A stretch of 64,000 nucleotides of DNA. Source: Desulfonatronovibrio magnus (GTDB taxonomy: Bacteria; Desulfobacterota; Desulfovibrionia; Desulfovibrionales; Desulfonatronovibrionaceae). Location of the stretch: contig NZ_KN882181.1 in assembly GCF_000934755.1 (NCBI RefSeq), positions 33,524 to 97,523 of the forward strand, read 5' to 3'. Of this stretch, positions 1 through 64,000 are shown in pieces. The notes under the pieces are model-generated. The model saw only the letters and a list, made by a program, of their open reading frames with translations, did no database searches and had not been told where the DNA came from. How positions within the stretch are numbered: the first letter of the stretch is position 1; each line of letters starts with the position of its first letter. A program made the translations under genes and the position numbers.

Positions 1-97
1 AGTACCTCGCGGGGACTGTCCCAATTTCCAGAAAAGTGACAGACTCGTAAAGTTACTCACAGGTTCGGTCCCGGACCGCCCTGGTGAAGAGCTTCCC
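1..97. repeat. Partial copy of dispersed repeat family A
   Basis: This is the end of a long intergenic repeat cut off by the window start. It carries the box GGGGACTGTCCC and finishes with the roughly 50-bp module seen in the other copies (GTTACTCACAGG, then a CCGG/CCGCC hairpin core and GTGAAGAGCTT). Fuller copies lie at 10501-10885, 12378-12792, 48039-48349, 49988-50296 and 53143-53501. No coding content is seen. Confidence 0.8.
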
Positions 98-142
98 AAA
101 AAAAACACAATGAGGGATTATCTGCAGCAGCAAACTTAAAGA

Positions 143-988
143 TTAATTACTGGTTGCTGTCTCAGCAGCAGACACTTTTTTGTCAACAGTCTGGTTTTGA
201 ACAAACAACTCCAGGGCCCGACGGACATGGTCCAAGGCAACCTGGGTATCTAAACAGGGTCCCATGGGCCGATCATTCAGCACTCCGTAAACAGGAATAG
301 GATATGTATCCTGAATTCCGCTGGACAAGTCTCTTTCGCAGGCTACGGCAAGAATAATTTTGGGCCGCAGATTGACCACAATTCTTCGGGCTATTGTGCC
401 CCCGGTGGCAATGGCCAGGTGCACACCAAACTCTTCGCTGAGTTCAAGCAGACCGGCAATGGCGCATTCATGACATCTTTTGCAGTTGTTTACGTTATAG
501 GTCAGTCGCCTGCTGCAGGTACTTTTCTGCAGACAATGAGGCATAAGCATCAGTACTTTACCAGGAGGATATTTTTTATTTTCTGAAAGAACCAGTTCAT
601 TATTGACCTTGATGAAAGAGGAGCGAATTTTCTGCTTTGGTATGCCCAGCAAGCGACCAAAAATGGTCATAAGGGGGAGAAAAATGCGAATACTGAGCCC
701 TCTGATTTTACCGGAAAACAAGACCTGACGTTTTAAAAGAATGTTCAGGACCAGTGCCAGGGCTGCCCATGCAGTAAATAGAATGCTTAGAGTCACTGCC
801 AGTCCCAAAATCCAGGATGCGGCAGGATGGATATTTTGCAGCCCAACAAATGGAATTAACCAGAGAAATACCAGAATCAGGCAAACCAGTATGGAAGTAG
901 TGGTGATGAGCCCGATAAATAATCTCTTTCTCGCCACAAAAGAAGACTCGATCTCCTTTTCGAGAAATATTTCTTTTTGTTCAGACAT
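143..988 (-). CDS. DUF116 family membrane protein
   Basis: The 281-residue protein has two hydrophobic membrane segments near residues 22-45 and 55-85, then a soluble domain with a cysteine cluster (PHCLQKSTC, then NNCKRCHEC) and a later ACERD motif, as in the DUF116 family. The cysteines suggest metal or Fe-S binding, but the function is unknown. It lies 47 bp downstream of fmt in the same orientation and is probably the last gene of the fmt/def cluster, an arrangement I associate with Desulfovibrionales. No strong ribosome binding site precedes the ATG at 988. The family call is firm; any role is not. Confidence 0.85.
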   Translation of the reverse strand: MSEQKEIFLEKEIESSFVARKRLFIGLITTTSILVCLILVFLWLIPFVGLQNIHPAASWILGLAVTLSILFTAWAALALVLNILLKRQVLFSGKIRGLSIRIFLPLMTIFGRLLGIPKQKIRSSFIKVNNELVLSENKKYPPGKVLMLMPHCLQKSTCSRRLTYNVNNCKRCHECAIAGLLELSEEFGVHLAIATGGTIARRIVVNLRPKIILAVACERDLSSGIQDTYPIPVYGVLNDRPMGPCLDTQVALDHVRRALELFVQNQTVDKKVSAAETATSN

Positions 989-1035
989 CTGCTTGTGACC
1001 CGAAATAAGTCGCTGAAAATCCTGTTAATACTGCA

Positions 1036-1986
1036 TCAGCACTTGCTTAAAAAACCACACTCGAAACTTTTGGCATCCATTTCTCTGCTGCTTCCTGGTT
1101 TGACCCTGGGGGTCAGGTAAACCTTATCCAGAGCTGCTATTTCAAGAAACCCATCCCTTACTCCCATTACAGTACCCGGAACTATATCTTCTGGTTTGTC
1201 AGGGCCGACTTTTCCCGGATAAATCTGCAGTTTTACGACCTGTCCGTCAGGTTTGGTCCAGTCAAAAAAAGATCCAGGCCAGGGATTCAGGCCTCTGACA
1301 AGGTTGTGAATATCTTTAGACGGCAAATGCCAGTTAATTCTCCCCTCTTCCTTACTTAATTTGGGAGCATAGGAAACAAGATTTTCATTTTGCTCCATCA
1401 AAGCTACAGTACCCTTTTGCAGGCTTTCAAGAGACTCCACCAGCATCCGGCCTCCCATATGGGCCAGGTCATCATGCAGCTTGCCGGCTGTATCATTGAT
1501 GTCAATTCCCATGGCCCTTTGCAGCAATACAGGCCCTGAATCCAGTCCACGAGTCATGCGCATGATACTGATACCAGTCACAACTTCCCCGTTCATGATT
1601 GCCCTTTGTATGGGTGCTGCTCCTCTGTATTTCGGCAATAATGAAGCATGAACATTCAGGGGCATTTCCCGGGGAATATCAAGGACTTTCTGAGGTAGAA
1701 TAAGTCCATAAGCAGCCACAAGAAGAAAGTCGGGCTGATATGATGAAAGCTTTTTTACCTCTGAGTCCTGCTTGAAGTTTTCAGGCTGCTGCAGTTCAAT
1801 GCCTTTTTCCTCAGACAACTCCTTGACTGGCGAGCACCGGATGTTTCTGCCACGTCCACAAGGCCTGTCCGGCTGAGTGTAAACAGCTACAACATCTCCC
1901 CCACTCCAGTTGAGGACATATTCCAGAATTATCCTGGCAAAATCAGGAGTTCCCATAAAAACTAATCGTTTTTGCTTTTGAGCCAT
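1036..1986 (-). CDS. fmt: Methionyl-tRNA formyltransferase
   Basis: Transfers a formyl group from 10-formyltetrahydrofolate to Met-tRNA(fMet) to make the bacterial initiator tRNA. The 316 residues are the usual length. Visible motifs are MGTPDFA near the N-terminus, the substrate loop LLPKYRGAAPIQ and the LDSGP segment, followed by a C-terminal tRNA-binding domain. The start overlaps the end of def by 25 bp, which implies translational coupling of formylation with deformylation. The chosen ATG adds about ten residues before the conserved MGTPDFA, and a slightly later start cannot be excluded. Confidence 0.97.
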   Translation of the reverse strand: MAQKQKRLVFMGTPDFARIILEYVLNWSGGDVVAVYTQPDRPCGRGRNIRCSPVKELSEEKGIELQQPENFKQDSEVKKLSSYQPDFLLVAAYGLILPQKVLDIPREMPLNVHASLLPKYRGAAPIQRAIMNGEVVTGISIMRMTRGLDSGPVLLQRAMGIDINDTAGKLHDDLAHMGGRMLVESLESLQKGTVALMEQNENLVSYAPKLSKEEGRINWHLPSKDIHNLVRGLNPWPGSFFDWTKPDGQVVKLQIYPGKVGPDKPEDIVPGTVMGVRDGFLEIAALDKVYLTPRVKPGSSREMDAKSFECGFLSKC

Positions 1987-2471
1987 CTGTTCAACTTCTT
2001 GTCATACATTTTACGTTTCAACCTGCTGATGCGATCAATAAACAGAACACCATCAAGGTGATCAATTTCATGCTGCAGGCAGGTAGCCAAAAGGTCATCA
2101 GCCTCGATACACACTTCCTTTCCGTCAAGATCACTGGCCTTTACCTTGACTTTTTCGGCTCTTTTAACAGATGTCTTGTAACCAACGACACTCAGGCACC
2201 CTTCCTCACTTTCCGCCTCTCCATCTTCTTCAATGATCTCGGGATTCACAAGCACCATCAATTCATCGCGTTTGTCAGGTCCACTGATATCCACGGTTAT
2301 AAGGCGCAGACATTCTCCAACCTGGGGAGCGGCCAGACCTATACCCCGGTTCTCGTACATCACCTGCGCCATATCTTTTGAGAGCTCTTTTATAAAATCA
2401 TCTATCTCCTCAACAGGTCTCGCCTTAGAGCAAAGAACTTCGTGAGGATAAGTAACTAACTTTCTAACCAT
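1962..2471 (-). CDS. def: Peptide deformylase
   Basis: Removes the N-formyl group from nascent proteins. All three metal-site motifs of the family are present in the 169-residue product: GIGLAAPQ, EGCLS (metal-binding Cys) and HEIDH (two metal-binding His and the catalytic Glu). It lies 4 bp downstream of aspS and overlaps fmt by 25 bp, so aspS-def-fmt is very likely one transcript. Confidence 0.98.
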   Translation of the reverse strand: MVRKLVTYPHEVLCSKARPVEEIDDFIKELSKDMAQVMYENRGIGLAAPQVGECLRLITVDISGPDKRDELMVLVNPEIIEEDGEAESEEGCLSVVGYKTSVKRAEKVKVKASDLDGKEVCIEADDLLATCLQHEIDHLDGVLFIDRISRLKRKMYDKKLNRWLKSKND

Positions 2472-2475
2472 ATTC

Positions 2476-4278
2476 TTACACTTTTGGTTTTTCTCTTAGT
2501 TTTAATCCTAGTTCCCGCAGTTGCGCGGCAGATACATGGGAAGGAGCATCAGTCATTACACAGGCTGCTTTCTGTGTTTTGGGGAAGGCAATGACATCCC
2601 TGATGGACGAACATTTATTCATAAGCATTATCAAACGGTCAAGGCCGAATGCAAGGCCGCCATGGGGAGGAGCGCCGTATTCCAAGGCCTGCAGCAGAAA
2701 ACCGAACTTGGCCTGAGCCTCCTCTTCATCAATGCCCAGCGCTGCAAACATCTTCTGCTGATCGCTGCTGTTGTGGATACGAATAGAACCACCACCGACT
2801 TCATTGCCATTAAGAACCAAATCGTATGCCCTGGCCAGGGCCTGGCCTGGATCAGACTGCAACATTTCAAAGTGACTGTCTTTGGGGGAAGTAAACGGAT
2901 GGTGCCTGGCCACCCATCTTTTATCCTCATCATCCCATTCTAAAAGTGGAAAATCAGTTACCCATAATGGAGCAAATTCATTCTCGGGTATTAAATCAAA
3001 ACGTTCAGCAAGTCTTACTCTAAGATAGCCCAGAGCTGTGTTGACCATATCGGCAGGCCCTGCCTGGAAAAAAATAATGTCTCCGGGTTGCAGATCAAAC
3101 TCCGCACCAATGGCCGAACGCTCCTCCTGACTCAGAAACTTTGCAATGGGTGACTGCCATTCATCTTCCTTGATTTTAATCCAGGCCAGCCCCTTGGCTC
3201 CATATATTTTTACATATTCAGTAAAGTCATCAATTTCTTTTCTGGAAAGCTCGCTTCCCCCGGGAACCGCCATAGCCTTAACCAGTTCAGCCTCAGCAAA
3301 CAGCCTGAACTCGGAACCTTTTACCAGACTGGTTATATCCTTGAGTTTGAGATCAAAACGTATATCAGGCTTGTCCAGACCATAATCAGCAATGGCCTGG
3401 GCATAACTTATCCTGGTAAATGGTATCTCCAATTCTATATCCATGGTTTCTTTAAACAAATGAGCCAGTAGCTTCTCAGAAATGGACATGACTCCTTCTT
3501 CATCAGCAAATGACATTTCTAAGTCAACCTGAGTGAACTCAGGCTGGCGGTCAGCCCTTAAGTCTTCATCTCGGAAACATTTTACCACCTGGTAATATCG
3601 ATCCATGCCGGAGCACATTAGAAGCTGCTTAAATAATTGAGGCGATTGAGGCAAGGCATAAAACTCTCCCTGATTCAGACGGCTGGGAACGAGAAAGTCT
3701 CTGGCTCCCTCAGGAGTGCTTTTGGTGAGTACAGGAGTTTCCACTTCAATAAAATTATTGTCATGCAGAAAACTACGCATGGCCTGCACAGCCCTGCTTC
3801 TGAACACCAGGTTGGAGGTCATCTGCGGCCTTCTCAAGTCTAAGTAGCGATACTTAAGACGCAGGCTTTCTGCAGCATCCATACGATCTTCTATTATAAA
3901 AGGTGGAGTTTTGGCTTTGTTAAGCAGTCTGAACTCCACCACCTCTACTTCAATCTCACCTGTCTGCAGATTGGGATTGACCATATCCTTGGGTCTTGCC
4001 CTGACCACACCCTTGATGGCCATAACATATTCAGAGCGAAGTCCGTGGGCTTCTTCCAATGCCAGGGCATTGGCATCAGGTGTAAAAACCACCTGCGTCA
4101 ACCCGTGTCTGTCTCTGAGATCGATAAATATCAACCCCCCATGGTCTCTGCGGTATTGTACCCAACCCATGAGGCAGACATGCTGATCAACATTTTCCAA
4201 GTTCAGTTCATTGCAATGATGACTTCTGACCCACCAGCCCAGGGGCTGGACTTCCATTTCGTATCTTGATTCCTGCAT
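2476..4278 (-). CDS. aspS: Aspartyl-tRNA synthetase
   Basis: Class II synthetase of 600 residues. It has an N-terminal OB anticodon-binding domain (residues about 20-115), the class II catalytic core including the FRDEDLRADRQPEFTQ stretch (motif 2), a bacterial-type insertion domain near residues 300-410, and a final motif 3 (AFGLDRLIML). The ATG directly follows the hisS stop codon, and def follows 4 bp after its own stop, so hisS-aspS-def-fmt reads as one operon. Whether it is discriminating or also charges tRNA(Asn) cannot be judged from this window. Confidence 0.97.
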   Translation of the reverse strand: MQESRYEMEVQPLGWWVRSHHCNELNLENVDQHVCLMGWVQYRRDHGGLIFIDLRDRHGLTQVVFTPDANALALEEAHGLRSEYVMAIKGVVRARPKDMVNPNLQTGEIEVEVVEFRLLNKAKTPPFIIEDRMDAAESLRLKYRYLDLRRPQMTSNLVFRSRAVQAMRSFLHDNNFIEVETPVLTKSTPEGARDFLVPSRLNQGEFYALPQSPQLFKQLLMCSGMDRYYQVVKCFRDEDLRADRQPEFTQVDLEMSFADEEGVMSISEKLLAHLFKETMDIELEIPFTRISYAQAIADYGLDKPDIRFDLKLKDITSLVKGSEFRLFAEAELVKAMAVPGGSELSRKEIDDFTEYVKIYGAKGLAWIKIKEDEWQSPIAKFLSQEERSAIGAEFDLQPGDIIFFQAGPADMVNTALGYLRVRLAERFDLIPENEFAPLWVTDFPLLEWDDEDKRWVARHHPFTSPKDSHFEMLQSDPGQALARAYDLVLNGNEVGGGSIRIHNSSDQQKMFAALGIDEEEAQAKFGFLLQALEYGAPPHGGLAFGLDRLIMLMNKCSSIRDVIAFPKTQKAACVMTDAPSHVSAAQLRELGLKLREKPKV

Positions 4279-5562
4279 TTATCCTTTCCTTACAAAATTG
4301 TTATTCTTACCCTTTATATTCAAACCAAGGGCCTGTTCAACATCGTCCTGTCCAACTGTCTTCTGAACACCGGTTTCCATATCTTTTACCTGTATTTCTC
4401 GCTTTTCTAACTCATCTATTCCAAGAAGAAGACAGGTTTTTACACCCATTTTATTTGCCTGCCTGAGTTGAGCCTTGACACTTCTGACCTGAAACCCCAT
4501 ATCTCCTGAAAAACCCTTATCACGTAGTCTCTGGGCCAGTAAAAGTCCCTTGCTCAGTGCCTGCTCATGAAGAACCGCAAGGTAAAAATCCTTTGGTCGA
4601 TCGTTAAGGTCCTGTAAAAGCAGTGCCAGCCTTTCCATTCCACAGGCAAAGCCAATGCCTGGAACATCCGGCCCTCCAAGAGATCCCACAAGACCGTCAT
4701 ATCTTCCGCCACCGGCTACTGAACTCTGAGCACCAATATCATGTGAAATAACTTCAAAGGTGGTCCTCTGGTAATAGTCCAGGCCGCGCACAAGATTGGG
4801 ATTCAAATAATATTTCAGACCAAAGCTTTCAAGCATGCTGATGACTGTTTCAAAATGGCTCTCACAACCAGCGCATATGTTGGAGTTTATGCGCGGAGCA
4901 TCCTCCATCATATCCCTGCATCCTGGAACCTTGCAGTCAAGAACACGCAACGGGTTGCTTTCAGATCTTTTTCGACAGTCAGAACATAGAGCTTTCTGGT
5001 CCAGCATTTTAAGGTAAGCTTTGAGGCTATTATGAAAACCAGGTCGGCACCCAGCGCAACCCAGGGAGTTGATTTCAATATCTAAGCTCTGCAATCCGAG
5101 CTTCTTTAAATATGACCAGAGCATGATGATTACTTCAGCATCTGACCATGGCGAATCCTCTCCAATGATTTCAGCGTTAATCTGATGAAATTGGCGCATT
5201 CTGCCTTTTTGAGGGCGTTCATAGCGGAACATGGGGCCAAAAGTGAAAAGCTTGGCCATCATTCCCGCCCCTGAAAAAGAGCTGTCAATATATGATCTGA
5301 CTACACCTGCTGTAGCCTCAGGACGCAAAGTAAGGCTTCTGCCCTTGCGATCCGGAAAAGTATACATTTCTTTTTGAACAACATCGGTTTCCTGGCCTAT
5401 AGATCTGGCAAACAGCTCAGTATGTTCCAGGACAGGAATCCTGACCTCCTGATATCCATATCGGGAAAACACTTCTCTCGCAGTTTCCTCCATAAATACA
5501 TAAGCAGTACTTTCAGGTGGAAAAAGGTCTGCAAAACCTTTAATTCTGTTAATCTTGCTCAT
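4279..5562 (-). CDS. hisS: Histidyl-tRNA synthetase
   Basis: Class II synthetase attaching histidine to tRNA(His). Motifs include the class II motif 2 region FRYERPQKGRMRQFHQ, the histidine motif LVRGLDYYQRTTFE and a second histidine-binding segment GGGRYDGL. A C-terminal anticodon-binding domain ends the protein. An upstream in-frame start at 5586 exists, but the family N-terminus begins MSKINRIKGF, so 5562 is preferred (427 residues). The stop abuts the aspS start. A 151-bp miniature element sits about 50 bp upstream of the start and may affect the operon promoter. Confidence 0.96.
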   Translation of the reverse strand: MSKINRIKGFADLFPPESTAYVFMEETAREVFSRYGYQEVRIPVLEHTELFARSIGQETDVVQKEMYTFPDRKGRSLTLRPEATAGVVRSYIDSSFSGAGMMAKLFTFGPMFRYERPQKGRMRQFHQINAEIIGEDSPWSDAEVIIMLWSYLKKLGLQSLDIEINSLGCAGCRPGFHNSLKAYLKMLDQKALCSDCRKRSESNPLRVLDCKVPGCRDMMEDAPRINSNICAGCESHFETVISMLESFGLKYYLNPNLVRGLDYYQRTTFEVISHDIGAQSSVAGGGRYDGLVGSLGGPDVPGIGFACGMERLALLLQDLNDRPKDFYLAVLHEQALSKGLLLAQRLRDKGFSGDMGFQVRSVKAQLRQANKMGVKTCLLLGIDELEKREIQVKDMETGVQKTVGQDDVEQALGLNIKGKNNNFVRKG

Positions 5563-5612
5563 TATCGTTATCCAATTATCAGTCAATAGGTTTTTCAGGC
5601 ATCAAGGGTTAC

Positions 5613-5763
5613 GGGAGCATTTCGCGTTTCTGAAAACTATAAATCCGAGCTGTATGTCATAACTATTTTGGAGATAGAACCCGTTTGTGACGGCCTAGCA
5701 CGGGGACTGTCCCTGGCTTCGGGACTGTCCCCAATTGACTTTTCAGAAACGCGTAATGCTCCC
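5613..5763. mobile_element. Miniature inverted-repeat element M with 8-bp target duplication
   Basis: The ends are 24-bp inverted repeats (5613-5636 and 5740-5763) that match at 23 of 24 positions; the left end starts GGGAGCATTTCGCG. The element is flanked by a perfect direct repeat AGGGTTAC at 5605-5612 and 5764-5771, the expected footprint of transposition with an 8-bp target duplication. The interior holds two GGGACTGTCCC palindromes and no gene, so it must depend on a transposase elsewhere. A diverged partial copy is at 12795-12866. Families making 8-bp duplications include ISL3, IS256 and IS1595; the parent is not identified. Confidence 0.85.
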
Positions 5764-5915
5764 AGGGTTACAACTTGACATATGGGGATGAATTATGCTG
5801 GACAGATAAGGCTGGCAATAGTAGCAGATTGCTGTATGCTCTTAGACTGTCTTTTAACGGACACATGTTAGTCCATGCGCCAACGAATGTCAAAACCACA
5901 AATTTCAGGCTGAAG

Positions 5916-6012
5916 GGAGTGAAGAGAAGACTGAAGGCTGAAGGCTGAAGGCTGAAGGCTGAAGGCTGAAGGGAGTGAAGAGAAGGCTGAAGGCTGAAGG
6001 CTGAAGGGAGAA
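5916..6012. repeat. Heptamer tandem repeat (GGCTGAA)n
   Basis: About a dozen units of the 7-bp motif GGCTGAA, interrupted twice by the segment GGGAGTGAAGAGAAG. Because three units make 21 bp, the reverse strand translates to a repeating SAFSLQP peptide, which is an artefact. Short runs of the same motif occur near 6462-6482, 12345-12375 and 15272-15303, so the heptamer travels with the other repeats here. Confidence 0.9.
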
Positions 6013-6067
6013 GATTTAAATCATTGGCCAATGCTACCCTAACCTGTGCCTTAATTTTTCTTGCCTT

Positions 6068-6220
6068 TTTTTACCTCTGCAGCGAAAATTGCGTTGATTA
6101 TTACTTCCGCCACCTGGTCCCGGGACTTCTGTCGACCTTAAACCGTAAAAAAGCCGGAGTATCTGACGGCAAAAGAGCAAGTCCCCATCCAGCTTAGATA
6201 AAGTGTCGCTGTTGTGTTAC
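6068..6220. repeat. Diverged copy of repeat family H
   Basis: The right end (AAAGTGTCGCTGTTGTGTTA) and left end (TGCAGCGAAAATTGCG) are inverted relatives of the family H ends at 27947-28096. The middle (6121-6186) is a D-type palindromic core running from a GGGAC box to AAAAGAGCAAGTCCCC. No coding content is seen. Confidence 0.65.
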
Positions 6221-6222
6221 AG

Positions 6223-6550
6223 GTTTTTAGTAACTTACCGTTTCAATCCTGTAGAAAAAAACAAGATTTTTTGTAATAGTTTAGCCCTTTTCTAAGGAAA
6301 GCAGGGGACAGGCACCCCAACCCTTGTTTTTTGTTGATGTAAAACACAGACTTAATAAAACAAGGGCTGGGAGAGCCAGTCCCCGTGCCACATGCAAATG
6401 GCTAAACTGTTACGATTTTTTTAACCTTGAAAGAGCAATGATGCCCAAGATCCTTATTCTTCAGCCTTCAGCCTTCAGCCTGAGAAGTAGGTTATCGCCC
6501 AAACTTAACTATTCTTGTTTAAACTGGATTGCGGCACAGCACGCATTAAG
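6223..6550. repeat. Repeat family G, copy 1, interrupted by element E1
   Basis: The segment beginning TAGTAACTTACCGTTTCAAT (6228-) is nearly identical to 15190-15230, and the segment from TTTAACCTTGAAAGAGCAAT (6421-) matches 15236 onward. In the copy at 15186-15390 the two halves are contiguous; here they are split by the 141-bp element E1. It also contains short GCCTTCA heptamer runs. It ends just upstream of the mobB-like gene and may carry that gene's promoter, although none is obvious. Confidence 0.8.
6273..6413. mobile_element. Miniature element E1 with 8-bp target duplication
   Basis: The 141-bp element has 14-bp terminal inverted repeats, GTAATAGTTTAGCC at the left and GGCTAAACTGTTAC at the right (one mismatch). 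It is flanked by direct repeats GATTTTTT at 6265-6272 and 6414-6421. The interior has GGGGACAGGCAC and CCAGTCCCCGTGCC as a long inverted pair. The same genomic repeat without the insert is present at 15186-15390, which gives a paired empty site. There is no open gene inside. Confidence 0.85.
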
Positions 6551-6577
6551 TTATCAACACCAAATACAGGAGTTTAC

Positions 6578-7279
6578 ATGCAGCAGGCCCTGTCCATTGT
6601 AGGTTATAAAAAAAGCGGCAAAACTACTCTTATGTTGCAGTTATTAGAAGAACTTTCAAAAAGAGATATCCGGGCATCAACAGCAAAGTTTTCTCATCAT
6701 ACATTTGATAAAGAAAATTCAGACACTTTCAAGTTCACTAAAATGTCCGCAGATACTGCAGCCCTGAACGAAAACGAAACCCTTTTCATGTGGCCTGGCA
6801 AAAAGTACCTTCCAGATCTATTGCCCCTGATGAAAGGAGATGTCCTTCTAATTGAGGGTGGTAAAAGTTTGACATGGCTTCCCCGGATACTTATCCTCAA
6901 GGATCCTGAAGATGCGGTCAAACTTGGTAACGGTCTGGCCCTGGCTACCTGGGGCAAGGTCACCCACCCTGGCATTCCCAGTATAAACAATATCCAGGAC
7001 CTGGCAGATCTTCTTCTTGAGAAAGGCTTTATACTGCCCGGGCTGGACTGTGGTTCCTGTGACCATGAAACATGCCTGGAACTGGCCAGGCAAATTGTGC
7101 GTGGTCAGGCAACACCTTCTGAGTGTCTGGCCAAAGATACAGCCATGACTGTTAGAATCAATAACCAGCCTCTTGCTATGAACCCTTTTGTAGAGAAAAT
7201 CATCAGCAAAGCCATAACAGGTATGATATCAGAACTTAAAGGTTACTCACCCGGTCAGGTTGAAATTATAATTAAATAA
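6578..7279 (+). CDS. MobB-type P-loop protein with C-terminal Fe-S domain
   Basis: The N-terminal part matches the molybdopterin-guanine dinucleotide biosynthesis MobB fold, with a Walker A motif GYKKSGKTT. The C-terminal part has C-x2-C-x4-C-x16-C (in CGSCDHETC ... PSEC), the pattern of a [4Fe-4S] domain. MobB proteins bind GTP and assist molybdenum cofactor maturation; the Fe-S addition is known in anaerobes, but its role is unclear. The start at 6578 follows CAGGAG with 5 bp spacing; an upstream in-frame start at 6515 lies in repeat DNA and is rejected (233 residues). No other Mo-cofactor genes are nearby. Confidence 0.85.
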   Translation: MQQALSIVGYKKSGKTTLMLQLLEELSKRDIRASTAKFSHHTFDKENSDTFKFTKMSADTAALNENETLFMWPGKKYLPDLLPLMKGDVLLIEGGKSLTWLPRILILKDPEDAVKLGNGLALATWGKVTHPGIPSINNIQDLADLLLEKGFILPGLDCGSCDHETCLELARQIVRGQATPSECLAKDTAMTVRINNQPLAMNPFVEKIISKAITGMISELKGYSPGQVEIIIK

Positions 7280-7335
7280 CACTTTGCTGCGACAATTTTA
7301 ACTGATAATATTGCTAATGAAGCTATCTGGATTTT

Positions 7336-8322
7336 ATGAACAATAATATTCTTGTTACCGGCGGAGCCGGATATATAGGCAGCCATGCCTGCAAAGAACT
7401 ATCCAACTCAAGCTACACCCCTGTTACACTGGACAACATGGTTTACGGTCATGAATGGGCAGTAAAATGGGGGCCATTGGTGAAAGGCGACATCAGCAAT
7501 CCTGAAGTTACGGATGCTGTGTTTAAAAAATATCAGCCACAGGCAGTGATACACTTTGCAGCCTATGCCTATGTCGGGGAATCAGTCAGCGATCCGGCAA
7601 AATATTACCTGAACAATGTTGCCGGCACCTTGAATTTACTGGAATCCATGCGTAAATTCGGGTGCAGGTATATAGTCTTTTCAAGTACTTGCGCAACATA
7701 CGGCAACCCCCTGGAAATACCCATACCGGAAAGTCATCTCCAGAACCCCATAAATCCTTATGGTCGAAGCAAGCTCATGATTGAACAGATTCTCAAAGAT
7801 TATGATCAGGCTTATGACATAAAAAATATTTCTCTGCGTTATTTCAACGCAGCAGGTGCTGATCCCGAGGGGCTGGTGGGAGAAGATCATGATCCGGAAA
7901 CACACCTGATCCCATTGACAATAATGGCAGCCATGAACATGCGTGAAAGACTGAGCATCTTTGGGCATGATTATCCAACTGCCGACGGTACAGCTCTTCG
8001 TGACTATATTCACGTTACTGACCTGGCCAGGGCTCATGTACTGGCTTTGGAATATATGAAGGCCAATAACAGGAGTGACTTTTTCAACCTGGGAACCGGT
8101 CAGGGACACAGTGTTCAAGAGGTCGTGGACATGGTTGAAAAAATAAGCAGCACCAGTGTCCCAGTGCAAAAAACTCCAAGACGCGCAGGAGACCCTCCAG
8201 CACTGATTGCCATCTCTCACAAGGCCAGGCAGAAACTGGACTGGAAGCCTGAGTTCAATGATCTGGAAACCATAATCAAGACAGCCTGGGATTGGCACAG
8301 ACTACATCTTAAACCACGGTAA
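7336..8322 (+). CDS. galE: UDP-glucose 4-epimerase
   Basis: Interconverts UDP-glucose and UDP-galactose for surface polysaccharide synthesis. The 328-residue extended SDR protein has the NAD-binding GGAGYIGSH at the N-terminus, the catalytic Ser/Thr region SSTCATYG and the Tyr-x3-Lys pair in YGRSK, plus the conserved LRYFNAAGAD segment. It lies 56 bp after the MobB-type gene and 33 bp before the transglycosylase, all on the plus strand, so the three may be cotranscribed. Confidence 0.95.
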   Translation: MNNNILVTGGAGYIGSHACKELSNSSYTPVTLDNMVYGHEWAVKWGPLVKGDISNPEVTDAVFKKYQPQAVIHFAAYAYVGESVSDPAKYYLNNVAGTLNLLESMRKFGCRYIVFSSTCATYGNPLEIPIPESHLQNPINPYGRSKLMIEQILKDYDQAYDIKNISLRYFNAAGADPEGLVGEDHDPETHLIPLTIMAAMNMRERLSIFGHDYPTADGTALRDYIHVTDLARAHVLALEYMKANNRSDFFNLGTGQGHSVQEVVDMVEKISSTSVPVQKTPRRAGDPPALIAISHKARQKLDWKPEFNDLETIIKTAWDWHRLHLKPR

Positions 8323-8355
8323 CAGATACACAAAAATTTGATCCAGGAGCTTTTT

Positions 8356-10302
8356 ATGCGTGGAAGAATGTTTTTTTTACTGATGTTTGTATTGTTGCTC
8401 TCAGTTGCAGCAAGTAATGCGTGGGCATCACTGGAGCAGCAGAGAGAAAAATTTATAAAAGCTGAAAAAGCCCTGCAGAATAATCGAATACAGCAATATC
8501 AGAAACTTTTGGCTGAACTTGAAGAATACCCCCTTTATCCATATCTTGTTTATGAAAATCTAAGAAGAAACATATCCTTGGGAAATGAAAAGCAAATACT
8601 TGAATTTCTTGATGACTACTCTGACTCTCCATTATCGTCCATGCTCAGACAAAGCTGGATAAATTATCTGGTTCGACAGCAACAATGGACCACCCTGGTC
8701 AGGGACTACCAACCTGTTACAAGCGCTTCTCTGCAGTGCTCTTATGCTCGAGCCCTGCTGGAAACAGGACATCAGGCCAAGGCAAGACAGGAAGCCGAGC
8801 GTTTATGGCAGCATGGCAGGTCAAGACCCAGAGAGTGCGATCCTGTTTTTGACGACTGGAGAAATGCTGGAGGGCTTTCAACCGATCTGGTGTGGACAAG
8901 GATTGAACTGGCCATGAATCAGGGACAGCATGGCCTGGTCAGATACCTGAAAAGGTATCTCCCGAGAGAAGATCACAGTCTGGCAGACCTTTGGATCAAT
9001 GTAGCCAATGATCCTGCTAGAACCCTTAGAATTGACTGGACATCTCAAAAACATTCTGTTGCTGAAAAAATTCTGGCTCAAGGCATGAACAGGCTGATAA
9101 GGCAGGATACTCCCAAAGCTCTTGAGGACTGGAACAACTTAAAATCAAGACATGACCTTAGTGCTTTTAACACTGCCCCCATAGAACAGGAAATTGCCCG
9201 TTTTCTGGCCCTTAGAAAATATCCCCAGGCAGTTTCTTATTTTAACTCTCTGCCAGACGAAACTGTTACCTCGCAGAGTAGACAATGGCATGTTCGCAGT
9301 GCTTTACTTGCTGGTGAATGGGAAGATGCCCTTGCGGCCTGGGAAAAACTGGATCAGAATCATCAGCAGGAACCGCGATGGCAATACTGGAGAGCCAGAA
9401 TCCTTGAAGAGATGGGGTTGCGTCAAGAAGCATCAGTGATCTATCTTGATCTTCTCGGCAGGCAAAATTATTTTTCTCTGTTGTCAGCTGACCGCATCCA
9501 TCAGCCCTACCGTATAGAACATAACCCCATTACAGCGTATGGTTCAAATATTGTAGAGATGCGGCATAATCCAGCAATTCGCCGTGCAATGGAGTTTTAT
9601 TATTTAAACAGATTGCCTGACGCCAGAAGGGAATGGAACTTTGCTGTTTCCGAGGTAAACTCAGACCAATGGAGAGCCGCTGCCATTGTTGCTCACGATT
9701 ACGGCTGGCATGACCGGGCTATTATAGCGGCAGCGAGAGCTGCGGAGTTTGATGATCTCATTATAAGGTTTCCCCTGTCATTTTCAGATTTAATTAACAG
9801 ATATTCTGCTACAAGGAAACTTGATCCTACCTGGGTCTTTGCCCTGGCACGTCAGGAAAGCATGTTTATGGCTGATGTAGGTTCTCCGGCAGGAGCTCTC
9901 GGAGTAATGCAGATTATGCCTGCTACAGGCAGACGCATAGCATCCATGCTCGGAGAGAGTCTAAGCAATCAGTACGCCCTGCTTTGTCCGGAAAGAAATA
10001 TCAGGTTCGGAACCTACTACCTGAGCATGCGTCTTGAGGAACTGCAGAACAATCCGGTCCTGGCAACAGCTGCCTACAACGCAGGCGCTCACAGGGTCAG
10101 ATCCTGGCTGCCGGATAATGGAACCATTGCTGCTGATATCTGGGTGGAAAACATCCCCTTTTTTGAAACCAGAGATTATATTGAAAAAGTATTTACATAT
10201 AAGGCCATTTATCAGTCAAGACTGGGGCTTGAGCCCACAAGACTAAGTTCGTTTATGCCCGACATTCTTGGCCATAATATTGTATCAGCAAAAATTGATT
10301 GA
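8356..10302 (+). CDS. slt: Soluble lytic murein transglycosylase (Slt70-like)
   Basis: Cleaves peptidoglycan glycan strands with 1,6-anhydro bond formation in the periplasm. The 648-residue product starts with a signal peptide (hydrophobic run ending SNAWA), then a long alpha-superhelical region rich in TPR-like helices, and a C-terminal SLT domain with ARQES (catalytic Glu), GVMQIMPATG and AYNAG motifs. The ATG at 8356 is preferred over an earlier TTG at 8338 because CAGGAG sits 6 bp upstream and the signal peptide then begins directly. Confidence 0.94.
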   Translation: MRGRMFFLLMFVLLLSVAASNAWASLEQQREKFIKAEKALQNNRIQQYQKLLAELEEYPLYPYLVYENLRRNISLGNEKQILEFLDDYSDSPLSSMLRQSWINYLVRQQQWTTLVRDYQPVTSASLQCSYARALLETGHQAKARQEAERLWQHGRSRPRECDPVFDDWRNAGGLSTDLVWTRIELAMNQGQHGLVRYLKRYLPREDHSLADLWINVANDPARTLRIDWTSQKHSVAEKILAQGMNRLIRQDTPKALEDWNNLKSRHDLSAFNTAPIEQEIARFLALRKYPQAVSYFNSLPDETVTSQSRQWHVRSALLAGEWEDALAAWEKLDQNHQQEPRWQYWRARILEEMGLRQEASVIYLDLLGRQNYFSLLSADRIHQPYRIEHNPITAYGSNIVEMRHNPAIRRAMEFYYLNRLPDARREWNFAVSEVNSDQWRAAAIVAHDYGWHDRAIIAAARAAEFDDLIIRFPLSFSDLINRYSATRKLDPTWVFALARQESMFMADVGSPAGALGVMQIMPATGRRIASMLGESLSNQYALLCPERNIRFGTYYLSMRLEELQNNPVLATAAYNAGAHRVRSWLPDNGTIAADIWVENIPFFETRDYIEKVFTYKAIYQSRLGLEPTRLSSFMPDILGHNIVSAKID

Positions 10303-10500
10303 TTTTTGAAATACCTTTTTCTTGATGATTTTTCATATTCAATCTATTATACTCTTTGTTTGTTTTTAACTTTACTCTTGTTCCAGAGATCCAGCCTGGA
10401 AATACCTCTTTTTTTGTGGCTCCAGCTACATTTTGAAGAAGCAGCCGGAGCCGCAAGAGTATAGCGTCCCCAAGATGAAGCCTGGGAACGAGAGGAGTAA
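10303..10500. repeat. Intergenic repeat family C, copy 1
   Basis: From about 10383 the sequence carries inverted GGCTCCAGC-type palindromes (CCAGCCTGG, GTGGCTCCAGCTACA, GCAGCCGGAGCCGC) in the reverse orientation of copies at 18230-18325 and 49637-49755. The first 80 bp after the slt stop is AT-rich and shows no clear hairpin. No gene is seen. Confidence 0.75.
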
Positions 10501-10885
10501 GTTACTCACAGGTTTGGTCCCGGTCCGCCCGGGTGAGGAGCTTCTAAGTAACTGGAATAGTTTTGCTAATAAAATCAGACGGTTATATTTTTCACATTTT
10601 CACGATTTTTGCTTATGATTGATGCACATTTGCCAGAAAAGTTCCGTCAAAGATGGGAGCTTTGCGCCTGGCACAGCTTCCTGCCCGGAGGCTTATAGCC
10701 CGGAGGGGGACTGTCCCTCGCTGTGTAAATTTTTTCATTGAAGCAAATTTCTTCCAGGAACCAATGGAGTATCAATCTGTTTTATTGTACCTCGCGGGGA
10801 CTGTCCCAATTTTCAGAAAAGTGACAGACTCGTTAAGTTACTCACAGGCTTGATCCCGGGCCCAGGGTGAAGTGCTTACAAGTAA
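10501..10885. repeat. Repeat family A, copy 2
   Basis: About 385 bp in the opposite orientation to copies 3-6. It begins and ends with a ~50-bp module running from GTTACTCACAGG through a CCCGG hairpin core to AAGTAAC. In between are the shared boxes AATCAGACGGTTA, ATGCACATTTGCC, CTTTTCTGGC-like sequence, and two GGGGACTGTCCC palindromes. It occupies most of the slt-hisD gap. Short spurious reading frames within it recur in every copy and are not genes. Confidence 0.85.
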
Positions 10886-10972
10886 CTTTCAGCTATCACC
10901 CAAACTTAACTAACCTTCTTCCAGTTGGGCTGTTGGCACAATCCGATTTACACCATAAAAGGACTATTTAAT

Positions 10973-12283
10973 ATGCTTGGAAAAAGATTTTCATACGAAT
11001 CAAGAAACGACTGGCCCCAAATTAAATCCTGGCTTATCACCAGGATGCAGCCTGATTCATCCGTTGAAGGACCGGTTGCCGACATTCTGGACAAGGTCAT
11101 GAAAGATGGAGACCGGGCAGTAGTCGAGTATACGCAAAAGTTTGACTGCCCTGATTTTCAAGATTCAGATATCAGGGTACCTGCAGATGACATTAAAAAA
11201 GCTCACTCAGAAGTAGACAAAAATGATTTGGATATCATCCATGAAGCTGCTGACCGGATCAGATCTTTTCATGAGCGTCAAAAACTCAACTCCTGGTTTG
11301 TTCCTGACCAGGAAGGCGCTATCATGGGACAAATGGTATCTCCGGTTTACAGAGCTGGTCTTTACGTTCCCGGCGGCCAGGGAGGCGAAACACCGCTTAT
11401 TTCAAGCTTGCTCATGAATGCCATTCCAGCCATTGTGGCCGGTGTGGATTCTATCTGCGTTGTTTCTCCTCCAAGAAGTGATAAGACTATAAGCCCATAT
11501 ATTCTGGCTACTGCGGATATCCTCGGTATTGACGAGGTTTATCAATGTGGTTCAGCCTGGGCTATTGCTGCACTGGCCTATGGTACTGAAACCATTGCCC
11601 ACGTGGATATGATTGCCGGTCCAGGGAATATCTTCGTAACAATGGCCAAAAAAATGCTGGTCGGCCAGGTGGGGATAGATATGATTGCCGGACCCAGTGA
11701 AGTTGCTGTCCTGGCAGACCATACAGGGCGGCCTGAATATATTGCTGCAGATATTTTATCGCAGGCTGAACATGATCCTCTGGCAGGAACTTATTTGATC
11801 TGCACAGATCAGGAACTGATTGACCAGACCAGACAGGAACTCAAGAAACAGACTGACATGCTTCCGAGAAGTGATGTGGCCAAAAAGGCTTTACATGACT
11901 GGGGGGCTTCTTTTCTGGTTCCAGACCTGAAAAAAGGATTTGAGCTTTGCAATTCCATAGCCCCTGAGCATCTCGAGATTTGCGTTGAAGATCCATGGTC
12001 ATGTCTGCACATGATTCGCAGTGCAGGAGCAGTTTTTATGGGCAATAACACTCCTGAACCGGTGGGCGATTACTTTGCTGGCCCCAATCATGTTCTTCCT
12101 ACCTTGACCACTGCAAGATTCTCCCAGGCTTTGTCTGTCCAGGATTTTCAGAAGAATATCAGTATACTTTCTTCAAATCAAAAATACATTGAAAAACACG
12201 GGGCCAAAATCGCACGCCTGGCCAGATTAGAAGGCCTAGAGGCTCATGCCAGAAGCGTTGAACAGCGCTTAGACAGTTACTAA
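10973..12283 (+). CDS. hisD: Histidinol dehydrogenase
   Basis: Catalyses the last two NAD-dependent oxidations of histidine synthesis, L-histidinol to L-histidine. The 436-residue protein has the family segments [14 protein letters not shown] and [11 protein letters not shown], the zinc and substrate region [10 protein letters not shown], and the late EHLEI and [13 protein letters not shown] motifs. The ATG at 10973 has AAAAGGA 9 bp upstream and gives the family N-terminus; an earlier TTG at 10925 is in repeat-derived sequence. It stands alone between repeat blocks, away from other his biosynthesis genes. Confidence 0.96.
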
Positions 12284-12377
12284 TGCCCGTTTTGCCAGCA
12301 ATGAGGCTGAAACAAAGGTCGTTAAGTTGGATGAACTGGAGCTTTCAGGCTGGAGTTTTCAGGCTGAAGGCTAAAGT
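12284..12377. repeat. Short heptamer run before repeat A3
   Basis: After the hisD stop there is a short run of GCTTTCAGG/GGCTGAAGGC-type heptamer repeats related to the array at 5916-6012. No terminator-like hairpin with a T tract is evident for hisD. Confidence 0.5.
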
Positions 12378-12792
12378 TAGAAGCTCCTCACCCGGGCGGC
12401 CCGGGACCGAACTTGTGAGTAACTGTCTTTAAAGTGGAGCCTGCATCCTGCAGGCTATTTAATTCCAGGCGGCTGGAAGCCGCCTCCACATTGAAGAACA
12501 GTCCCATATTTGGAAATTGGGACAGTCCCCGCGAGGTGCTATAAAAAAGAAGGATACTCCTTTGGTTCCTGGAAGTAATTTGCTTCAATGGAAAATTTAC
12601 ACAGCGAGGGACAGTCCCCCTCCGGGCTATAAGCCTCCGGGCAGGAAGCTGTGCCAGGCGTAAAGCTCTCATCTTTGACGGAACTTTTCTGGCAAATGTG
12701 CATCAATCAAAGTAAAAATCGTAAAAATCGTAAAAATATGATAATTGTAACCGTCTGATTTTATTATCAAAACGATTATAGTTACTTGTAAG
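12378..12792. repeat. Repeat family A, copy 3
   Basis: Starts AGAAGCTCCTCACCCGGGCG and ends AGTTACTTGTAAG. It holds GGGACAGTCCCCGCGAGG, CACAGCGAGGGACAGTCCC, a TTTGACGGAACTTTTC box and an AACCGTCTGATTTT box in the same order as copies 4-6. It also carries an extra GGCGGCTGGAAGCCGCC palindrome near 12468-12486. A run of ATCGTAAAA is repeated three times near 12718-12738. No gene is supported. Confidence 0.85.
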
Positions 12793-12794
12793 AT

Positions 12795-12866
12795 GGTAGC
12801 ATGACGCGTTTTGAAAGTTTAAAATATGAGCAGTTTGTCACAGCTATTTTGGGGTTAAGATCTCTT
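12795..12866. repeat. Diverged partial copy of element M
   Basis: The segment with GTAGCATGACGCGTTTTGAA followed by GTTTGTCACAGCTATTTTGG aligns to the left half of the element at 5613-5763 (AGCATTTCGCGTTTCTGAA, then GTATGTCATAACTATTTTGG). It sits just upstream of purC. The right half is missing or unrecognisable, being replaced by a GGGTTCAGCCCGCG palindrome also seen near 15350 and 59330. Confidence 0.6.
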
Positions 12867-12923
12867 TTTTGGGGTTGCGGGTTCAGCCCGCGTTAGTATC
12901 TTCCTTTTACAGAAATCAATAAT

Positions 12924-13817
12924 ATGAAAACAGTATCAAAAACTGATATTAAAGAATACAATCTGCTTTCCCGGGGAAAAGTGCGGGATATTTATGAAAT
13001 TGACAGCAATACCCTGCTCATAATCACAACAGACCGTATGAGCGCTTTTGATGTAGTTATGAATCAGCCCATACCCTGCAAGGGAGTTGTCCTGAACCAG
13101 ATCACTCTTTTCTGGATGGACATGTTTCAAGACATTGCTGAAAACCACTTAATCTCTGCTGAGGTTGATGATTTTCCCTCAAATCTTGGACATTATAAAG
13201 AAGATCTGCAGGACCGCTCTGTTCTTGTTAAAAAGGCCAGACCACTTGCCATTGAATGTATCGTTCGGGGATATATTACCGGTTCAGGCTGGAAGGATTA
13301 CAAAAAAACAGGACAGGTATGCGGATATCAGTTACCTGACAATCTTGTGGAGTCTCAAAAACTGGAACACCCTCTGTTTACACCTTCCACAAAGGCTGAC
13401 ACTGGTGAACATGACGAAAACATCAGTGTTGACCAGGCCAGGGAGCGTGAAGGAAAGGATCTCGTAAGCAAGGTTGAGGAGCTTTCTCTGGCAATCTATA
13501 AGAAAGGCAGGGATTTTGCTGCTGAAAAAGGAATTCTGGTAGCTGATACCAAGTTTGAGTTCGGTCAAATTGATGATAGAATTGTACTCATTGATGAAGT
13601 GTTGACACCGGATTCTTCCCGTTTCTGGCCCGCTGACCAGTATGAACCTGGCAAGGGGCAGCCCAGTTTTGACAAACAATATCTCAGGGACTGGCTGGAG
13701 AAGACCGGCTGGAATAAAAAAGCCCCACCACCAGAACTTCCTGAGGAAATTGTTCAGGAAACATCCCGCAAATATTTGCTGGCTTACAAACTGCTGACTG
13801 GAAAAGAGATAGTTTAA
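12924..13817 (+). CDS. purC: Phosphoribosylaminoimidazole-succinocarboxamide synthase
   Basis: SAICAR synthetase of purine synthesis, joining aspartate to CAIR with ATP. The 297-residue length and sequence resemble the longer (yeast-like) class. Conserved segments include LLSRGKVRDIYE, TTDRMSAFDVV, ECIVRGYITGSGWK, ADTKFEFG and LIDEVLTPDSSRFW. No strong Shine-Dalgarno is seen before the ATG. The adjacent upstream sequence is repeat-derived. fabI follows 144 bp downstream. Confidence 0.97.
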   Translation: MKTVSKTDIKEYNLLSRGKVRDIYEIDSNTLLIITTDRMSAFDVVMNQPIPCKGVVLNQITLFWMDMFQDIAENHLISAEVDDFPSNLGHYKEDLQDRSVLVKKARPLAIECIVRGYITGSGWKDYKKTGQVCGYQLPDNLVESQKLEHPLFTPSTKADTGEHDENISVDQAREREGKDLVSKVEELSLAIYKKGRDFAAEKGILVADTKFEFGQIDDRIVLIDEVLTPDSSRFWPADQYEPGKGQPSFDKQYLRDWLEKTGWNKKAPPPELPEEIVQETSRKYLLAYKLLTGKEIV

Positions 13818-13961
13818 AGATTTGAGGAAGATTTTCGTTAATCCAAACTTTCTGATAACCCGGAATAATACTCACAGACAAGCTGATATCATACCTCCCC
13901 CTGCCGGGAAGTGTGACCAATCATTGTGAAGGCTTACTTTCAACCCCTAATGGAGGACCTG

Positions 13962-14726
13962 ATGCTTCTTAAAGATAAGAAAGCTTTGATATTTGGAGTG
14001 GCAAACAATAAAAGCATTGCTTATGCTGTAGCAGATATTTTCAAAAAAAACGGTGCGTCTCTGGCTTTCAGTTATGTTGGTGATGCCCTGAAAAAAAGGG
14101 TTGAACCTATTAGCCAGGAACTGGGTGGAGATTTTATCTTTGATTGTGATGTTACCATTGATGATCAAATCAAGGCAGCTGCAGAGCTTGTAAATGAAAA
14201 ATGGGGCCAGGTAGATATTCTTGTTCACTCAGTAGCGTTTGCCAATCGAGATGACTTGCAGGGGCGTTTTATCGAAACATCAAGAGAAGGATTCAAGCTG
14301 GCCTTAGATGTTTCCGCTTATTCTCTTACCGCCCTTTGTCAGGCTTTTGAACCACTTTTTTCTAAAGACGCATCTGTGATGACCATGAGTTATTATGGTG
14401 CTCAAAAGGCCATAACCAACTATAATGTTATGGGTGTTGCCAAAGCAGCCCTTGAAGCATCAGTACGTTATCTTGCTGTTGATCTTGGACCTAAGGGAAT
14501 ACGTGTAAATGCTTTGAGTGCCGGTCCTTTAAAAACACTGGCTTCTTCGGGCATAACAGGTTTTAAAACCATTCTAAGCACCATTGAGCAAAAGGCTCCA
14601 TTAAAACGTAACATAGATCAGGAAGATGTAGGCAAGGCTGCACTTTATCTTGCCTCTGATCTGTCATCAGGAACAACTGGTGAGGTGCTCTATGTTGACT
14701 CGGGATATAATATAATGGGGATTTAG
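13962..14726 (+). CDS. fabI: Enoyl-[acyl-carrier-protein] reductase (NADH)
   Basis: Reduces trans-2-enoyl-ACP in the last step of each fatty acid elongation cycle. The 254-residue SDR-type protein shows the FabI cofactor segment FGVANNKSIAYA, the catalytic Tyr-x6-Lys pair (in NYNVMGVAKAAL) and the substrate-loop segment RVNALSAGPLKTLA. GGAGG at 13952-13956 places the start at 13962; a GTG at 13926 would add a non-conserved leader. It may be cotranscribed with purC. Confidence 0.96.
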   Translation: MLLKDKKALIFGVANNKSIAYAVADIFKKNGASLAFSYVGDALKKRVEPISQELGGDFIFDCDVTIDDQIKAAAELVNEKWGQVDILVHSVAFANRDDLQGRFIETSREGFKLALDVSAYSLTALCQAFEPLFSKDASVMTMSYYGAQKAITNYNVMGVAKAALEASVRYLAVDLGPKGIRVNALSAGPLKTLASSGITGFKTILSTIEQKAPLKRNIDQEDVGKAALYLASDLSSGTTGEVLYVDSGYNIMGI

Positions 14727-14836
14727 GTAGATCTTTAGGGTCTTTGTTTCCTGAACCAGCAACGAAGAGCCAGAACCTGTGAACCTTCAGATCAATAACC
14801 CTCCAAAAGCCCGCAAAGGGCAAAGCAAGGATTTTT

Positions 14837-15004
14837 ATGAACACAATAGTGTGGCTTATTTTATTTGCTGTTTTATGGATTTTAATTGGCAGGTTTGTTT
14901 TGCGCAAACTCAAAATTCAAGGTTGAGGAGTTAACACCAACAGCAGCTGCCGTGGGCAGCAGTGCGAAGACGACCCTGAACAGAACAAAAAGAATCTGAA
15001 GTAG
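14837..15004 (+). CDS. Candidate small membrane selenoprotein (UGA at 14924)
   Basis: An ATG preceded by AAGGA opens a short frame with one strong membrane helix (about residues 3-23, then RKLK), reaching TGA at codon 30 (14924-14926). The same frame stays open for 25 more codons with Cys residues in NSSCRGQQCEDD and ends at TAG (15002). Right after the UGA is a 6-bp stem GCTGCC/GGCAGC (14946-14951, 14955-14960) with a GTG loop starting 25 nt from the UGA, which fits published bacterial SECIS rules (16-37 nt, early loop G). If the UGA is a true stop, the product is a 29-residue membrane peptide. No family was recognised, and the part after UGA could be non-coding. Confidence 0.35.
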
Positions 15005-15140
15005 CATCCACTACTAAACTGCAAGAAGATACGAAAGAAGCAAAGTTTTAAATAATTCAACAGCGAAGAACGGGCTGTTAAGATTGCTTTTTTGGGAATG
15101 CGGGTAGATGCCGGATTCGGATCAGATAAGGAAGGATACA

Positions 15141-15177
15141 GCACCTGCTATAGTACTTTTTGACTTTCAGCAGGTGC
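15141..15177. terminator. Possible terminator hairpin downstream of fabI region
   Basis: A perfect 8-bp inverted repeat GCACCTGC (15141-15148) and GCAGGTGC (15170-15177), with a 21-base loop, is followed by CGACATCCTTTTT. The long loop and the short, separated T run make it a weak terminator candidate. Confidence 0.35.
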
Positions 15178-15185
15178 CGACATCC

Positions 15186-15390
15186 TTTTTAGTAACTTAC
15201 CGTTTCAATCCTGTAGAAAAAAACAAGAAAGTTTTTTAACCTTGAAAGAGCAATAATGCCCAGGAACCTTATTCTTCAGCCTTCAGCCCTCAGCCTTCAG
15301 CCTGAAAAATACGGTTATCGCCCCAACTTAACGATCCTTGTTTAAATTGGGTTGTGGGCACAGCCCACATTAGTATTTAGCATGAAAAAT
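15186..15390. repeat. Repeat family G, copy 2 (uninterrupted)
   Basis: Carries AGTAACTTACCGTTTCAATC, AACAAGAAAGTTTTTTAACC, a CTTCAGCCTTCAGCC run and a GTTGTGGGCACAGCCCACAT palindrome. It matches 6223-6270 joined directly to 6421-6550, so it represents the site without element E1. It fills the gap between the fabI region and the convergent alcohol dehydrogenase gene. Confidence 0.8.
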
Positions 15391-15450
15391 GTTGACAACA
15401 ATTACTTATTGCCATTTTTTTCATTTTTACGTCATTAATGCTTGTTGGCC

Positions 15451-16503
15451 TCAGCTGAATGTTACCAGGGGTTTGATAACTCCGTCCTCTTTATTGGCCA
15501 TCATGTGAAATCCTTTTTCAATCTCATCAAAGCTGAAACGATGAGTGGTCAGCTTGGTGGGATCAATACGTCCGTTTTCAATAAGCCGCAGAAGTCTGGA
15601 CATTCTTTCGCTGCCTCCAGGGCAAAGTCCAGTCCGAATAGTCTTATCCGACATGCCCACACCCCATTCAGCTCTCGGTATTTTTATGTAATCTCCCTCT
15701 CCATGGTAGCCAATATTGGATATGGTACCTCCAGGCTTGGTGACTTTAATGCAGTTCTCAAATGTGATCTGAGCTCCCAGTGCCTCAATGGCAGCATCTA
15801 CCCCCTGCCCATCAGTCAGCTTCATAATTTCTTCCACTGCATCAACCTTGGTAAAATCAACAATAACGTCAGCACCGTAGAATTTAGCGAGTTCCTGTCT
15901 GGCAGGAATGTTTTCCACTGCTATGACCAAACCAGCACCCAACAGGCGTGCTCCTGCTGTTGACATAAGACCAACCGGTCCCTGACCAAAAACAGCTACA
16001 ATCCCTCCAAGAGGAATATTTCCATTCTCAGCCCCCATGAATCCGGTGGACATCATATCTGTTGTATATAGAGCAGCTTCATCAGAAACTGAGTCTGGAA
16101 TCTTTACTAAGTTGGATTCAGCATCATTAACATGAAAGTACTCAGCAAAACAGCCATCCTTAATATTGGCAAACTTCCATCCACCCAGGGCCTGTCCGCA
16201 TTGTGAAGTATAGCCGCGCTGGCAGTTGTGACACTTGAAACAGGGAGTTATGGCATTAACCAGAACTCTCTCGCCCTCCTTGAACCCTTTAACCGCACTG
16301 CCAATCTTATAAACAGTACCTGCACCTTCGTGCCCAAGAGTCAGGTCGCTTTTCTCGCCAATAGCACCGGCAACGGTATGTACATCAGATGTACAAATCA
16401 AGGCGTTGGTTGTCTTTACAATTACATCATTTGGCCCTGGTTCAGGAACTGGTTTCTCCATTATTCCAACTTTACCGATACTGTGAACAACAAACGCTTT
16501 CAT
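15451..16503 (-). CDS. Zinc-dependent NAD(P) secondary-type alcohol dehydrogenase
   Basis: Medium-chain dehydrogenase of 350 residues. It has the catalytic zinc segment CTSDVHT followed by GHEGAG, a structural-zinc-like cluster CFKCHNCQRGYTSQC, and a Rossmann segment GQGPVGLM. The stretches GWKFANIKDGCFAEYFHVND and TDMMSTGF resemble bacterial secondary alcohol dehydrogenases of the Thermoanaerobacter/Clostridium type, which reduce ketones and acetaldehyde. The exact substrate cannot be told. GGAGG at 16509-16513 fixes the start at 16503, 5 bp downstream. Confidence 0.9.
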   Translation of the reverse strand: MKAFVVHSIGKVGIMEKPVPEPGPNDVIVKTTNALICTSDVHTVAGAIGEKSDLTLGHEGAGTVYKIGSAVKGFKEGERVLVNAITPCFKCHNCQRGYTSQCGQALGGWKFANIKDGCFAEYFHVNDAESNLVKIPDSVSDEAALYTTDMMSTGFMGAENGNIPLGGIVAVFGQGPVGLMSTAGARLLGAGLVIAVENIPARQELAKFYGADVIVDFTKVDAVEEIMKLTDGQGVDAAIEALGAQITFENCIKVTKPGGTISNIGYHGEGDYIKIPRAEWGVGMSDKTIRTGLCPGGSERMSRLLRLIENGRIDPTKLTTHRFSFDEIEKGFHMMANKEDGVIKPLVTFS

Positions 16504-16623
16504 TGCAACCTCCATATAATTAGAGTTATTAAAACCATGGTAATTTTTTCGTCAACATTTCCGGCGTGCCAACAGAGACAAACAGGTAGTATAATTACCA
16601 TATAGTAAACTGTAACAAATTGT

Positions 16624-17784
16624 CTATTCCTGGGGCATAGCCTGATTAAGCCAGGCATCCACATCTCCGAGATCGTGCAGTTCACCACTGCCATCCAGAT
16701 AATAAAGGCTGTTTTGGATAATGCCAAGAGCAGTGTCAGTATAATTGTACGACCGCCAGATCAGCCCTTCATCAACAACAGTTGGCTGCGGAACAGGAGA
16801 AAAAAGATCAGGGAGCTGCGATTCAATCCAGTTGAATATAATGTCAGCTTTCTGGTGCAGGTTCAGTCCTGTGCCAGTTCCTGTCTTAGAGACATCATCA
16901 AAACTGGTAGCCAGCGGTATTGCTGAGAGAGCATCCACAATCATTTCAATATCCTGATTTTGCAAGATATCAGGATAATCTCCCCTGCCCCAGTCCACGA
17001 CTTCGTCAATGCTAAAGGTCCTGACAAGATCTATCAGCTCTGACTCCAATTGCTGCCTCCCGTTCATATAACCAATAGACCAGACCATACCCTTTCCTGG
17101 CGCAAAGCCAGCCTGACCTGTTATATTACTATACTGGGTGTTTTCATTATTTACATATATTTTTGTAGTTTCATTCAATGTTACAAGGGCAACACCCTCA
17201 AGGCTGTTGTCTCCCGGCACAGCGTTGGAAGGTAAGGTCATTGTCTTTCCATGGTAAGAAAAGCTTTGATTTTCCTTCAATTGCAGGTTGTAATCTGGAA
17301 AATACAGATCCGAATTCCATGAAAAGCCCTCTCCCGGATTGAAAAAACGAGGGAAACGTGGAGCTGGTTTTATTCTTAAAAGCATCTCATTTTGAGTCAA
17401 ATACTTTGCATGCAATACAATATGGCTATCTTGAATCTCCCACAGGTGAGCACCAATCAGGGTAAGCTCTCCATCAGCCTCAAAACTTCCCTCTATGATA
17501 GCCACAGTGTTGTTCTCAGAATCAATTTCGCGAATAATGACTACCTGACGAACATCATGCCACAATTCTATATTTTGCTGACCATTGGTCTGTTCATTAT
17601 CTCGCCCAAAAATATTACTAATGATCCACCATTCATCATTAATGGCAGAACCGTCTTCATTAATCATAGCATAATATTTCGCTAAATCCAGATTTTTCTC
17701 TGCACTGGCTGAGTTAAACCCGGTCAGACAAAAAAACAGGACCAACAGAAAAACAGTTTTATTAAAACAACACACCATTGCCAT
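16624..17784 (-). CDS. Exported protein of unknown function
   Basis: I do not recognise a family. The 386-residue product begins with a clear signal peptide (hydrophobic run about residues 10-22, then GFNSASA), and the rest is hydrophilic and beta-rich in appearance, with many Trp and Tyr. The start at 17784 follows AAAAGGAGGAAATCAG; an earlier in-frame start at 17823 would put residues before the signal peptide. It ends 120 bp upstream of the alcohol dehydrogenase start on the same strand, but no functional link is evident. It is probably periplasmic. Confidence 0.75.
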   Translation of the reverse strand: MAMVCCFNKTVFLLVLFFCLTGFNSASAEKNLDLAKYYAMINEDGSAINDEWWIISNIFGRDNEQTNGQQNIELWHDVRQVVIIREIDSENNTVAIIEGSFEADGELTLIGAHLWEIQDSHIVLHAKYLTQNEMLLRIKPAPRFPRFFNPGEGFSWNSDLYFPDYNLQLKENQSFSYHGKTMTLPSNAVPGDNSLEGVALVTLNETTKIYVNNENTQYSNITGQAGFAPGKGMVWSIGYMNGRQQLESELIDLVRTFSIDEVVDWGRGDYPDILQNQDIEMIVDALSAIPLATSFDDVSKTGTGTGLNLHQKADIIFNWIESQLPDLFSPVPQPTVVDEGLIWRSYNYTDTALGIIQNSLYYLDGSGELHDLGDVDAWLNQAMPQE

Positions 17785-18070
17785 CTGATTTCCTCCTTTT
17801 GTTATAAGATCATATGCTATCATGGACCCTGGTTATTCCCGGCCCCACTTGCCTCAAAAATAAGAAGTAAAAAACACCGGATGGGGAGTTTATAACAATC
17901 TTTTTCTTCAAGCAGGGTTGAATGATTCTGCCATTGTGAACAGTTAACCTGAATGTCCTGATATCAGCTTTTCAATCCGTTGTACAGAAGCATGAGGAAA
18001 ATTTTTAAGAGAAGCTGACGAAACTATTTTCTCTTGCCTGTTGGAATGCCTTGACCTATAATGATTTTTA
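17785..18070. other. Intergenic stretch with nothing recognised
   Basis: Between the exported-protein start and element E4 I see no convincing gene, hairpin or repeat. A 73-codon minus-strand frame (17944-18165) runs into the repeat and has no ribosome binding site or recognisable domain. Confidence 0.5.
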
Positions 18071-18078
18071 AAAAATTT

Positions 18079-18685
18079 GTAACATTTTATCCACTTGCAT
18101 CCGGCACGGGGACAGACTCTTTTTCCGATTTTAAACCGCAATACAGCGGGACTATTCTGCAGCAAAAGAGCCTGTCTTTTTTAAGCTCCTCACCCGGGCG
18201 GACCAGGATCGAACCTGTGAGTAACTTATACCCCTCGTTCCCAGGCTCCAGCCTGGGAACGTCTTGTTCTTGCGGCTCCAGCCGCTTCTTTGAAATGTGG
18301 CTTAAGCCACAAAAAAAGAGGTAATAGCCTCAACACGAGATTGCTTCGCTTCGCTCGCAACAAGGATTGCCGCGCTCGCCCCAGTTGAATGGCTGCGCCT
18401 ACACTGCGTGTATTCAACGGGGTCAAAAGACTCGCTCGCAATGACACCTGAGTTGTCAGGGATGTAGTTGCTGAAAACCAGTCACCCACGAGGGAGCCTA
18501 AGCGACCGAAGTAATCTATATGATAAAACCGTAATGCTCTGAATTTATTACATATACGATTCCAGTCTCTTTTAAGCTTAAAATATGTTGCTGTAGTGTT
18601 ATTAAGTCATCTCTATACTACAACATAAAAACAAGGGCTGGGGCACCTGTATTCTACATTCCACAGAAAAAGACAAAACTGTTAC
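18079..18685. mobile_element. Composite element E4 with 8-bp target duplication
   Basis: The outer ends GTAACATTTTATCC and GACAAAACTGTTAC are related to the E1 ends, and the whole 607 bp is bounded by perfect direct repeats AAAAATTT at 18071-18078 and 18686-18693. Inside are an E core with a D-type palindromic unit (18103-18176), a 50-bp A-type module (18184-18226), family C (18230-18325), family B (18330-18570), an H-like fragment near 18585 and the other E half. This reads as an E element that accumulated secondary insertions. It ends 49 bp before the universal stress protein gene. Confidence 0.75.
18184..18570. repeat. Module-C-B repeat block, copy 1
   Basis: Order: CTCACCCGGGCGG module, then GTTCCCAGGCTCCAGCCTGG and GCGGCTCCAGCCGC palindromes (C), then the B repeat with GCTCGCCCCAGTTGAATGGC and AAGACTCGCTCGCAATGAC. 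The same three blocks occur in the same order and orientation at 49590-49990, so they moved or were copied as a unit. Confidence 0.8.
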
Positions 18686-18734
18686 AAAAATTTAGAAAAC
18701 AGCCTTTTACCAATTATTAACGGAGATAATAACT

Positions 18735-19175
18735 ATGACAGAAATTAAAACAATCCTATGCGCTATTGATTTCTCAGAAATAAGCTCTAAAATCGCTTCT
18801 TATGCCCAGGAAATTGCCGTTGCACTCAATGCTAAGGTCCATGTTCTCTATGTTGCTCCCACCATTGATCAGTATTCTTATTTTCGCATCCCGCCAACTG
18901 ACTTTCAAACTTATGTCAATGAAGCTTTTGTAGATGCTGAAATTCGTATGGAATCATTTATTAAGGACAACTTTGATTTTTTGGATGTCACTGGTAATGT
19001 TCTGGCAGGCTACTCATCAGAAATAATTTTAGATTTTGCCCGCATAGAAAATATTGACTTAATAGTAATGGGAACCCATGGACGGACAGGCTTCAGCAGA
19101 ATGCTTCTGGGTTCGGTTGCTGAGAGAGTGGTCAAGTCAGCACAAGTACCTGTTATAACTATCAGACCTGAATAA
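18735..19175 (+). CDS. Universal stress protein (UspA family)
   Basis: A 146-residue single-domain Usp. It starts with the typical ILCAIDFSEIS strand-helix unit and ends with the ATP-binding pattern GTHGRTGFSRMLLGSVAERV (G-x2-G-x9-G-S/T-like), so it probably belongs to the ATP-binding subclass. The family protects cells under starvation, redox or other stress by uncertain means. A GGAG site is 9 bp upstream. It heads a plus-strand set with CBS-ACT, glutaredoxin and FTR genes, though 438 bp separate it from the next gene. Confidence 0.95.
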   Translation: MTEIKTILCAIDFSEISSKIASYAQEIAVALNAKVHVLYVAPTIDQYSYFRIPPTDFQTYVNEAFVDAEIRMESFIKDNFDFLDVTGNVLAGYSSEIILDFARIENIDLIVMGTHGRTGFSRMLLGSVAERVVKSAQVPVITIRPE

Positions 19176-19180
19176 CCTAA

Positions 19181-19274
19181 CAGTCAAAGTTCTCGCGTAA
19201 CACCTTAGGTTTATTTTTTTATACACAACTGGACAGTCAAAAGTTCTTGTGCAACCCCTTGTATTTATTGCAAT
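19181..19274. repeat. Tandem ~40-bp direct repeat after the Usp gene
   Basis: Two imperfect copies, at 19181-19220 (CAGTCAAAGTTCTCGCGTAA then CACCTTAGGTTTATTT) and 19233-19274 (CAGTCAAAAGTTCTTGTGCA then ACCCCTTGTATTTATTGCAA). A third relative is at 47973-48015, upstream of the XRE-cupin gene. The copies could be a regulatory site or a short dispersed repeat. From 19275 to 19613 the sequence is AT-rich with TAACT-type low complexity, and I see nothing else in it. Confidence 0.5.
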
Positions 19275-19613
19275 TTAACAAGCTTTAGATATCCAGACGT
19301 TTTTATAGCCTAACCATTTGAAATCATAATGTTTTTTTCTTCAACTAATAACTCTTAACTGATAACTTTTAACTCTCAAGATACACAAATAATTGTTTGA
19401 AACCATGAGGCTTTTTTGTTCAAATAGTAACAATTAAGTCATAACTTGTAATTCTCCAGTGATCAGATGCTTTGATATAATTGATTTGCTTTTTTTTTCC
19501 TGGTTTAGTAGTGTGCTGAGCGTAATATGAGGATGGGTACATATGGCAATTAGACAAAATAACAGCCTGGTGATATCCGGGTAAAAATCTTTATTGAACG
19601 GAGGATAACAATC

Positions 19614-20279
19614 ATGTTGATAAAAGACTGGATGAGTTCGGAAGTAACCACTGTGACCAAAGATACATCAATGCTCAAAGCCTCCAAAATATTCAAGGAT
19701 AATAATTTCAGGCGACTGCCCGTTGTTGATGACAGCGGCAAGCTCGTGGGCATTGTCACCGATAGAGACATCAAGGATGCTTCACCCTCCAAAGCCACAA
19801 CCCTTGATGTCCATGAACTGTATTACCTGCTTTCAGAAATAAAGATCAAAGATATAATGACTCCCAGTCCTTTCACCATCAACGTCGGAGACAGCCTGGA
19901 AAAAGCAGCTATAAGAATGCTGGAAAAAAAGGTTGAGGGGCTGCCTGTAGTTGATGAAAAAGGTGAGGTAGTAGGCATTATAACCGAAACCGACATATTC
20001 AAGGCATTGGTCAACATAACAGGCGCTTATCAGGGTGGCCTGAAAATTGGAATCAAGCTGTCCAGTCAACCTGGAACTCTTAAACCGCTACTTGATGTTT
20101 TAAGATCTCACAATGCCAGAGTTATCAGCATACTAACCTCACACGATCAGGCAGACCAGGGATTCCGTCATGTTTACATGAGAATCCATGATATGGACAG
20201 GTCTGAAGAAAATGCTCTCAAAAGTCAGATTGAGCTAAAATTTGACACTCTTTTCTGGCTGAGAGACAATCCTCAATAA
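19614..20279 (+). CDS. CBS-domain pair with C-terminal ACT domain (AcuB-like)
   Basis: The 221-residue protein has two CBS motifs (residues about 5-55 and 78-130; LVGIVTDRDIKDA and VVGIITETDIFKAL), which usually bind adenine nucleotides. An ACT-like domain (about 140-215; KLSSQPGTLKPLLDVLRSH) follows, which usually binds small ligands such as amino acids. It is a cytoplasmic sensor with no catalytic domain. GGAGG lies 9 bp upstream. It sits 20 bp before the glutaredoxin-like gene, so it is probably part of that redox operon; the ligand and target are unknown. Confidence 0.9.
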   Translation: MLIKDWMSSEVTTVTKDTSMLKASKIFKDNNFRRLPVVDDSGKLVGIVTDRDIKDASPSKATTLDVHELYYLLSEIKIKDIMTPSPFTINVGDSLEKAAIRMLEKKVEGLPVVDEKGEVVGIITETDIFKALVNITGAYQGGLKIGIKLSSQPGTLKPLLDVLRSHNARVISILTSHDQADQGFRHVYMRIHDMDRSEENALKSQIELKFDTLFWLRDNPQ

Positions 20280-20299
20280 TTTTAACTAAGGAGATGATA

Positions 20300-20557
20300 A
20301 TGGCTAAAAATATCTTTCTTTATGCCTTAAGCACCTGCATACACTGCAAAAGAACCCGGAAATTTCTGGATGAAAAAGAAATTGACTATGACTTTGTTTA
20401 TGTAGACAAACTAAGCGGAGATGAAAAAGAAAAAGCTGTGAGCGAAGTGAAAAAGCATAACCCCAAAATTTCATTTCCTACTATTGTTATAGGTGATGGT
20501 GAAAAGGTCATTGTAGGCCTTAAAGAAGATGAAATCCTTGAGGCATGCCAGAAATGA
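20300..20557 (+). CDS. Glutaredoxin/thioredoxin-like protein
   Basis: An 85-residue thioredoxin-fold protein with active-site motif STCIHCKR (C-x2-C), the cis-Pro segment FPTIVIGD and a C-terminal GLKEDEI, as in NrdH/glutaredoxin-like proteins. AAGGAG at 20288-20293 sets the start at 20300, because the ATG at 20294 would be too close. The stop overlaps the start of the next gene (ATGA), so it is translationally coupled to a ferredoxin:thioredoxin-reductase-like subunit, which is probably its electron donor. Confidence 0.92.
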   Translation: MAKNIFLYALSTCIHCKRTRKFLDEKEIDYDFVYVDKLSGDEKEKAVSEVKKHNPKISFPTIVIGDGEKVIVGLKEDEILEACQK

Positions 20558-20886
20558 CTCCAGAAAAATTATACGAAACCCTTAAAAAAATTCAGGAACC
20601 TAAAGGTTATTTTTTTAACCGGGACCAGGAATTTGTCATGGAACTGATGCACAGTCTTCTGGAGAATAAAGAACGTCTCGGTTACATGGCCTGCCCATGC
20701 CGGCTTGCTTCAGGCAGCCAGAAGGATGACAAGGATATTATCTGCCCCTGTGAGTATCGGGAAGAAGATGTCCGGGAATTTGGGAGCTGTTATTGCGGGC
20801 TTTATGTTTCAGATGACTGGAATCAGGACAAAATTCCCCATGAATATGTTCCAGAAAGAAGACCACCTGAGAAAATTAAGTTTTAA
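20554..20886 (+). CDS. Ferredoxin:thioredoxin reductase catalytic-subunit-like protein
   Basis: The 110-residue protein carries the six-cysteine FTR pattern: C47-P-C49, C64-P-C66 and C79-Y-C81. In plant and cyanobacterial FTR four of these bind a [4Fe-4S] cluster and two form the active disulfide. Such stand-alone catalytic subunits occur in anaerobes, where they can pass ferredoxin electrons to thioredoxin or glutaredoxin partners. The ATG overlaps the upstream stop as ATGA, and GAGG sits about 10 bp upstream. No variable subunit is present nearby. The partner assignment is inferred from coupling. Confidence 0.9.
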   Translation: MTPEKLYETLKKIQEPKGYFFNRDQEFVMELMHSLLENKERLGYMACPCRLASGSQKDDKDIICPCEYREEDVREFGSCYCGLYVSDDWNQDKIPHEYVPERRPPEKIKF

Positions 20887-20908
20887 ACCTTACCTTTCCA
20901 GCAATTCT

Positions 20909-20936
20909 ACAGCGGGGACTTACTTTACCCCGCTGT
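20909..20936. terminator. 9-bp hairpin after the FTR gene
   Basis: ACAGCGGGG (20909-20917) and CCCCGCTGT (20928-20936) form a perfect 9-bp stem with a 10-base loop just after the FTR stop. There is no T tract downstream, so it may be a 3' stabilising or attenuating hairpin, not a classical terminator. It lies 28 bp before the probable start of the hybrid kinase. Confidence 0.45.
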
Positions 20937-20964
20937 AAACACTTCATCATTACAGGGGCATAAT

Positions 20965-23900
20965 CTGACTATAAGACTGACTATTTTTTTTCTGCTCACA
21001 CCCTTTGTTCTTCTTTTTTCATTAAAAGAAAACAACTCTTCATGGCAGTGCAAGCAAAGCCTGGCCTTTGCCCAGGAACTTCAGGACCACAAGCCACCCC
21101 TTATAGTTTCGCATGACCATGCCTGGCCCCCATTTTCTTTTATTAACAACCAGGGTGAACCAGCAGGCCTGCTCATTGATCTTTGGGAAGAAATCGGCAG
21201 AAAAATGAATCGGCCTGTACGCTTTTTACTCACGGACTGGCCCGAAACCATAATACAGGTCAGGGACGGCCGTGCTGAAGTTCATGGCGGTCTTTTTTAT
21301 TCAGAAGAAAGAAGCCTTTTTTTTGATTTTTCTAAAGACATCCTGCCTTTAAATGCTGTCCTTTTTGTTAAGTCAAGCTCCCTTGCTCTGGAAATACAGG
21401 ATCTTGACAACACCAGGATAGGCGTTACCCGGGGCAGCTTTGAACATAGCTACCTTGCTGAAAACTATCCTTTTCTTCAGTTTGAGAAATATCTGAATAA
21501 TGAACTTATGATCATGGCAGCAGTAAAGGGCGAAATCGAAGCTTTTGCTGCGGATTATCCAGTAGCCCTTTATCTTATTGATCGCCACGCCTCTCCAGCT
21601 TATTTTCGTCCTCTGACTCCTCTTTATACGCGCCAATTGCAAGCCGGTGTTTTAAAAGGCGATGAAAAACTTTTAAAACAGGTTAATCAGGCTCTGTCAA
21701 AAATAAGTGAAGAAGAAATGCGCAGAATGACCCAGCGCTGGATGAGGTCTGAGATAGTTGAGGTCATGCCTGGATGGGTTATTCCTCTTTATGTCGGCAC
21801 AAGCTTAATTCTTCTGCTCCTTTTTTATGCGCTGATAATGCGCAGAAAAAGCATTATTCTGGAAGGTAAGTTTGCCCGCAAAGCCAGAGATCTGACTGAA
21901 AGTCAAGCCAGGTTCAGAAAGCTGTTTGAGCATGCTGTGTCTGGAGTAGCCATTCATGAAATTGTGCTGAACAATGATGGCAAGCCTGTTGACTTTATTT
22001 TTCTCAACACAAATCCAGCTTTTGAAACGCATACCGGTATAAAGTCCGAGTCTGTCATAGGGAAACATGCTTCCCAGGTCTTGCCAGGCATTGATAAATC
22101 AGAATTGATGGATATTTACGGAAATGTAGTGTTAACAGGTACACCCAGCAGCCTTGAATATTACTATGCTGACCAGGGAAAGCACTATTTTATCAACGCT
22201 TTTAAAATTGCTGAAAATCAATTTGCCACAGTATTTACCAACATAACAGAGCGTAAAAAAGCTGAACAGAACATTCGGGAAAACAGAGCCTTCCTCAATT
22301 CTCTTCTGAACTCAATACCTATTCCTGTTTTCTACAAAGATATATCAGGACGATACCTTGGTTTTAACAAGGCATTTGAAGAGTTCTTCGGAAAATCTTC
22401 TGAAGATTTGATCGGCAAAAACGTTTTTGACATAAGCCCTGCAGAGCTTGCCAGACAATATCACCAAAAAGATCTGGAAGTTTTTGATAACCCTGATTCA
22501 GTCCAAAGGTATGAATCAAAGGTCAAAAATGCACAGGGCCAGGAAATGAGCGTCATCTTTCAGAAAGCAGCCCTTTTTGACAATGCAGGCAAAGTCATGG
22601 GGCTCATTGGGGCAGTCTTTGACATTACCCAACTTAAGGAAATGGAAAAATCCTTAAAATATCAAAGTGCCCGACAAAAAGTCATAGCCAGAGTCTCCAG
22701 CAGTTTCATAAATTCTAATCGTGATAACATAGATGAAAAAATCGATTTCATGCTGGCTGTCTGCGGAGAATTTCTCGGTGTTGACCGGGCTTATCTGTTC
22801 AAGTTTTCAAAAGACGAAAAGTTTCTCACCAACACCCATGAATGGTGCGCTCCAGGAATAGCACCTGCTATGGAAGTACTTCAGGATTTTCCCTTGACCA
22901 ACACACCCATGCTTGGAGAAAAGGTGCATAATCGGGAAACCATGTTTATTCCTGATGTAGAGCTGCTCCCTGATATTCCAGATAAAAAGGTTTTGCTGGA
23001 GCAGGATGTCAGGACAGTCCTGTGCGCACCTTTAATCGAGAATGAGGCTCTCATTGGTTACCTTGGCTTTGACTGGGTAAAGTCTGCCTGCAACATCACT
23101 CATGAAGAACATGAAATGCTCAACATCCTTGGCAACATACTTTCTGATGCCCTTGTCAAGGTGGAGATTGAAGAAGAGATGCTCTGGGCCAGGCAGCAGG
23201 CAGAAGCCGCCAGCATGGCTAAAAGTGAGTTTCTGGCCAATATGAGCCATGAAATTAGAACACCTATGAATGCCATCACCGGCATGATACATCTGGCCAG
23301 GAGAGCCAACCCTGATGAAAACATTCTTAACTATCTGGATAAAATTGATACTTCAGCAAGCTCGTTGCTGGGAATACTGAACGACATCCTTGATTTTTCC
23401 AAAATCGAAGCAGGAAAACTGGAATTGGAACACTCTGTGTTCAGCATCCATCAGTTAATGGACAGCCTGATTGATATTGTAGGTCACAAAGCTCGTGACA
23501 AGGGGCTGGCTCTATATCGTAATATTGAAGCTGGAATACCGGAAAAGTATTACGGAGACCGAACCCGCCTTCTTCAAATTTTGCTCAATCTGACCAATAA
23601 TGCCATAAAATTTACTGCTCAGGGAGAGGTCAGAGTTCTTGTTAAAGCTCTCAACAATGAGCAAGAAAATTCAGAGCCTGGAAATCAAGTATTTCTTGAG
23701 TTTTCTGTTGCAGACACCGGCATAGGCATGGAACAGGAGAAAACAGAGCATCTTTTCGAAGCTTTTACACAGGCTGATGCATCTTTTACTCGTAAATACG
23801 GAGGTACTGGACTGGGTCTGGCCATCTCTAAGCAGCTGGTTGAAATGATGAAAGGCCGCATTGAGGTTCATTCAACTCCAGGCAAAGGGAGCATTTTCAC

Positions 23901-25029
23901 TTTTCAAGTTCAACTTGAAACGGCTCCTGACAATGCCCAACTGGAAAATTCTGTTTCTGTGCCTAAGTTTAATGATTGTCTTAAAAGGAACAAAGTTCTT
24001 CTGGTTGAAGATAATGCCTCAAACCGTGAACTGGCCAGAGAATTTATCAAGGATGTGGGCGCTCAAGTCACTGAAGCAATTGACGGAGCACAAGGTGTCA
24101 AGCTGGCACTGGCTGAAGATTTTGACCTTATTCTTATGGACATTCAGATGCCTGAAATGAATGGCATTGAAGCAACCAGAAAAATTAGAAGCTTTGAAAA
24201 TGAAAAAGGCAAATCCAGAACGCCCATCATTGCCATGACCTCCCATGCCATGGCTGAAGACAGGGAAAGAAGCCTGGCAGCGGGTATGGATGATCATCTG
24301 ACCAAGCCTATTGATCCGCAAAAGTTTTACCGTATGCTGTTCAAGCACCTTGGCGTGGATGATTATAATCAACTAAGTATGGAGTGTTCTGGTCAATGGC
24401 AAACTCAAAAATCAGGCAGTCAAGACCAGATTTCATTGCCATCCATGGTTCCCCCTCTTAACATTCAATCAGCGCTTAAACGCACAAATGACAAAACTGA
24501 CCTGCTCATCAGGATGCTGGCGAATTTTGTCCGTGATTATGAAAATACTTCTGAACAGATGAAAGAACTTTTCCAGGCAGAAAAATACAAAGAAGCAGGC
24601 ATCGTGGTGCACACACTCAAAGGCATGGCTGCTACTCTGGAAGCTGAAGAACTTACTTCAGCTGCCCAAAATCTGGAAAACGCCCTTGCAGATAATAAGA
24701 TGGAAAATTTGGAAAGTCTGCTTGATACTTTAACAAAAGAACTCTTACCTGCAGTGAACGCAGCAAGATCTGTTGTCCAGAGTAATAAGGTTGAATTGGA
24801 AAAGACAATTGTCAATCAAGACCAGCCAATAGATCATGAACAGGCTCAAAAATATCTGCAAGAACTTAAGACCCTTGTGCAGTCCAGCAATTTTAGAGCC
24901 AGAAAGTACTTTGAAGTAAACAGGAAAGAATTCACTACTCCTGAAAATATGCAGGAAGTTCAGGAAATCGGCAACGCCTTGAACAACCTGGATTTTTCAA
25001 AGGCCCTGAAAATCCTGCAGGCTTTGTGA
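20965..25029 (+). CDS. Hybrid sensor histidine kinase with SBP, PAS, GAF, REC and Hpt domains
   Basis: Membrane phosphorelay kinase of about 1,354 residues. Domains in order: N-terminal hydrophobic segment, periplasmic bacterial solute-binding domain (SBP_bac_3, about 30-260), membrane helix (about 270-292), two PAS domains, GAF, HisKA (H762 in NMSHEIRTP), HATPase (GGTGLGLAI), receiver (D1059 in [13 protein letters not shown]) and Hpt (H1216 in VVHTLKG). The first ATG (21205) falls inside the binding domain. The frame is open and homologous-looking back to 20887 but contains no ATG, GTG or TTG, so a CTG at 20965 after ACAGGGG is the best start. The ligand is unknown; this fold commonly binds amino acids. 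Confidence 0.85.
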
Positions 25030-25114
25030 TTGAGTATTGCATTTTACTAATAGTTTAGCTTTAAAAATAATTGAAGCGTGTTTATAATAATGTTAAAGTA
25101 TTGTGGTTTTGTCA

Positions 25115-25300
25115 TTCAAATTGCTTCGATCGCATAATCTCCCTCGTGGGTGACAGGTTTTGAGCAACTACTTTCCTGACAGATCAGGTGTCATTGCGAG
25201 CGAGTATTTTTAACTCGTTGAATACACGCAGTTGAGGCGCAGCCATTCAACTGGGGCGAGCGTGGCAATTCTTGTTATAGAATCCTTGATTCGATTCCTG
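25115..25300. repeat. Repeat family B, copy 2 (reverse)
   Basis: Reverse-orientation relative of 18330-18570 and 49778-49990. Shared boxes are CCCTCGTGGGTGACAGGTTT, GTCATTGCGAGCGAGT, TTGAATACACGCAGT and CAGCCATTCAACTGGGGCGA. It is followed to about 25320 by small ATTCCTGGATTCAGCCCAGG-type palindromes. From 25320 to 25489 nothing else is recognised. Confidence 0.8.
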
Positions 25301-25489
25301 GATTCAGCCCAGGATAAGTTTCGCTGGAATGACAAAAAGTGCTTTGATGCTTCTATAACAAAGCCTTGAAATTGACAGAATATCTTGCTGGCATTACCTA
25401 TACTTAAAAAAATCGTAACTTTTCAGCATAGTTTTTTCACTGGATAAAGTCTCTTTACTGTTTGGCTTTTTGCATTGTTGCTTGTTTGA

Positions 25490-25582
25490 CCGGCCTTGAG
25501 CCGGTTAGCCAAAATCATGGCTGAAACACCACGTAACGGCTACAGGAAAAATTAATGATTTTGGCTTACGGGCTCACGCCGG
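25490..25582. repeat. 93-bp inverted-repeat unit
   Basis: Arms of about 28 bp, CCGGCCTTGAGCCGGTTAGC (25490-) and its inverted partner ending GGGCTCACGCCGG (25555-25582), are perfectly complementary over 11 inner bases (GCCAAAATCAT / ATGATTTTGGC). It looks like a REP-type or miniature element and lies about 85 bp upstream of the toxin-antitoxin pair. Confidence 0.65.
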
Positions 25583-25667
25583 AAGTTTGCAATAAAAGAA
25601 AACCAGATTGGACAGAGGCTGACAATTATGCTGAACAATTATAAAAATTCCATGCTGGAGGAGCACA

Positions 25668-25895
25668 ATGCGGGTTACCACCGAAGACCAAGTCACTATT
25701 CCCCATCAAATTCGCGAAAAACTGGGCATAACCTCTGCATCAGAGGTTAATTTTGTTGAAGAAGGCGACCGAGTTTTCTTAGTCAAGCAGCAGACAATAA
25801 AAACTCCCACCCCAAAATTTTCAAAGCTGAGAGGTATTGCCACTGTCAAAATGACAACTGATGAAATAATGTCCCTTACAAGGTCAGATGGATGA
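25668..25895 (+). CDS. AbrB/MazE-type antitoxin
   Basis: A 75-residue swapped-hairpin AbrB-type DNA-binding protein (N-terminal VTTEDQVTIPHQIREKLGI; SEVNFVEEGDRVFLV), followed by an acidic/basic tail that would bind the toxin. TGGAGGAG lies 6-7 bp upstream. The stop overlaps the toxin ATG as ATGA, which is characteristic of toxin-antitoxin operons. It is expected to neutralise the PIN toxin and autorepress. Confidence 0.92.
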   Translation: MRVTTEDQVTIPHQIREKLGITSASEVNFVEEGDRVFLVKQQTIKTPTPKFSKLRGIATVKMTTDEIMSLTRSDG

Positions 25896-26299
25896 AGGGG
25901 ATTCTTGTTGACTCAAATATCATTCTGGACATTTTTCTTGATGACCCTAACTGGGCTGACTGGTCTGAATCTACTCTAACCAGATATGGCGGGCAAACAA
26001 ATCTTTATATTAACTCTGTCATTTATTCAGAAGTGTCAATAGGATTTAAAAAAATTGAGGAGCTGGAATCAGCCCTTAATAAAGGCGGATTCCGAATGCT
26101 GGAAATTCCCAGAGAAGCCCTGTTCCTGGCTGGCAAAGCTTACCTGCAATACAAAAAAAGAAAGGGCTCCAGAAAATCTCCTCTTCCCGATTTTTATATT
26201 GGCGCTCAGGCTGCTGTACTCGACCTGGACTTAATAACCAGAGACAGAGGCAGGTATGGAACATATTTTCCTGCAGTCAGGACAATCTGTCCAGAGTGA
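25892..26299 (+). CDS. PIN-domain ribonuclease toxin (VapC-like)
   Basis: The 135-residue protein has the PIN acidic residues: LVDSNIILD (first Asp), the SEVSIGF Glu, and the C-terminal LPDFYIGAQAA and LITRDRGRY Asp residues. VapC toxins cleave tRNA or rRNA and arrest growth when the antitoxin is lost. It is coupled to the AbrB-type antitoxin through a 4-bp overlap. The cleavage target is unknown. Confidence 0.92.
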   Translation: MKGILVDSNIILDIFLDDPNWADWSESTLTRYGGQTNLYINSVIYSEVSIGFKKIEELESALNKGGFRMLEIPREALFLAGKAYLQYKKRKGSRKSPLPDFYIGAQAAVLDLDLITRDRGRYGTYFPAVRTICPE

Positions 26300-26336
26300 T
26301 TATTTTTAACAGTCTGTACGAACATGAAGATATTGA

Positions 26337-26415
26337 CCACGGATCAAGTCCGGGGTGACGGTTAAATCAGACAGTTGCCCTTTTTCGTCACTCCGGCGAA
26401 AGCCGGAATCCAGGT
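26337..26415. repeat. Repeat family F, copy 1
   Basis: Contains GGATCAAGTCCGGGGTGACG, AGTTGCCCTTTTTCGTCA and the palindrome TCCGGCGAAAGCCGGAATCC, followed by TTTTAATAGTCATGTAGC. It matches 31540-31665 in the same order and orientation. The CCGGCGAAAGCCGG hairpin is a common type of bacterial dispersed repeat. Confidence 0.8.
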
Positions 26416-26460
26416 TATTTTAATAGTCATGTAGCGGTGCAGAACAGTTACGAAAAAGAC

Positions 26461-26497
26461 AAAAAAGCCCGCTGGCATCATGCCAGCGGGCTTTTTT
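26461..26497. terminator. Bidirectional intrinsic terminator
   Basis: A 17-bp perfect stem (A6 then GCCCGCTGGCA, loop TCA, TGCCAGCGGGC then T6). With A and T runs on either side it should stop transcription from both directions: the toxin operon on the plus strand and the frd-fum operon on the minus strand, whose last stop codon is at 26536. Confidence 0.92.
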
Positions 26498-26535
26498 ATA
26501 TCATAATTCTGGTTTCTTGTTTCAGTCAATAACCA

Positions 26536-27078
26536 TTAAACATTTAGTTTGGCGTACAGCTCGCCCCCAAACGAGTCGTTGACCACCAGCAAGGGAAAAT
26601 CCTTTACTTCCAGTTCGCGGATGGCTTCCGGCCCCAGGTCCTCATACGCCAGAACCCTGGCAGAGACAATTCTCTGGGAAAGCAATGCCCCTGCCCCGCC
26701 TGTTGCTCCAAAATAGACCCCTTTATGTTCCTTCAGGGCATCTTTGACCGCATCACCCCTTTTACCCTTGCCGATACTGGCTTTGACCCCCATGGAATGC
26801 AGAGTCGGGGCGTAGGTATCCATGCGGTAACTGGTGGTTGGACCGGCTGAGCCAATGGGCCTTCCCGGAGGAGCAGGAGAAGGGCCAACATAATATATTA
26901 CTGAGCCCTTGAGCTCAAAAGGAGAATCTTTTCCAGCCTCAAGATCAGCAAGCAGCCTTTTATGGGCTGCATCTCTTGCTGTATAGATCTTTCCTGAAAG
27001 CAGAACCTTGTCCCCGGTCTTGAGCTTCAGGATATCCTCGTCCTTAAGGGGTGTGGTCAGTTTTACAGTCTGAGACAT
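26536..27078 (-). CDS. fumB: Fumarate hydratase class I, beta subunit
   Basis: C-terminal half of the two-subunit, oxygen-sensitive class I fumarase interconverting fumarate and malate. The 180 residues are typical. Conserved segments include GDKVLLSG, GSAGPTTSYRMD and YFGATGGAGALLS. The ATG overlaps the alpha subunit stop by one base. With frdCAB upstream it forms the reductive or oxidative C4 branch between malate and succinate. Confidence 0.95.
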   Translation of the reverse strand: MSQTVKLTTPLKDEDILKLKTGDKVLLSGKIYTARDAAHKRLLADLEAGKDSPFELKGSVIYYVGPSPAPPGRPIGSAGPTTSYRMDTYAPTLHSMGVKASIGKGKRGDAVKDALKEHKGVYFGATGGAGALLSQRIVSARVLAYEDLGPEAIRELEVKDFPLLVVNDSFGGELYAKLNV

Positions 27079-27914
27079 CAGATTATTACCTCCTTAACCC
27101 TTGCGCTGTGACACTGGATATTTACGGCCAGGGGCAGACTTGCAATATGACATGGAGCCATTTCTATCTTTACTCCCAGTGTTGTAGTATTTCCGCCCAT
27201 ACCCATGGGACCGATGCCCAGCTTATTTATGGCGGCAAACAGTTCATCTTCCATGGCAGCAATTTCCGGATCAGAGTTTTTTTGATTCAAAGGCCGGAAA
27301 AGGGCTTTTTTGGCCAGAATGGGGGCATGGTCAAAAGTGCCTCCAATGCCTACTCCCACTATTGTAGGCGGGCATGGATTGGGACCGGCTTCAGCCACCC
27401 TGTTGACCACAAACTTCTTTATCCCTTCCCAGCCCTGAGCCGGAGTAAGCATAGTGGCCCGAGACATGTTTTCACTGCCTCCGCCTTTGGCCATGAACTT
27501 GAACTTGAGTTTATCTCCAGGCACCAGGTCTAAGTGAATTATTGCCGGAGTATTGTCTCCAGTGTTTTTTCTGGTCAGTGGATGACAGCAGGATTTACGC
27601 AGGAATCCCTTTTCATAACCCTGCCGCACCCCCTCATTTATGGCTGCATAAAGATCGCCCTGCACTTTGCATTCCGTGCCCAGTTCAACAAAAAATACAG
27701 CCAGACCTGTATCCTGACATAAAGGCAGTCCGGTTTCACCGGCCAGCTTTACGTTTTCCAGAAGCTGGCCAAGGATTTCTTTGCCTGCTGGACTGGATTC
27801 TTCAGCGTAAGCCTTGTTGAAAGTCTCAAGCACATCGTCCGGAGCCTTGATATTGGCCTCAACAACGGTTGCGGCTACAACTTCTATTATCTCTTTTGTT
27901 TCAATGATTCGCAT
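27078..27914 (-). CDS. fumA: Fumarate hydratase class I, alpha subunit
   Basis: N-terminal half of class I fumarase. The three cysteines expected to hold the catalytic [4Fe-4S] cluster lie in LPLCQDTG, RKSCCHPL and GPNPCPP. The length is 278 residues. Its Shine-Dalgarno (AGGA within GACAGGAA) lies inside an 8-bp target duplication of element E2, which was inserted between this gene and frdB. Before that insertion the frdB stop and this ATG would have been only 12 nt apart, so frdCAB-fumAB was probably one operon. Confidence 0.96.
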   Translation of the reverse strand: MRIIETKEIIEVVAATVVEANIKAPDDVLETFNKAYAEESSPAGKEILGQLLENVKLAGETGLPLCQDTGLAVFFVELGTECKVQGDLYAAINEGVRQGYEKGFLRKSCCHPLTRKNTGDNTPAIIHLDLVPGDKLKFKFMAKGGGSENMSRATMLTPAQGWEGIKKFVVNRVAEAGPNPCPPTIVGVGIGGTFDHAPILAKKALFRPLNQKNSDPEIAAMEDELFAAINKLGIGPMGMGGNTTTLGVKIEMAPCHIASLPLAVNIQCHSARVKEVII

Positions 27915-27927
27915 ATTTTTTCCTGTC

Positions 27928-28223
27928 GTAATAGTTTAGACCTTTTTAACACAACAGCGACACTTTATTTAAAGATGTAAGGGGACTGGCTCTTTTGCCG
28001 CCGGATAGTATGGCCTTTTAACGGTTTTAGGTCGGCAAAAGTGCCTGTCCCCGGTGGCCTAAGTAATAATTAACGCAAAGTATCGCTGTAGTGTTAGGAA
28101 AGCAGGGGACAGGCACTCCGAGCCCCACTTGAGCATCAAACTATATTTTAAACGTCTCATTTTTGAGGCAAGTGGGTCCCTGAAGAGCCAGTCCTCATGC
28201 CACATTCAAAGCTAAACTATTTT
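27928..28223. mobile_element. Composite element E2 with 8-bp target duplication between frdB and fumA
   Basis: The 296-bp element has E-family ends (GTAATAGTTTAGAC at left; GCTAAACTAT followed by TTT at right). It is flanked by TTCCTGTC at 27920-27927 and again at 28224-28231, the latter touching the frdB stop codon. It contains a full family H insertion (27947-28096) and an E core with GGGGACAGGCAC. Compared with E1, the H segment is extra. No gene lies inside. Confidence 0.8.
27947..28096. mobile_element. Family H miniature element nested in E2
   Basis: Inverted ends TAACACAACAGCGACACTTT (left) and AAAGTATCGCTGTAGTGTTA (right) match at 18 of 20 positions. E1 at 6287-6300 shows the same E sequence without it (CTTTTCTAAGGAAAG), so the insertion fits a TA target duplication, as made by IS630/Tc1-mariner-type transposases. 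Its middle (27981-28052) is a D palindrome with GGGGAC outer boxes and TTTTGCCG/CGGCAAAA arms. Confidence 0.7.
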
Positions 28224-28230
28224 TTCCTGT

Positions 28231-28974
28231 CTAATTTTTCCAGGGAATAATTTTTTTCAGAGCGTAAAATCCCATTTTTCTGCGGACAAATGCCAGCTGA
28301 TCCTGCAGAGGAATATCCTTGGGACATACATCTTCACATCCAAGAAGGCCCATGCAGCCAAATATGCCCTGATCAGTGCCCACCACTTCAAAATAATCCT
28401 TTTCCTGACGTTTGTCCCTGGGGTCAATGATGAATCTGGATATGCGGTTCAATGCCACAGCTCCCAGGAAATCCTCACGCATCTGGGCTGTGGCGCAGGC
28501 TCCAATGCAGCACCCGCACTCTATGCACCTGTCCAGTTCATATATTTTTTCAGCCAGGTCATTGTCCATGCGCTCTTCTTCAGCTTCAGGATCAAACTTC
28601 TTATCAGTATGCACCCAGGATTCAATCTTTTGATTCATGGACCTGAACCAGGTGCCTGTATCCACTGACAGATCACCCACCAGCTTAAAGCCAGGCAGAG
28701 GCATCAGGCTAATCTGGTCAGGCAGATCTTTGACCTTGGTATGGCAGGCCAGTCCTGGTCTGCCATTAATGACCATGGCGCAGGCCCCGCAAATACCTGC
28801 CCTGCAGCAGAAATCAAACTGAATGGATGGATCCTGTTCTTCGCGGATTTTGTTCAATGCCACAAACAGGTTGAGATTTTCGGTTTCCGTAAGATAATAC
28901 TTCTTCATTTCCGGCTTGGAGTCAGGGTCAGCCGGGTTATATCTGAATATACTGAATGTCAGTTTTCTTGCCAT
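28231..28974 (-). CDS. frdB: Fumarate reductase/succinate dehydrogenase iron-sulfur subunit
   Basis: Carries electrons between the flavin and cytochrome b subunits. The 247-residue protein has a plant-type [2Fe-2S] motif (CCRAGICGAC ... C), a [4Fe-4S] motif (CIECGCCIGAC) and a third cluster motif (CMGLLGCEDVCP) of the [3Fe-4S] type. It follows frdA by 2 bp. The stop codon touches the duplicated target of element E2 but is intact. Confidence 0.96.
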   Translation of the reverse strand: MARKLTFSIFRYNPADPDSKPEMKKYYLTETENLNLFVALNKIREEQDPSIQFDFCCRAGICGACAMVINGRPGLACHTKVKDLPDQISLMPLPGFKLVGDLSVDTGTWFRSMNQKIESWVHTDKKFDPEAEEERMDNDLAEKIYELDRCIECGCCIGACATAQMREDFLGAVALNRISRFIIDPRDKRQEKDYFEVVGTDQGIFGCMGLLGCEDVCPKDIPLQDQLAFVRRKMGFYALKKIIPWKN

Positions 28975-28976
28975 GA

Positions 28977-30806
28977 TTATGCCTCTCTGGTTTCAGCGCT
29001 GATGATCTTTCCTCCGCCATATCCGCGGTCTCCCGGAGGGAGCTCCACAACCTGTGTTGCCGGCTCATACTTAAGCTCGGGCAGTTCACTGCCTTCTTTC
29101 CAGTAGGCCAGGGTTCTTACCAGCCAGTCCCGGTCATTTCTTTCAGGATAATCTTCTCTGGCATGTGATCCCCTGCTTTCTTTACGCTCTAAAGCGCCGT
29201 ATGCAACACAAAGGGCCAGCCTGACCATTCCGGGCAAACGCAGAGCCAGGGCCATTTCAGGATTGGCACCCAGGCCATTGGACTGCAGCTTGATATTATT
29301 GGCCCGTTCGTGGATCTCTTTGAGCTTGTCCACAGCCAGGGTCAAATCTTTTTCATTGCGGAAGATGCCCACATAGTCCATAAGCACATCCTGCATGGCA
29401 TCCCGGACAGCATAGACCTGTTCAGTGCCGTCCCCGGAGATAAGATTGTCTATTTTTTCCTGCTGTTTCTTCACTGCAGAGCTGATTGCTGAGGTGTCAA
29501 AACTGGTTTCATAACCTTTAAGAAACTCAACCACCTTACCTCCTACTATCATTCCGGCCACAACAGTCTCAGCCAGGGAATTGCCGCCCAGACGGTTGAA
29601 CCCGTGCATATCCCAGCAGCAGGCTTCACCAGCAGAAAAAAGCCCTTGCAGTCCATATGCAGCGCCGTCTTTATTAGTTCTTACACCGCCCATACTGTAG
29701 TGCTGGGTGGGACGAACAGGTATAAGCTGAGTGATGGGATCAATTCCCAGAAAATTTTTGCATATTTCATATACTTCACGCAGCTTGGTGGTAATGTGTT
29801 TTTCACCGAGATGCCTGATATCTAACCATAAATGCTCGCCATAAGGGCTTTTTACACCGAGCCCCTTGCGGATATGCTCAGTCATGCGTCTGGAAACAAC
29901 ATCTCTGGAGGCAAGCTCGGCCTTTTCCGGTTCGTAAACGTGCATGAATCTTTCCTGATTGACATCAAGCAGAGTTCCGCCGTCTCCCCGGCAGCCCTCA
30001 GTAACCAGAATATCTGTAGGCACTATGCCGGTTGGGTGAAACTGCACAGCTTCCATATTGCCAAGGGGTACAACGCCGGTATCTAAGGCAATAATCAGCC
30101 CCCCGCCTTCATTGATAATGGCATTGGTGGAAGCCCTGTAGATACGGCCAAATCCGCCGGTTGCAATCAGGGTGGCCTTGGCCAGATAGGCCCTGAGTTC
30201 CCCTGTTTTCAGGCAGCGAACAACAGCACCCATACATCTCTCACCGTCATGGATAAGACTCAAGGCCTCAACCCGGTCATGGGCCTTGACTCCGCTCTGA
30301 ATGGCCACATTGTCCAGTGTATAGAGCATGGCATGGCCAGCACCGTCAGAACAATAGCAGGCCCTCCACTTGGCGGTTCCGCCGAAATCCCTGGCTGTAA
30401 TCAGACCTTCACATTCTTTTTTCTCTTCCTTTTCCAGCTTTTCGCCGCCCTTGAAATAAAAGGACTTTCCAGCCACGACCCTGTTCCAGGGCACGCCCCA
30501 GTAAGCCATCTGCCGGATGGCCAGGGGTGCGGTATCCACAAACATTCTGGCTACTTCCTGATCGCATCCCCAGTCTGAACCCTTAACAGTATCCAGAAAG
30601 TGAACATCAGGACAGTCCCCTTCGCCCTTGATGCAGTTGCCAAGGGATGCCTGCATGCCGCCCTGGGCAGCAGATGAATGAGAACGCCTTGGAGGAACAA
30701 GACTTAAACAAATGGCTTCAAAACCGGCCTGGGCCGCTTCAATGGCCACCCTTTCCCCTGCCAGTCCAGAGCCTATGGATAGAAAATCAGTATAAATTAT
30801 CTGCAT
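28977..30806 (-). CDS. frdA: Fumarate reductase/succinate dehydrogenase flavoprotein subunit
   Basis: Catalytic subunit with covalent FAD. The 609-residue sequence shows the dinucleotide motif GSGLAGERVA, the histidyl-FAD region RRSHSSAAQGG, the substrate-site segments FHPTGI and RPTQHYSMGGV, and the C-terminal LRLPGMVRLAL helical region. The length and pairing with a five-helix cytochrome b place it with menaquinone-linked QFR/SQR enzymes like that of Wolinella. The direction in vivo cannot be read from sequence. Confidence 0.96.
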   Translation of the reverse strand: MQIIYTDFLSIGSGLAGERVAIEAAQAGFEAICLSLVPPRRSHSSAAQGGMQASLGNCIKGEGDCPDVHFLDTVKGSDWGCDQEVARMFVDTAPLAIRQMAYWGVPWNRVVAGKSFYFKGGEKLEKEEKKECEGLITARDFGGTAKWRACYCSDGAGHAMLYTLDNVAIQSGVKAHDRVEALSLIHDGERCMGAVVRCLKTGELRAYLAKATLIATGGFGRIYRASTNAIINEGGGLIIALDTGVVPLGNMEAVQFHPTGIVPTDILVTEGCRGDGGTLLDVNQERFMHVYEPEKAELASRDVVSRRMTEHIRKGLGVKSPYGEHLWLDIRHLGEKHITTKLREVYEICKNFLGIDPITQLIPVRPTQHYSMGGVRTNKDGAAYGLQGLFSAGEACCWDMHGFNRLGGNSLAETVVAGMIVGGKVVEFLKGYETSFDTSAISSAVKKQQEKIDNLISGDGTEQVYAVRDAMQDVLMDYVGIFRNEKDLTLAVDKLKEIHERANNIKLQSNGLGANPEMALALRLPGMVRLALCVAYGALERKESRGSHAREDYPERNDRDWLVRTLAYWKEGSELPELKYEPATQVVELPPGDRGYGGGKIISAETREA

Positions 30807-30821
30807 GAATGCGCTCCAGAT

Positions 30822-31472
30822 TTATATTTTTACAAACAGAAAACGAATTAGAGTCACCAGACCGAGAAGAATGAAAAAGCCGGTAAAATAATATTCAAAT
30901 TTCTTTACCTTTTTTCTGGCCTCACTCTTGATAAAGCCCCATTTTACGCCAAGACGATACCACCCGATACCCACATGCAGTTCCACCATGGGCAGCAGAA
31001 TGAGGTAAAACGTCAGCCAGAATCCGCTTTGAATTCTTGCGGCACTTTTATCAGCAGTAATAGGCAGGTCAGTCAGAACCACCCACATATGGATAGCTCC
31101 CATGATAAGAATAATCATGGCTGAAAGCACCTGCACCATCCATAGCCAGGTATCACGATGGGCCAGCATTTTGCTTTGAAACCAGACTTTTTTCTGCTGC
31201 TCGGCCCGGAAAGGAATCTTTCTGGCAGCCAGAGCAAAGTGGGTCAGAAAGATCAGAGCAATCAATGGACCGCCCACCTGGGCCAGATAGTAATCCTCAA
31301 AGAAATTGGCCAGAGCATTAAAAACCCCGGTTCCAAAGATAATACTGGCCACAAAAAGGGCATGCAGATACATGAATGATATCAGGCATATACCTGTCAG
31401 CATCTGCAGCCAGTCCAGATAAGCGGCCTGCCTTGATACGGCGGGCACATACACTGTACTGTCAATACGCAT
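30822..31472 (-). CDS. frdC: Fumarate reductase cytochrome b subunit
   Basis: Membrane anchor and quinone site of the complex. The 216 residues contain five hydrophobic segments and four well-placed histidines (H37, H78, H128, H166), fitting the di-heme b type found in Wolinella FrdC. GGAGG lies 4 bp upstream of the ATG. It is the first gene of frdC-A-B. The 220-bp leader contains a family F repeat and a run of T residues; no clear promoter was assigned. Confidence 0.93.
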   Translation of the reverse strand: MRIDSTVYVPAVSRQAAYLDWLQMLTGICLISFMYLHALFVASIIFGTGVFNALANFFEDYYLAQVGGPLIALIFLTHFALAARKIPFRAEQQKKVWFQSKMLAHRDTWLWMVQVLSAMIILIMGAIHMWVVLTDLPITADKSAARIQSGFWLTFYLILLPMVELHVGIGWYRLGVKWGFIKSEARKKVKKFEYYFTGFFILLGLVTLIRFLFVKI

Positions 31473-31539
31473 ACTTCCTCCTGTTATATTGAAAAAAAAA
31501 GATCAATGCCTTGTAACGGTTCAGCAAGATCGAATAAGA

Positions 31540-31665
31540 AGACCTGGACCCCGGATCCGTCATCCCGGACTCGATCCGGGACCGGGGTGACGGTTAGAGC
31601 AACTAGTTGCCCATTTTCGTCATTCCGGCGAAAGCCGGAATCCAGGGTATATTAATAGTCTTATA
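31540..31665. repeat. Repeat family F, copy 2
   Basis: Matches 26337-26415 with GGATCCGTCATCCCGGACTC, CGATCCGGGACCGGGGTGAC, GTTGCCCATTTTCGTCATTC and CCGGCGAAAGCCGGAATCCA. It adds one more GATCCGGGAC palindrome than copy 1. It lies between xth and frdC. Confidence 0.8.
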
Positions 31666-31693
31666 GCAAATGTGGTGAATAGATACAATGGCT

Positions 31694-32458
31694 TTATACT
31701 TTAAGTTCCAAGCCAATGGGACAATGGTCTGAGCCCATGACCTGGGGCTCTATCCATGACCTGACCACATTATTCCTTAACTCCTCAGACACAAAAAAAT
31801 AGTCGATACGCCAGCCCGCATTCCTTGACCTTGCCCCAAACCTGTATGTCCACCAGGTATACTGATCAGGTTCCTGATTAAACATTCGAAAGGTATCAAT
31901 AAATCCGTGCTCCACAAACTTATCCACCCACTGCCTTTCTATGGGCAGAAAACCAGACCTGTCTTCATTGGCCTTGGGGTTTTTCAGGTCAATCTCCTTG
32001 TGAGCGGTGTTGAGATCTCCGCAGACTACAATGGGCTTGTTTTTTCTAAGCTCCTGAGCGTAGTCCAGAAAGCAGTCATAAAAATCAAGCTTGAACTGCA
32101 GGCGCTCATCACTCATCTGGCCATTGGGAAAGTAAATATTGAAGAGATAAAACTTTTCATACTCCATTAGAATTACCCTGCCCTCGCCATGATAACGCTC
32201 ATCAGGCAGGCTTTTGGAGACAGAAAGGGGTGCAACTCTGTAGAATGAGGCCACACCGGAATATCCTTTTTTTACTGTTGCAGGATTCCAGAAGGCATCA
32301 TATCCGGATATAGTTCTGTCTTTTTCAGCAATCTGCTCTGGAAGGGCTTTAATTTCCTGCAGGCAGACCACATCAGAGTCAGCCTGCTGAAACCAGTCCC
32401 AGAAGCCTTTGCCCACTACCGCACGAAACCCGTTTACATTCCATGAATGAATAATCAT
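31694..32458 (-). CDS. xth: Exodeoxyribonuclease III (AP endonuclease)
   Basis: Base-excision-repair enzyme cutting DNA at abasic sites. The 254-residue EEP-fold protein shows SWNVNGFRA, CLQEIKA (metal Glu), the GDLNTAH and DYFFVS segments, and the C-terminal GSDHCPIGLEL (catalytic Asp-His). The start abuts the stop of the upstream phosphoesterase gene, so the two are cotranscribed with the cysK fusion. Confidence 0.96.
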   Translation of the reverse strand: MIIHSWNVNGFRAVVGKGFWDWFQQADSDVVCLQEIKALPEQIAEKDRTISGYDAFWNPATVKKGYSGVASFYRVAPLSVSKSLPDERYHGEGRVILMEYEKFYLFNIYFPNGQMSDERLQFKLDFYDCFLDYAQELRKNKPIVVCGDLNTAHKEIDLKNPKANEDRSGFLPIERQWVDKFVEHGFIDTFRMFNQEPDQYTWWTYRFGARSRNAGWRIDYFFVSEELRNNVVRSWIEPQVMGSDHCPIGLELKV

Positions 32459-33124
32459 TTATACTGCTCGCAGCTCAGCATCCAGCTTTGTGCCGTCAAA
32501 GGTTATGCGCACATATCCGCCTGATCCAAAAGTTCCCGGATTGATAACAATGGTCCTGCCCACATGATCAACAGACCTGGCTTCATGAATATGCCCGGTC
32601 ACACAGACCTCGGGCTGAACCTTTTCAATAAACGCCCGGACTGCCGGACTGCCCACATTGGCCCCGGCACCAAGACGATCCGCTTTTGTGTTTTGTGGGG
32701 GGGTGTGAGTAATGAAAATCAAATGCCTGACTTCCATGGCCTGCTTAAGAATACTGTCTAACCAGGACTTGACCTGTTCCTCACTGACTTCAGAAGGTGT
32801 GGAAAAAGGGGTGGGAGTTGAATATCCAAGCCCCAGCACATGTACGTCTTCTGACAGAGCAACCAGCTTTTTATGGATGTTGGCTCCTGTCTCGTTCAGA
32901 TACTTTTCCACTTCCTTAGTATCCATGTTGCCGATTTGGGCATACACATTAGAATTAAAGGCCTTGATTTCATCAATAATGGAACCGGCTCTGGACCTGT
33001 TGCCCACATTGGTCAAATCTCCGGATACAAGAACGCCCGCTGCTTCTCTGATATCTTTAACTTTGTGGATATTGCGCAAATTCTCATGCACATCTCCAAA
33101 AGCTATCCAGAATTTCTCCGCCAT
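32459..33124 (-). CDS. Calcineurin-like metallophosphoesterase
   Basis: A 221-residue single-domain phosphoesterase with the expected metal-ligand motifs: GDVHENL (D-x-H), SGDLTN (G-D), GNMDT (G-N), ITHTPP (H) and the closing GHIHEA (G-H-x-H). The substrate is unknown; small cytoplasmic members hydrolyse phosphodiesters or act on nucleotides. The ATG at 33124 has AGGAG 9 bp upstream; a TTG two codons earlier would overlap the previous stop. It lies within the cysK fusion-phosphoesterase-xth operon. Confidence 0.9.
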   Translation of the reverse strand: MAEKFWIAFGDVHENLRNIHKVKDIREAAGVLVSGDLTNVGNRSRAGSIIDEIKAFNSNVYAQIGNMDTKEVEKYLNETGANIHKKLVALSEDVHVLGLGYSTPTPFSTPSEVSEEQVKSWLDSILKQAMEVRHLIFITHTPPQNTKADRLGAGANVGSPAVRAFIEKVQPEVCVTGHIHEARSVDHVGRTIVINPGTFGSGGYVRITFDGTKLDAELRAV

Positions 33125-33126
33125 TT

Positions 33127-35448
33127 TCAAAAACTCCTGTAAGTATGAAGAGAAAAGTTTAAAATCTTATAAACCCTTATCCCGCCATGGGTATCTTCTA
33201 TCCTGTACCCCATTTTGATCATGGTTTGTCTGAGTTTGTCAGCTGAAGCGTAGTCTTTCTCGTCTCTGGCCTTGTTTCTCTGTACAAGCAAATCTTTAAG
33301 CTCTCGAGGGTATTCAGCCTCTGCCAAGGGCATATTATTCCAATCCAGAATGCCCAGAATGGAGTCCATTTTTTTCAGGACTGTCAGACTTTCACTGGCC
33401 TGATCCTTACCAATTTTACCTTCTTCAACAAGGTTGCGTACTTTTTTGCAAAAAGAAAAAAGATCAGGCCAGAACTTATAAACAGACAGGTCGTCTTCAA
33501 CAGATTTGAAAAGATTCTGTTCCAGTTCTTTGCACAATGCGTTTACATTATCCTTAGAAATATCAGTGGTCGGAAATTTTTCCACAATAAGTGTAGCGCA
33601 TAAATCCTGAATCCTATGCCAGTTTTTAACCCACATGGCCAGATTTTTTTCTGAATAGGAAAGGGTTTTATGATAAGATCCTGAAAGCAGCCAGACACGC
33701 AAGGCAGAATAACCAGCTTCAGCAGCCATGGTTTTAATTCCAGGCAGGTCAAGGCCATCAGCTTCGCCGCGCACGCTCTGAGCTACAGCCCAGCATTGCG
33801 GAATCAATGCCCTGGCCCCTTTCCAGATACTTCTCAGGTTGTCTAAATGGGGGAAAAAATGAGTTTCGCCTGCCAGTACAAGGTCCAGCCGGTCATGATC
33901 AAGGGAAGCAGCCATCTGAAGATACCACGAAGGCCGGACATTGCCCCATCTGGTTTTCAGAACATTGTCCTCCTTGAGATCCTTAAGACTGGCTCTCTTG
34001 TACAGGGTAAAATCCCTGGGACTGTCCTTGACATAATCCTCAAGATCAACGGTCTTGCCGGAAATAATTGTTGCAGGATCAATCCCGGCTAACTTGCCGT
34101 ATTCCTGGTCCCGGCCAACATCAAAATACACAGATCTGAGCTTTTCATAGGCCAGGCCTCTGGAAAGCAGCTTTGAGCAGAGTTCCTGGCCCTGTTCAAG
34201 CTTGTCTGAAGCCGGAACAAACTGAAAACCGGAACAAAGGTTAATATCCCTGGAAATAGCCTCAAGCTCAGAAATAACAGTATGCTTGAAGTCTTTGAGT
34301 GTTGACTGCCCTGCCCTGACCGCTTCCAGGGTTGTATCGTCAAAATCAGCCACTGCAGCCAAAGGCACAGGTTTGAGCCCCTTATGAATCAGATATCTGC
34401 AGGCTGTGTCCAGAAAGACCGCCCTTCTCCAGAAGTCAGGGTCATCTGTAAAGCTGGTCCTGGGGCCGATGGTGAACAGTACAGGCCTGCCTGATGCTGC
34501 CTGAAAGGACACCTTTTTTCTGGTCTTTAGATCAAAAAACTTGATTCCGTCCTGTTCAGGCATTTTGAAAAGAGGAGTGCTCAGATATCTTTCCCCGCTG
34601 TCAGGAAAAATAGTCACTATGAGGCCGGATTCCATTTCCCGTGCAAGCTTGAGGCTCCCTGCCATGGCCGCTCCGGAACTCATGCCCACAAAAAGCCCTT
34701 CCTTGCGGGCCAGTTCCCGACACATGGCAAAGGCATCTTCATCATTTACGTTAGCCACTACATCTAAAAATTTTTTATCATAAATGCCTGGAGGGTAAGA
34801 TTCCTGCATGTTTTTCAGGCCCTGAATCTTGTGCCCCGGATAAGGCTCAATTCCAATGCAGCGCACATGAGGGGCTAACTCGCGCATCCTGCGGGTAATG
34901 CCCATTATGGTTCCGGTAGTTCCCAGACAGGCAGTAATGTGAGTCACCTGACCTTCAGTTTGCTCCCAGATCTCCGGGCCGGTTGTCTGATAGTGGGCTT
35001 CAATGCTGGCTGGATTGTTGAACTGATCCATGAGCACGTACTTATCCGGTTCTTCCCTGGCCATACGGTATGCCTCTTCAATGGCCCCGTCTGTGCTCAA
35101 ATGACCGGGAGTGAGAACAATCTCAGCACCATAAGCCCGCATTATTTTCTTTCTTTCCTCTGAAGCTGCTGCAGACATGATCAGCTTTATGGGATATCCC
35201 TTGACAGCACAGACCATGGCCAGTCCAATTCCGGTATTGCCGGAAGTGGCTTCAATGACGGTTTTACCCTTAGTTAGCTCACCGGACTTCTCAGCGCGCT
35301 CAATCATGGCCAGAGCAACCCGGTCCTTAACCGATCCTCCAGGATTCTTCATTTCTAACTTGGCCATGATGCTGACCCTGGGATTGACGGAAATATTTCT
35401 GATTTCTACCAGAGGGGTGCTGCCAATGAGGGAAAGGAGATTATTCAT
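33127..35448 (-). CDS. Cysteine synthase fused to a degenerate cysteinyl-tRNA synthetase-like domain
   Basis: 773 residues. Residues about 1-300 are a complete O-acetylserine sulfhydrylase: PLP lysine in PGGSVKDR, ATSGNTG, the GTTGTIMG phosphate loop and SSGAAM. Residues about 315-773 follow the whole CysRS fold up to the C-terminal helical domain (ARDEKDYASADKLRQ). All catalytic signatures are lost: the CGPTVYD Cys is replaced in FTIGPRTS, HIGH is absent, the zinc ligands are replaced (WYLQMAAS, FPHLDNL), and KMSKS is replaced by sequence around GLDLPG. It should make cysteine but not charge tRNA; the second half may be regulatory or structural. The start at 35448 is chosen by homology over 35544. 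Confidence 0.9.
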   Translation of the reverse strand: MNNLLSLIGSTPLVEIRNISVNPRVSIMAKLEMKNPGGSVKDRVALAMIERAEKSGELTKGKTVIEATSGNTGIGLAMVCAVKGYPIKLIMSAAASEERKKIMRAYGAEIVLTPGHLSTDGAIEEAYRMAREEPDKYVLMDQFNNPASIEAHYQTTGPEIWEQTEGQVTHITACLGTTGTIMGITRRMRELAPHVRCIGIEPYPGHKIQGLKNMQESYPPGIYDKKFLDVVANVNDEDAFAMCRELARKEGLFVGMSSGAAMAGSLKLAREMESGLIVTIFPDSGERYLSTPLFKMPEQDGIKFFDLKTRKKVSFQAASGRPVLFTIGPRTSFTDDPDFWRRAVFLDTACRYLIHKGLKPVPLAAVADFDDTTLEAVRAGQSTLKDFKHTVISELEAISRDINLCSGFQFVPASDKLEQGQELCSKLLSRGLAYEKLRSVYFDVGRDQEYGKLAGIDPATIISGKTVDLEDYVKDSPRDFTLYKRASLKDLKEDNVLKTRWGNVRPSWYLQMAASLDHDRLDLVLAGETHFFPHLDNLRSIWKGARALIPQCWAVAQSVRGEADGLDLPGIKTMAAEAGYSALRVWLLSGSYHKTLSYSEKNLAMWVKNWHRIQDLCATLIVEKFPTTDISKDNVNALCKELEQNLFKSVEDDLSVYKFWPDLFSFCKKVRNLVEEGKIGKDQASESLTVLKKMDSILGILDWNNMPLAEAEYPRELKDLLVQRNKARDEKDYASADKLRQTMIKMGYRIEDTHGGIRVYKILNFSLHTYRSF

Positions 35449-35556
35449 TGTTGTGCCAGGATAAAAATTATTGAATAATAAAGACAAACGGTTTAGATAA
35501 ATCCAGACGCTTATATTTTCAAGTAAAAAACAAGGGAGTTTCAAGTTTTATCAAAA

Positions 35557-36432
35557 ATGCCCGACCAGAAAAAAGCATACATGTACGCCCTGCTCACTGT
35601 GGGCATCTGGTCCACAGTAGCCTCGGCCTTTAAGATTTCCCTGCGCTATCTGGATCATATTCAGCTCCTGTTCTACTCCTGCCTGACTTCAACACTGGTG
35701 CTGGGCATGCTGTGCATCTACTTTTTCGGACCAGGATTCTGGAAGCTGATATCCAGGGACAATATAAAATCTTCCCTTATGCTGGGTTTTCTCAACCCTT
35801 TTCTGTATTATCTTGTTCTGTTCAAGGCTTACGATCTGCTTCCGGCCCAGGAGGCCCAGCCTTTAAATTATACATGGGGCATCACTCTGGCCCTGTTGTC
35901 CATTCCCCTGCTTAAACAAAAAATTACCAGAACCCAGATTCTGGCCATAGTTATCAGTTATTCAGGTACTCTAATCATTTCCACCAGAGGCAATATTCTG
36001 GGCCTTGAATTTTCCAACCCTCTCGGAGTTGGTCTGGCCCTTGGGAGCACCATTATCTGGGCCCTGTACTGGATTTACAACACCAAAGACACCCTTGACC
36101 CTGTGCTTAAACTGTTTTTGAACTTTCTGGCCGGGCTGATTTATATTTCCATTTTTCTGCCCTTTGTAACTACCTTTGCCTTTACAGATATCCGAGGCCT
36201 GTACGGTGCTATTTATGTGGGTGTTTTTGAAATGGGCATTACTTTTGTTTTCTGGCTCATGGCTTTGCGGTTTTCCAGAACCACGGCCCAGGTCAGCAAT
36301 CTCATCTATCTCTCCCCTTTTCTGTCTCTGATCTTTATCTATTTTTTTGTGGGTGAGACCATCAGGATTTCCACCATAGTGGGGCTGGTGCTGATCATGG
36401 CCGGGCTTATTATCCAGAACCGGGCCAGGTGA
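35557..36432 (+). CDS. EamA/DMT-family transporter
   Basis: A 291-residue inner-membrane protein with about ten hydrophobic segments in two EamA repeats (residues about 8-140 and 150-288), the drug/metabolite transporter architecture. Substrates of such carriers range from amino acids to sugars and cannot be predicted here. It is divergently placed from the cysteine synthase fusion gene (about 110 bp between starts), so an export role linked to cysteine or its precursors is conceivable but unproven. Confidence 0.88.
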   Translation: MPDQKKAYMYALLTVGIWSTVASAFKISLRYLDHIQLLFYSCLTSTLVLGMLCIYFFGPGFWKLISRDNIKSSLMLGFLNPFLYYLVLFKAYDLLPAQEAQPLNYTWGITLALLSIPLLKQKITRTQILAIVISYSGTLIISTRGNILGLEFSNPLGVGLALGSTIIWALYWIYNTKDTLDPVLKLFLNFLAGLIYISIFLPFVTTFAFTDIRGLYGAIYVGVFEMGITFVFWLMALRFSRTTAQVSNLIYLSPFLSLIFIYFFVGETIRISTIVGLVLIMAGLIIQNRAR

Positions 36433-36616
36433 TGGCATAATTAAGATTTAAAAAATATGTAACAGTACTGTTTTAAGGGAACAGAGGGCTAAACAGATAC
36501 AAAAATATTGCTAATAAAGCTTGATTTTTATCTGCAAATATAATGTAATGATTTAATTCACAATGTTTTAAGACAGGCAGCACTTCCTCGTAAACCCTGC
36601 TTACAACCACAAAATC

Positions 36617-37255
36617 ATGATAAATAAAGAACTTTACGATGATTATATTCAAGCTCTGCTCAAAGGAGACAGGCAGTACTGCTTTGAGCTTGTCAAGGAT
36701 CTGCTGGATAAGGATATATCCATTTATGATCTCTACATTCATCTCTTTCAAAGTTCTCTCTACCACGTGGGTCATCTCTGGGAAACTAACAAGATTTCTG
36801 TAGCAACAGAACATATGGCTACCTCCATCACTGAAGGTCTTTTATCTCTGACCTACCCCAAAATATTTTCAGCTGATCATAAAGGAAAAAAGGCTGTCAT
36901 CTCCTGCATTGCCAATGAATATCACCAGATTGGCGGGAAAATGGTGGCGGATATATTTGAGCTGAACGGGTGGGATGGCTATTTTCTTGGTGCCAATACT
37001 CCGTTAAATGAACTTATGGAAATGGTCAAAGACAAGCAGCCTGACATGCTGGCCTTATCCCTGAGCATATATTTCAATATGCAGTCTTTACATGATGTAA
37101 TAGGCAAGATCAAAGAGGTTTACCCTGAACTTAAAGTTATAGTTGGAGGTCAGGCCTTTCGCTGGGGTGGGCAGGATATTGGAAGCAAATTCAAAAATGT
37201 GCGTTATGTCCCTACAATTAATGACCTCGAAAAAATGCTGGTGAAAAATGACTGA
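36617..37255 (+). CDS. Stand-alone B12-binding protein with CarH-type photoreceptor signature
   Basis: The 212 residues hold a four-helix B12-binding-2 domain (about 1-85) and a Rossmann B12-binding domain (about 90-210). The first has W55-x9-E65-H66, exactly the W-x9-EH signature that caps adenosylcobalamin in light-sensing CarH. The second has E101-x-H103-x2-G106, with the His expected to ligate cobalt, instead of the DxHxxG of methyl-carrier corrinoid proteins. There is no DNA-binding domain. The next gene, a histidine kinase, overlaps by 8 bp. A B12- or light-dependent input to that kinase is inferred. No Shine-Dalgarno is visible. Confidence 0.88.
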   Translation: MINKELYDDYIQALLKGDRQYCFELVKDLLDKDISIYDLYIHLFQSSLYHVGHLWETNKISVATEHMATSITEGLLSLTYPKIFSADHKGKKAVISCIANEYHQIGGKMVADIFELNGWDGYFLGANTPLNELMEMVKDKQPDMLALSLSIYFNMQSLHDVIGKIKEVYPELKVIVGGQAFRWGGQDIGSKFKNVRYVPTINDLEKMLVKND

Positions 37256-38405
37256 CTTCAAAGCCATTAAGACCTGCAGCCATTCTCTGAGCCGCTACCT
37301 GTACCAGGATGCCTCCGTCATTTTGATTCTGATGGATTCAAAGGGTACAATTATTGAAGCCAACAGATATGCCAGAGAAATTATCAATCACGATATACTG
37401 GGTAAAAATATCACTGACTTTCTGGTGGATTTCTCCAATTCAATTGCACTAAGTGACTTGATTGACCAGAATGATGATGCTCATATGCTGAATGTAACCT
37501 CGTCGTCAGGCCTGCCCCAGACCTTTTATTTCAAATTTCTCCAACACGATGAAAATATACTCGCCATAGGTGAACTCAATCATGTTGAGGTGGAAAGTCT
37601 GCGCAAAAACCTTATGAGCCTCAATAATGAATTCAGCAATCTCAACAGGGAATTGCATAAGAAAAACGCCGAACTGGTCAAGCTGAATGATCTGAAAAAT
37701 CACTTTCTGGGCATGGCAGCACATGACCTGCGCAATCCCATAGGAGCTATTCAGAATTTAAGTGAATTTCTGCTGGAAGAGGCAGCTTCAAACCTTACTT
37801 CGGAACACCTTAAATTTATAAGCGTCATTAACACTTCCAGCCGTTTCATGCTTTCACTGCTTGACCAGCTTCTGGATATTGCAAGAATTGAGGCTGGCAA
37901 GCTGGATTTGGACATACAGCCAACAGATCTGCTTAACCTGATAAAGACCTGCGTTGAACTGAACAGAGTACTGGCTGACAAAAAGGGCATAAAGATTCAG
38001 TTTCATCACTATGAAGCATTCCCTGAAATAAAGCTTGATGCCATGAAGATTGAACAGGTTATGCACAATCTTTTATCCAATGCAATAAAATTTTCTCAGC
38101 CTGGGACCAGGGTCTATGTTAGCGCTTTTTTAAGTGATGATCATGTTACTGTTTCGGTAAAGGATGAAGGTCCTGGAATTCCCAGGGAAGATTTAGACAA
38201 GCTATACAAGCCTTTCTCACGAACAAGCGTTCAGGTTCCTGCAGGCGAAAAAAGTACAGGGCTTGGGCTGGCCATAGTGCATAAAATCATTCTCGGGCAT
38301 TCTGGCAAGATATGGGTGGACAGTAAGGTGGGAGAAGGCTCGGTTTTTTCATTTTCAATCCCCTTAAAACACAGCAAAACTACCCGGAACCCGCAGCAGC
38401 CCTGA
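37248..38405 (+). CDS. PAS-domain histidine kinase coupled to the B12-binding protein
   Basis: A 385-residue soluble kinase: N-terminal PAS-like domain (about 20-110), coiled coil (about 112-150), HisKA with H159 in MAAHDLRNP, then HATPase with the N box (HNLLSNAIKFS), DEGPGIP and GLGLAIVHK. It lacks membrane helices and a receiver, so a separate response regulator must exist; none is adjacent. Its start lies inside the B12-binding gene. The 3' end overlaps the convergent pilB-like gene by 26 bp. Confidence 0.92.
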   Translation: MTDFKAIKTCSHSLSRYLYQDASVILILMDSKGTIIEANRYAREIINHDILGKNITDFLVDFSNSIALSDLIDQNDDAHMLNVTSSSGLPQTFYFKFLQHDENILAIGELNHVEVESLRKNLMSLNNEFSNLNRELHKKNAELVKLNDLKNHFLGMAAHDLRNPIGAIQNLSEFLLEEAASNLTSEHLKFISVINTSSRFMLSLLDQLLDIARIEAGKLDLDIQPTDLLNLIKTCVELNRVLADKKGIKIQFHHYEAFPEIKLDAMKIEQVMHNLLSNAIKFSQPGTRVYVSAFLSDDHVTVSVKDEGPGIPREDLDKLYKPFSRTSVQVPAGEKSTGLGLAIVHKIILGHSGKIWVDSKVGEGSVFSFSIPLKHSKTTRNPQQP

Positions 38406-40146
38406 CCTGAGTAATATCTGTTATCCCCCGCAATAATTTGATCAGACCATCCTGCTTTAAAGAAAGCATACCTTCTGACAGGGCCATATCCCTTATTTCT
38501 TCTGTGGGCTTTTTGTATTTTATCATCTTCTTTATCCCTTCTGTATTGACCATAAGCTCATGAATGCCGATACGTCCCTTATAACCGCCAATGCATTGCC
38601 TGCAGCCCTTGGCTTTATGAAGGACAGGTTCCTTATCAAAAATCTTTCCAACCTGTTCTTCAAAGCCCTGACCATACTCAAGGGCAAGTTCCTGCATCTC
38701 TTTGCTGGAAGGTGAGTAGGCTTCCTTGCACTTGGGGCAAAGAGTTTTAACCAGCCTCTGGCCGAGAACACCCAACAAGGAATCAGCAAAATTGAATGGG
38801 TCCAGTTCCATATCCAGAAGGCGGGTTACTGTTTCAGGGGCGGTATTGGTGTGCAGGGTGCTGAATACCACATGCCCTGTCAGAGATGCTTCCACCCCGA
38901 TGTGAGCTGTTTCTCTGTCTCTCATTTCACCAATCATGATGATATCAGGGTCAGCCCTGAGAAAAGAGCGCAGGATGGAGGCAAAGGTCAGGCCGATTTT
39001 TGGATTAACCTGGACCTGGCGCAAACCATCCTGACTTATTTCCACAGGATCCTCAGCTGTCCATATTTTTCGTTCAGGAGTATTAATATAACTCACAGCA
39101 GAATGCAGTGTGGTGGTTTTTCCTGATCCGGTTGGGCCTACAACAAGAATCAGTCCGTAAGGTTTATGAATAAGACGTTCAAAATTGGTCTGATTTTCCT
39201 GTGTCAGGCCGAGTTTTTCCAAAGGCATGGGTTTGCCCGAAGCAAGAAGACGCATGACAACATCTTCCTGGCCCTCCATGGTGGGTATGGTGGCTATTCT
39301 GAACTCTAGAAGACGATTGATCTCAGATAATTTTATTTTGACTTTCCCGTCCTGAGGCAGACGCCTTTCAGCAATATCCAAATGGGACATAATTTTTATA
39401 CGAGAAACAAGTGGACGTGCCAGGGCAAGGCGCATTTTTCTAAACTCATGACAGGTTCCGTCAATACGCAGCCGAATCATACAGTATCTTGCCCTTACAT
39501 TGGGCTCTATATGAATATCTGAAGCATTTTTCCGCCAGGCCTCAACCATAAGGGCATTAACAAGCCGTACAACCTCACTGTCATGCTCCGTTATTTCACC
39601 GTCTTCTATGACATCATCATCCTGATCATCATCCAGATCAAGATCATCAGCAAGAGAAGCCATACTGCTGTCAGAATTCAGCTGATTATAAAAATAATCA
39701 ATAAAGGATTCAATATCCTTGGAAAGAGATACATGGGGGACAATGCGACTGGTTCCGAAGATAAACCTTATTTCATCTAAACGACCCAGATCAAAAGGAT
39801 TGCTGACCAGAACAACAATATTGTTTCCTTCCCTTTTTAGCGGAACCCAGCCAAACTTTTTTAAAAAATCCGGATCAAGATTTTTCTTTTCAAAAAGGTC
39901 AAATGGAGGCTCATAGTCATTATCAAAGGGTACAAACTTAGTATCATAAAATTTTTCTAAGGATTTCCCAAGATCGCTTTTATTAATCTTGAAAATATCC
40001 AGAAGCGCCTCGTCAACAGTTACCCCTCTTGTCTTGGCTGCAGTCAAGGCCTTGTCAAGATCGACTTTACTTAACAGGCCTTTCTCCATGAGGTATGAAT
40101 ACCTGTTGGCAGGCTTTTTTTGTTCCTTTACCGGAAGGGCAGTCAT
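38380..40146 (-). CDS. Type IV pilus/type II secretion assembly ATPase (PilB/GspE)
   Basis: Cytoplasmic hexameric ATPase powering pilin or pseudopilin assembly. The 588 residues have an N-terminal MshEN/GspE-N domain (about 20-150), an acidic linker (DDLDLDDDQDDD), then the ATPase core with Walker A GPTGSGKTTT, Asp box and Walker B (ADPDIIMIGEMRD), His box (STLHTN) and a tetracysteine zinc site (CPKC ... CRQC). No other pilus or secretion genes are in the window, so whether it is PilB or GspE is open. Confidence 0.93.
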   Translation of the reverse strand: MTALPVKEQKKPANRYSYLMEKGLLSKVDLDKALTAAKTRGVTVDEALLDIFKINKSDLGKSLEKFYDTKFVPFDNDYEPPFDLFEKKNLDPDFLKKFGWVPLKREGNNIVVLVSNPFDLGRLDEIRFIFGTSRIVPHVSLSKDIESFIDYFYNQLNSDSSMASLADDLDLDDDQDDDVIEDGEITEHDSEVVRLVNALMVEAWRKNASDIHIEPNVRARYCMIRLRIDGTCHEFRKMRLALARPLVSRIKIMSHLDIAERRLPQDGKVKIKLSEINRLLEFRIATIPTMEGQEDVVMRLLASGKPMPLEKLGLTQENQTNFERLIHKPYGLILVVGPTGSGKTTTLHSAVSYINTPERKIWTAEDPVEISQDGLRQVQVNPKIGLTFASILRSFLRADPDIIMIGEMRDRETAHIGVEASLTGHVVFSTLHTNTAPETVTRLLDMELDPFNFADSLLGVLGQRLVKTLCPKCKEAYSPSSKEMQELALEYGQGFEEQVGKIFDKEPVLHKAKGCRQCIGGYKGRIGIHELMVNTEGIKKMIKYKKPTEEIRDMALSEGMLSLKQDGLIKLLRGITDITQVRAAAGSG

Positions 40147-40169
40147 ATATTTTCTGACAGTATATGAAA

Positions 40170-40194
40170 AAAGCCCCGAGTATAACGGGGCTTT
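40170..40194 (-). terminator. Intrinsic terminator of the ilv operon
   Basis: On the minus strand a 9-bp stem AAAGCCCCG/CGGGGCTTT with a 7-base loop is followed by a T run (TTTTTTCATA), 18 bp after the ilvC stop and before the pilB-like gene. Confidence 0.88.
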
Positions 40195-40211
40195 AATTCT
40201 TGTGTTAAGTA

Positions 40212-41201
40212 CTATTTGTTAAGCCAGGCCATCATACTACGAAGATTTGCTCCCACCTCTTCAATCTGGTGTTTATGAGCCTGCCTGCGTAATGCCTTGA
40301 AACCGGGAGCCCCAGCTTTGTTTTCAAGTATCCATTCCCTGGCAAACGTTCCATCCTGAATCTCATCCAGAATTTTCTTCATTTCCTGTTTGACTTTTGG
40401 AGAAACTACCCTTTTGCCTCTGGTATAGTCTCCGTACTCAGCTGTGTCGCTTATGGAGTAGTGCATTTTAGATAATCCGCCTTCATATAGAAGATCGACA
40501 ATCAGTTTAAGTTCATGCATGCATTCAAAGTATGCCACCTCAGGCTGATATCCGGCTTCTACCAGGGTTTCAAAACCGGAACGGATGAGTTCACTCACGC
40601 CGCCACACAAAACTGCCTGTTCACCAAAAAGATCGGTTTCAGTCTCTTCCTCAAAAGTGGTTTCAATCACTCCTGATCTTGTGGATCCGATTCCCTTGGC
40701 ATAAGCCAGAGCATACTCCATAGCCTTGCCGGAATGGTCCTGATGTACTGCTACAAGAGCTGGTACTGCACCACCCTGAGCATACTCCCTTCTAACAAGA
40801 TGACCAGGTCCCTTGGGAGCAACCATTACTACATCCACATCTGCCGGAGGTACTATCTGGCTGAAATGAATATTAAAACCATGACTGAAAACAAGAACTT
40901 TACCAGCAGTCAGGTTGGGCAACACTTCTTGTTCATAAACTTGAGGCTGATATTGATCCTGCACAAGAATCTGAATCATATCCGCTTTCATGGCCGCATC
41001 AGAGGCAGACTCAGGATGAAAGCCGTCATTTCTGGCCTGTTTCCAGTTATCTCCTCCGGGTCTTTGTCCAACAATGACATTAAGCCCGGAGTCCCTTAGA
41101 TTCTGAGCATGGGCATGCCCCTGGCTCCCATATCCAATTATTGCTATGGTCTTGTCCTTGAGAATGGACAGATCAGCATCATTTTCATAGTATACTTTCA
41201 T
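40212..41201 (-). CDS. ilvC: Ketol-acid reductoisomerase (NADP+)
   Basis: Second step of branched-chain amino acid synthesis. The 329-residue short-form (class I) enzyme has the Rossmann motif [12 protein letters not shown], the GPG and KGPGH segments ([12 protein letters not shown]) and the C-terminal knotted domain with EQAVLCGG and the conserved Glu residues near [20 protein letters not shown] precedes the ATG. It is the last gene of ilvB-ilvN-ilvC. Confidence 0.98.
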
Positions 41202-41222
41202 CTTTTCTCCTTATCTTTAAAA

Positions 41223-41705
41223 CTAAAACTGCATACTTCTACGCATGGCCACAGTTCCTGTTCTGGCAAACTCCTTAATTCCGAAACGCTGCAGCAAATT
41301 AACAATGGCTTTGATTTTGCCCTGATCTCCAGTAACTTCAATGGTCAGTTCGTCAGTGCTGACGTCAACAACTTTGCACCTGAAGATATCAGCCACTCTG
41401 AGTATCTCCGCTCTTTTGGAGTCCTCGGCATTAACTTTTATAAGGACCATTTCCCTTTCAACTGATTTAAGATCGGTCAGATCAACAACTTTAATAACAG
41501 TTACTACTTTGCGCAACTGCTTGACAATCTGTTCAATTATCTGTTCATCACCAAAGGTGGTTATAGTCATGAGGGACACCCCTTTTTCAAGGGTTGGCCC
41601 AACATTCAGAGTGTCAATATTAAATCCTCTGCCACTGAACAAACCGGCAACTCTGGACAGGACCCCGGGTTCATTTTCTACAAGTACTGATAATACATGT
41701 CTCAT
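41223..41705 (-). CDS. ilvN: Acetolactate synthase small (regulatory) subunit
   Basis: The 160-residue subunit has an N-terminal ACT domain (LSVLVENEPGVLSRVAGLFSG begins it) that binds the feedback inhibitor valine, and the C-terminal ALS-small domain (residues about 85-155). It lies 10 bp after ilvB. The name ilvH would be equally acceptable. Confidence 0.97.
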   Translation of the reverse strand: MRHVLSVLVENEPGVLSRVAGLFSGRGFNIDTLNVGPTLEKGVSLMTITTFGDEQIIEQIVKQLRKVVTVIKVVDLTDLKSVEREMVLIKVNAEDSKRAEILRVADIFRCKVVDVSTDELTIEVTGDQGKIKAIVNLLQRFGIKEFARTGTVAMRRSMQF

Positions 41706-41715
41706 TGACTGCCTC

Positions 41716-43404
41716 CTAAACCAAAAGCATTTCAGTTAGTGAGGCCCCTGCTGGAACCATTGGATAAACATTTTCCTCAGGCTCGACCCGAACGTCAACT
41801 ATGCAGGGCAAAGGAGAAGCAAAGGCCTGCTTAAGTACAGGAACCACGTCTTCATTTTTTTCAATCAAATAGCCTTCAGCCCCAAAAGCCTGTGCCAGTT
41901 TAACAAAATCAGGATTAAGGTGCAGGCAGGTCGCACAATAATTTTTATCATAAAACAGTTCCTGCCACTGCCTGACCATGCCAAGATATCCATTATTGAG
42001 AATTACTACTTTAACAGGCAATTTATAACTCATGGCAGTGGCCATCTCCTGAATATTCATCTGAATGGAGCCATCACCTGCAATGTCAATAACCAGTTTG
42101 TCAGGATGGGCAACCTGAGCCCCAATAGCGGCAGGCAGCCCGTAACCCATGGTTCCCAGTCCGCCTGAAGTAAGCAGGGTTCTGGGGTTATGATATTTGA
42201 AAAACTGAGCAGCCCACATCTGATTCTGACCAACCTCTGTGGAAATTATAGCCTGACCTCTGGTCAGTTCGTATATTTTCTCCATAACAAACTGAGGCTT
42301 AATAAATCCTTCCTTACTATCATATCTTAAAGGATGCTCTTTGGACCATCCGTTAGTAGTTTTGAGCCATTCCTCATGCTTTTGCTCCCATGCAATGCCT
42401 TCAATTTCTTCAAGTTCTTCTTCCATGGCCTGCAAAGCGTTCTGGCAATCTGAAACAATAGGAATATGCACAGACACATTTTTACGAATGGAAGTAGGGT
42501 CAATATCTACATGAATAATTTTGGCCCTTGGAGCAAAAGTGTTCACTTTTCCTGTAACACGGTCATCAAACCTGGCTCCAACTGAGATTAACACATCAGA
42601 ATTGTTTACAGCCATATTGGCTGCGTAAGTTCCATGCATACCCAGCATTCCCAGCCACAAATCATCATTTCCAGGAAATGAGCCTAAACCCATCAGAGTG
42701 GCTGTAACAGGAATAAGATAGCGTCTCGACAGTCTGGTCAAAACCTCTGAGGCATGAGAAGAAATAACTCCACCTCCGGCATAGATCAGAGGCCTTTCTG
42801 CCTTGGCTATCATCCTGGCAGCCTTGCGGACCTGCTTTCTATTTGGGGCATATGTGGGGTTGTAGCTTCTGATGCTTATGGCATCTGGATACTCATATTT
42901 AGTTTTCGCCTGCATGACATCTTTAGGCAGGTCAATAAGAACAGGCCCCGGCCTGCCGGTGGAGGCGATATAAAAGGCCTCCTTAATGGTTTTGGACAGC
43001 TGATTAATGTCCTTGACCAGATAGTTATGCTTGGTACATGGTCTGGTAATGCCGACAATGTCAACTTCCTGAAAAGCATCATTGCCGATAAGCGGCGTTG
43101 GAACCTGCCCGGTAAAAATGACCAGAGGTATGGAATCCATATAGGCAGTGGCTATACCTGTAACGGTATTGGTAGCGCCAGGACCTGATGTCACTAAGCA
43201 TACACCAACCTTGCCTGTAGACCGGGCATAGCCGTCAGCTGCGTGCACCGCCCCCTGTTCATGTCTGACCAGAAAATGTTGTATAGGATATTTAGGTATT
43301 TCATCGTAAATATCAATAACCGCTCCGCCAGGAAAACCGAAGATGTGCTTGACATCTTCTCTTTTAAGGCTTTCCAGTAATATCTGAGCCCCGGTGAGCT
43401 CCAT
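41716..43404 (-). CDS. ilvB: Acetolactate synthase large (catalytic) subunit
   Basis: Thiamine-diphosphate enzyme condensing pyruvate to acetolactate. The 562 residues contain the N-terminal catalytic Glu ([15 protein letters not shown]), the FAD-binding central domain and the ThDP motif (GDGSIQMN ... NN). It is followed by ilvN and ilvC and starts 1 bp after a DUF465 gene, so the operon probably begins further upstream with the small conserved genes. Confidence 0.98.
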
Positions 43405-43405
43405 C

Positions 43406-43636
43406 TTAACCCTCCATTTTTTTGTATTTATCTAAGATGGCATGAATCTTTGTTTTTCCTGCGAGTTTTTTCTTCTTAAGCTCTTTGACCTCCTGGTCTT
43501 CTGAAGGTGTCAGATAAGGTTTGGATTCATACTTCTCAAGAATTTTTTCATACGCAATGTGATTATCCCAAAGACTCTGCAACTCTTCGTCCTTCTCCCC
43601 ATACTTTGCAATCAATTCCAGCTCGTACTGCTCCAT
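43406..43636 (-). CDS. DUF465 family small protein (YdcH-like)
   Basis: A 76-residue, highly charged helical protein with a helix-turn-helix hairpin look and a [18 protein letters not shown] segment as in the DUF465/YdcH family. The function is unknown. It has a good GGAGG-type site upstream and is tightly packed between the DUF167 gene and ilvB. Confidence 0.85.
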
Positions 43637-43646
43637 TACGCCCTCC

Positions 43647-43952
43647 TTAGTTGAAATGATTATATTTTTTAAAAAACAAATCCCATGAACTCTCGGCCAC
43701 TCCCTTGATAAGTAAAGTTTTGCGTCTGCTGCTCAAGCCATTTACAATACTGACATTTTTGGCCGGAACCTGTATCAGGTTTGCAAGATATCTGCATAAC
43801 GACTGGTTGGCCTTGCCGTCAACTGGAGGCGCCTGCAGTTTAACCTTTAAACAACCATCATGAATGCCCGTGACAGCGTCTTTTTTTGATCCTGGCTGAA
43901 CCCAGACCTTAAGCCTCCATTGAAAATTATCTATTTTTTTCAAAAAATCCAT
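43647..43952 (-). CDS. DUF167 family protein (YggU-like)
   Basis: A 101-residue member of the small DUF167/YggU family, with the conserved VQPGSKKDAVTG, APPVDGKAN and KTLLIKG segments. The function is unknown. It lies 10 bp upstream of the DUF465 gene in the divIVA-ilv run. Confidence 0.92.
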   Translation of the reverse strand: MDFLKKIDNFQWRLKVWVQPGSKKDAVTGIHDGCLKVKLQAPPVDGKANQSLCRYLANLIQVPAKNVSIVNGLSSRRKTLLIKGVAESSWDLFFKKYNHFN

Positions 43953-44021
43953 AAAAATTTTTTATGGTTCCTCTCGGGCTCTGTCCCCAGTGGGCAATAA
44001 CCACTTTAACAGCTATTACTC

Positions 44022-44522
44022 TCAAGCTTTACTCAAAAATTTGAGCTTGGATTCTGCTTCCTCCAAACGGTCATTTGCCTCATCCTGAGAATCAAGCAGT
44101 TTAAGGTGCGATTCAATCATAGATCTCAGTTTGATCTCAAAGTGAGCGCGCTGCTTCTTAAGCTCTGATATATCCTCATGTATCTGAGCCAGCCGTTTGT
44201 GAGCGTGACGCAGAATATCTTCTGCCTTTGCCTGTGACTCCCTGATAATAAGCTTGCCCTGCTTCTGAGCATTGGATTTTATATCATCAGTCATCTTTTG
44301 AGTACTTAGAAGCGTGTCCTTTAGTATTTCCTCTCTACTTTTATACTCATCCAGTTTTTCTTCAAGCACTTTTACGCTTTTTTCCAGATTCATATTATGC
44401 TCAGACAAAAAACCAACATAGTCCGCGAGATCCTGAAGAAAAATCTCTACGTCATGCTTACTGTAGCCAATAAGAGTTGATGAGAATTTTTTGTTGAGAA
44501 TATCAATCTTGGATATCTCCAT
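44022..44522 (-). CDS. DivIVA-domain protein
   Basis: The 166-residue coiled-coil protein begins with the DivIVA/GpsB membrane-binding motif (ISKIDILNKKFSSTLIGYSK, then HDVEIFLQDLADY), followed by a long heptad-rich coil (about 40-150). DivIVA proteins mark negatively curved membranes at poles or septa and recruit partners. It sits next to yggT, an arrangement also found outside this group and suggesting a cell-envelope or division role. Confidence 0.9.
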   Translation of the reverse strand: MEISKIDILNKKFSSTLIGYSKHDVEIFLQDLADYVGFLSEHNMNLEKSVKVLEEKLDEYKSREEILKDTLLSTQKMTDDIKSNAQKQGKLIIRESQAKAEDILRHAHKRLAQIHEDISELKKQRAHFEIKLRSMIESHLKLLDSQDEANDRLEEAESKLKFLSKA

Positions 44523-44597
44523 AAGAACCTCCCTTTGTGGTCGTGATGGAATCGTAAGCGTCTCAGCCGGGCGGTCCGGGACACAGTTGTAAAGTGA

Positions 44598-44900
44598 TTA
44601 ACCAAAACCTCTGGCCATCTGATAAAGACTCTGGATAACAAATAATTTGATAAATTGAATAGATACCAGAACAATTACTGGAGAAAGATCTATGCCGCCC
44701 AGATTGGTAAAAGGCAACCAGTACCGCACCCTGTTAAACACAGGTTCTGTAAGGTTGCGCAGTATTCTGACTATAGGATTGTAGGGATCAGGCTGAACCC
44801 AGGACAGAAGTGCAGATATGATCACTATCCAGAAATATAGCGTAAGCAGAGTGTCTGCAACACTCACTATGGCAGTAAAAAAATTACCGAAGACAAACAT
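44598..44900 (-). CDS. YggT family membrane protein
   Basis: A 100-residue protein with two hydrophobic segments (about 8-30 and 66-90) and the family motif ISALLSWVQPDPYNPIVRIL, RNLTEPVFNRVR. YggT is implicated in osmotic stress and cell division in various bacteria, but its exact role is unknown. It is followed after 75 bp by divIVA. The gap holds a diverged A-type hairpin (CAGCCGGGCGGTCCGGGAC). Confidence 0.93.
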   Translation of the reverse strand: MFVFGNFFTAIVSVADTLLTLYFWIVIISALLSWVQPDPYNPIVRILRNLTEPVFNRVRYWLPFTNLGGIDLSPVIVLVSIQFIKLFVIQSLYQMARGFG

Positions 44901-44937
44901 TTTCCCTCCCTTGATGTGTAGTCTTTAACCGTTGAAA

Positions 44938-45600
44938 CTAAGAAAGGTTTCGACTCAAAAATTCACGCAACGCCCAAAAACTGGGTATGAACATTCTGGA
45001 ACTAAGTTCCTGGTTTTTATAAGCCCAGAAAGGAATATCCGCCCTCATGGCAGCCTCTTCGTCAACAACGGAATCACCGATAAATACAACCTGCTCAGGA
45101 AGCACTGACCAGTAATGCAGAATCTTGAACAGGCTCTCAGGATGCGGCTTGGGGCGACTAACGTCATCTGCTGTGACCACAGGATGAAAAAACTGCTCGA
45201 GTCCAAACGTGGAAAGAAGCAGGTTCATTGTGGTTGTTCGGTTGGTGTTTATGGCCATGGGCAGTTTTCGCTGAGCAATAAACTGAAGCAGCTGCACAAG
45301 CCCGTCCTCCATGCGCATGTATGGTAAAAGCTTGGCATAATTCAGTCTATCTCTAATTTTGGGAAGCTCACTTTCAAATCCGGCAGGCAGAATATGTCGA
45401 AAGGATTCTCCTACTGAATGCATATGAACAAAATCAATCTGCTCATCAGACATGGGCCCCAGATCAAAATATGCCCTTACTTCGTTGTAGAATATTATAT
45501 TAACATCTTTAGAGTCAAAAAGAACTCCATCACAGTCAAAAATAATTCCCTTAATTTTTTTCAGCCCATGATCCTTGAGAAAAGGATTGCATTTATACAA
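44938..45600 (-). CDS. HAD-superfamily phosphatase (phosphoglycolate phosphatase-like)
   Basis: The 220-residue HAD hydrolase has motif I FDCDGVLFDS (nucleophile Asp), motif II NTNRTT, the motif III Lys in SRPKPHP and motif IV FIGDSVVDEEAA. Its cap arrangement fits the Gph/PGMB group; the substrate is unknown. GGAGG at 45606-45610 is best spaced (5 bp) for a TTG start at 45600; a GTG at 45606 would overlap it. It lies 37 bp upstream of yggT on the same strand. Confidence 0.88.
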   Translation of the reverse strand: MYKCNPFLKDHGLKKIKGIIFDCDGVLFDSKDVNIIFYNEVRAYFDLGPMSDEQIDFVHMHSVGESFRHILPAGFESELPKIRDRLNYAKLLPYMRMEDGLVQLLQFIAQRKLPMAINTNRTTTMNLLLSTFGLEQFFHPVVTADDVSRPKPHPESLFKILHYWSVLPEQVVFIGDSVVDEEAAMRADIPFWAYKNQELSSRMFIPSFWALREFLSRNLS

Positions 45601-45681
45601 AATCACCTCCAGATTAATTCAATAGTTTTTATAATTGTCTAACCCTGGCGGCGCAGGGACCAGAACTTACTATCCATACCA

Positions 45682-47337
45682 CTACTGCTTCATTGCCTGT
45701 GGAAAATGCTCTAACGCCATCTCGCGCAACCTGTATTTCTGAACTTTTCCACTGGCGGTCATGGGATATTCTTTAACAAATGCAACATACTTGGGTGTTT
45801 TATATCTGGCGATTTTGCCTCTGCAAAAATCACGAACATCCTCTGGAGCAAAAGAATAGCCTTCTTTAAGGATAATAAAAGCACCCACCTCTTCTCCGTA
45901 TTTCTGACTGGGCACACCCACCACCTGAACATCCTGAACACCTTCCATGGTGTAGAGAAATTCTTCAACTTCTCTCGGATAAATATTTTCACCTCCCCTA
46001 ATGATCATATCCTTGAGGCGTCCGGTAATGCTTAGATACCCGTCATCATCCATTACCCCCAGGTCTCCTGAGTGAAGCCATCCATTTTGATCAATGGTTT
46101 TAGTGGTTTCTTCCGGCATATTGTAATAACCTTTCATAACATTGTACCCACGACAGCAAACCTCACCCTGTTCGTTGGCTGCCATTTCTTCGCCAGTTTC
46201 AGGATCAACAACCTTGACCTCAACCTCAGGCATGGGCCTGCCCACTGTCTCAACCCTCTTGTGAATATTGTCGTCCACTCTGGTCTGGGTCATTACTGGA
46301 GATGATTCAGTCAGTCCATAGCATATGGTAATATCTTTCATGTTCATCTGATCCATTACCTGACGCATCACCTTGATGGGACAGGGTGAGCCGGCCATTA
46401 TTCCGGTACGAAGTGAACTGAAGTCAAACTTGTGAAAAAGTCGATGCTCCAGGACAGCAATAAACATCGTAGGCACTCCGTACAAAGCCGTACATCTCTC
46501 GGTTTCCACTGAGGTCATAATCAAAATTGGGTTAAAACCTTCAAGAATGACCAGAGTCGAGCCATGACTCACAGCAGCAAGCACACCCAGAACGCACCCG
46601 AAACAGTGAAAAAGAGGAACAGGCAGGCAAATTCTGTCCTTATGAGTTAATTGCTGGTTCTCACCAATCCAGTAGCCATTATTAAGAATATTGTAGTGAG
46701 TAAGCATCACCCCCTTGGGAAAGCCTGTGGTTCCTGAAGTATACTGCATATTAACCACATCATGAGGATCAAGGCTTTTCTGCCTGACTAAATACTGGGA
46801 ATCATTAATCATTCCTCCAAGAGCTACGATTTCAGGAATGGAGTACATCCCCCTGTGCTTTTCCTGTCCAAGAAAAAAGACACGCTTCAGATTGGGAAAT
46901 TCTTTGCTTTTAAGATATCCTCGTTGCTGGGTTTTCAGTTCAGGTAATAAATCGTAAACAGTTTGTACATAGTCTGTATCTCTGAATCCGTCTATTATAA
47001 CAATATTTTCACATTCAGACTGTCTGAGAAGATAAGCTATTTCATGCTTCTTGTAATAAGTATTGACAGTAAGCAGCACAGCACCGATTTTGGCTGTAGC
47101 AAATTGCAAAGCAACCCAGTAAGGTACGTTGGTTGCCCATATAGCCACTTTTTCGCCTTTCTCCACCCCAATAGACATTAGACCCTTGGCCAGCTTGTCT
47201 ACCACATCGGCAAACTCACTATATGTAAGCCTGTAGTCGCGGTCCACATATATTACAGCATCATTATCAGGATGCTTTTCCACTGTTTCGTCCAGCAGCT
47301 GGCCAAGTGTGATTTCGCGTAAAGGTTTATCCCACAT
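45682..47337 (-). CDS. AMP-forming acyl-CoA synthetase
   Basis: Activates a carboxylic acid to its CoA thioester through an acyl-adenylate. The 551 residues contain the P-loop-like [16 protein letters not shown], the YGLTESSP motif, the GWLHSGDLG motif and the C-terminal catalytic Lys segment ([13 protein letters not shown]). The sequence resembles medium/long-chain fatty acyl-CoA ligases, but chain length is uncertain. GGAG lies 8 bp upstream. It follows the XRE-cupin regulator by 23 bp, so the two form an operon, probably substrate-controlled. Confidence 0.93.
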
Positions 47338-47360
47338 TCTTTAAACTCCGGATTATTGGA

Positions 47361-47933
47361 TTATTGGTCAGGGAAATACAAAACAGCATATATTTCCGCT
47401 TTTTCATTGTTTCTGGCAGATACATGGTGCGGAACAATGGAATTATAGTAAACACTGTCTCCGGTCTTGAGTACATGGGTTTCCTGCCCATAGACTATCT
47501 CAAGCTCACCGGAAATAACTACAATGAACTCTTCACCTTCGTGAGATGAAAGCTTCTTTTCCTCATCAGATACAGGAAAAATTTCTATGTAAAAAGGCTC
47601 CATATGCCGATCGCTCTTTCCTTTGCCAAGAGAAAAGAAACGCAGCGCAGCCGGTCTTTCCTTGCCCTTGAGCAAAGACTCTTCCTCTTGCCTTTCAGAC
47701 AGCCTTACTATCAAGGGATCCTGGCTGATGGTATCATCCAGAAAAGTTCCCAGTCTGGTACCAAGAGCTCTGGCAATTTTCAGCAGCGGCCCGAGAGAGG
47801 GATACATATCATCATCTTCAATAGCTGCTATGTAATCTTTATCCAATCCACTTCTTGCAACAAGTTCGTCCAGAGTTATCTCTTCCAGTTCTCTGAACTT
47901 TTTGATCTTATGCCCAATTTTTTCCTTGATCAT
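47361..47933 (-). CDS. XRE-family regulator with C-terminal cupin domain
   Basis: A 190-residue transcription factor: N-terminal helix-turn-helix (about 8-62, LDELVARSGLDKDYIAAIE) and a C-terminal cupin sensor (about 115-185; HEGEEFIVVISGELEIVYG and GDSVYYNSIVPHHV). Such proteins sense small molecules, and the linked acyl-CoA ligase suggests a fatty acid or related ligand. GGGAGG is 5 bp upstream of the ATG. An inverted repeat at 47991-48015 is a candidate self-binding site. Confidence 0.92.
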   Translation of the reverse strand: MIKEKIGHKIKKFRELEEITLDELVARSGLDKDYIAAIEDDDMYPSLGPLLKIARALGTRLGTFLDDTISQDPLIVRLSERQEEESLLKGKERPAALRFFSLGKGKSDRHMEPFYIEIFPVSDEEKKLSSHEGEEFIVVISGELEIVYGQETHVLKTGDSVYYNSIVPHHVSARNNEKAEIYAVLYFPDQ

Positions 47934-47972
47934 TCGTCCTCCCTTAAATTTCCCAATAAATTTAACCTGTCC

Positions 47973-48015
47973 AAATAGTCAAAATTTATCGTGCAATATC
48001 TTGGATTTATTGCAC
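47973..48015. promoter_or_regulatory. Inverted repeat upstream of the XRE-cupin/acyl-CoA ligase operon
   Basis: GTGCAATA (47991-47998) and TATTGCAC (48008-48015) are perfect inverted 8-mers separated by 9 bp, 58-82 bp upstream of the regulator start. They could be its operator. Against this, the surrounding 40 bp (AGTCAAAATTTATC ...) is a relative of the tandem repeat at 19181-19274, so it may instead be a short dispersed repeat. Confidence 0.4.
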
Positions 48016-48038
48016 TCTTTGTAACAGCTTAGCCTCTT

Positions 48039-48349
48039 TTAAGCGCCTCACCCGGGCGGCCCGGGACTGAACCTGTGAATAACTTTAGGAGTCTGTCACT
48101 ATTCTGGAAATTGGGACAGTCCCCGCGAGGTACTATAAAAAAGATTGACGCTGCATTGGTTCCTGTAAGAAATTTGCTTTAATGATAAAATTTACACAGC
48201 GAGGGACAGTCCCTGTGCGAAGTGCAAAGTTCCCATCTTTGACGGAACTTTTCTGGCAAATGTGCATGAATCATAAGCAAAAATCGTCAAAATATGAAAA
48301 CTGTAAACATCTGATTTTATTACCAATACGATTATAGTTACTTAGAAGC
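48039..48349. repeat. Repeat family A, copy 4
   Basis: Runs from AAGCGCCTCACCCGGGCGGC to AGTTACTTAGAAGCC. It carries GGGACAGTCCCCGCGAGGTA, CACAGCGAGGGACAGTCCC, TTTGACGGAACTTTTCTGGC and CATCTGATTTTATTACC. Its last bases overlap the 3' end of the next minus-strand gene and provide that gene's stop codon (48338-48340). Confidence 0.85.
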
Positions 48350-49120
48350 CTGTGATACACTCAAAAAACAAACAAATTCTTTGTAATGGTCAGGAAAGGC
48401 ATTTCTGGTCCAGGGCTTCAATGTACCTGACACCAGGTTCATGCCTTCTGGAAAAACAGAAAAATATTTCTCAGGACTGGCTGTGATCCAGTCAACCCCC
48501 ATATCTTCAAGTTCTGCCTGAATTTCATCTCCTGAGATAAGAAAACAGGCATCATCCTGAACAAGTCGGGTAAAAGCCCAGATAAATTTCCTGAAATTGT
48601 GATAGGAACTGGTAAGTACAGCACCCCTTTCAAGATCTTTAAATAGTTCATCATCACGCTCTATACCGAGAGCCTGATCAAACTCCTGCCAGGATTGTCC
48701 AAGACTGGAATTGATATCCTGCAACTCAGTCACTCTTTGTTCATAGACATATTCCAAAAGCATCAACTGCTGAGCTTTCAAAAGATCATGGTCTTCCTGA
48801 GACATCTTGTTATCCTGGCCATAGGTTGATATTTCCCAACGAAGTGCAAGGGAAGTATCTGAATAAAAATCATCTGTTTTTTTTACTCCGTGCCAGGCCA
48901 TGTCCGAAGGTTTTTTAAACTGTTCACCAAATTCAGAACATTGAGTCAAAAAAGACTTTGCTTCCTTCTGATCTAAAAAAAGATTGTCAGGAGTATAAGT
49001 ACCTGACAAGGACTCATCAATGCCTGGATTTAGAAATTTGGCCAGATGCCTGACAGGTTCCGGCACCATGGCTTGCAGCATATAGGGAAAATGAACAATC
49101 ACCGGATACTTTTTATTCAT
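48338..49120 (-). CDS. Hypothetical cytoplasmic protein
   Basis: I do not recognise a family. The 260-residue product has no signal peptide or membrane helix and is acidic, with a helical central region (about 95-175). AGAGG five bases upstream favours the ATG at 49120 over 49123. The last residues and stop lie in the end of repeat A copy 4, so the native C-terminus may have been altered by the repeat. It follows the cysteine-rich gene at 49196 by 75 bp and may be its partner. Confidence 0.65.
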   Translation of the reverse strand: MNKKYPVIVHFPYMLQAMVPEPVRHLAKFLNPGIDESLSGTYTPDNLFLDQKEAKSFLTQCSEFGEQFKKPSDMAWHGVKKTDDFYSDTSLALRWEISTYGQDNKMSQEDHDLLKAQQLMLLEYVYEQRVTELQDINSSLGQSWQEFDQALGIERDDELFKDLERGAVLTSSYHNFRKFIWAFTRLVQDDACFLISGDEIQAELEDMGVDWITASPEKYFSVFPEGMNLVSGTLKPWTRNAFPDHYKEFVCFLSVSQASK

Positions 49121-49195
49121 CATAACCTCTTATATAATTAACTTACATATCAGACAGTTAATAGTTCATGATTGAATGTGATTAAGAGTGAGCCT

Positions 49196-49561
49196 TCAAC
49201 ATCTTTCAGGCATATAATGCGGACACCTCCCGCCGCACTCTGGAAATAATTTGATGCATGCATTGCCAAACAATGAAGAACAGCGGTCATCATCTCTGCT
49301 TCTTGGCATATACGCCCTGCAAAAATCCTCCCACATCACATTTTCTCCAAATCGTGAAACCCAGATTTTATGCACCTGATCCTGGTTGAGATCAAAATTG
49401 TCTGCCTGGGACAACAGGTGATCATACTTTTCCTCAAGCTCCATGAGAACCAGACATCTGGATTCAACATCAAACCCCGGATTAAGGGTTTCCTCATAAA
49501 CACAAAACCCGAATCTATAATAAATGCAATTCTGGGCTGGAAGTGTTGTTACTTTTCCCAT
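49196..49561 (-). CDS. Small cysteine-rich protein of unknown function
   Basis: The 121-residue protein has cysteines in two groups: NCIYYRFGFC then SRC near the N-terminus, and CRAYMP, CSSLFGNAC, FPECGGRCPHY and ERC at the C-terminus. The spacing suggests zinc or Fe-S binding, but no named family is recognised. It is cytoplasmic by sequence. There is no clear ribosome binding site. It is upstream of, and in line with, the 48338-49120 gene. Confidence 0.65.
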   Translation of the reverse strand: MGKVTTLPAQNCIYYRFGFCVYEETLNPGFDVESRCLVLMELEEKYDHLLSQADNFDLNQDQVHKIWVSRFGENVMWEDFCRAYMPRSRDDDRCSSLFGNACIKLFPECGGRCPHYMPERC

Positions 49562-49589
49562 TCAACTTAATCAATTACTTGTTATTTGT

Positions 49590-49990
49590 TAGCGCCCCAC
49601 TTGGGCGGCCCGAGACCGAGCCTGCGAGTAATATATACCACTCGTTCCCAGGTTCCAGCCTGGGGACGTCTTACTCTTGCGGCTCCAGCCGCTTCTTCAA
49701 AATGTGGTTGGAGCCACAAAAAAAGAGGTATTCCCAGGCTGGAGCCTGGGAACAATAAAAACAGCCTTAGCGTGTTTGAGATTGCCGCGCTCGCCCCAGT
49801 TGAATGGCTGCGCCTACACTGCGTGTATTCAACGAGGTAAAAAGACTCGCTCGCAATGACAGCTGAGCTGTCAGGGATGTTGTTGCGCAAAACCTGTCAC
49901 CCACGAGGAAGCCTAAGCGACCGAAGTAATCTGTATGGTAAAACCATAATATTCTGAATTTATTGGGTATCCGATTGTAGTTACTTGTAA
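49590..49990. repeat. Module-C-B repeat block, copy 2
   Basis: The same order as 18184-18570: a diverged CACTTGGGCGGCCCGAGACC module (49597-), family C with GTTCCCAGGTTCCAGCCTGG and GCGGCTCCAGCCGC (49637-49755, here with an additional inverted CCCAGGCTGGAGCCTGGG), then family B (49778-49990) with GCTCGCCCCAGTTGAATGGC. Family A copy 5 follows immediately. Confidence 0.82.
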
Positions 49991-50296
49991 GCTCTTCACC
50001 CGAGCGGCCCGGGACCGAACCTGCGAGTAACTTTACGAATCTGTCACTTTTCTGAAAATTGGGACAGTCCCCGCGAGGTATTTTAAAAAGATTGATACTG
50101 CATTGGTTCCTGGAAAAAATTTGCTTAAATGAAAAAATTTACACAGCGAGGGACAGTCCCTGTGCCAGGCGCAAAGTTCCCATCTTTGACGGAATTTTTC
50201 AGGCAAATGTGCATCATTCATAAGCAAAAATCGTAAAAATATGAAAATTGTAACCGTCTGATTTTGTTAGCAAAACAACTGTAGTTACTTGTAAGC
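49988..50296. repeat. Repeat family A, copy 5
   Basis: Same box order as copies 3, 4 and 6: CACCCGAGCGGCCCGGGACC, GGGACAGTCCCCGCGAGGTA, ACAGCGAGGGACAGTCCCTG, TTTGACGGAATTTTTCAGGC, AACCGTCTGATTTTGTTAGC, ending AGTTACTTGTAAGCC. No gene is supported. Confidence 0.85.
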
Positions 50297-50309
50297 CATA
50301 AATCTCTGC

Positions 50310-50360
50310 CCCCTGACCTCTGACTTCTGACCTCTGACTTCTGACCTCTGACCTCTGCCT
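50310..50360. repeat. Heptamer tandem repeat (CTGACCT)n
   Basis: About seven units of CTGACCT/CTGACTT between repeat A5 and the end of the degenerate reductase gene. It is a simple 7-bp array like the GGCTGAA array at 5916-6012. Confidence 0.85.
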
Positions 50361-50367
50361 CCTGTCC

Positions 50368-51981
50368 TCAACAGGTAGTACATACATCGATACAACTGTC
50401 CTCTGAAACAAAGGAGTAATCTATTTCCAGGGTATACATGTCCAAACCACCATCCAGCACATAAAGCTGCTTCGCCCCCTTGGATTTTAGAAGCCTTGCA
50501 GCTGAGTAGGCTTTGGCAGAAGTCTGCGAGTAAAGCACCAGTGGGGTAAATCTGGGGATTTCCATCATCCTTTTGCTCAACTGCTCCACTGGAATATTGG
50601 TAGCTCCAGGAATCCTGTTCAGAGAAAACTGTTCACTGCCCCTTACATCTAACAGAAAAAACTCAACACCATTATCTGCTGACTCTTTTAACTCGTCAGG
50701 AGTGATGCCGAAAATACCAGGACTCAACTTGTTTTCCAGAATCCTGGCGCACCTGAAAAGAGGATTAACACCCAAATCATCCCAGGGCAGTTGGACTTCC
50801 TGCATTTTTTCTAAAGATGCCTGGCAACTGATGAGACAGGAAGCATGGCCCGCCAGTTTCGACGCCTCAGGACCTATTGCTTCCAAGCCGAGAATCAACT
50901 TACTGTCTTTATTTATTACCAGGTTTAAAGCATGTTTGGCATTTTTACTGATATTATCCCTGTCACATGCCAGGGCAAATTCAGTCTTTTGTTTTTCAGT
51001 TCTAAGCTCCTGAGTACCAGCATTAGAAGTTGCAACCGACAAGTCTCCCATATTCCAGAATTTTGTTCTTTCAAATGAACAACTGAAACTTTCATCCCTG
51101 AGTGCGGCCTCAGCCATTTTTAAAGTCTGAGAAACAGCTGATTCAGGCCCTTCGCCAAAATGTATATCATCCTGGCCATATAATGGATTAAGAGCTACTG
51201 ATGCAGGATTACATTGAATGATTGAAGGGTTTTGCAGGTTTGAAGATTCAGCATTCAGTCCGTAGGCAGCAAGCTTAGTGGTATCGCAATCATATTCACC
51301 TGGCAAAAAAATCTGTTTGTCCCTGTAACTATAACCGCTTGTTTCCAGTGCTTCCTGCCAGTGATCTGGAGACTTGGCTTTAACAGTTTTGATCCCGATA
51401 CCATTCAATCTCTGATCTAAGAAAAACTGCATTTGGGGGCTCAAAACATCTTCAGATCTTATCCAGCAGAATTTTTTTCCACCCCGCACCAGCACCTGAA
51501 CAAGGCTTAGATCCTGAGAAAAAACCACAGGGTCGGTTAGAGACTCCCAGTTATGCACGAGGTAATCAATACAAGAGTCTGAAGGCCAGATGTGCGCATT
51601 ATCGGGCACAGGCATTTTAGACCTGACAGTCCAGGGGATCAACACCAGGGCTTTATCAATAACATAAGACATGTGTCCAATAGTAGATAAAAAGGATATC
51701 TCCCTTTCTGCAGGGTCAATTCGAACTCTTTTAATTTTTTTGGGTATCAGCCCAATACTTTTCTGGTGATTCTCAAAGTCAACCTTCAGGGCAGCCCTCA
51801 GCTTTGACCATTCATCAGGCAATGTTTTAGACCTGACGAGCAAACTGAGGAGTTCCCAGGGATATTTATCCATTGACGTATCAGAAACCCAGAGTAAATC
51901 TGCCTTGGGGTACTTTCTGGCAGCCAGAGCCGCAACCTTGGAAGCACGGTATCCTTCTCCAACAACTACAATCCTTTTCAT
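50368..51981 (-). CDS. Degenerate CoA-disulfide reductase/rhodanese-like protein
   Basis: The 537 residues follow the fold order of CoA-disulfide reductase-rhodanese fusions: an N-terminal dinucleotide motif (VVVGEGYRASKVAA), a middle reductase region, a dimerisation domain (KLILGLEAIGPEASKLAGHA) and a rhodanese domain (about 425-515). Both active sites look dead. The flavoprotein redox Cys near residues 37-42 is missing, and the rhodanese Cys is Ser (S485 in VLYSQTS). The C-terminus ends SCIDVCTTC, a possible new metal or thiol site. It is probably a binding or structural protein; the function is unknown. It is divergent from tatA. Confidence 0.75.
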   Translation of the reverse strand: MKRIVVVGEGYRASKVAALAARKYPKADLLWVSDTSMDKYPWELLSLLVRSKTLPDEWSKLRAALKVDFENHQKSIGLIPKKIKRVRIDPAEREISFLSTIGHMSYVIDKALVLIPWTVRSKMPVPDNAHIWPSDSCIDYLVHNWESLTDPVVFSQDLSLVQVLVRGGKKFCWIRSEDVLSPQMQFFLDQRLNGIGIKTVKAKSPDHWQEALETSGYSYRDKQIFLPGEYDCDTTKLAAYGLNAESSNLQNPSIIQCNPASVALNPLYGQDDIHFGEGPESAVSQTLKMAEAALRDESFSCSFERTKFWNMGDLSVATSNAGTQELRTEKQKTEFALACDRDNISKNAKHALNLVINKDSKLILGLEAIGPEASKLAGHASCLISCQASLEKMQEVQLPWDDLGVNPLFRCARILENKLSPGIFGITPDELKESADNGVEFFLLDVRGSEQFSLNRIPGATNIPVEQLSKRMMEIPRFTPLVLYSQTSAKAYSAARLLKSKGAKQLYVLDGGLDMYTLEIDYSFVSEDSCIDVCTTC

Positions 51982-52133
51982 TATTCTCCACCGATAAATG
52001 ATTTAAATGTAAGTACCAGCAAAGGCATCCCGTCACAATGTTCTCCTGAGACACAAGAATGCCCCCGACTATTGACAATATCAGTTGACCCCAAAAACAC
52101 AACCTGAAATTTACTCCGCCCTGAAGATGTTTC

Positions 52134-52162
52134 TTGACCGTATTTTTTCCTAAGTGTATAGC
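52134..52162 (+). promoter_or_regulatory. Sigma70-like promoter for tatA
   Basis: TTGACC (52134-52139), 17 bp, then TATAGC (52157-52162), close to the consensus, 32 bp before the tatA ATG. A GAGGGAGG Shine-Dalgarno follows at about 52180. Confidence 0.6.
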
Positions 52163-52194
52163 CAAACAATCTGCAACACGAGGGAGGCAATAAT

Positions 52195-52404
52195 ATGTTT
52201 GGTATAGGAATGACCGAGTTAATCATCATCCTGGTAATAATCCTGGTTATATTTGGGGCTAACAAACTACCTGAAATTGGATCTGGCATGGGCAAGGCCA
52301 TCAAGAACTTCAAAAAAGCAACTACTGAGCCTGAAGAAATTGATGTGACTCCTGAAGACAAAAAAGAGGCCAGCAACAAGACTCAGAAAAAAGAAGACAG
52401 CTGA
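52195..52404 (+). CDS. tatA: Sec-independent protein translocase TatA
   Basis: The 69-residue protein has one N-terminal membrane helix (about 6-20) and the TatA/E amphipathic helix with [17 protein letters not shown], then a charged tail. TatA forms the pore of the twin-arginine system that exports folded, cofactor-bearing enzymes. tatB and tatC are not in the window. It is a single-gene unit with its own promoter and terminator. Confidence 0.95.
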
Positions 52405-52416
52405 TACAAGCAAACT

Positions 52417-52444
52417 AAAAAACCGGGGTTATCCCCGGTTTTTT
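52417..52444 (+). terminator. Intrinsic terminator of tatA
   Basis: A 12-bp stem AAAAAACCGGGG/CCCCGGTTTTTT with a TTAT loop, 12 bp after the tatA stop. The symmetric A and T runs suggest it can also serve the convergent pgsA gene, although pgsA ends upstream of it in the reading direction. Confidence 0.93.
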
Positions 52445-52500
52445 AGTTTTTACCGTTATTACTCACATTTTTTTGCACTCTGAATTGCCTGTTGCCTTGT

Positions 52501-53070
52501 CTATAAAAAGCTGAACCCGATCAAAACATATCTGATGCCAGAAAAAATTGTCAAAAAGCCTACAATATAGACCAGAAAAGCGGTTAGAGTAAGCAGCCCG
52601 GATATGGCGTATGTATGGGCCACCATTGCTACAAGGAGCAGGGTTATTTGAAAAAAGGTGTTTAACTTGCTGTCCATGGTGGGGCTGATTTTATTCTTAA
52701 CATTCACACCATAGAGATGAAGGACAAAAAGCCCGCCAATAACTATTAGATCTCTGGTAAACACCACGACAATAAGCCAGAAAGGCACCCAGCCCTGGAC
52801 TCCTAGACAGACAAAAGCAGTAAGCAGTAAAAATTTGTCTGCCAGAGGGTCAATCATTGCACCGAGACGCGATCTCTGATTCAGCACCCTGGCCAGAAAT
52901 CCATCCAGACCATCAGTAATTCCTGCTGTTATAAACAGGACCAACGCCAGAACATAATTTTCTCCAAAAAAAGCAACTACAAATGCCGGTGTAATAAATA
53001 TCCTCAAAACTGTAAGCACATTGGGGATAGTCCAGTTGGAATCATAAAAGGCATTCATTTTATATCGCAA
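52501..53070 (-). CDS. pgsA: CDP-diacylglycerol-glycerol-3-phosphate 3-phosphatidyltransferase
   Basis: Makes phosphatidylglycerol phosphate in the inner membrane. The 189-residue protein has several hydrophobic segments and the full CDP-alcohol phosphatidyltransferase signature D-G-x2-A-R-x8-G-x3-D-x3-D (in DGFLARVLNQRSRLGAMIDP, LAD). A TTG at 53070 with GAGG 9 bp upstream is the likelier start; the ATG at 53058 has no ribosome site. Other CDP-alcohol substrates are possible but less likely. Confidence 0.9.
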   Translation of the reverse strand: MRYKMNAFYDSNWTIPNVLTVLRIFITPAFVVAFFGENYVLALVLFITAGITDGLDGFLARVLNQRSRLGAMIDPLADKFLLLTAFVCLGVQGWVPFWLIVVVFTRDLIVIGGLFVLHLYGVNVKNKISPTMDSKLNTFFQITLLLVAMVAHTYAISGLLTLTAFLVYIVGFLTIFSGIRYVLIGFSFL

Positions 53071-53106
53071 TTTAAATATCCTCGCAAACTTTCAAAGCTC
53101 AGCGTA

Positions 53107-53619
53107 AACACTATATTACTACAGCGAGACTTTATTCAAGGTTAGAAGCTCCTCACCCGGGCGGACCGAGAGCGAACCTGCGAGTAACTGTCTTTAAAGT
53201 GGAGCCTGCATCCTGCAAACACCCGGTTGGAAATTGGGACAGTCCCCGCGAGGTACTATAAAAAAGATTGATGCTGCATTGGTTCCTGAAAGAAATTTGC
53301 TTTGATGAAAAAAACTACACAGCGAGGGACAGTCCCCCTCCGGGCTGTAAGCCTCCGGGCAGGAAGCTGTGCCAGGCGCAAAGTTCCCATCTTTGACGGA
53401 ATTTTTCAGGCAAATGTGCATCAATCATAAGCAAAAATCGAAAAAAATGAAAATTTTAACCGTTTGATTTTATTATCAAAACTATTCTAGTTACTTGTAA
53501 GGGGACTGGATCATTTGCCGCCGGATTTTCCGACTGTTTTTTACGATTTGAGGTCGGCAAAAGTGCCTGTCCCGGTGGCCAGGCAATAATCTACACAAAA
53601 TGTCGCTGTAGTGCTGTTA
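53107..53619. repeat. Family H element interrupted by repeat A6
   Basis: Left H end ACTACAGCGAGACTTTATTC (53118-), then A copy 6 (53143-53501) inserted, then the remaining H interior with a D palindrome (53501-53573) and the right H end TGTCGCTGTAGTGCTGTTA (53601-53619). H at 27947-28096 is the uninterrupted form: TTTATTTAAAGATGTAAGGG aligns across the junctions. The last TTA encodes the stop codon of the neighbouring minus-strand gene. Confidence 0.75.
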
Positions 53620-54528
53620 TGGTAAAGAAATTTCAAATTTAATATCCCTGCCGGAAAAGTAGCCCTCAAGCCTGGCTTGAAGAGAGTCAATACTCAAGGT
53701 TTGAACTATCCAGACTGCTTCCAGGTCAGGAATACCGGCAGTAACAGAAATAATCTTTCCATACTCGATTTCTCTTTCCCATGCCTTGAGCAAAGTATCA
53801 AAACTATGAATGCTGTCCATAGTTGTCCACCCGTTTGTATTCAGCACAACAGTATCCACAAAAAAGGCTTCAAAGTCAGAAAGGGAAAAAATAAATTCCC
53901 AGAGGTCAAACCATACATTAGAAAGGTCATAGCCTGAAGCGCTCATCTTATGCGAGCCGTATGCTATTGTTCCAGTCCAGCCTGTCTCTAAAGATCGGTT
54001 CAGGGACAGGCTTGTCCCTGCTTCAGAATCAACCACCACTCCTGTTACCATCTGGAGTTCCATCAGCCTGGCAAAGTCATCCGGAGAAGCCCCCCTTGTG
54101 CTCAGGTCATACGGCCATTGTGTTGAACCAGTATAATAGATCCCGATTCGCTGCAAAATATTTCTCAGTGTTTCAGTTTCCAGCAGAACCTGCATTTGCA
54201 AGTCCATTCCAGCATCATGTTCATTCCAGACAACACCACGATAAGCCTGAACAAGCGCTTCCACATCATCAATATGTTTCATCAGAGATGAGAGCCTGTC
54301 TTCACCCACAGGTTCAGGCATAATCCTGACTACTTCCTGACGCACAGCTTTCTGGAAACCCATGGATAAGGCTCTATCCCGCAACTGTGATGCTGAGGTT
54401 TGTAGCAAGGCTTCCTCATCAACTCTCAGTTCAACCGTCACTGCCTGCCATGCATAAGCTGGAGCGGTTAACAGAATTAGTAAAAAAGACATCATTAAAA
54501 CACTTGCCCTGGGCAAAGTAATTATCAT
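53617..54528 (-). CDS. Exported protein of unknown function (DUF2066-like)
   Basis: The 303-residue protein has a signal peptide (hydrophobic run about residues 10-22, cleavage near APAYA). Then comes a domain with an RDRALSMGFQKAVRQEVVRI helix and a beta-rich remainder. It loosely recalls DUF2066 exported proteins; I am not sure of that. AGGTGG 7 bp upstream supports the start at 54528. The stop codon is supplied by the end of the H repeat. It probably forms an operon with the LPP20-like gene just upstream. Confidence 0.7.
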   Translation of the reverse strand: MIITLPRASVLMMSFLLILLTAPAYAWQAVTVELRVDEEALLQTSASQLRDRALSMGFQKAVRQEVVRIMPEPVGEDRLSSLMKHIDDVEALVQAYRGVVWNEHDAGMDLQMQVLLETETLRNILQRIGIYYTGSTQWPYDLSTRGASPDDFARLMELQMVTGVVVDSEAGTSLSLNRSLETGWTGTIAYGSHKMSASGYDLSNVWFDLWEFIFSLSDFEAFFVDTVVLNTNGWTTMDSIHSFDTLLKAWEREIEYGKIISVTAGIPDLEAVWIVQTLSIDSLQARLEGYFSGRDIKFEISLP

Positions 54529-54626
54529 AAACAACCACCTGATTTTTATATCAAAGAAATAAATAACTTGAGAGTTAACAAGGAACTTGAGAAACAACAG
54601 TGAATTACGTTTCCAGCCGCCTCATA

Positions 54627-55466
54627 TCAGGGCATCAAAATAGTAACATTACAACCATCCGCACTCCTGCTCAAGGCCTCAACAAACCTTTCAGAGCTTT
54701 CATCGCTTAGCATAATATCTGTATTATTATCGCCATGTGCTCCCATTGCCCTCAGCCACAAAGTCTGTCCGTCAGGCAGTGCCGGCCTGAAAAATCTTGC
54801 TGAATCTGTGTTGCGAATATAGTTAATCAAAGCTTTGGTGTTTGCCCTGTCCGGCCCCAGAGTGGATGCTCTGAAAAGCATGCTGCCCTGACCGTCAACT
54901 ATTGCAGGCACTATAGCTGGGAAAATATCTACATCAGCCGTGTCTATAAAAACTCTGCATTGTCCGGCTAACACTGATTCAGAAGTACTCTTGACCCCTG
55001 ATTCAGGCGAGACAAAAAACAATTCAGGTATGAAATGTCTTGTTTCACGGTCCTGCAAGTCAAGAACTACATAAACTTCCTTGAGAAACCTGGAACCTGG
55101 AACCCTTGTTCGATGAGCAACAACAATCTGACGGGTCAAATGGGACAGGGAAGATTTGACTCTCTGATCATTGTCTGCGATTTCGCCGACAGTACTGGAA
55201 GAATCTAAGTATATCCGGTTTAAATCATCATAAAGGTTTCTGGTTGCCCTGATCCTTGCCTGCCGCTCTGCCAGAATAGATTTCTGGGCCACATCTTCTC
55301 CTGAATTTGTGAAAGAGGATACTCCTGTTGATAAGATCCTGCTTTGTGTCCAATCCACCCTGGTAGCTTCATAACGTTGTATAAAACTATCATCCACAAC
55401 CCCCTGTTGAGCTGATAAGGTGCTTACACAGCCAAAAAAGAAAAAAAACAGAAAAAAGAATTTCAT
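54627..55466 (-). CDS. Exported LPP20/FlgT-like protein
   Basis: The 279-residue product begins with a very hydrophobic signal (KFFFLFFFFFGC), which may be a lipoprotein signal because a Cys follows, although the lipobox is imperfect. The central part (about 60-150; ERQARIRATRNLYDDLNRIY and VKSSLSHLTRQIVVAHRTRV) resembles LPP20 domains of surface and flagellar accessory proteins. AAGGA favours the ATG at 55466. The gene pair 54627/53617 lies downstream of miaA. Confidence 0.72.
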   Translation of the reverse strand: MKFFFLFFFFFGCVSTLSAQQGVVDDSFIQRYEATRVDWTQSRILSTGVSSFTNSGEDVAQKSILAERQARIRATRNLYDDLNRIYLDSSSTVGEIADNDQRVKSSLSHLTRQIVVAHRTRVPGSRFLKEVYVVLDLQDRETRHFIPELFFVSPESGVKSTSESVLAGQCRVFIDTADVDIFPAIVPAIVDGQGSMLFRASTLGPDRANTKALINYIRNTDSARFFRPALPDGQTLWLRAMGAHGDNNTDIMLSDESSERFVEALSRSADGCNVTILMP

Positions 55467-55524
55467 CGCCATTTCCTTACACCCTTAACCCGGACCGCCG
55501 GTAACGTGCAACGTTTCCAGTCCG

Positions 55525-56487
55525 TTAAGCCTCGTTGTTGAACAGCTTGTATATATTTTGAATTTCTTCATGGTCAAGCCAGTGAACATTGTGATCTTTT
55601 CTAAACCAGGTAAGCTGTCTTTTTGCATAGGCCCTGGTACTTTTATACCAGTTGTCCATGGCCTGTTCCAGGCTTGCATCTCCCTTCAAAAAACTGATTA
55701 TTTCACGACAGCCAATACCTGAAAAAGCAGGACAATTTTCATTATATCCGGATTTTTTCCAAGCCCTGCCAACCTCGTCCAAAGCACCTTTATCCATCAT
55801 TTTATCAATGCGCAACCTGAGCCAGGGGGCAAGTTCAGTCAAGCCTTTTGTTATGCCGATTTTGAGGGCTTGAAAACGCGGAGTCTTGTTCTGATCTCTA
55901 TGCCATTGGGAAAAAGTAACCCCAGTAGTTTTAAAAACAGCCAGTGCTCTGGATATTTTCTGTTTATCCTTAGAGCTTATTGTGGCGGAGTATTCAGGGT
56001 CTACTCTTTCCAGCTCATCTCTTAAGGGTTCAACTCCATATTTTTCAAGCTGATTCTTAAGCTCTTCAGCCACAGTTGGAGATATTTGAGGAATATCAGC
56101 CAGACCGTATATTAATGAACGTAGATAAAGACCAGTTCCCCCAACAAGAACTGGAAGATTGCCACGCTCATGAACAGTGGCAATGGTCTGAGTGGCCATA
56201 TCTACAAATTTTCCGGCACTGACCCGGTCAAACAGGTTAAGAAAACCATATAAGTGATGAGGACAAATCAGCTGTTCTTCCGGTGAGGGTTGAGCAGTAA
56301 CAACAGGCAGGTCGGCATATACCTGTCTGGAATCAAAGTTAATAATCTCTAACGGAATTTTACCGGCCATTTCCAAGGCCAGATCATTCTTGCCGCTGCC
56401 GGTTGGTCCAAGTATACATACTATCTCAAATTTTTCTTCCAGAAGTTGTGCAAGGGCACCACCCTTCAAACTCGTCTGATCATTCAT
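55525..56487 (-). CDS. miaA: tRNA dimethylallyltransferase
   Basis: Adds a dimethylallyl group to A37 of tRNAs reading UNN codons. The 320-residue protein has the P-loop GPTGSGKNDLA, the NFDSRQVYADL and VGGTGLYLRSLI segments and the C-terminal TRAYAKRQLTWFR motif. The ATG at 56487 directly follows the coaD stop; a TTG at 56493 overlaps it. The cluster rsmD-coaD-miaA is tightly packed. Confidence 0.96.
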   Translation of the reverse strand: MNDQTSLKGGALAQLLEEKFEIVCILGPTGSGKNDLALEMAGKIPLEIINFDSRQVYADLPVVTAQPSPEEQLICPHHLYGFLNLFDRVSAGKFVDMATQTIATVHERGNLPVLVGGTGLYLRSLIYGLADIPQISPTVAEELKNQLEKYGVEPLRDELERVDPEYSATISSKDKQKISRALAVFKTTGVTFSQWHRDQNKTPRFQALKIGITKGLTELAPWLRLRIDKMMDKGALDEVGRAWKKSGYNENCPAFSGIGCREIISFLKGDASLEQAMDNWYKSTRAYAKRQLTWFRKDHNVHWLDHEEIQNIYKLFNNEA

Positions 56488-56489
56488 AT

Positions 56490-57002
56490 TCAAGATATCT
56501 TATCTTTGGGCTGATGACCGTATCGGGCATAAAGCCTCTTTTCAACATTAGGCGGGACAAGTCCTTTTATTTCCCCCCCAAGACGGGCAACATCCTTAAT
56601 AATGGTAGAACTGATATAAAGCCATTTATATTCAGTCATAAGAAAAACTGTGTGGATATTCCGATCAAGACGTCTGTTCATCAATGCCATCTGAAACTCG
56701 TACTCAAAGTCCGCTACAGCCCGCATGCCGCGCAAAATGGCAACAGCCTTTCTTTCTTTTACATATTCCACCAGCAGTCCTTCAAATGGCTCAACTTTTA
56801 TCCTGTCCTTGCCATCAAATATTTCCCTTGCCATCTCCACTCTTTCATCCAGAGTAAACAGAGGATTTTTGGGAGAATGCAACGCCACAGCTACCAGAAT
56901 TTCATCAAATATATCCAGTCCGCGCAGTATTAAACTTACATGACCATTGGTCATGGGGTCAAAAGTACCCGGATAAACCGCAGACTTTACTGTTTTTTCC
57001 AT
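56490..57002 (-). CDS. coaD: Phosphopantetheine adenylyltransferase
   Basis: Penultimate step of coenzyme A synthesis. The 170-residue nucleotidyltransferase has YPGTFDPMTNGH (the T/HxGH nucleotide motif), RGMRAVADFEYEFQMA and the YISSTIIKDVARLGG segment. It overlaps the end of rsmD by 16 bp, a common pairing in bacteria. Confidence 0.97.
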   Translation of the reverse strand: MEKTVKSAVYPGTFDPMTNGHVSLILRGLDIFDEILVAVALHSPKNPLFTLDERVEMAREIFDGKDRIKVEPFEGLLVEYVKERKAVAILRGMRAVADFEYEFQMALMNRRLDRNIHTVFLMTEYKWLYISSTIIKDVARLGGEIKGLVPPNVEKRLYARYGHQPKDKIS

Positions 57003-57547
57003 ATAAGAATCCTTGTCTGTCCATAACTTTTATCTTTAAGTAATAAAAGATGGTCTGAAAAGTGTACATTAATGTTTGGATCATTTTCTATTTCCGCACA
57101 AATCAAGCCATTATGCTTGACATGTGATCCTGTAATTAAAGACTGCATTACTGGTTCAAGTATATTTTTTCCATAAGGAGGATCAACAAAAATCAGATCA
57201 AACTCTCCATGATCTGACTTTTTCAAGAAGCTCAAAACATTATTTTTAATTACCTGAGCCTTACCGTCTGCAAGGCTTAAGGAGGCAATATTTTGCCTGA
57301 TCAATGCGCAGGCAGAAGCACTGTTTTCAACAAACAACGCTTGGCTCCCTCCACGGCTTAATGTTTCAAAACCCAGAGAACCGCTACCCGCGAACAAGTC
57401 CAGCACTCTTGTTGTTTCCCAGACCAGGCCAGGTGCCTCAAGCATGGAAAAAAGAGCTTCCCTGACCTTGCCTGTAGCCGGTCTATAACCAGGACCAGAT
57501 CCGGTTTTAAGCTGTCTGCCTTTAAGGCTGCCGGCAATAATTCTCAT
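56987..57547 (-). CDS. rsmD: 16S rRNA (guanine(966)-N(2))-methyltransferase
   Basis: SAM-dependent methylation of the small-subunit rRNA. The 186 residues start MRIIAGSLKGRQLKT, contain the SAM motif VLDLFAGSGSLGFE and the catalytic DPPYG motif. Overlap with coaD suggests coupled translation. Confidence 0.96.
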   Translation of the reverse strand: MRIIAGSLKGRQLKTGSGPGYRPATGKVREALFSMLEAPGLVWETTRVLDLFAGSGSLGFETLSRGGSQALFVENSASACALIRQNIASLSLADGKAQVIKNNVLSFLKKSDHGEFDLIFVDPPYGKNILEPVMQSLITGSHVKHNGLICAEIENDPNINVHFSDHLLLLKDKSYGQTRILIWKKQ

Positions 57548-57623
57548 TCATTACTTATCATGTTTTGCAGTCAAACCCCATGATTTTGGGTTACTTACTA
57601 AAGTAATTGACATAAAATTTTAA

Positions 57624-59270
57624 TCAATTATCAGTAGAGTTGGAATCTGAGTCAGCAAGATGTAAGGAGGAAATTATTTTGGACAAGATCGTTCCTGCTT
57701 CCAGGGCATCATCACGCATTTCCACCTGTTCAGTCCAGCTTTTGGAACTGACGATATTTTTATTATCAGCCAGTCTGCTGACCTTGCCCTGCAACTCCTC
57801 CAGAACATAGTCCCAATTGATTCTGGGCGATTCTAAGCCAGGCTCCATTCTCGACTCATAAACTCTGTTGGGTTTGAGCAGGCACTCTTCAAGATATTCA
57901 GGTATATGCACTTCGTGATCAAATTTCTCCCTGATTAATTCAGACAGTACTTTCTGGCTTTCATATTCTCCATGCATAAGAAAAACTTTCATGCCGTGAT
58001 TCTGGAAGTGCGAAAGCCAGTCAAGGATATGGCTTTGACCAGCATGAGCAGAAAATCCATTAATGGTGAAAACTCTGGCCTTTACCGCCAGTTCTTCACC
58101 GAGAATTTTGATTGTTTTGGCTCCGTCCACAATTTTTCGTCCAGGAGTGCCTTTGGCCTGAAAGCCTACAAAGACTATACTTGCTCCCTTTTTCCAGATA
58201 TTGTGTCGAAGATGATGCTTAACCCGGCCTGCATTAGCCATTCCACTGGCTGATATGATAATGGCCGGCCCCTTATAAGTATTAATACTCATAGACTGAG
58301 AAGCAGTTTCCATGAGCTTTAAATTTGGAAGCTTCAAGGGATCTTCGCCAGCCTTAAAAAACCCCCTGGTTTTGGAGTCAAAATAGCTGTAGTGCTTGCT
58401 GAATATCTGGGTAGCCCTTATGGCTAGAGGACTGTCCAAGAAGATGGGCATATCCTCTGGAAGCCTGCCTTCTTTATGAAGCAGATAGAAGGAATAAAGG
58501 ACTTCCTGAGTTCTTTCCAGGGCAAAGGCTGGAATAATAACCTTTTGCCCCTCATTATAACTGTAATTAACAGCTTCAAGAAGTTCGTCCCGGCTCTGGT
58601 CTTCGTTCTTATGGTCCCTGTTTCCGTAGGTTGATTCCATAAATAAAAAATCAGCCACTTCAGAATAACTGGGATTGCGAACCAGGAGCTGATTGGGACG
58701 TCCCAGATCTCCGGAAAAAACCAGTTTGACCCTTTTATCATTCTCTTCTTGTATGCGGATTTCTATAATGGATGAACCCAGGATATGGCCGGCATCCTTA
58801 TATAGAACATGGACCCCGTTACAAGGTGAGAACTCTTCATTGTACTCCACAGGATGGACCAGTTTCATGGCTTTAAAAACATCACCGGATTTATAAAGTG
58901 GCATTACACCCGGCTTCCCATGCCTGGAAAGTTTCTTGCTTTTCCATTCCGCCTCCATTTCCTGAATAAAAGCACTGTCTGTGAGCATGATCTCCAATAG
59001 ATCCACAGTTGGTGGAGTAGCATATACTTTACCTTTGAACCCTTTTTGCACAAGCCTGGGCAGCAGTCCGCAATGATCAATGTGGGCGTGGGTAATCATT
59101 ATGAAGCTGATACTGGCAGGATCGTATAGATCAATGTTCCAGTTTCTTTTTTCAATCTCACTGTTGCCCTGGTGCAGTCCACAGTCCACGGCAAATCTTT
59201 TTCCCTGAACTTCCATCATGTAGCATGAGCCGGTAACCCCTCTGGCAGCTCCTAAAAATCTGACTTTCAT
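57624..59270 (-). CDS. Beta-CASP metallo-beta-lactamase RNase-like protein
   Basis: The 548-residue protein has the MBL motifs (THAHIDHCGLLPR, the SGDLGRP Asp and late His residues), the beta-CASP insertion (about 185-360) and the RMMBL C-terminal motif region (FTINGFSAHAGQ, MHGEYESQ). It belongs with CPSF73/YSH1-like ribonucleases found in many bacteria and is likely to process RNA; its substrate is unknown. AAGGAAG favours the ATG at 59270 over a GTG at 59276. A short AAGTAACTGG / GGGCACAGCCC repeat scrap lies just upstream. Confidence 0.9.
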   Translation of the reverse strand: MKVRFLGAARGVTGSCYMMEVQGKRFAVDCGLHQGNSEIEKRNWNIDLYDPASISFIMITHAHIDHCGLLPRLVQKGFKGKVYATPPTVDLLEIMLTDSAFIQEMEAEWKSKKLSRHGKPGVMPLYKSGDVFKAMKLVHPVEYNEEFSPCNGVHVLYKDAGHILGSSIIEIRIQEENDKRVKLVFSGDLGRPNQLLVRNPSYSEVADFLFMESTYGNRDHKNEDQSRDELLEAVNYSYNEGQKVIIPAFALERTQEVLYSFYLLHKEGRLPEDMPIFLDSPLAIRATQIFSKHYSYFDSKTRGFFKAGEDPLKLPNLKLMETASQSMSINTYKGPAIIISASGMANAGRVKHHLRHNIWKKGASIVFVGFQAKGTPGRKIVDGAKTIKILGEELAVKARVFTINGFSAHAGQSHILDWLSHFQNHGMKVFLMHGEYESQKVLSELIREKFDHEVHIPEYLEECLLKPNRVYESRMEPGLESPRINWDYVLEELQGKVSRLADNKNIVSSKSWTEQVEMRDDALEAGTILSKIISSLHLADSDSNSTDN

Positions 59271-59348
59271 ATTCACTTCCTTAAATATATTACCTCAGCA
59301 CAGCTTACAAGTAACTGGAATCGGATTGTGGGCACAGCCCGCATTAGA

Positions 59349-60281
59349 CTATATATCCTGGAAACCTTCTTTTCCAAGATAAACAGCCCTGCCTGAAAGA
59401 TCATCCGGCAAAACCCCCTGGCTGTTGATCCATTGCCACAAGTGTGAAAAACACTTTTCACTGTCGCCAAAAGCTGCGTCCACCATAACGCACCTGAACA
59501 CTCCGCACAAAGAGAACTCCATTGGACCGGAAGCAAACTCCCCTATACTCATCCCTTCTACCGCTTTGAAAACCCTGCTGAGCAGTCCAGAAAAGCAGTC
59601 ATAATCACAGTCCCCTGACATAATGCATATTTTATTCTGATGAATGCGACCTACCCGATCGTAATTTCGCAAAGATTTACTTAAGAAGCGCAACACTTCT
59701 TTTTTGGCATGATCCACAAAATCCGGACTCAAACTGGCTTCCAGCCATTCACGTCCATTAAAATCAAGAACAGCAACAGACAACCAGCCCTTTTTCCGGC
59801 CAAGACGATTGACCTCACTTCGCAAATCTTTTTCTAATCCTGCCAGGTTCAGGGCATTGCTGTCAGGATCAAAATAAATCATATTTTTTAATCTTAAAAA
59901 CTCATCAAGCCTGCGCAGACCATTTTTGGTTCTCCATCTGAGCTCACTGGAAAGCCATGGTTTGATGATAAAATCATCAGCACCTGCCATGTTTTCAACG
60001 ATGGACTCTCTTTGCCATTCATGGCCCATCAGGATTATATGCGGTGTCTCCCTGCCCTCTTCTACCAGCCTTTTAGTCAGGATTCTGCAGAAATCCAGGC
60101 CGTCCAGGCCATTTTGATCCATTGAGGCCAGTATGACGCCATAGTACTCATCCTCCAAAAGAGTTAGAGCTTGAAAATGGGAATGCACCACAACCGTGCG
60201 CACATTTAAATTTTGCAGGTCTCGGACAATCTCCCGAGCCTCATATTTATCAGGTTCAATAATCAGGATAGTATGGATCAT
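59349..60281 (-). CDS. Pseudo-receiver with degenerate GGDEF domain
   Basis: The 310-residue protein has a receiver-like fold (about 3-120) followed by a GGDEF-like fold (about 135-305). The receiver phosphoacceptor Asp is Ser (S53 in VILASMDQNGLDG), although D9-like acidic residues and a late Lys (IIKPW) remain. The GGDEF motif is replaced (GRIHQNKICIM), so diguanylate cyclase activity is unlikely. It probably works by protein-protein contact. Before element E3 inserted it would have been about 28 bp from the ntrY-like kinase gene, which suggests a functional pair. Confidence 0.78.
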   Translation of the reverse strand: MIHTILIIEPDKYEAREIVRDLQNLNVRTVVVHSHFQALTLLEDEYYGVILASMDQNGLDGLDFCRILTKRLVEEGRETPHIILMGHEWQRESIVENMAGADDFIIKPWLSSELRWRTKNGLRRLDEFLRLKNMIYFDPDSNALNLAGLEKDLRSEVNRLGRKKGWLSVAVLDFNGREWLEASLSPDFVDHAKKEVLRFLSKSLRNYDRVGRIHQNKICIMSGDCDYDCFSGLLSRVFKAVEGMSIGEFASGPMEFSLCGVFRCVMVDAAFGDSEKCFSHLWQWINSQGVLPDDLSGRAVYLGKEGFQDI

Positions 60282-60312
60282 TTTTTCAAAAGTAATTTTT
60301 ACATCTTTTTTT

Positions 60313-60493
60313 GTAATATTTTAGCACTGCAGCGACATTTTGTGTTAATTACTGCATCGGCCACCGGGAACAGGCAATACCGGACCCACTTGAGCTTCAA
60401 ACGAGGCTTTAAACTTATTCTACTTTAAACAATCGGGAACTGGAAAATCCAGTCCCCATTCACCATACCACATGCAAATTGCCAGACTATTAC
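60313..60493. mobile_element. Miniature element E3 at the 3' end of the ntrY-like gene
   Basis: Ends GTAATATTTTAGC and GCCAGACTATTAC are diverged E-family inverted repeats. Flanks CTTTTTTT (60305-60312) and CTTTTTTA (60494-60501) look like an 8-bp target duplication with one change; the right copy includes the kinase stop codon. The interior has an H-type end (GCACTGCAGCGACATTTTGT) joined to the E core, with the D centre lost. Confidence 0.7.
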
Positions 60494-60498
60494 CTTTT

Positions 60499-62721
60499 TT
60501 AAGCCTCTTTTATCTGCTGGCTTGTAACAGCCGGCAGTTCAACAACGAATACAGAGCCCTCCGGCTTGTTCCTTTTGACCCTGACATATCCGCCGTGATC
60601 AGAAACAATTGATTTGACAATGGCCAGCCCCAGACCGGTTCCTTCCTTTTTGCTGGAATAGTAAGGCTCAAACATTCTGGCCCTCTCTTCTGAAGTCAAT
60701 TCAGGTCCATTATCAGCCACTTCCACAAATACTCTTTTGAGCTGAAAGTCATAATCTACAACAATTTCTACCTTACCCTGCTTTCTTGTGGACAGAGCTT
60801 CAGTTGCATTGAGCAGAAGGTTCATGAACACTCTTTTAAGGGCTTCACGATCAAAATTAAATTCTGGAATTTCGGAGATAAATTGTAATTTCCATTCTAT
60901 TTTTCTATGGCTTTGCCTGAAAATGGAAACAACTTCTTCTAATAATGTATCCAAACGGTCAAGTTTGACTTTTACTTCAGGGAGCTTGGCAAAGGCTGAA
61001 AATTCTCGGACCATCTGCTGCAGATTCTCAACCTGCCTGATAATAAGGCTGGTGCACTCAGTAAAAGACTTGTCTGAAATAATTGCCGAAAATTTTTTAT
61101 CTAACCTTTGTGTGGATAATTTGATTGGTGTCAGTGGATTTTTGATTTCATGGGCGATTCTTTGGGCTACTTCTCTCCATGCAGCCATGCGCTGCATTTT
61201 CTCAAGCTCTGTTATATCCTCAAAAACAGCCACAATCCCGTAAATATCACCCTTTTCTCCTCTGAGTATTACCGCATTTACCAGAATTTTGACCATCCTG
61301 CCATGAACTTCAATATCTAACTGTCTCTGCCACTGGGATTCCGGCAGATCTTTTAGTTGATTCAGTACGTCCCTGACTAAATTTCCATACTCTCCACCCA
61401 CCAGGTCCAGGGGATGCCACCCCGTAAGTTTTCTGCTGTCCAGGCCAAGGATGAACTCTGCAGCCTTGTTGACAGTGGTGATTTTACCTTCCTGATCAAC
61501 TGAAATAACTCCGGCTGTTATATTATCAAGCACAGCCTGCATATATCGCCCCCGAGCCTCGAGCTCTTCGTTCTGGGCCACCTGCATTGCATTTGCTTCT
61601 GTCAGATTCTTCCTGGTTTTTTCGAGATCCATGGCCATTTTATTGAAAGAACGAACCAGCATTCCAAGTTCATCGTCTGATTGATCCTCAAGACGGACAC
61701 CAAGGTCACCCTTGGCAATGCGCTCCGTACCTTGAGCCAGAGCCATAACCGGCTGGGAAATTTCTCTGGAAAGTTTAAATCCGTACCAGATGGAACCAAA
61801 AATTATCAATAAAGTAATAACTCCAAGAATGGTATAAAGGGCTACCTTAAGAGGATATTTTATAGTTTCCAGTTTGCGGTATTCATCAATACCTCGCACA
61901 ATACCTTCAAGCCTGGCTAAAAGGCCCTGATCAACTGTCTGCCCAATTATCAGAAAGCCAGTCCTGGCATCATCAACAGGCATTACCCCCAATACAAGAT
62001 CTCCTGATTCACCTGACCACATCCCAGACCAGTAGACAGGCCTTTGCAGGAGATCCGACCAGGGAACAGCAGCTTTTAGATCAGGCCACCTTATGTTCCA
62101 TTCCTGGGTGGCATGCCAGTTCTGCTCCTTCAACTCTGCATTAATGACTCCCAAGAGAGTCAGGTCATGCTCATCATGCTTCTTGGCTCTGAGAAAATTA
62201 TCCATTCCCCTGCCACCCCAAAGATATTCATTCTGACGAATCTGCTGGATGGTGGATTCAGCACGTACCTCAAGGCCTTTTTTAACAGAGTTATAAAATA
62301 TCTGACCCACTTCCAGTGACTGAGTCATGGAACTGGCAACCTGTTCCTGAAACCAGTAATCAACTGATGTCTGAACAAAACGCACTGCTATGAAAAACAT
62401 TAATAAAACAGGAACGATGGACAGAGATACAAAGGCCATAACCAGCCTGGTTCTGAGTTTTGAGCCCAGCACCTTGCGCCTGCGTTCAATAATGAGCTTG
62501 AACACATTACGAGCCACCAGGAACAGCACAAGCAGCAGAAGAATAAAATTGAGATTAAAAAAGGCCAGAAACAGGTAGGAGTCAACCCCGAAGTATTGGA
62601 GTTCAATCCAGGTGAGCATGCCTATCAAGGCCACCGCACCAAGCGCAAGAAGAAGATCCCGGCGTTTTTTTCTTTTTTCTCTGGCCCATGAGGCAGTGTG
62701 GGTATGGGAATTGTCAGCCAT
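60499..62721 (-). CDS. NtrY-like sensor histidine kinase
   Basis: The 740-residue membrane kinase has three hydrophobic segments near the N-terminus (about 22-45, 52-72, 90-112), a periplasmic region, another helix (about 290-310), HAMP (about 312-365), PAS (about 385-495), HisKA (ends with AHEIKNPLTPIKLSTQRL, catalytic His) and HATPase ([21 protein letters not shown]). This resembles NtrY of nitrogen and redox control. No NtrX-type regulator is adjacent; the next gene encodes a pseudo-receiver. Confidence 0.93.
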   Translation of the reverse strand: MADNSHTHTASWAREKRKKRRDLLLALGAVALIGMLTWIELQYFGVDSYLFLAFFNLNFILLLLVLFLVARNVFKLIIERRRKVLGSKLRTRLVMAFVSLSIVPVLLMFFIAVRFVQTSVDYWFQEQVASSMTQSLEVGQIFYNSVKKGLEVRAESTIQQIRQNEYLWGGRGMDNFLRAKKHDEHDLTLLGVINAELKEQNWHATQEWNIRWPDLKAAVPWSDLLQRPVYWSGMWSGESGDLVLGVMPVDDARTGFLIIGQTVDQGLLARLEGIVRGIDEYRKLETIKYPLKVALYTILGVITLLIIFGSIWYGFKLSREISQPVMALAQGTERIAKGDLGVRLEDQSDDELGMLVRSFNKMAMDLEKTRKNLTEANAMQVAQNEELEARGRYMQAVLDNITAGVISVDQEGKITTVNKAAEFILGLDSRKLTGWHPLDLVGGEYGNLVRDVLNQLKDLPESQWQRQLDIEVHGRMVKILVNAVILRGEKGDIYGIVAVFEDITELEKMQRMAAWREVAQRIAHEIKNPLTPIKLSTQRLDKKFSAIISDKSFTECTSLIIRQVENLQQMVREFSAFAKLPEVKVKLDRLDTLLEEVVSIFRQSHRKIEWKLQFISEIPEFNFDREALKRVFMNLLLNATEALSTRKQGKVEIVVDYDFQLKRVFVEVADNGPELTSEERARMFEPYYSSKKEGTGLGLAIVKSIVSDHGGYVRVKRNKPEGSVFVVELPAVTSQQIKEA

Positions 62722-62867
62722 TTATTCGTATACTCAAAAGTTCCACAGGGCCCCTTTTGGTGTATTTATAAGGATTCACCTGGCAAGGGGAACTTTCTTC
62801 TTTGTGCCCATTGTGTTTTAATGGTTCAAATATTTAACCTGGGTTGTGGTCAAGGTTCGTAATAAAG

Positions 62868-63428
62868 TTACAGAGAAAATTCCATTTCGTACCTTATTGC
62901 CTTAGCCAAATCCCATGACCAGAAAAAAAGCGTCCTTTTTATCCATTTAGGAACCCCTTTGGAAATGAGACGAATTTGAATCCTGACCACATACTTGCGT
63001 CCTGGTTCAAGTTCAATCAGAGGGGCAAGCGGGACATCAATACCTTCAAATATCTTTACAAAATCATATTCTTCAAAACTGTCCATAGTTTTGCGCTCAT
63101 CAGGATAAAGCACAACATATTGTCCGCTAAGCAGATCTTTTTCCAGTCCCACCTCATGCTGCTGAGAGGATAATGGAAAGTCCGGAAAAAACATCCTTTT
63201 TTTCAGAAGCTTAACGTCATAGATAATGGCAAGCTTGGAGCCACTGTCTATATATGATTTCATGTAATTAAATTCTTCAACATCAATGGAAAACCTTGCT
63301 GTAAGGTATTCTCCGCGGGTATCAATGACAAAGCTCGAAAGCTCAAGGCTCTGCGCACTTCCACGTTGAGGAAGCAGCAGGCTGAAACAGAAGATTGCCA
63401 GGAAAATGAGTATATATCTAAATTTCAT
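62868..63428 (-). CDS. DUF4390 exported protein
   Basis: The 186-residue protein has a signal peptide (about 1-25, ending GSAQS) and a beta-rich domain (SFVIDTRGEYLTARFSIDVE ... RKYVVRIQIRLIS) typical of DUF4390. These genes are often found beside NtrY-like kinases, as here (147 bp upstream), suggesting a periplasmic input or accessory role. The start at 63428 is chosen to begin at the signal peptide; no good ribosome site is visible. Confidence 0.85.
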   Translation of the reverse strand: MKFRYILIFLAIFCFSLLLPQRGSAQSLELSSFVIDTRGEYLTARFSIDVEEFNYMKSYIDSGSKLAIIYDVKLLKKRMFFPDFPLSSQQHEVGLEKDLLSGQYVVLYPDERKTMDSFEEYDFVKIFEGIDVPLAPLIELEPGRKYVVRIQIRLISKGVPKWIKRTLFFWSWDLAKAIRYEMEFSL

Positions 63429-63481
63429 AATCGTAAGTATTGAAAGATTTACCCTGTGCAAACAGAAATTAATGAAGCTTC

Positions 63482-64000
63482 TCAAGCAAAAATATCAGCC
63501 ATTGTATATAATTTACCAGGCTTTTGTTCAACAAGCCAGCTGGCAGCCCTGATGGCACCCTGAGCAAAAGTTTCTCTGGAGTGAGCCCTGTGCGTAACCT
63601 CGATTCTTTCTCCAGGACCAAGTAAGTAAACAGTATGATCACCCACAACATCACCGCCGCGCAGAGTTTGCACTCCAATTTCTGATTCCTGCCTTTCTCC
63701 AATAATACCCTTGCGGCAGAAAACTCCTTTTTCATCAAGGTCAAGCCCCTGACTGGCAGCCAGTACCTGAGCCAGCTTCAGCGCAGTGCCTGAAGGGGCG
63801 TCTTTTTTGAATTTGTGGTGAATTTCCATAAGTTCGAGATCGTACTTGTCCCCCAGCATATTGATAAGTTCTGGTAATATCCTGAGTAGAACATTGATGC
63901 CTACGCTCATATTAGGAGCCCAGAAAAGCCTGACCTGCCGGGCTGTTTTTTCCAGTTTTTCAAGCTCTTCAGAACTGAAACCGGTAGTTCCCATTACTGC
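63482..64000 (-). CDS. dapB: 4-hydroxy-tetrahydrodipicolinate reductase, 3' part
   Basis: Reduces HTPA to tetrahydrodipicolinate for lysine and diaminopimelate. The visible 173 codons hold the GTTGF loop, [11 protein letters not shown], the catalytic [15 protein letters not shown] (His and Lys) and the closing [16 protein letters not shown]. The N-terminal NAD(P) domain lies beyond the window end, so the gene is incomplete here and runs on past 64000. Confidence 0.96.

Follow-up and report, generated by a model that had tools for sequence, protein, structure and literature searches.

The window analysed here is a 64,000-nt stretch of DNA (contig NZ_KN882181.1, positions 33,524 to 97,523) from Desulfonatronovibrio magnus, a soda-lake sulfate-reducing bacterium whose 4.8-Mb genome is 97.5% complete and distributed over 134 contigs. 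Two overlapping genes in this window encode a free-standing B12-binding protein and a soluble sensor histidine kinase. Their features, in window coordinates, are the following:

36617..37255, + strand: free-standing B12-binding protein, 212 aa, with a four-helix cap and a Rossmann B12 fold (PF02607 and PF02310; AlphaFold2 model; nearest solved folds)
36779..36814, + strand: W55-x9-E65-H66 motif (sequence; invariant in 52/52 relatives)
36917..36934, + strand: E101-x-H103-x2-G106 B12 motif (sequence; invariant in 52/52 relatives)
37248..38405, + strand: soluble sensor histidine kinase, 385 aa, without membrane helix (Pfam HisKA and HATPase_c)
37323..37475, + strand: PAS-like domain at the kinase N-terminus, aa 26-76, weakly matched (PAS_9 at E 1.9e-4, short of the curated cut-off)
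37584..37697, + strand: helical linker from PAS to HisKA, about aa 113-150, the best-conserved stretch of the kinase N-terminus (conservation profile and partner-specific HMM)
37722..37724, + strand: phospho-acceptor His159 in the H-box HDLRNP (sequence and HisKA match)

Both open reading frames and their 8-nt overlap agree with the preliminary description: the kinase ATG lies at 37248 and the stop codon of the B12 gene at 37253-37255. The start codon of the B12 gene matches that of its relatives, whose proteins open with MI(N/T/S)xxLY. An EamA transporter gene lies 184 nt away on the 5' side, and on the 3' side a PilB/GspE-type ATPase gene on the opposite strand overlaps the end of the kinase gene. 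A search for promoters and terminators gave nothing above the shuffled background. Elsewhere in the window, an 805-aa ORF on the minus strand (33127-35544) combines a cysteine synthase of the CysM type (aa 38-326) with a divergent cysteinyl-tRNA synthetase (aa 335-792) that scores far below the CysS cut-off; a same-genus relative (G001) carries a 764-aa ORF in the corresponding position.

The kinase has the make-up of an orthodox sensor histidine kinase, with a HisKA domain carrying the H-box (aa 150-217) and a HATPase_c domain (aa 264-374). Pfam finds no receiver domain in it, and a membrane helix is not indicated because the highest 19-residue hydropathy is 1.18. Thus, the earlier depiction of a PAS kinase free of receiver and membrane helix stands, the PAS match being weak.

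Cap and B12 motifs are invariant among relatives

The B12 protein consists of a B12-binding_2 domain (PF02607, aa 7-76, E 3e-15) followed by a B12-binding domain (PF02310, aa 92-182, E 2e-16). These are its only Pfam domains, and a DNA-binding domain, including one of the N-terminal MerR type, is absent. None of the 52 aligned relatives deviates at G52, W55, E65, H66, E101, H103, G106, G125, S148, G177, or G178. Since the residues typical of CarH are invariant across this set, the motif match of the B12 protein is not due to chance. Hence, sequence, Pfam, and conservation together bear out the two photoreceptor marks, and the missing DNA-binding domain, that the preliminary description had noted. 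In CarH, the W-x9-EH motif caps the adenosyl group, and this cap is a feature of known photoreceptors (PMC8156234).

Other positions are more relaxed. Position 150, the V/T of the SxV/T element, is S in 41/52 relatives and A or T in the rest. In the light state of TtCarH, the His beside the Trp takes over as upper ligand. The position of this His is occupied by Glu56 in the B12 protein, so its photochemistry may differ from that of TtCarH. The published SignatureFinder motifs for light-responsive CBDs are GxxW, EH, GxxH, and GxxxP, in a text that does not mention kinases (PMC11796333). The B12 protein has three of these four motifs and fails in GxxH, where Asn100 replaces the Gly, a residue found in just 4/52 relatives. 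Strict mining with this signature would therefore miss most of the B12-kinase family.

The B12 protein resembles photocobilins

A profile built from 63 relatives of the B12 protein matched the photocobilin 8j2w best (126 bits), followed by CtMerR (98 bits) and AbPcob (91 bits). The best entry of the methyl-carrier type scored 72 bits, and CarH, with 51 bits, fell below some methyl carriers; AerR was only a weak match (E 1.4e-6). The AlphaFold2 model (pLDDT 94.4) gave a predicted fold for which photocobilin, CtMerR, and CarH ranked at the top among solved structures, above methionine synthase. Moreover, the NCBIfam methyl-carrier matches of the B12 protein are far below cut-off, and two methyl carriers from the order to which D. 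magnus belongs (L027 and L030) have neither the W nor the EH residues. Judged by profile and predicted fold, the B12 protein groups with photocobilins, CtMerR, and CarH and not with methyl carriers, and its nearest solved relatives are photocobilins rather than CarH. The assignment as a methyl carrier, which the preliminary description had raised against its own reading, was looked for by profile and fold; it was rejected on both counts and on the motif.

The kinase gene accompanies the B12 gene in many phyla

Relatives were picked by the B12 protein alone, which yielded 85 loci (80 named records, the window, and four further genomes). Enough downstream sequence to assess the pairing was available in 82 of them, and counts were made by hand from the locus tables. 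A kinase gene directly follows the B12 gene in 77 of these 82 loci, mostly overlapping it or within 30 nt; one gene intervenes in three, and the kinase is divergent or absent in two. According to database labels, mostly of metagenome-assembled genomes, the pair occurs in more than ten phyla, with loci labelled Desulfobacterota, SAR324, Bacteroidetes, Spirochaetes, Planctomycetes, Verrucomicrobia, Hydrogenedentes, Fibrobacteria, Riflebacteria, Sumerlaeota, Acidobacteria, Actinobacteria, and Balneolaceae. An operon of B12, kinase, globin, and regulator genes was also seen in L047 and L050, two contigs labelled Candidatus Methanofastidiosum (archaea) that may be binning errors.

A search with an HMM built on the kinase N-terminus matched 113 ORFs, 106 of which were called adjacent to a B12 gene; two or three of the other seven also lie beside one. 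This N-terminus thus forms a subfamily occurring almost only beside this B12 gene. In addition, distances between B12 proteins correlate with those between their partner kinases (r 0.58). The best of 500 permutations reached 0.30, although permutation ignores shared ancestry; a fairer control, the non-partner kinases of the same loci, gave r 0.22. The kinase pairing of the B12 gene is real.

On the other hand, the linked orphan response regulator that the preliminary description had envisaged alongside a conserved pairing is found in many relatives and not in the window, where no receiver gene adjoins the pair. In those relatives, REC genes follow the pair and their outputs comprise GGDEF, LuxR, HD-GYP, and sigma-54 activator types. 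More than 150 REC domains are encoded elsewhere in the D. magnus genome; a cognate regulator was sought both within the window and by comparison with the regulators of relatives, and there were too many receivers to single one out.

A photoglobin-like gene adjoins the pair in many relatives and was lost at this site in D. magnus

A gene of globin fold, encoding about 150 aa, adjoins the pair in 41/83 loci. This family has no Pfam or NCBIfam match and no sequence match in the PDB, and its alignment contains no invariant His (A3). Its model (pLDDT 95) has a fold near allophycocyanin, smURFP, and globin-coupled sensors, and it superimposes on the globin domain of photocobilin with Z 11.3 and an rmsd of 3.1 over 118 aligned residues. 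The same globin family is fused N-terminally to a B12 domain in L012, L018, L019, L021-L023, and L025. Globin fold and fusion together suggest that the separate globin is a photoglobin-like protein acting in trans, and it probably binds a bilin. Several of the photocobilin-like globin-B12 fusions of Desulfovibrionales (L012, L013, L018, L019, L021-L023, and L025) were seen beside kinase-like or PAS-coiled-coil genes.

The D. magnus locus departs from this arrangement at one site:

38343..38404, + strand: junction without a photoglobin-like gene (blastn comparison of window and L032; gene order)

A relative from the same genus (G001) has an identical gene order with a globin gene between the kinase and ATPase genes. 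The kinase-ATPase junction, including this gene, measures about 590 nt in G001 versus about 62 nt in the window. Hence, the globin gene has been lost at this site. In the rest of the D. magnus genome, the globin is represented only by a frameshifted fragment on contig C27. The window pair therefore has to do without an intact protein of this globin family, unless the gene lies in the missing 2.5% of the genome. A GAF protein with a C-terminal four-Cys module, CSSCK...FSHGxCxxC, is encoded just upstream of the fragment (L128, on C27, 4910-5608; L123, about 1440-1640). In response regulators from relatives, for example in L099, the same module stands behind the receiver.

A heme oxygenase is also associated with this system. 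In L084, the product of the gene at the globin position is a heme oxygenase extended by a second half; fusion genes of this type adjoin the pair in L083, L098, and L108. D. magnus carries an ortholog of the fusion on contig C3 (49443-50738). Among 120 related genomes, the fusion is clear only in G000 (D. magnus), G006, G055, and G045, and all four have a CarH-type B12 gene. Pfam heme oxygenase was not found in most of the globin-bearing genomes examined (G001, G004, G005, and G009). The domain fused to the heme oxygenase is conserved, spans about 230 aa, and has no assignment (RYGxRGxRF...AWLxTL...WLGxVLxxRGMP); it occurs at L125:7444-8742, L126:580-1848, and L127:1379-2668 and in L083, L084, L098, and L108. 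The C-terminal part of the fusion was considered as a candidate second photoglobin, but an hhalign comparison with the globin family aligned only 43 columns at a probability of 2.6%.

Discussion

The preliminary description proposed a free-standing CarH-type B12 sensor coupled to its own soluble kinase. Our results support this proposal from several sides: motif, profile, fold, pairing, kinase N-terminus, and correlated divergence. We consider that the pair probably constitutes a two-component B12 photosensor of the photocobilin type that is split, with light sensing assigned to a subunit of its own. The B12 protein would bind AdoCbl in the dark, with H103 as the expected lower ligand of the cobalt and W55, E65, and H66 capping the adenosyl group, and, like CarH and photocobilins, it would assemble into a head-to-tail dimer. 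AdoCbl can be made by the host, since a cobalamin adenosyltransferase is encoded in its genome. The B12 protein may dock on the PAS-HisKA helical linker of the co-translated kinase. We propose this docking site by analogy with standalone photocobilins, one of which has been reported to control a separate enzyme via protein contact (PMC10979010), and with AerR, for which a model of its contact with the PAS linker helix of CrtJ has been published (PMC9144470). Blue-green light would then break the Co-C bond, rearrange the cap, change the contact, and thereby switch kinase activity. In many relatives, the B12 protein would be joined by the separate photoglobin-like protein, which may widen the sensed range to red light.

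The signal itself was left undecided in the preliminary description. In an alternative reading that we regard as unlikely, the pair senses the availability of AdoCbl or oxygen-damaged cobalamin, docking differs between the apo and the AdoCbl-bound form, and light sensitivity is incidental. The same pocket would indeed respond to B12 level, many loci have no linked globin, and most family members come, by their database labels, from anaerobes or stratified waters. However, globins of the phycobilin/photocobilin type and heme oxygenase fusions have no obvious role in B12-level sensing, and these associations favour light as the signal; the W-x9-EH cap, being a photoreceptor feature, argues in the same direction. 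Much less probable is that the domain binds heme or another tetrapyrrole and senses redox state or heme on behalf of the kinase. The SCHIC domain of AppA has the same fold switched to heme, and some operons carry heme oxygenase fusions. However, AppA SCHIC has the W of the cap replaced and the His shifted by two residues (PMC9144470), whereas the present family shows no variation in the cap or in the His of its B12 motif, and AerR matches the family profile only weakly. An ordinary methyl-carrier corrinoid protein beside a kinase by chance is the least credible reading, for despite a two-domain Pfam architecture and some NCBIfam matches common to methyl carriers, the same-order carriers lack the cap residues, photoreceptors come first by profile and fold, the genes around the pair in the window include no recognised methyltransferase, and many phyla have kept the pairing with the kinase.

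Returning to the split photosensor, we are evenly divided on a wider claim: that a three- or four-protein B12-plus-bilin two-component photosensor, made of a separate CarH-type B12 protein, a dedicated soluble kinase, either a separate photoglobin or a heme oxygenase fusion, and a response regulator, is spread over more than ten bacterial phyla, mostly in anaerobes of lit sediments and stratified waters, and would largely escape published signature mining because the GxxH Gly is usually replaced. A kinase gated by B12 would give two-component signalling a further class of chromophore, its sensor would be a detachable subunit attractive for optogenetics, and obligate anaerobes such as sulfate reducers would use B12 to see light. 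The system is directly testable, as cultured carriers exist (by database labels, Desulfobacter latus, Desulfatitalea alkaliphila, Solidesulfovibrio aerotolerans, Alkalispirochaeta alkalica, Desulfogranum marinum, and Desulforhopalus vacuolatus).

Several elements of this proposal are already known, namely free-standing B12 photoreceptors (AerR), photocobilins, and associations of photoglobin with B12 domains. Histidine kinases that act as photoreceptors have been reviewed with a focus on LOV, phytochrome, and rhodopsin types and with mention of BLUF and cyanobacteriochromes, but cobalamin does not occur in that review (PMC6798134). The literature searched contained no B12-gated kinase; Schneider et al. 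(2022), on photoglobin, may already note kinases in such neighbourhoods. The likeness to AerR/PpaA and AppA SCHIC consists in a separate B12-fold protein working through a PAS-containing partner. However, the sequence similarity is remote, the cap residues differ, and the partner is a transcription factor there and a kinase here. The BBAG-2 globins also have a separate globin gene beside a B12-binding gene and a link to heme oxygenase (PMC10151467); in the part of that report available to us, the cluster includes a pre-PcyA enzyme and no kinase pairing is described. The globins found here are putative bilin binders. CarH/LitR share the motif set (Wx9EH and ExHx2G...SxV/T...GG) and the fold. 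Unlike them, the B12 protein has no MerR DNA-binding domain, carries Glu56 and not His next to the Trp, and is expected to act via a kinase. Photocobilins (SasPcob and AbDPcob; PMC10979010) resemble it in the W/EH and E/D-x-H motifs and in the pairing with a photoglobin. In photocobilins the globin is on the same chain, whereas here the chain ends after the Rossmann fold, and B12 binding, globin, and kinase output are distributed over three proteins, the globin being present beside the pair in relatives only and D. magnus having no intact copy.
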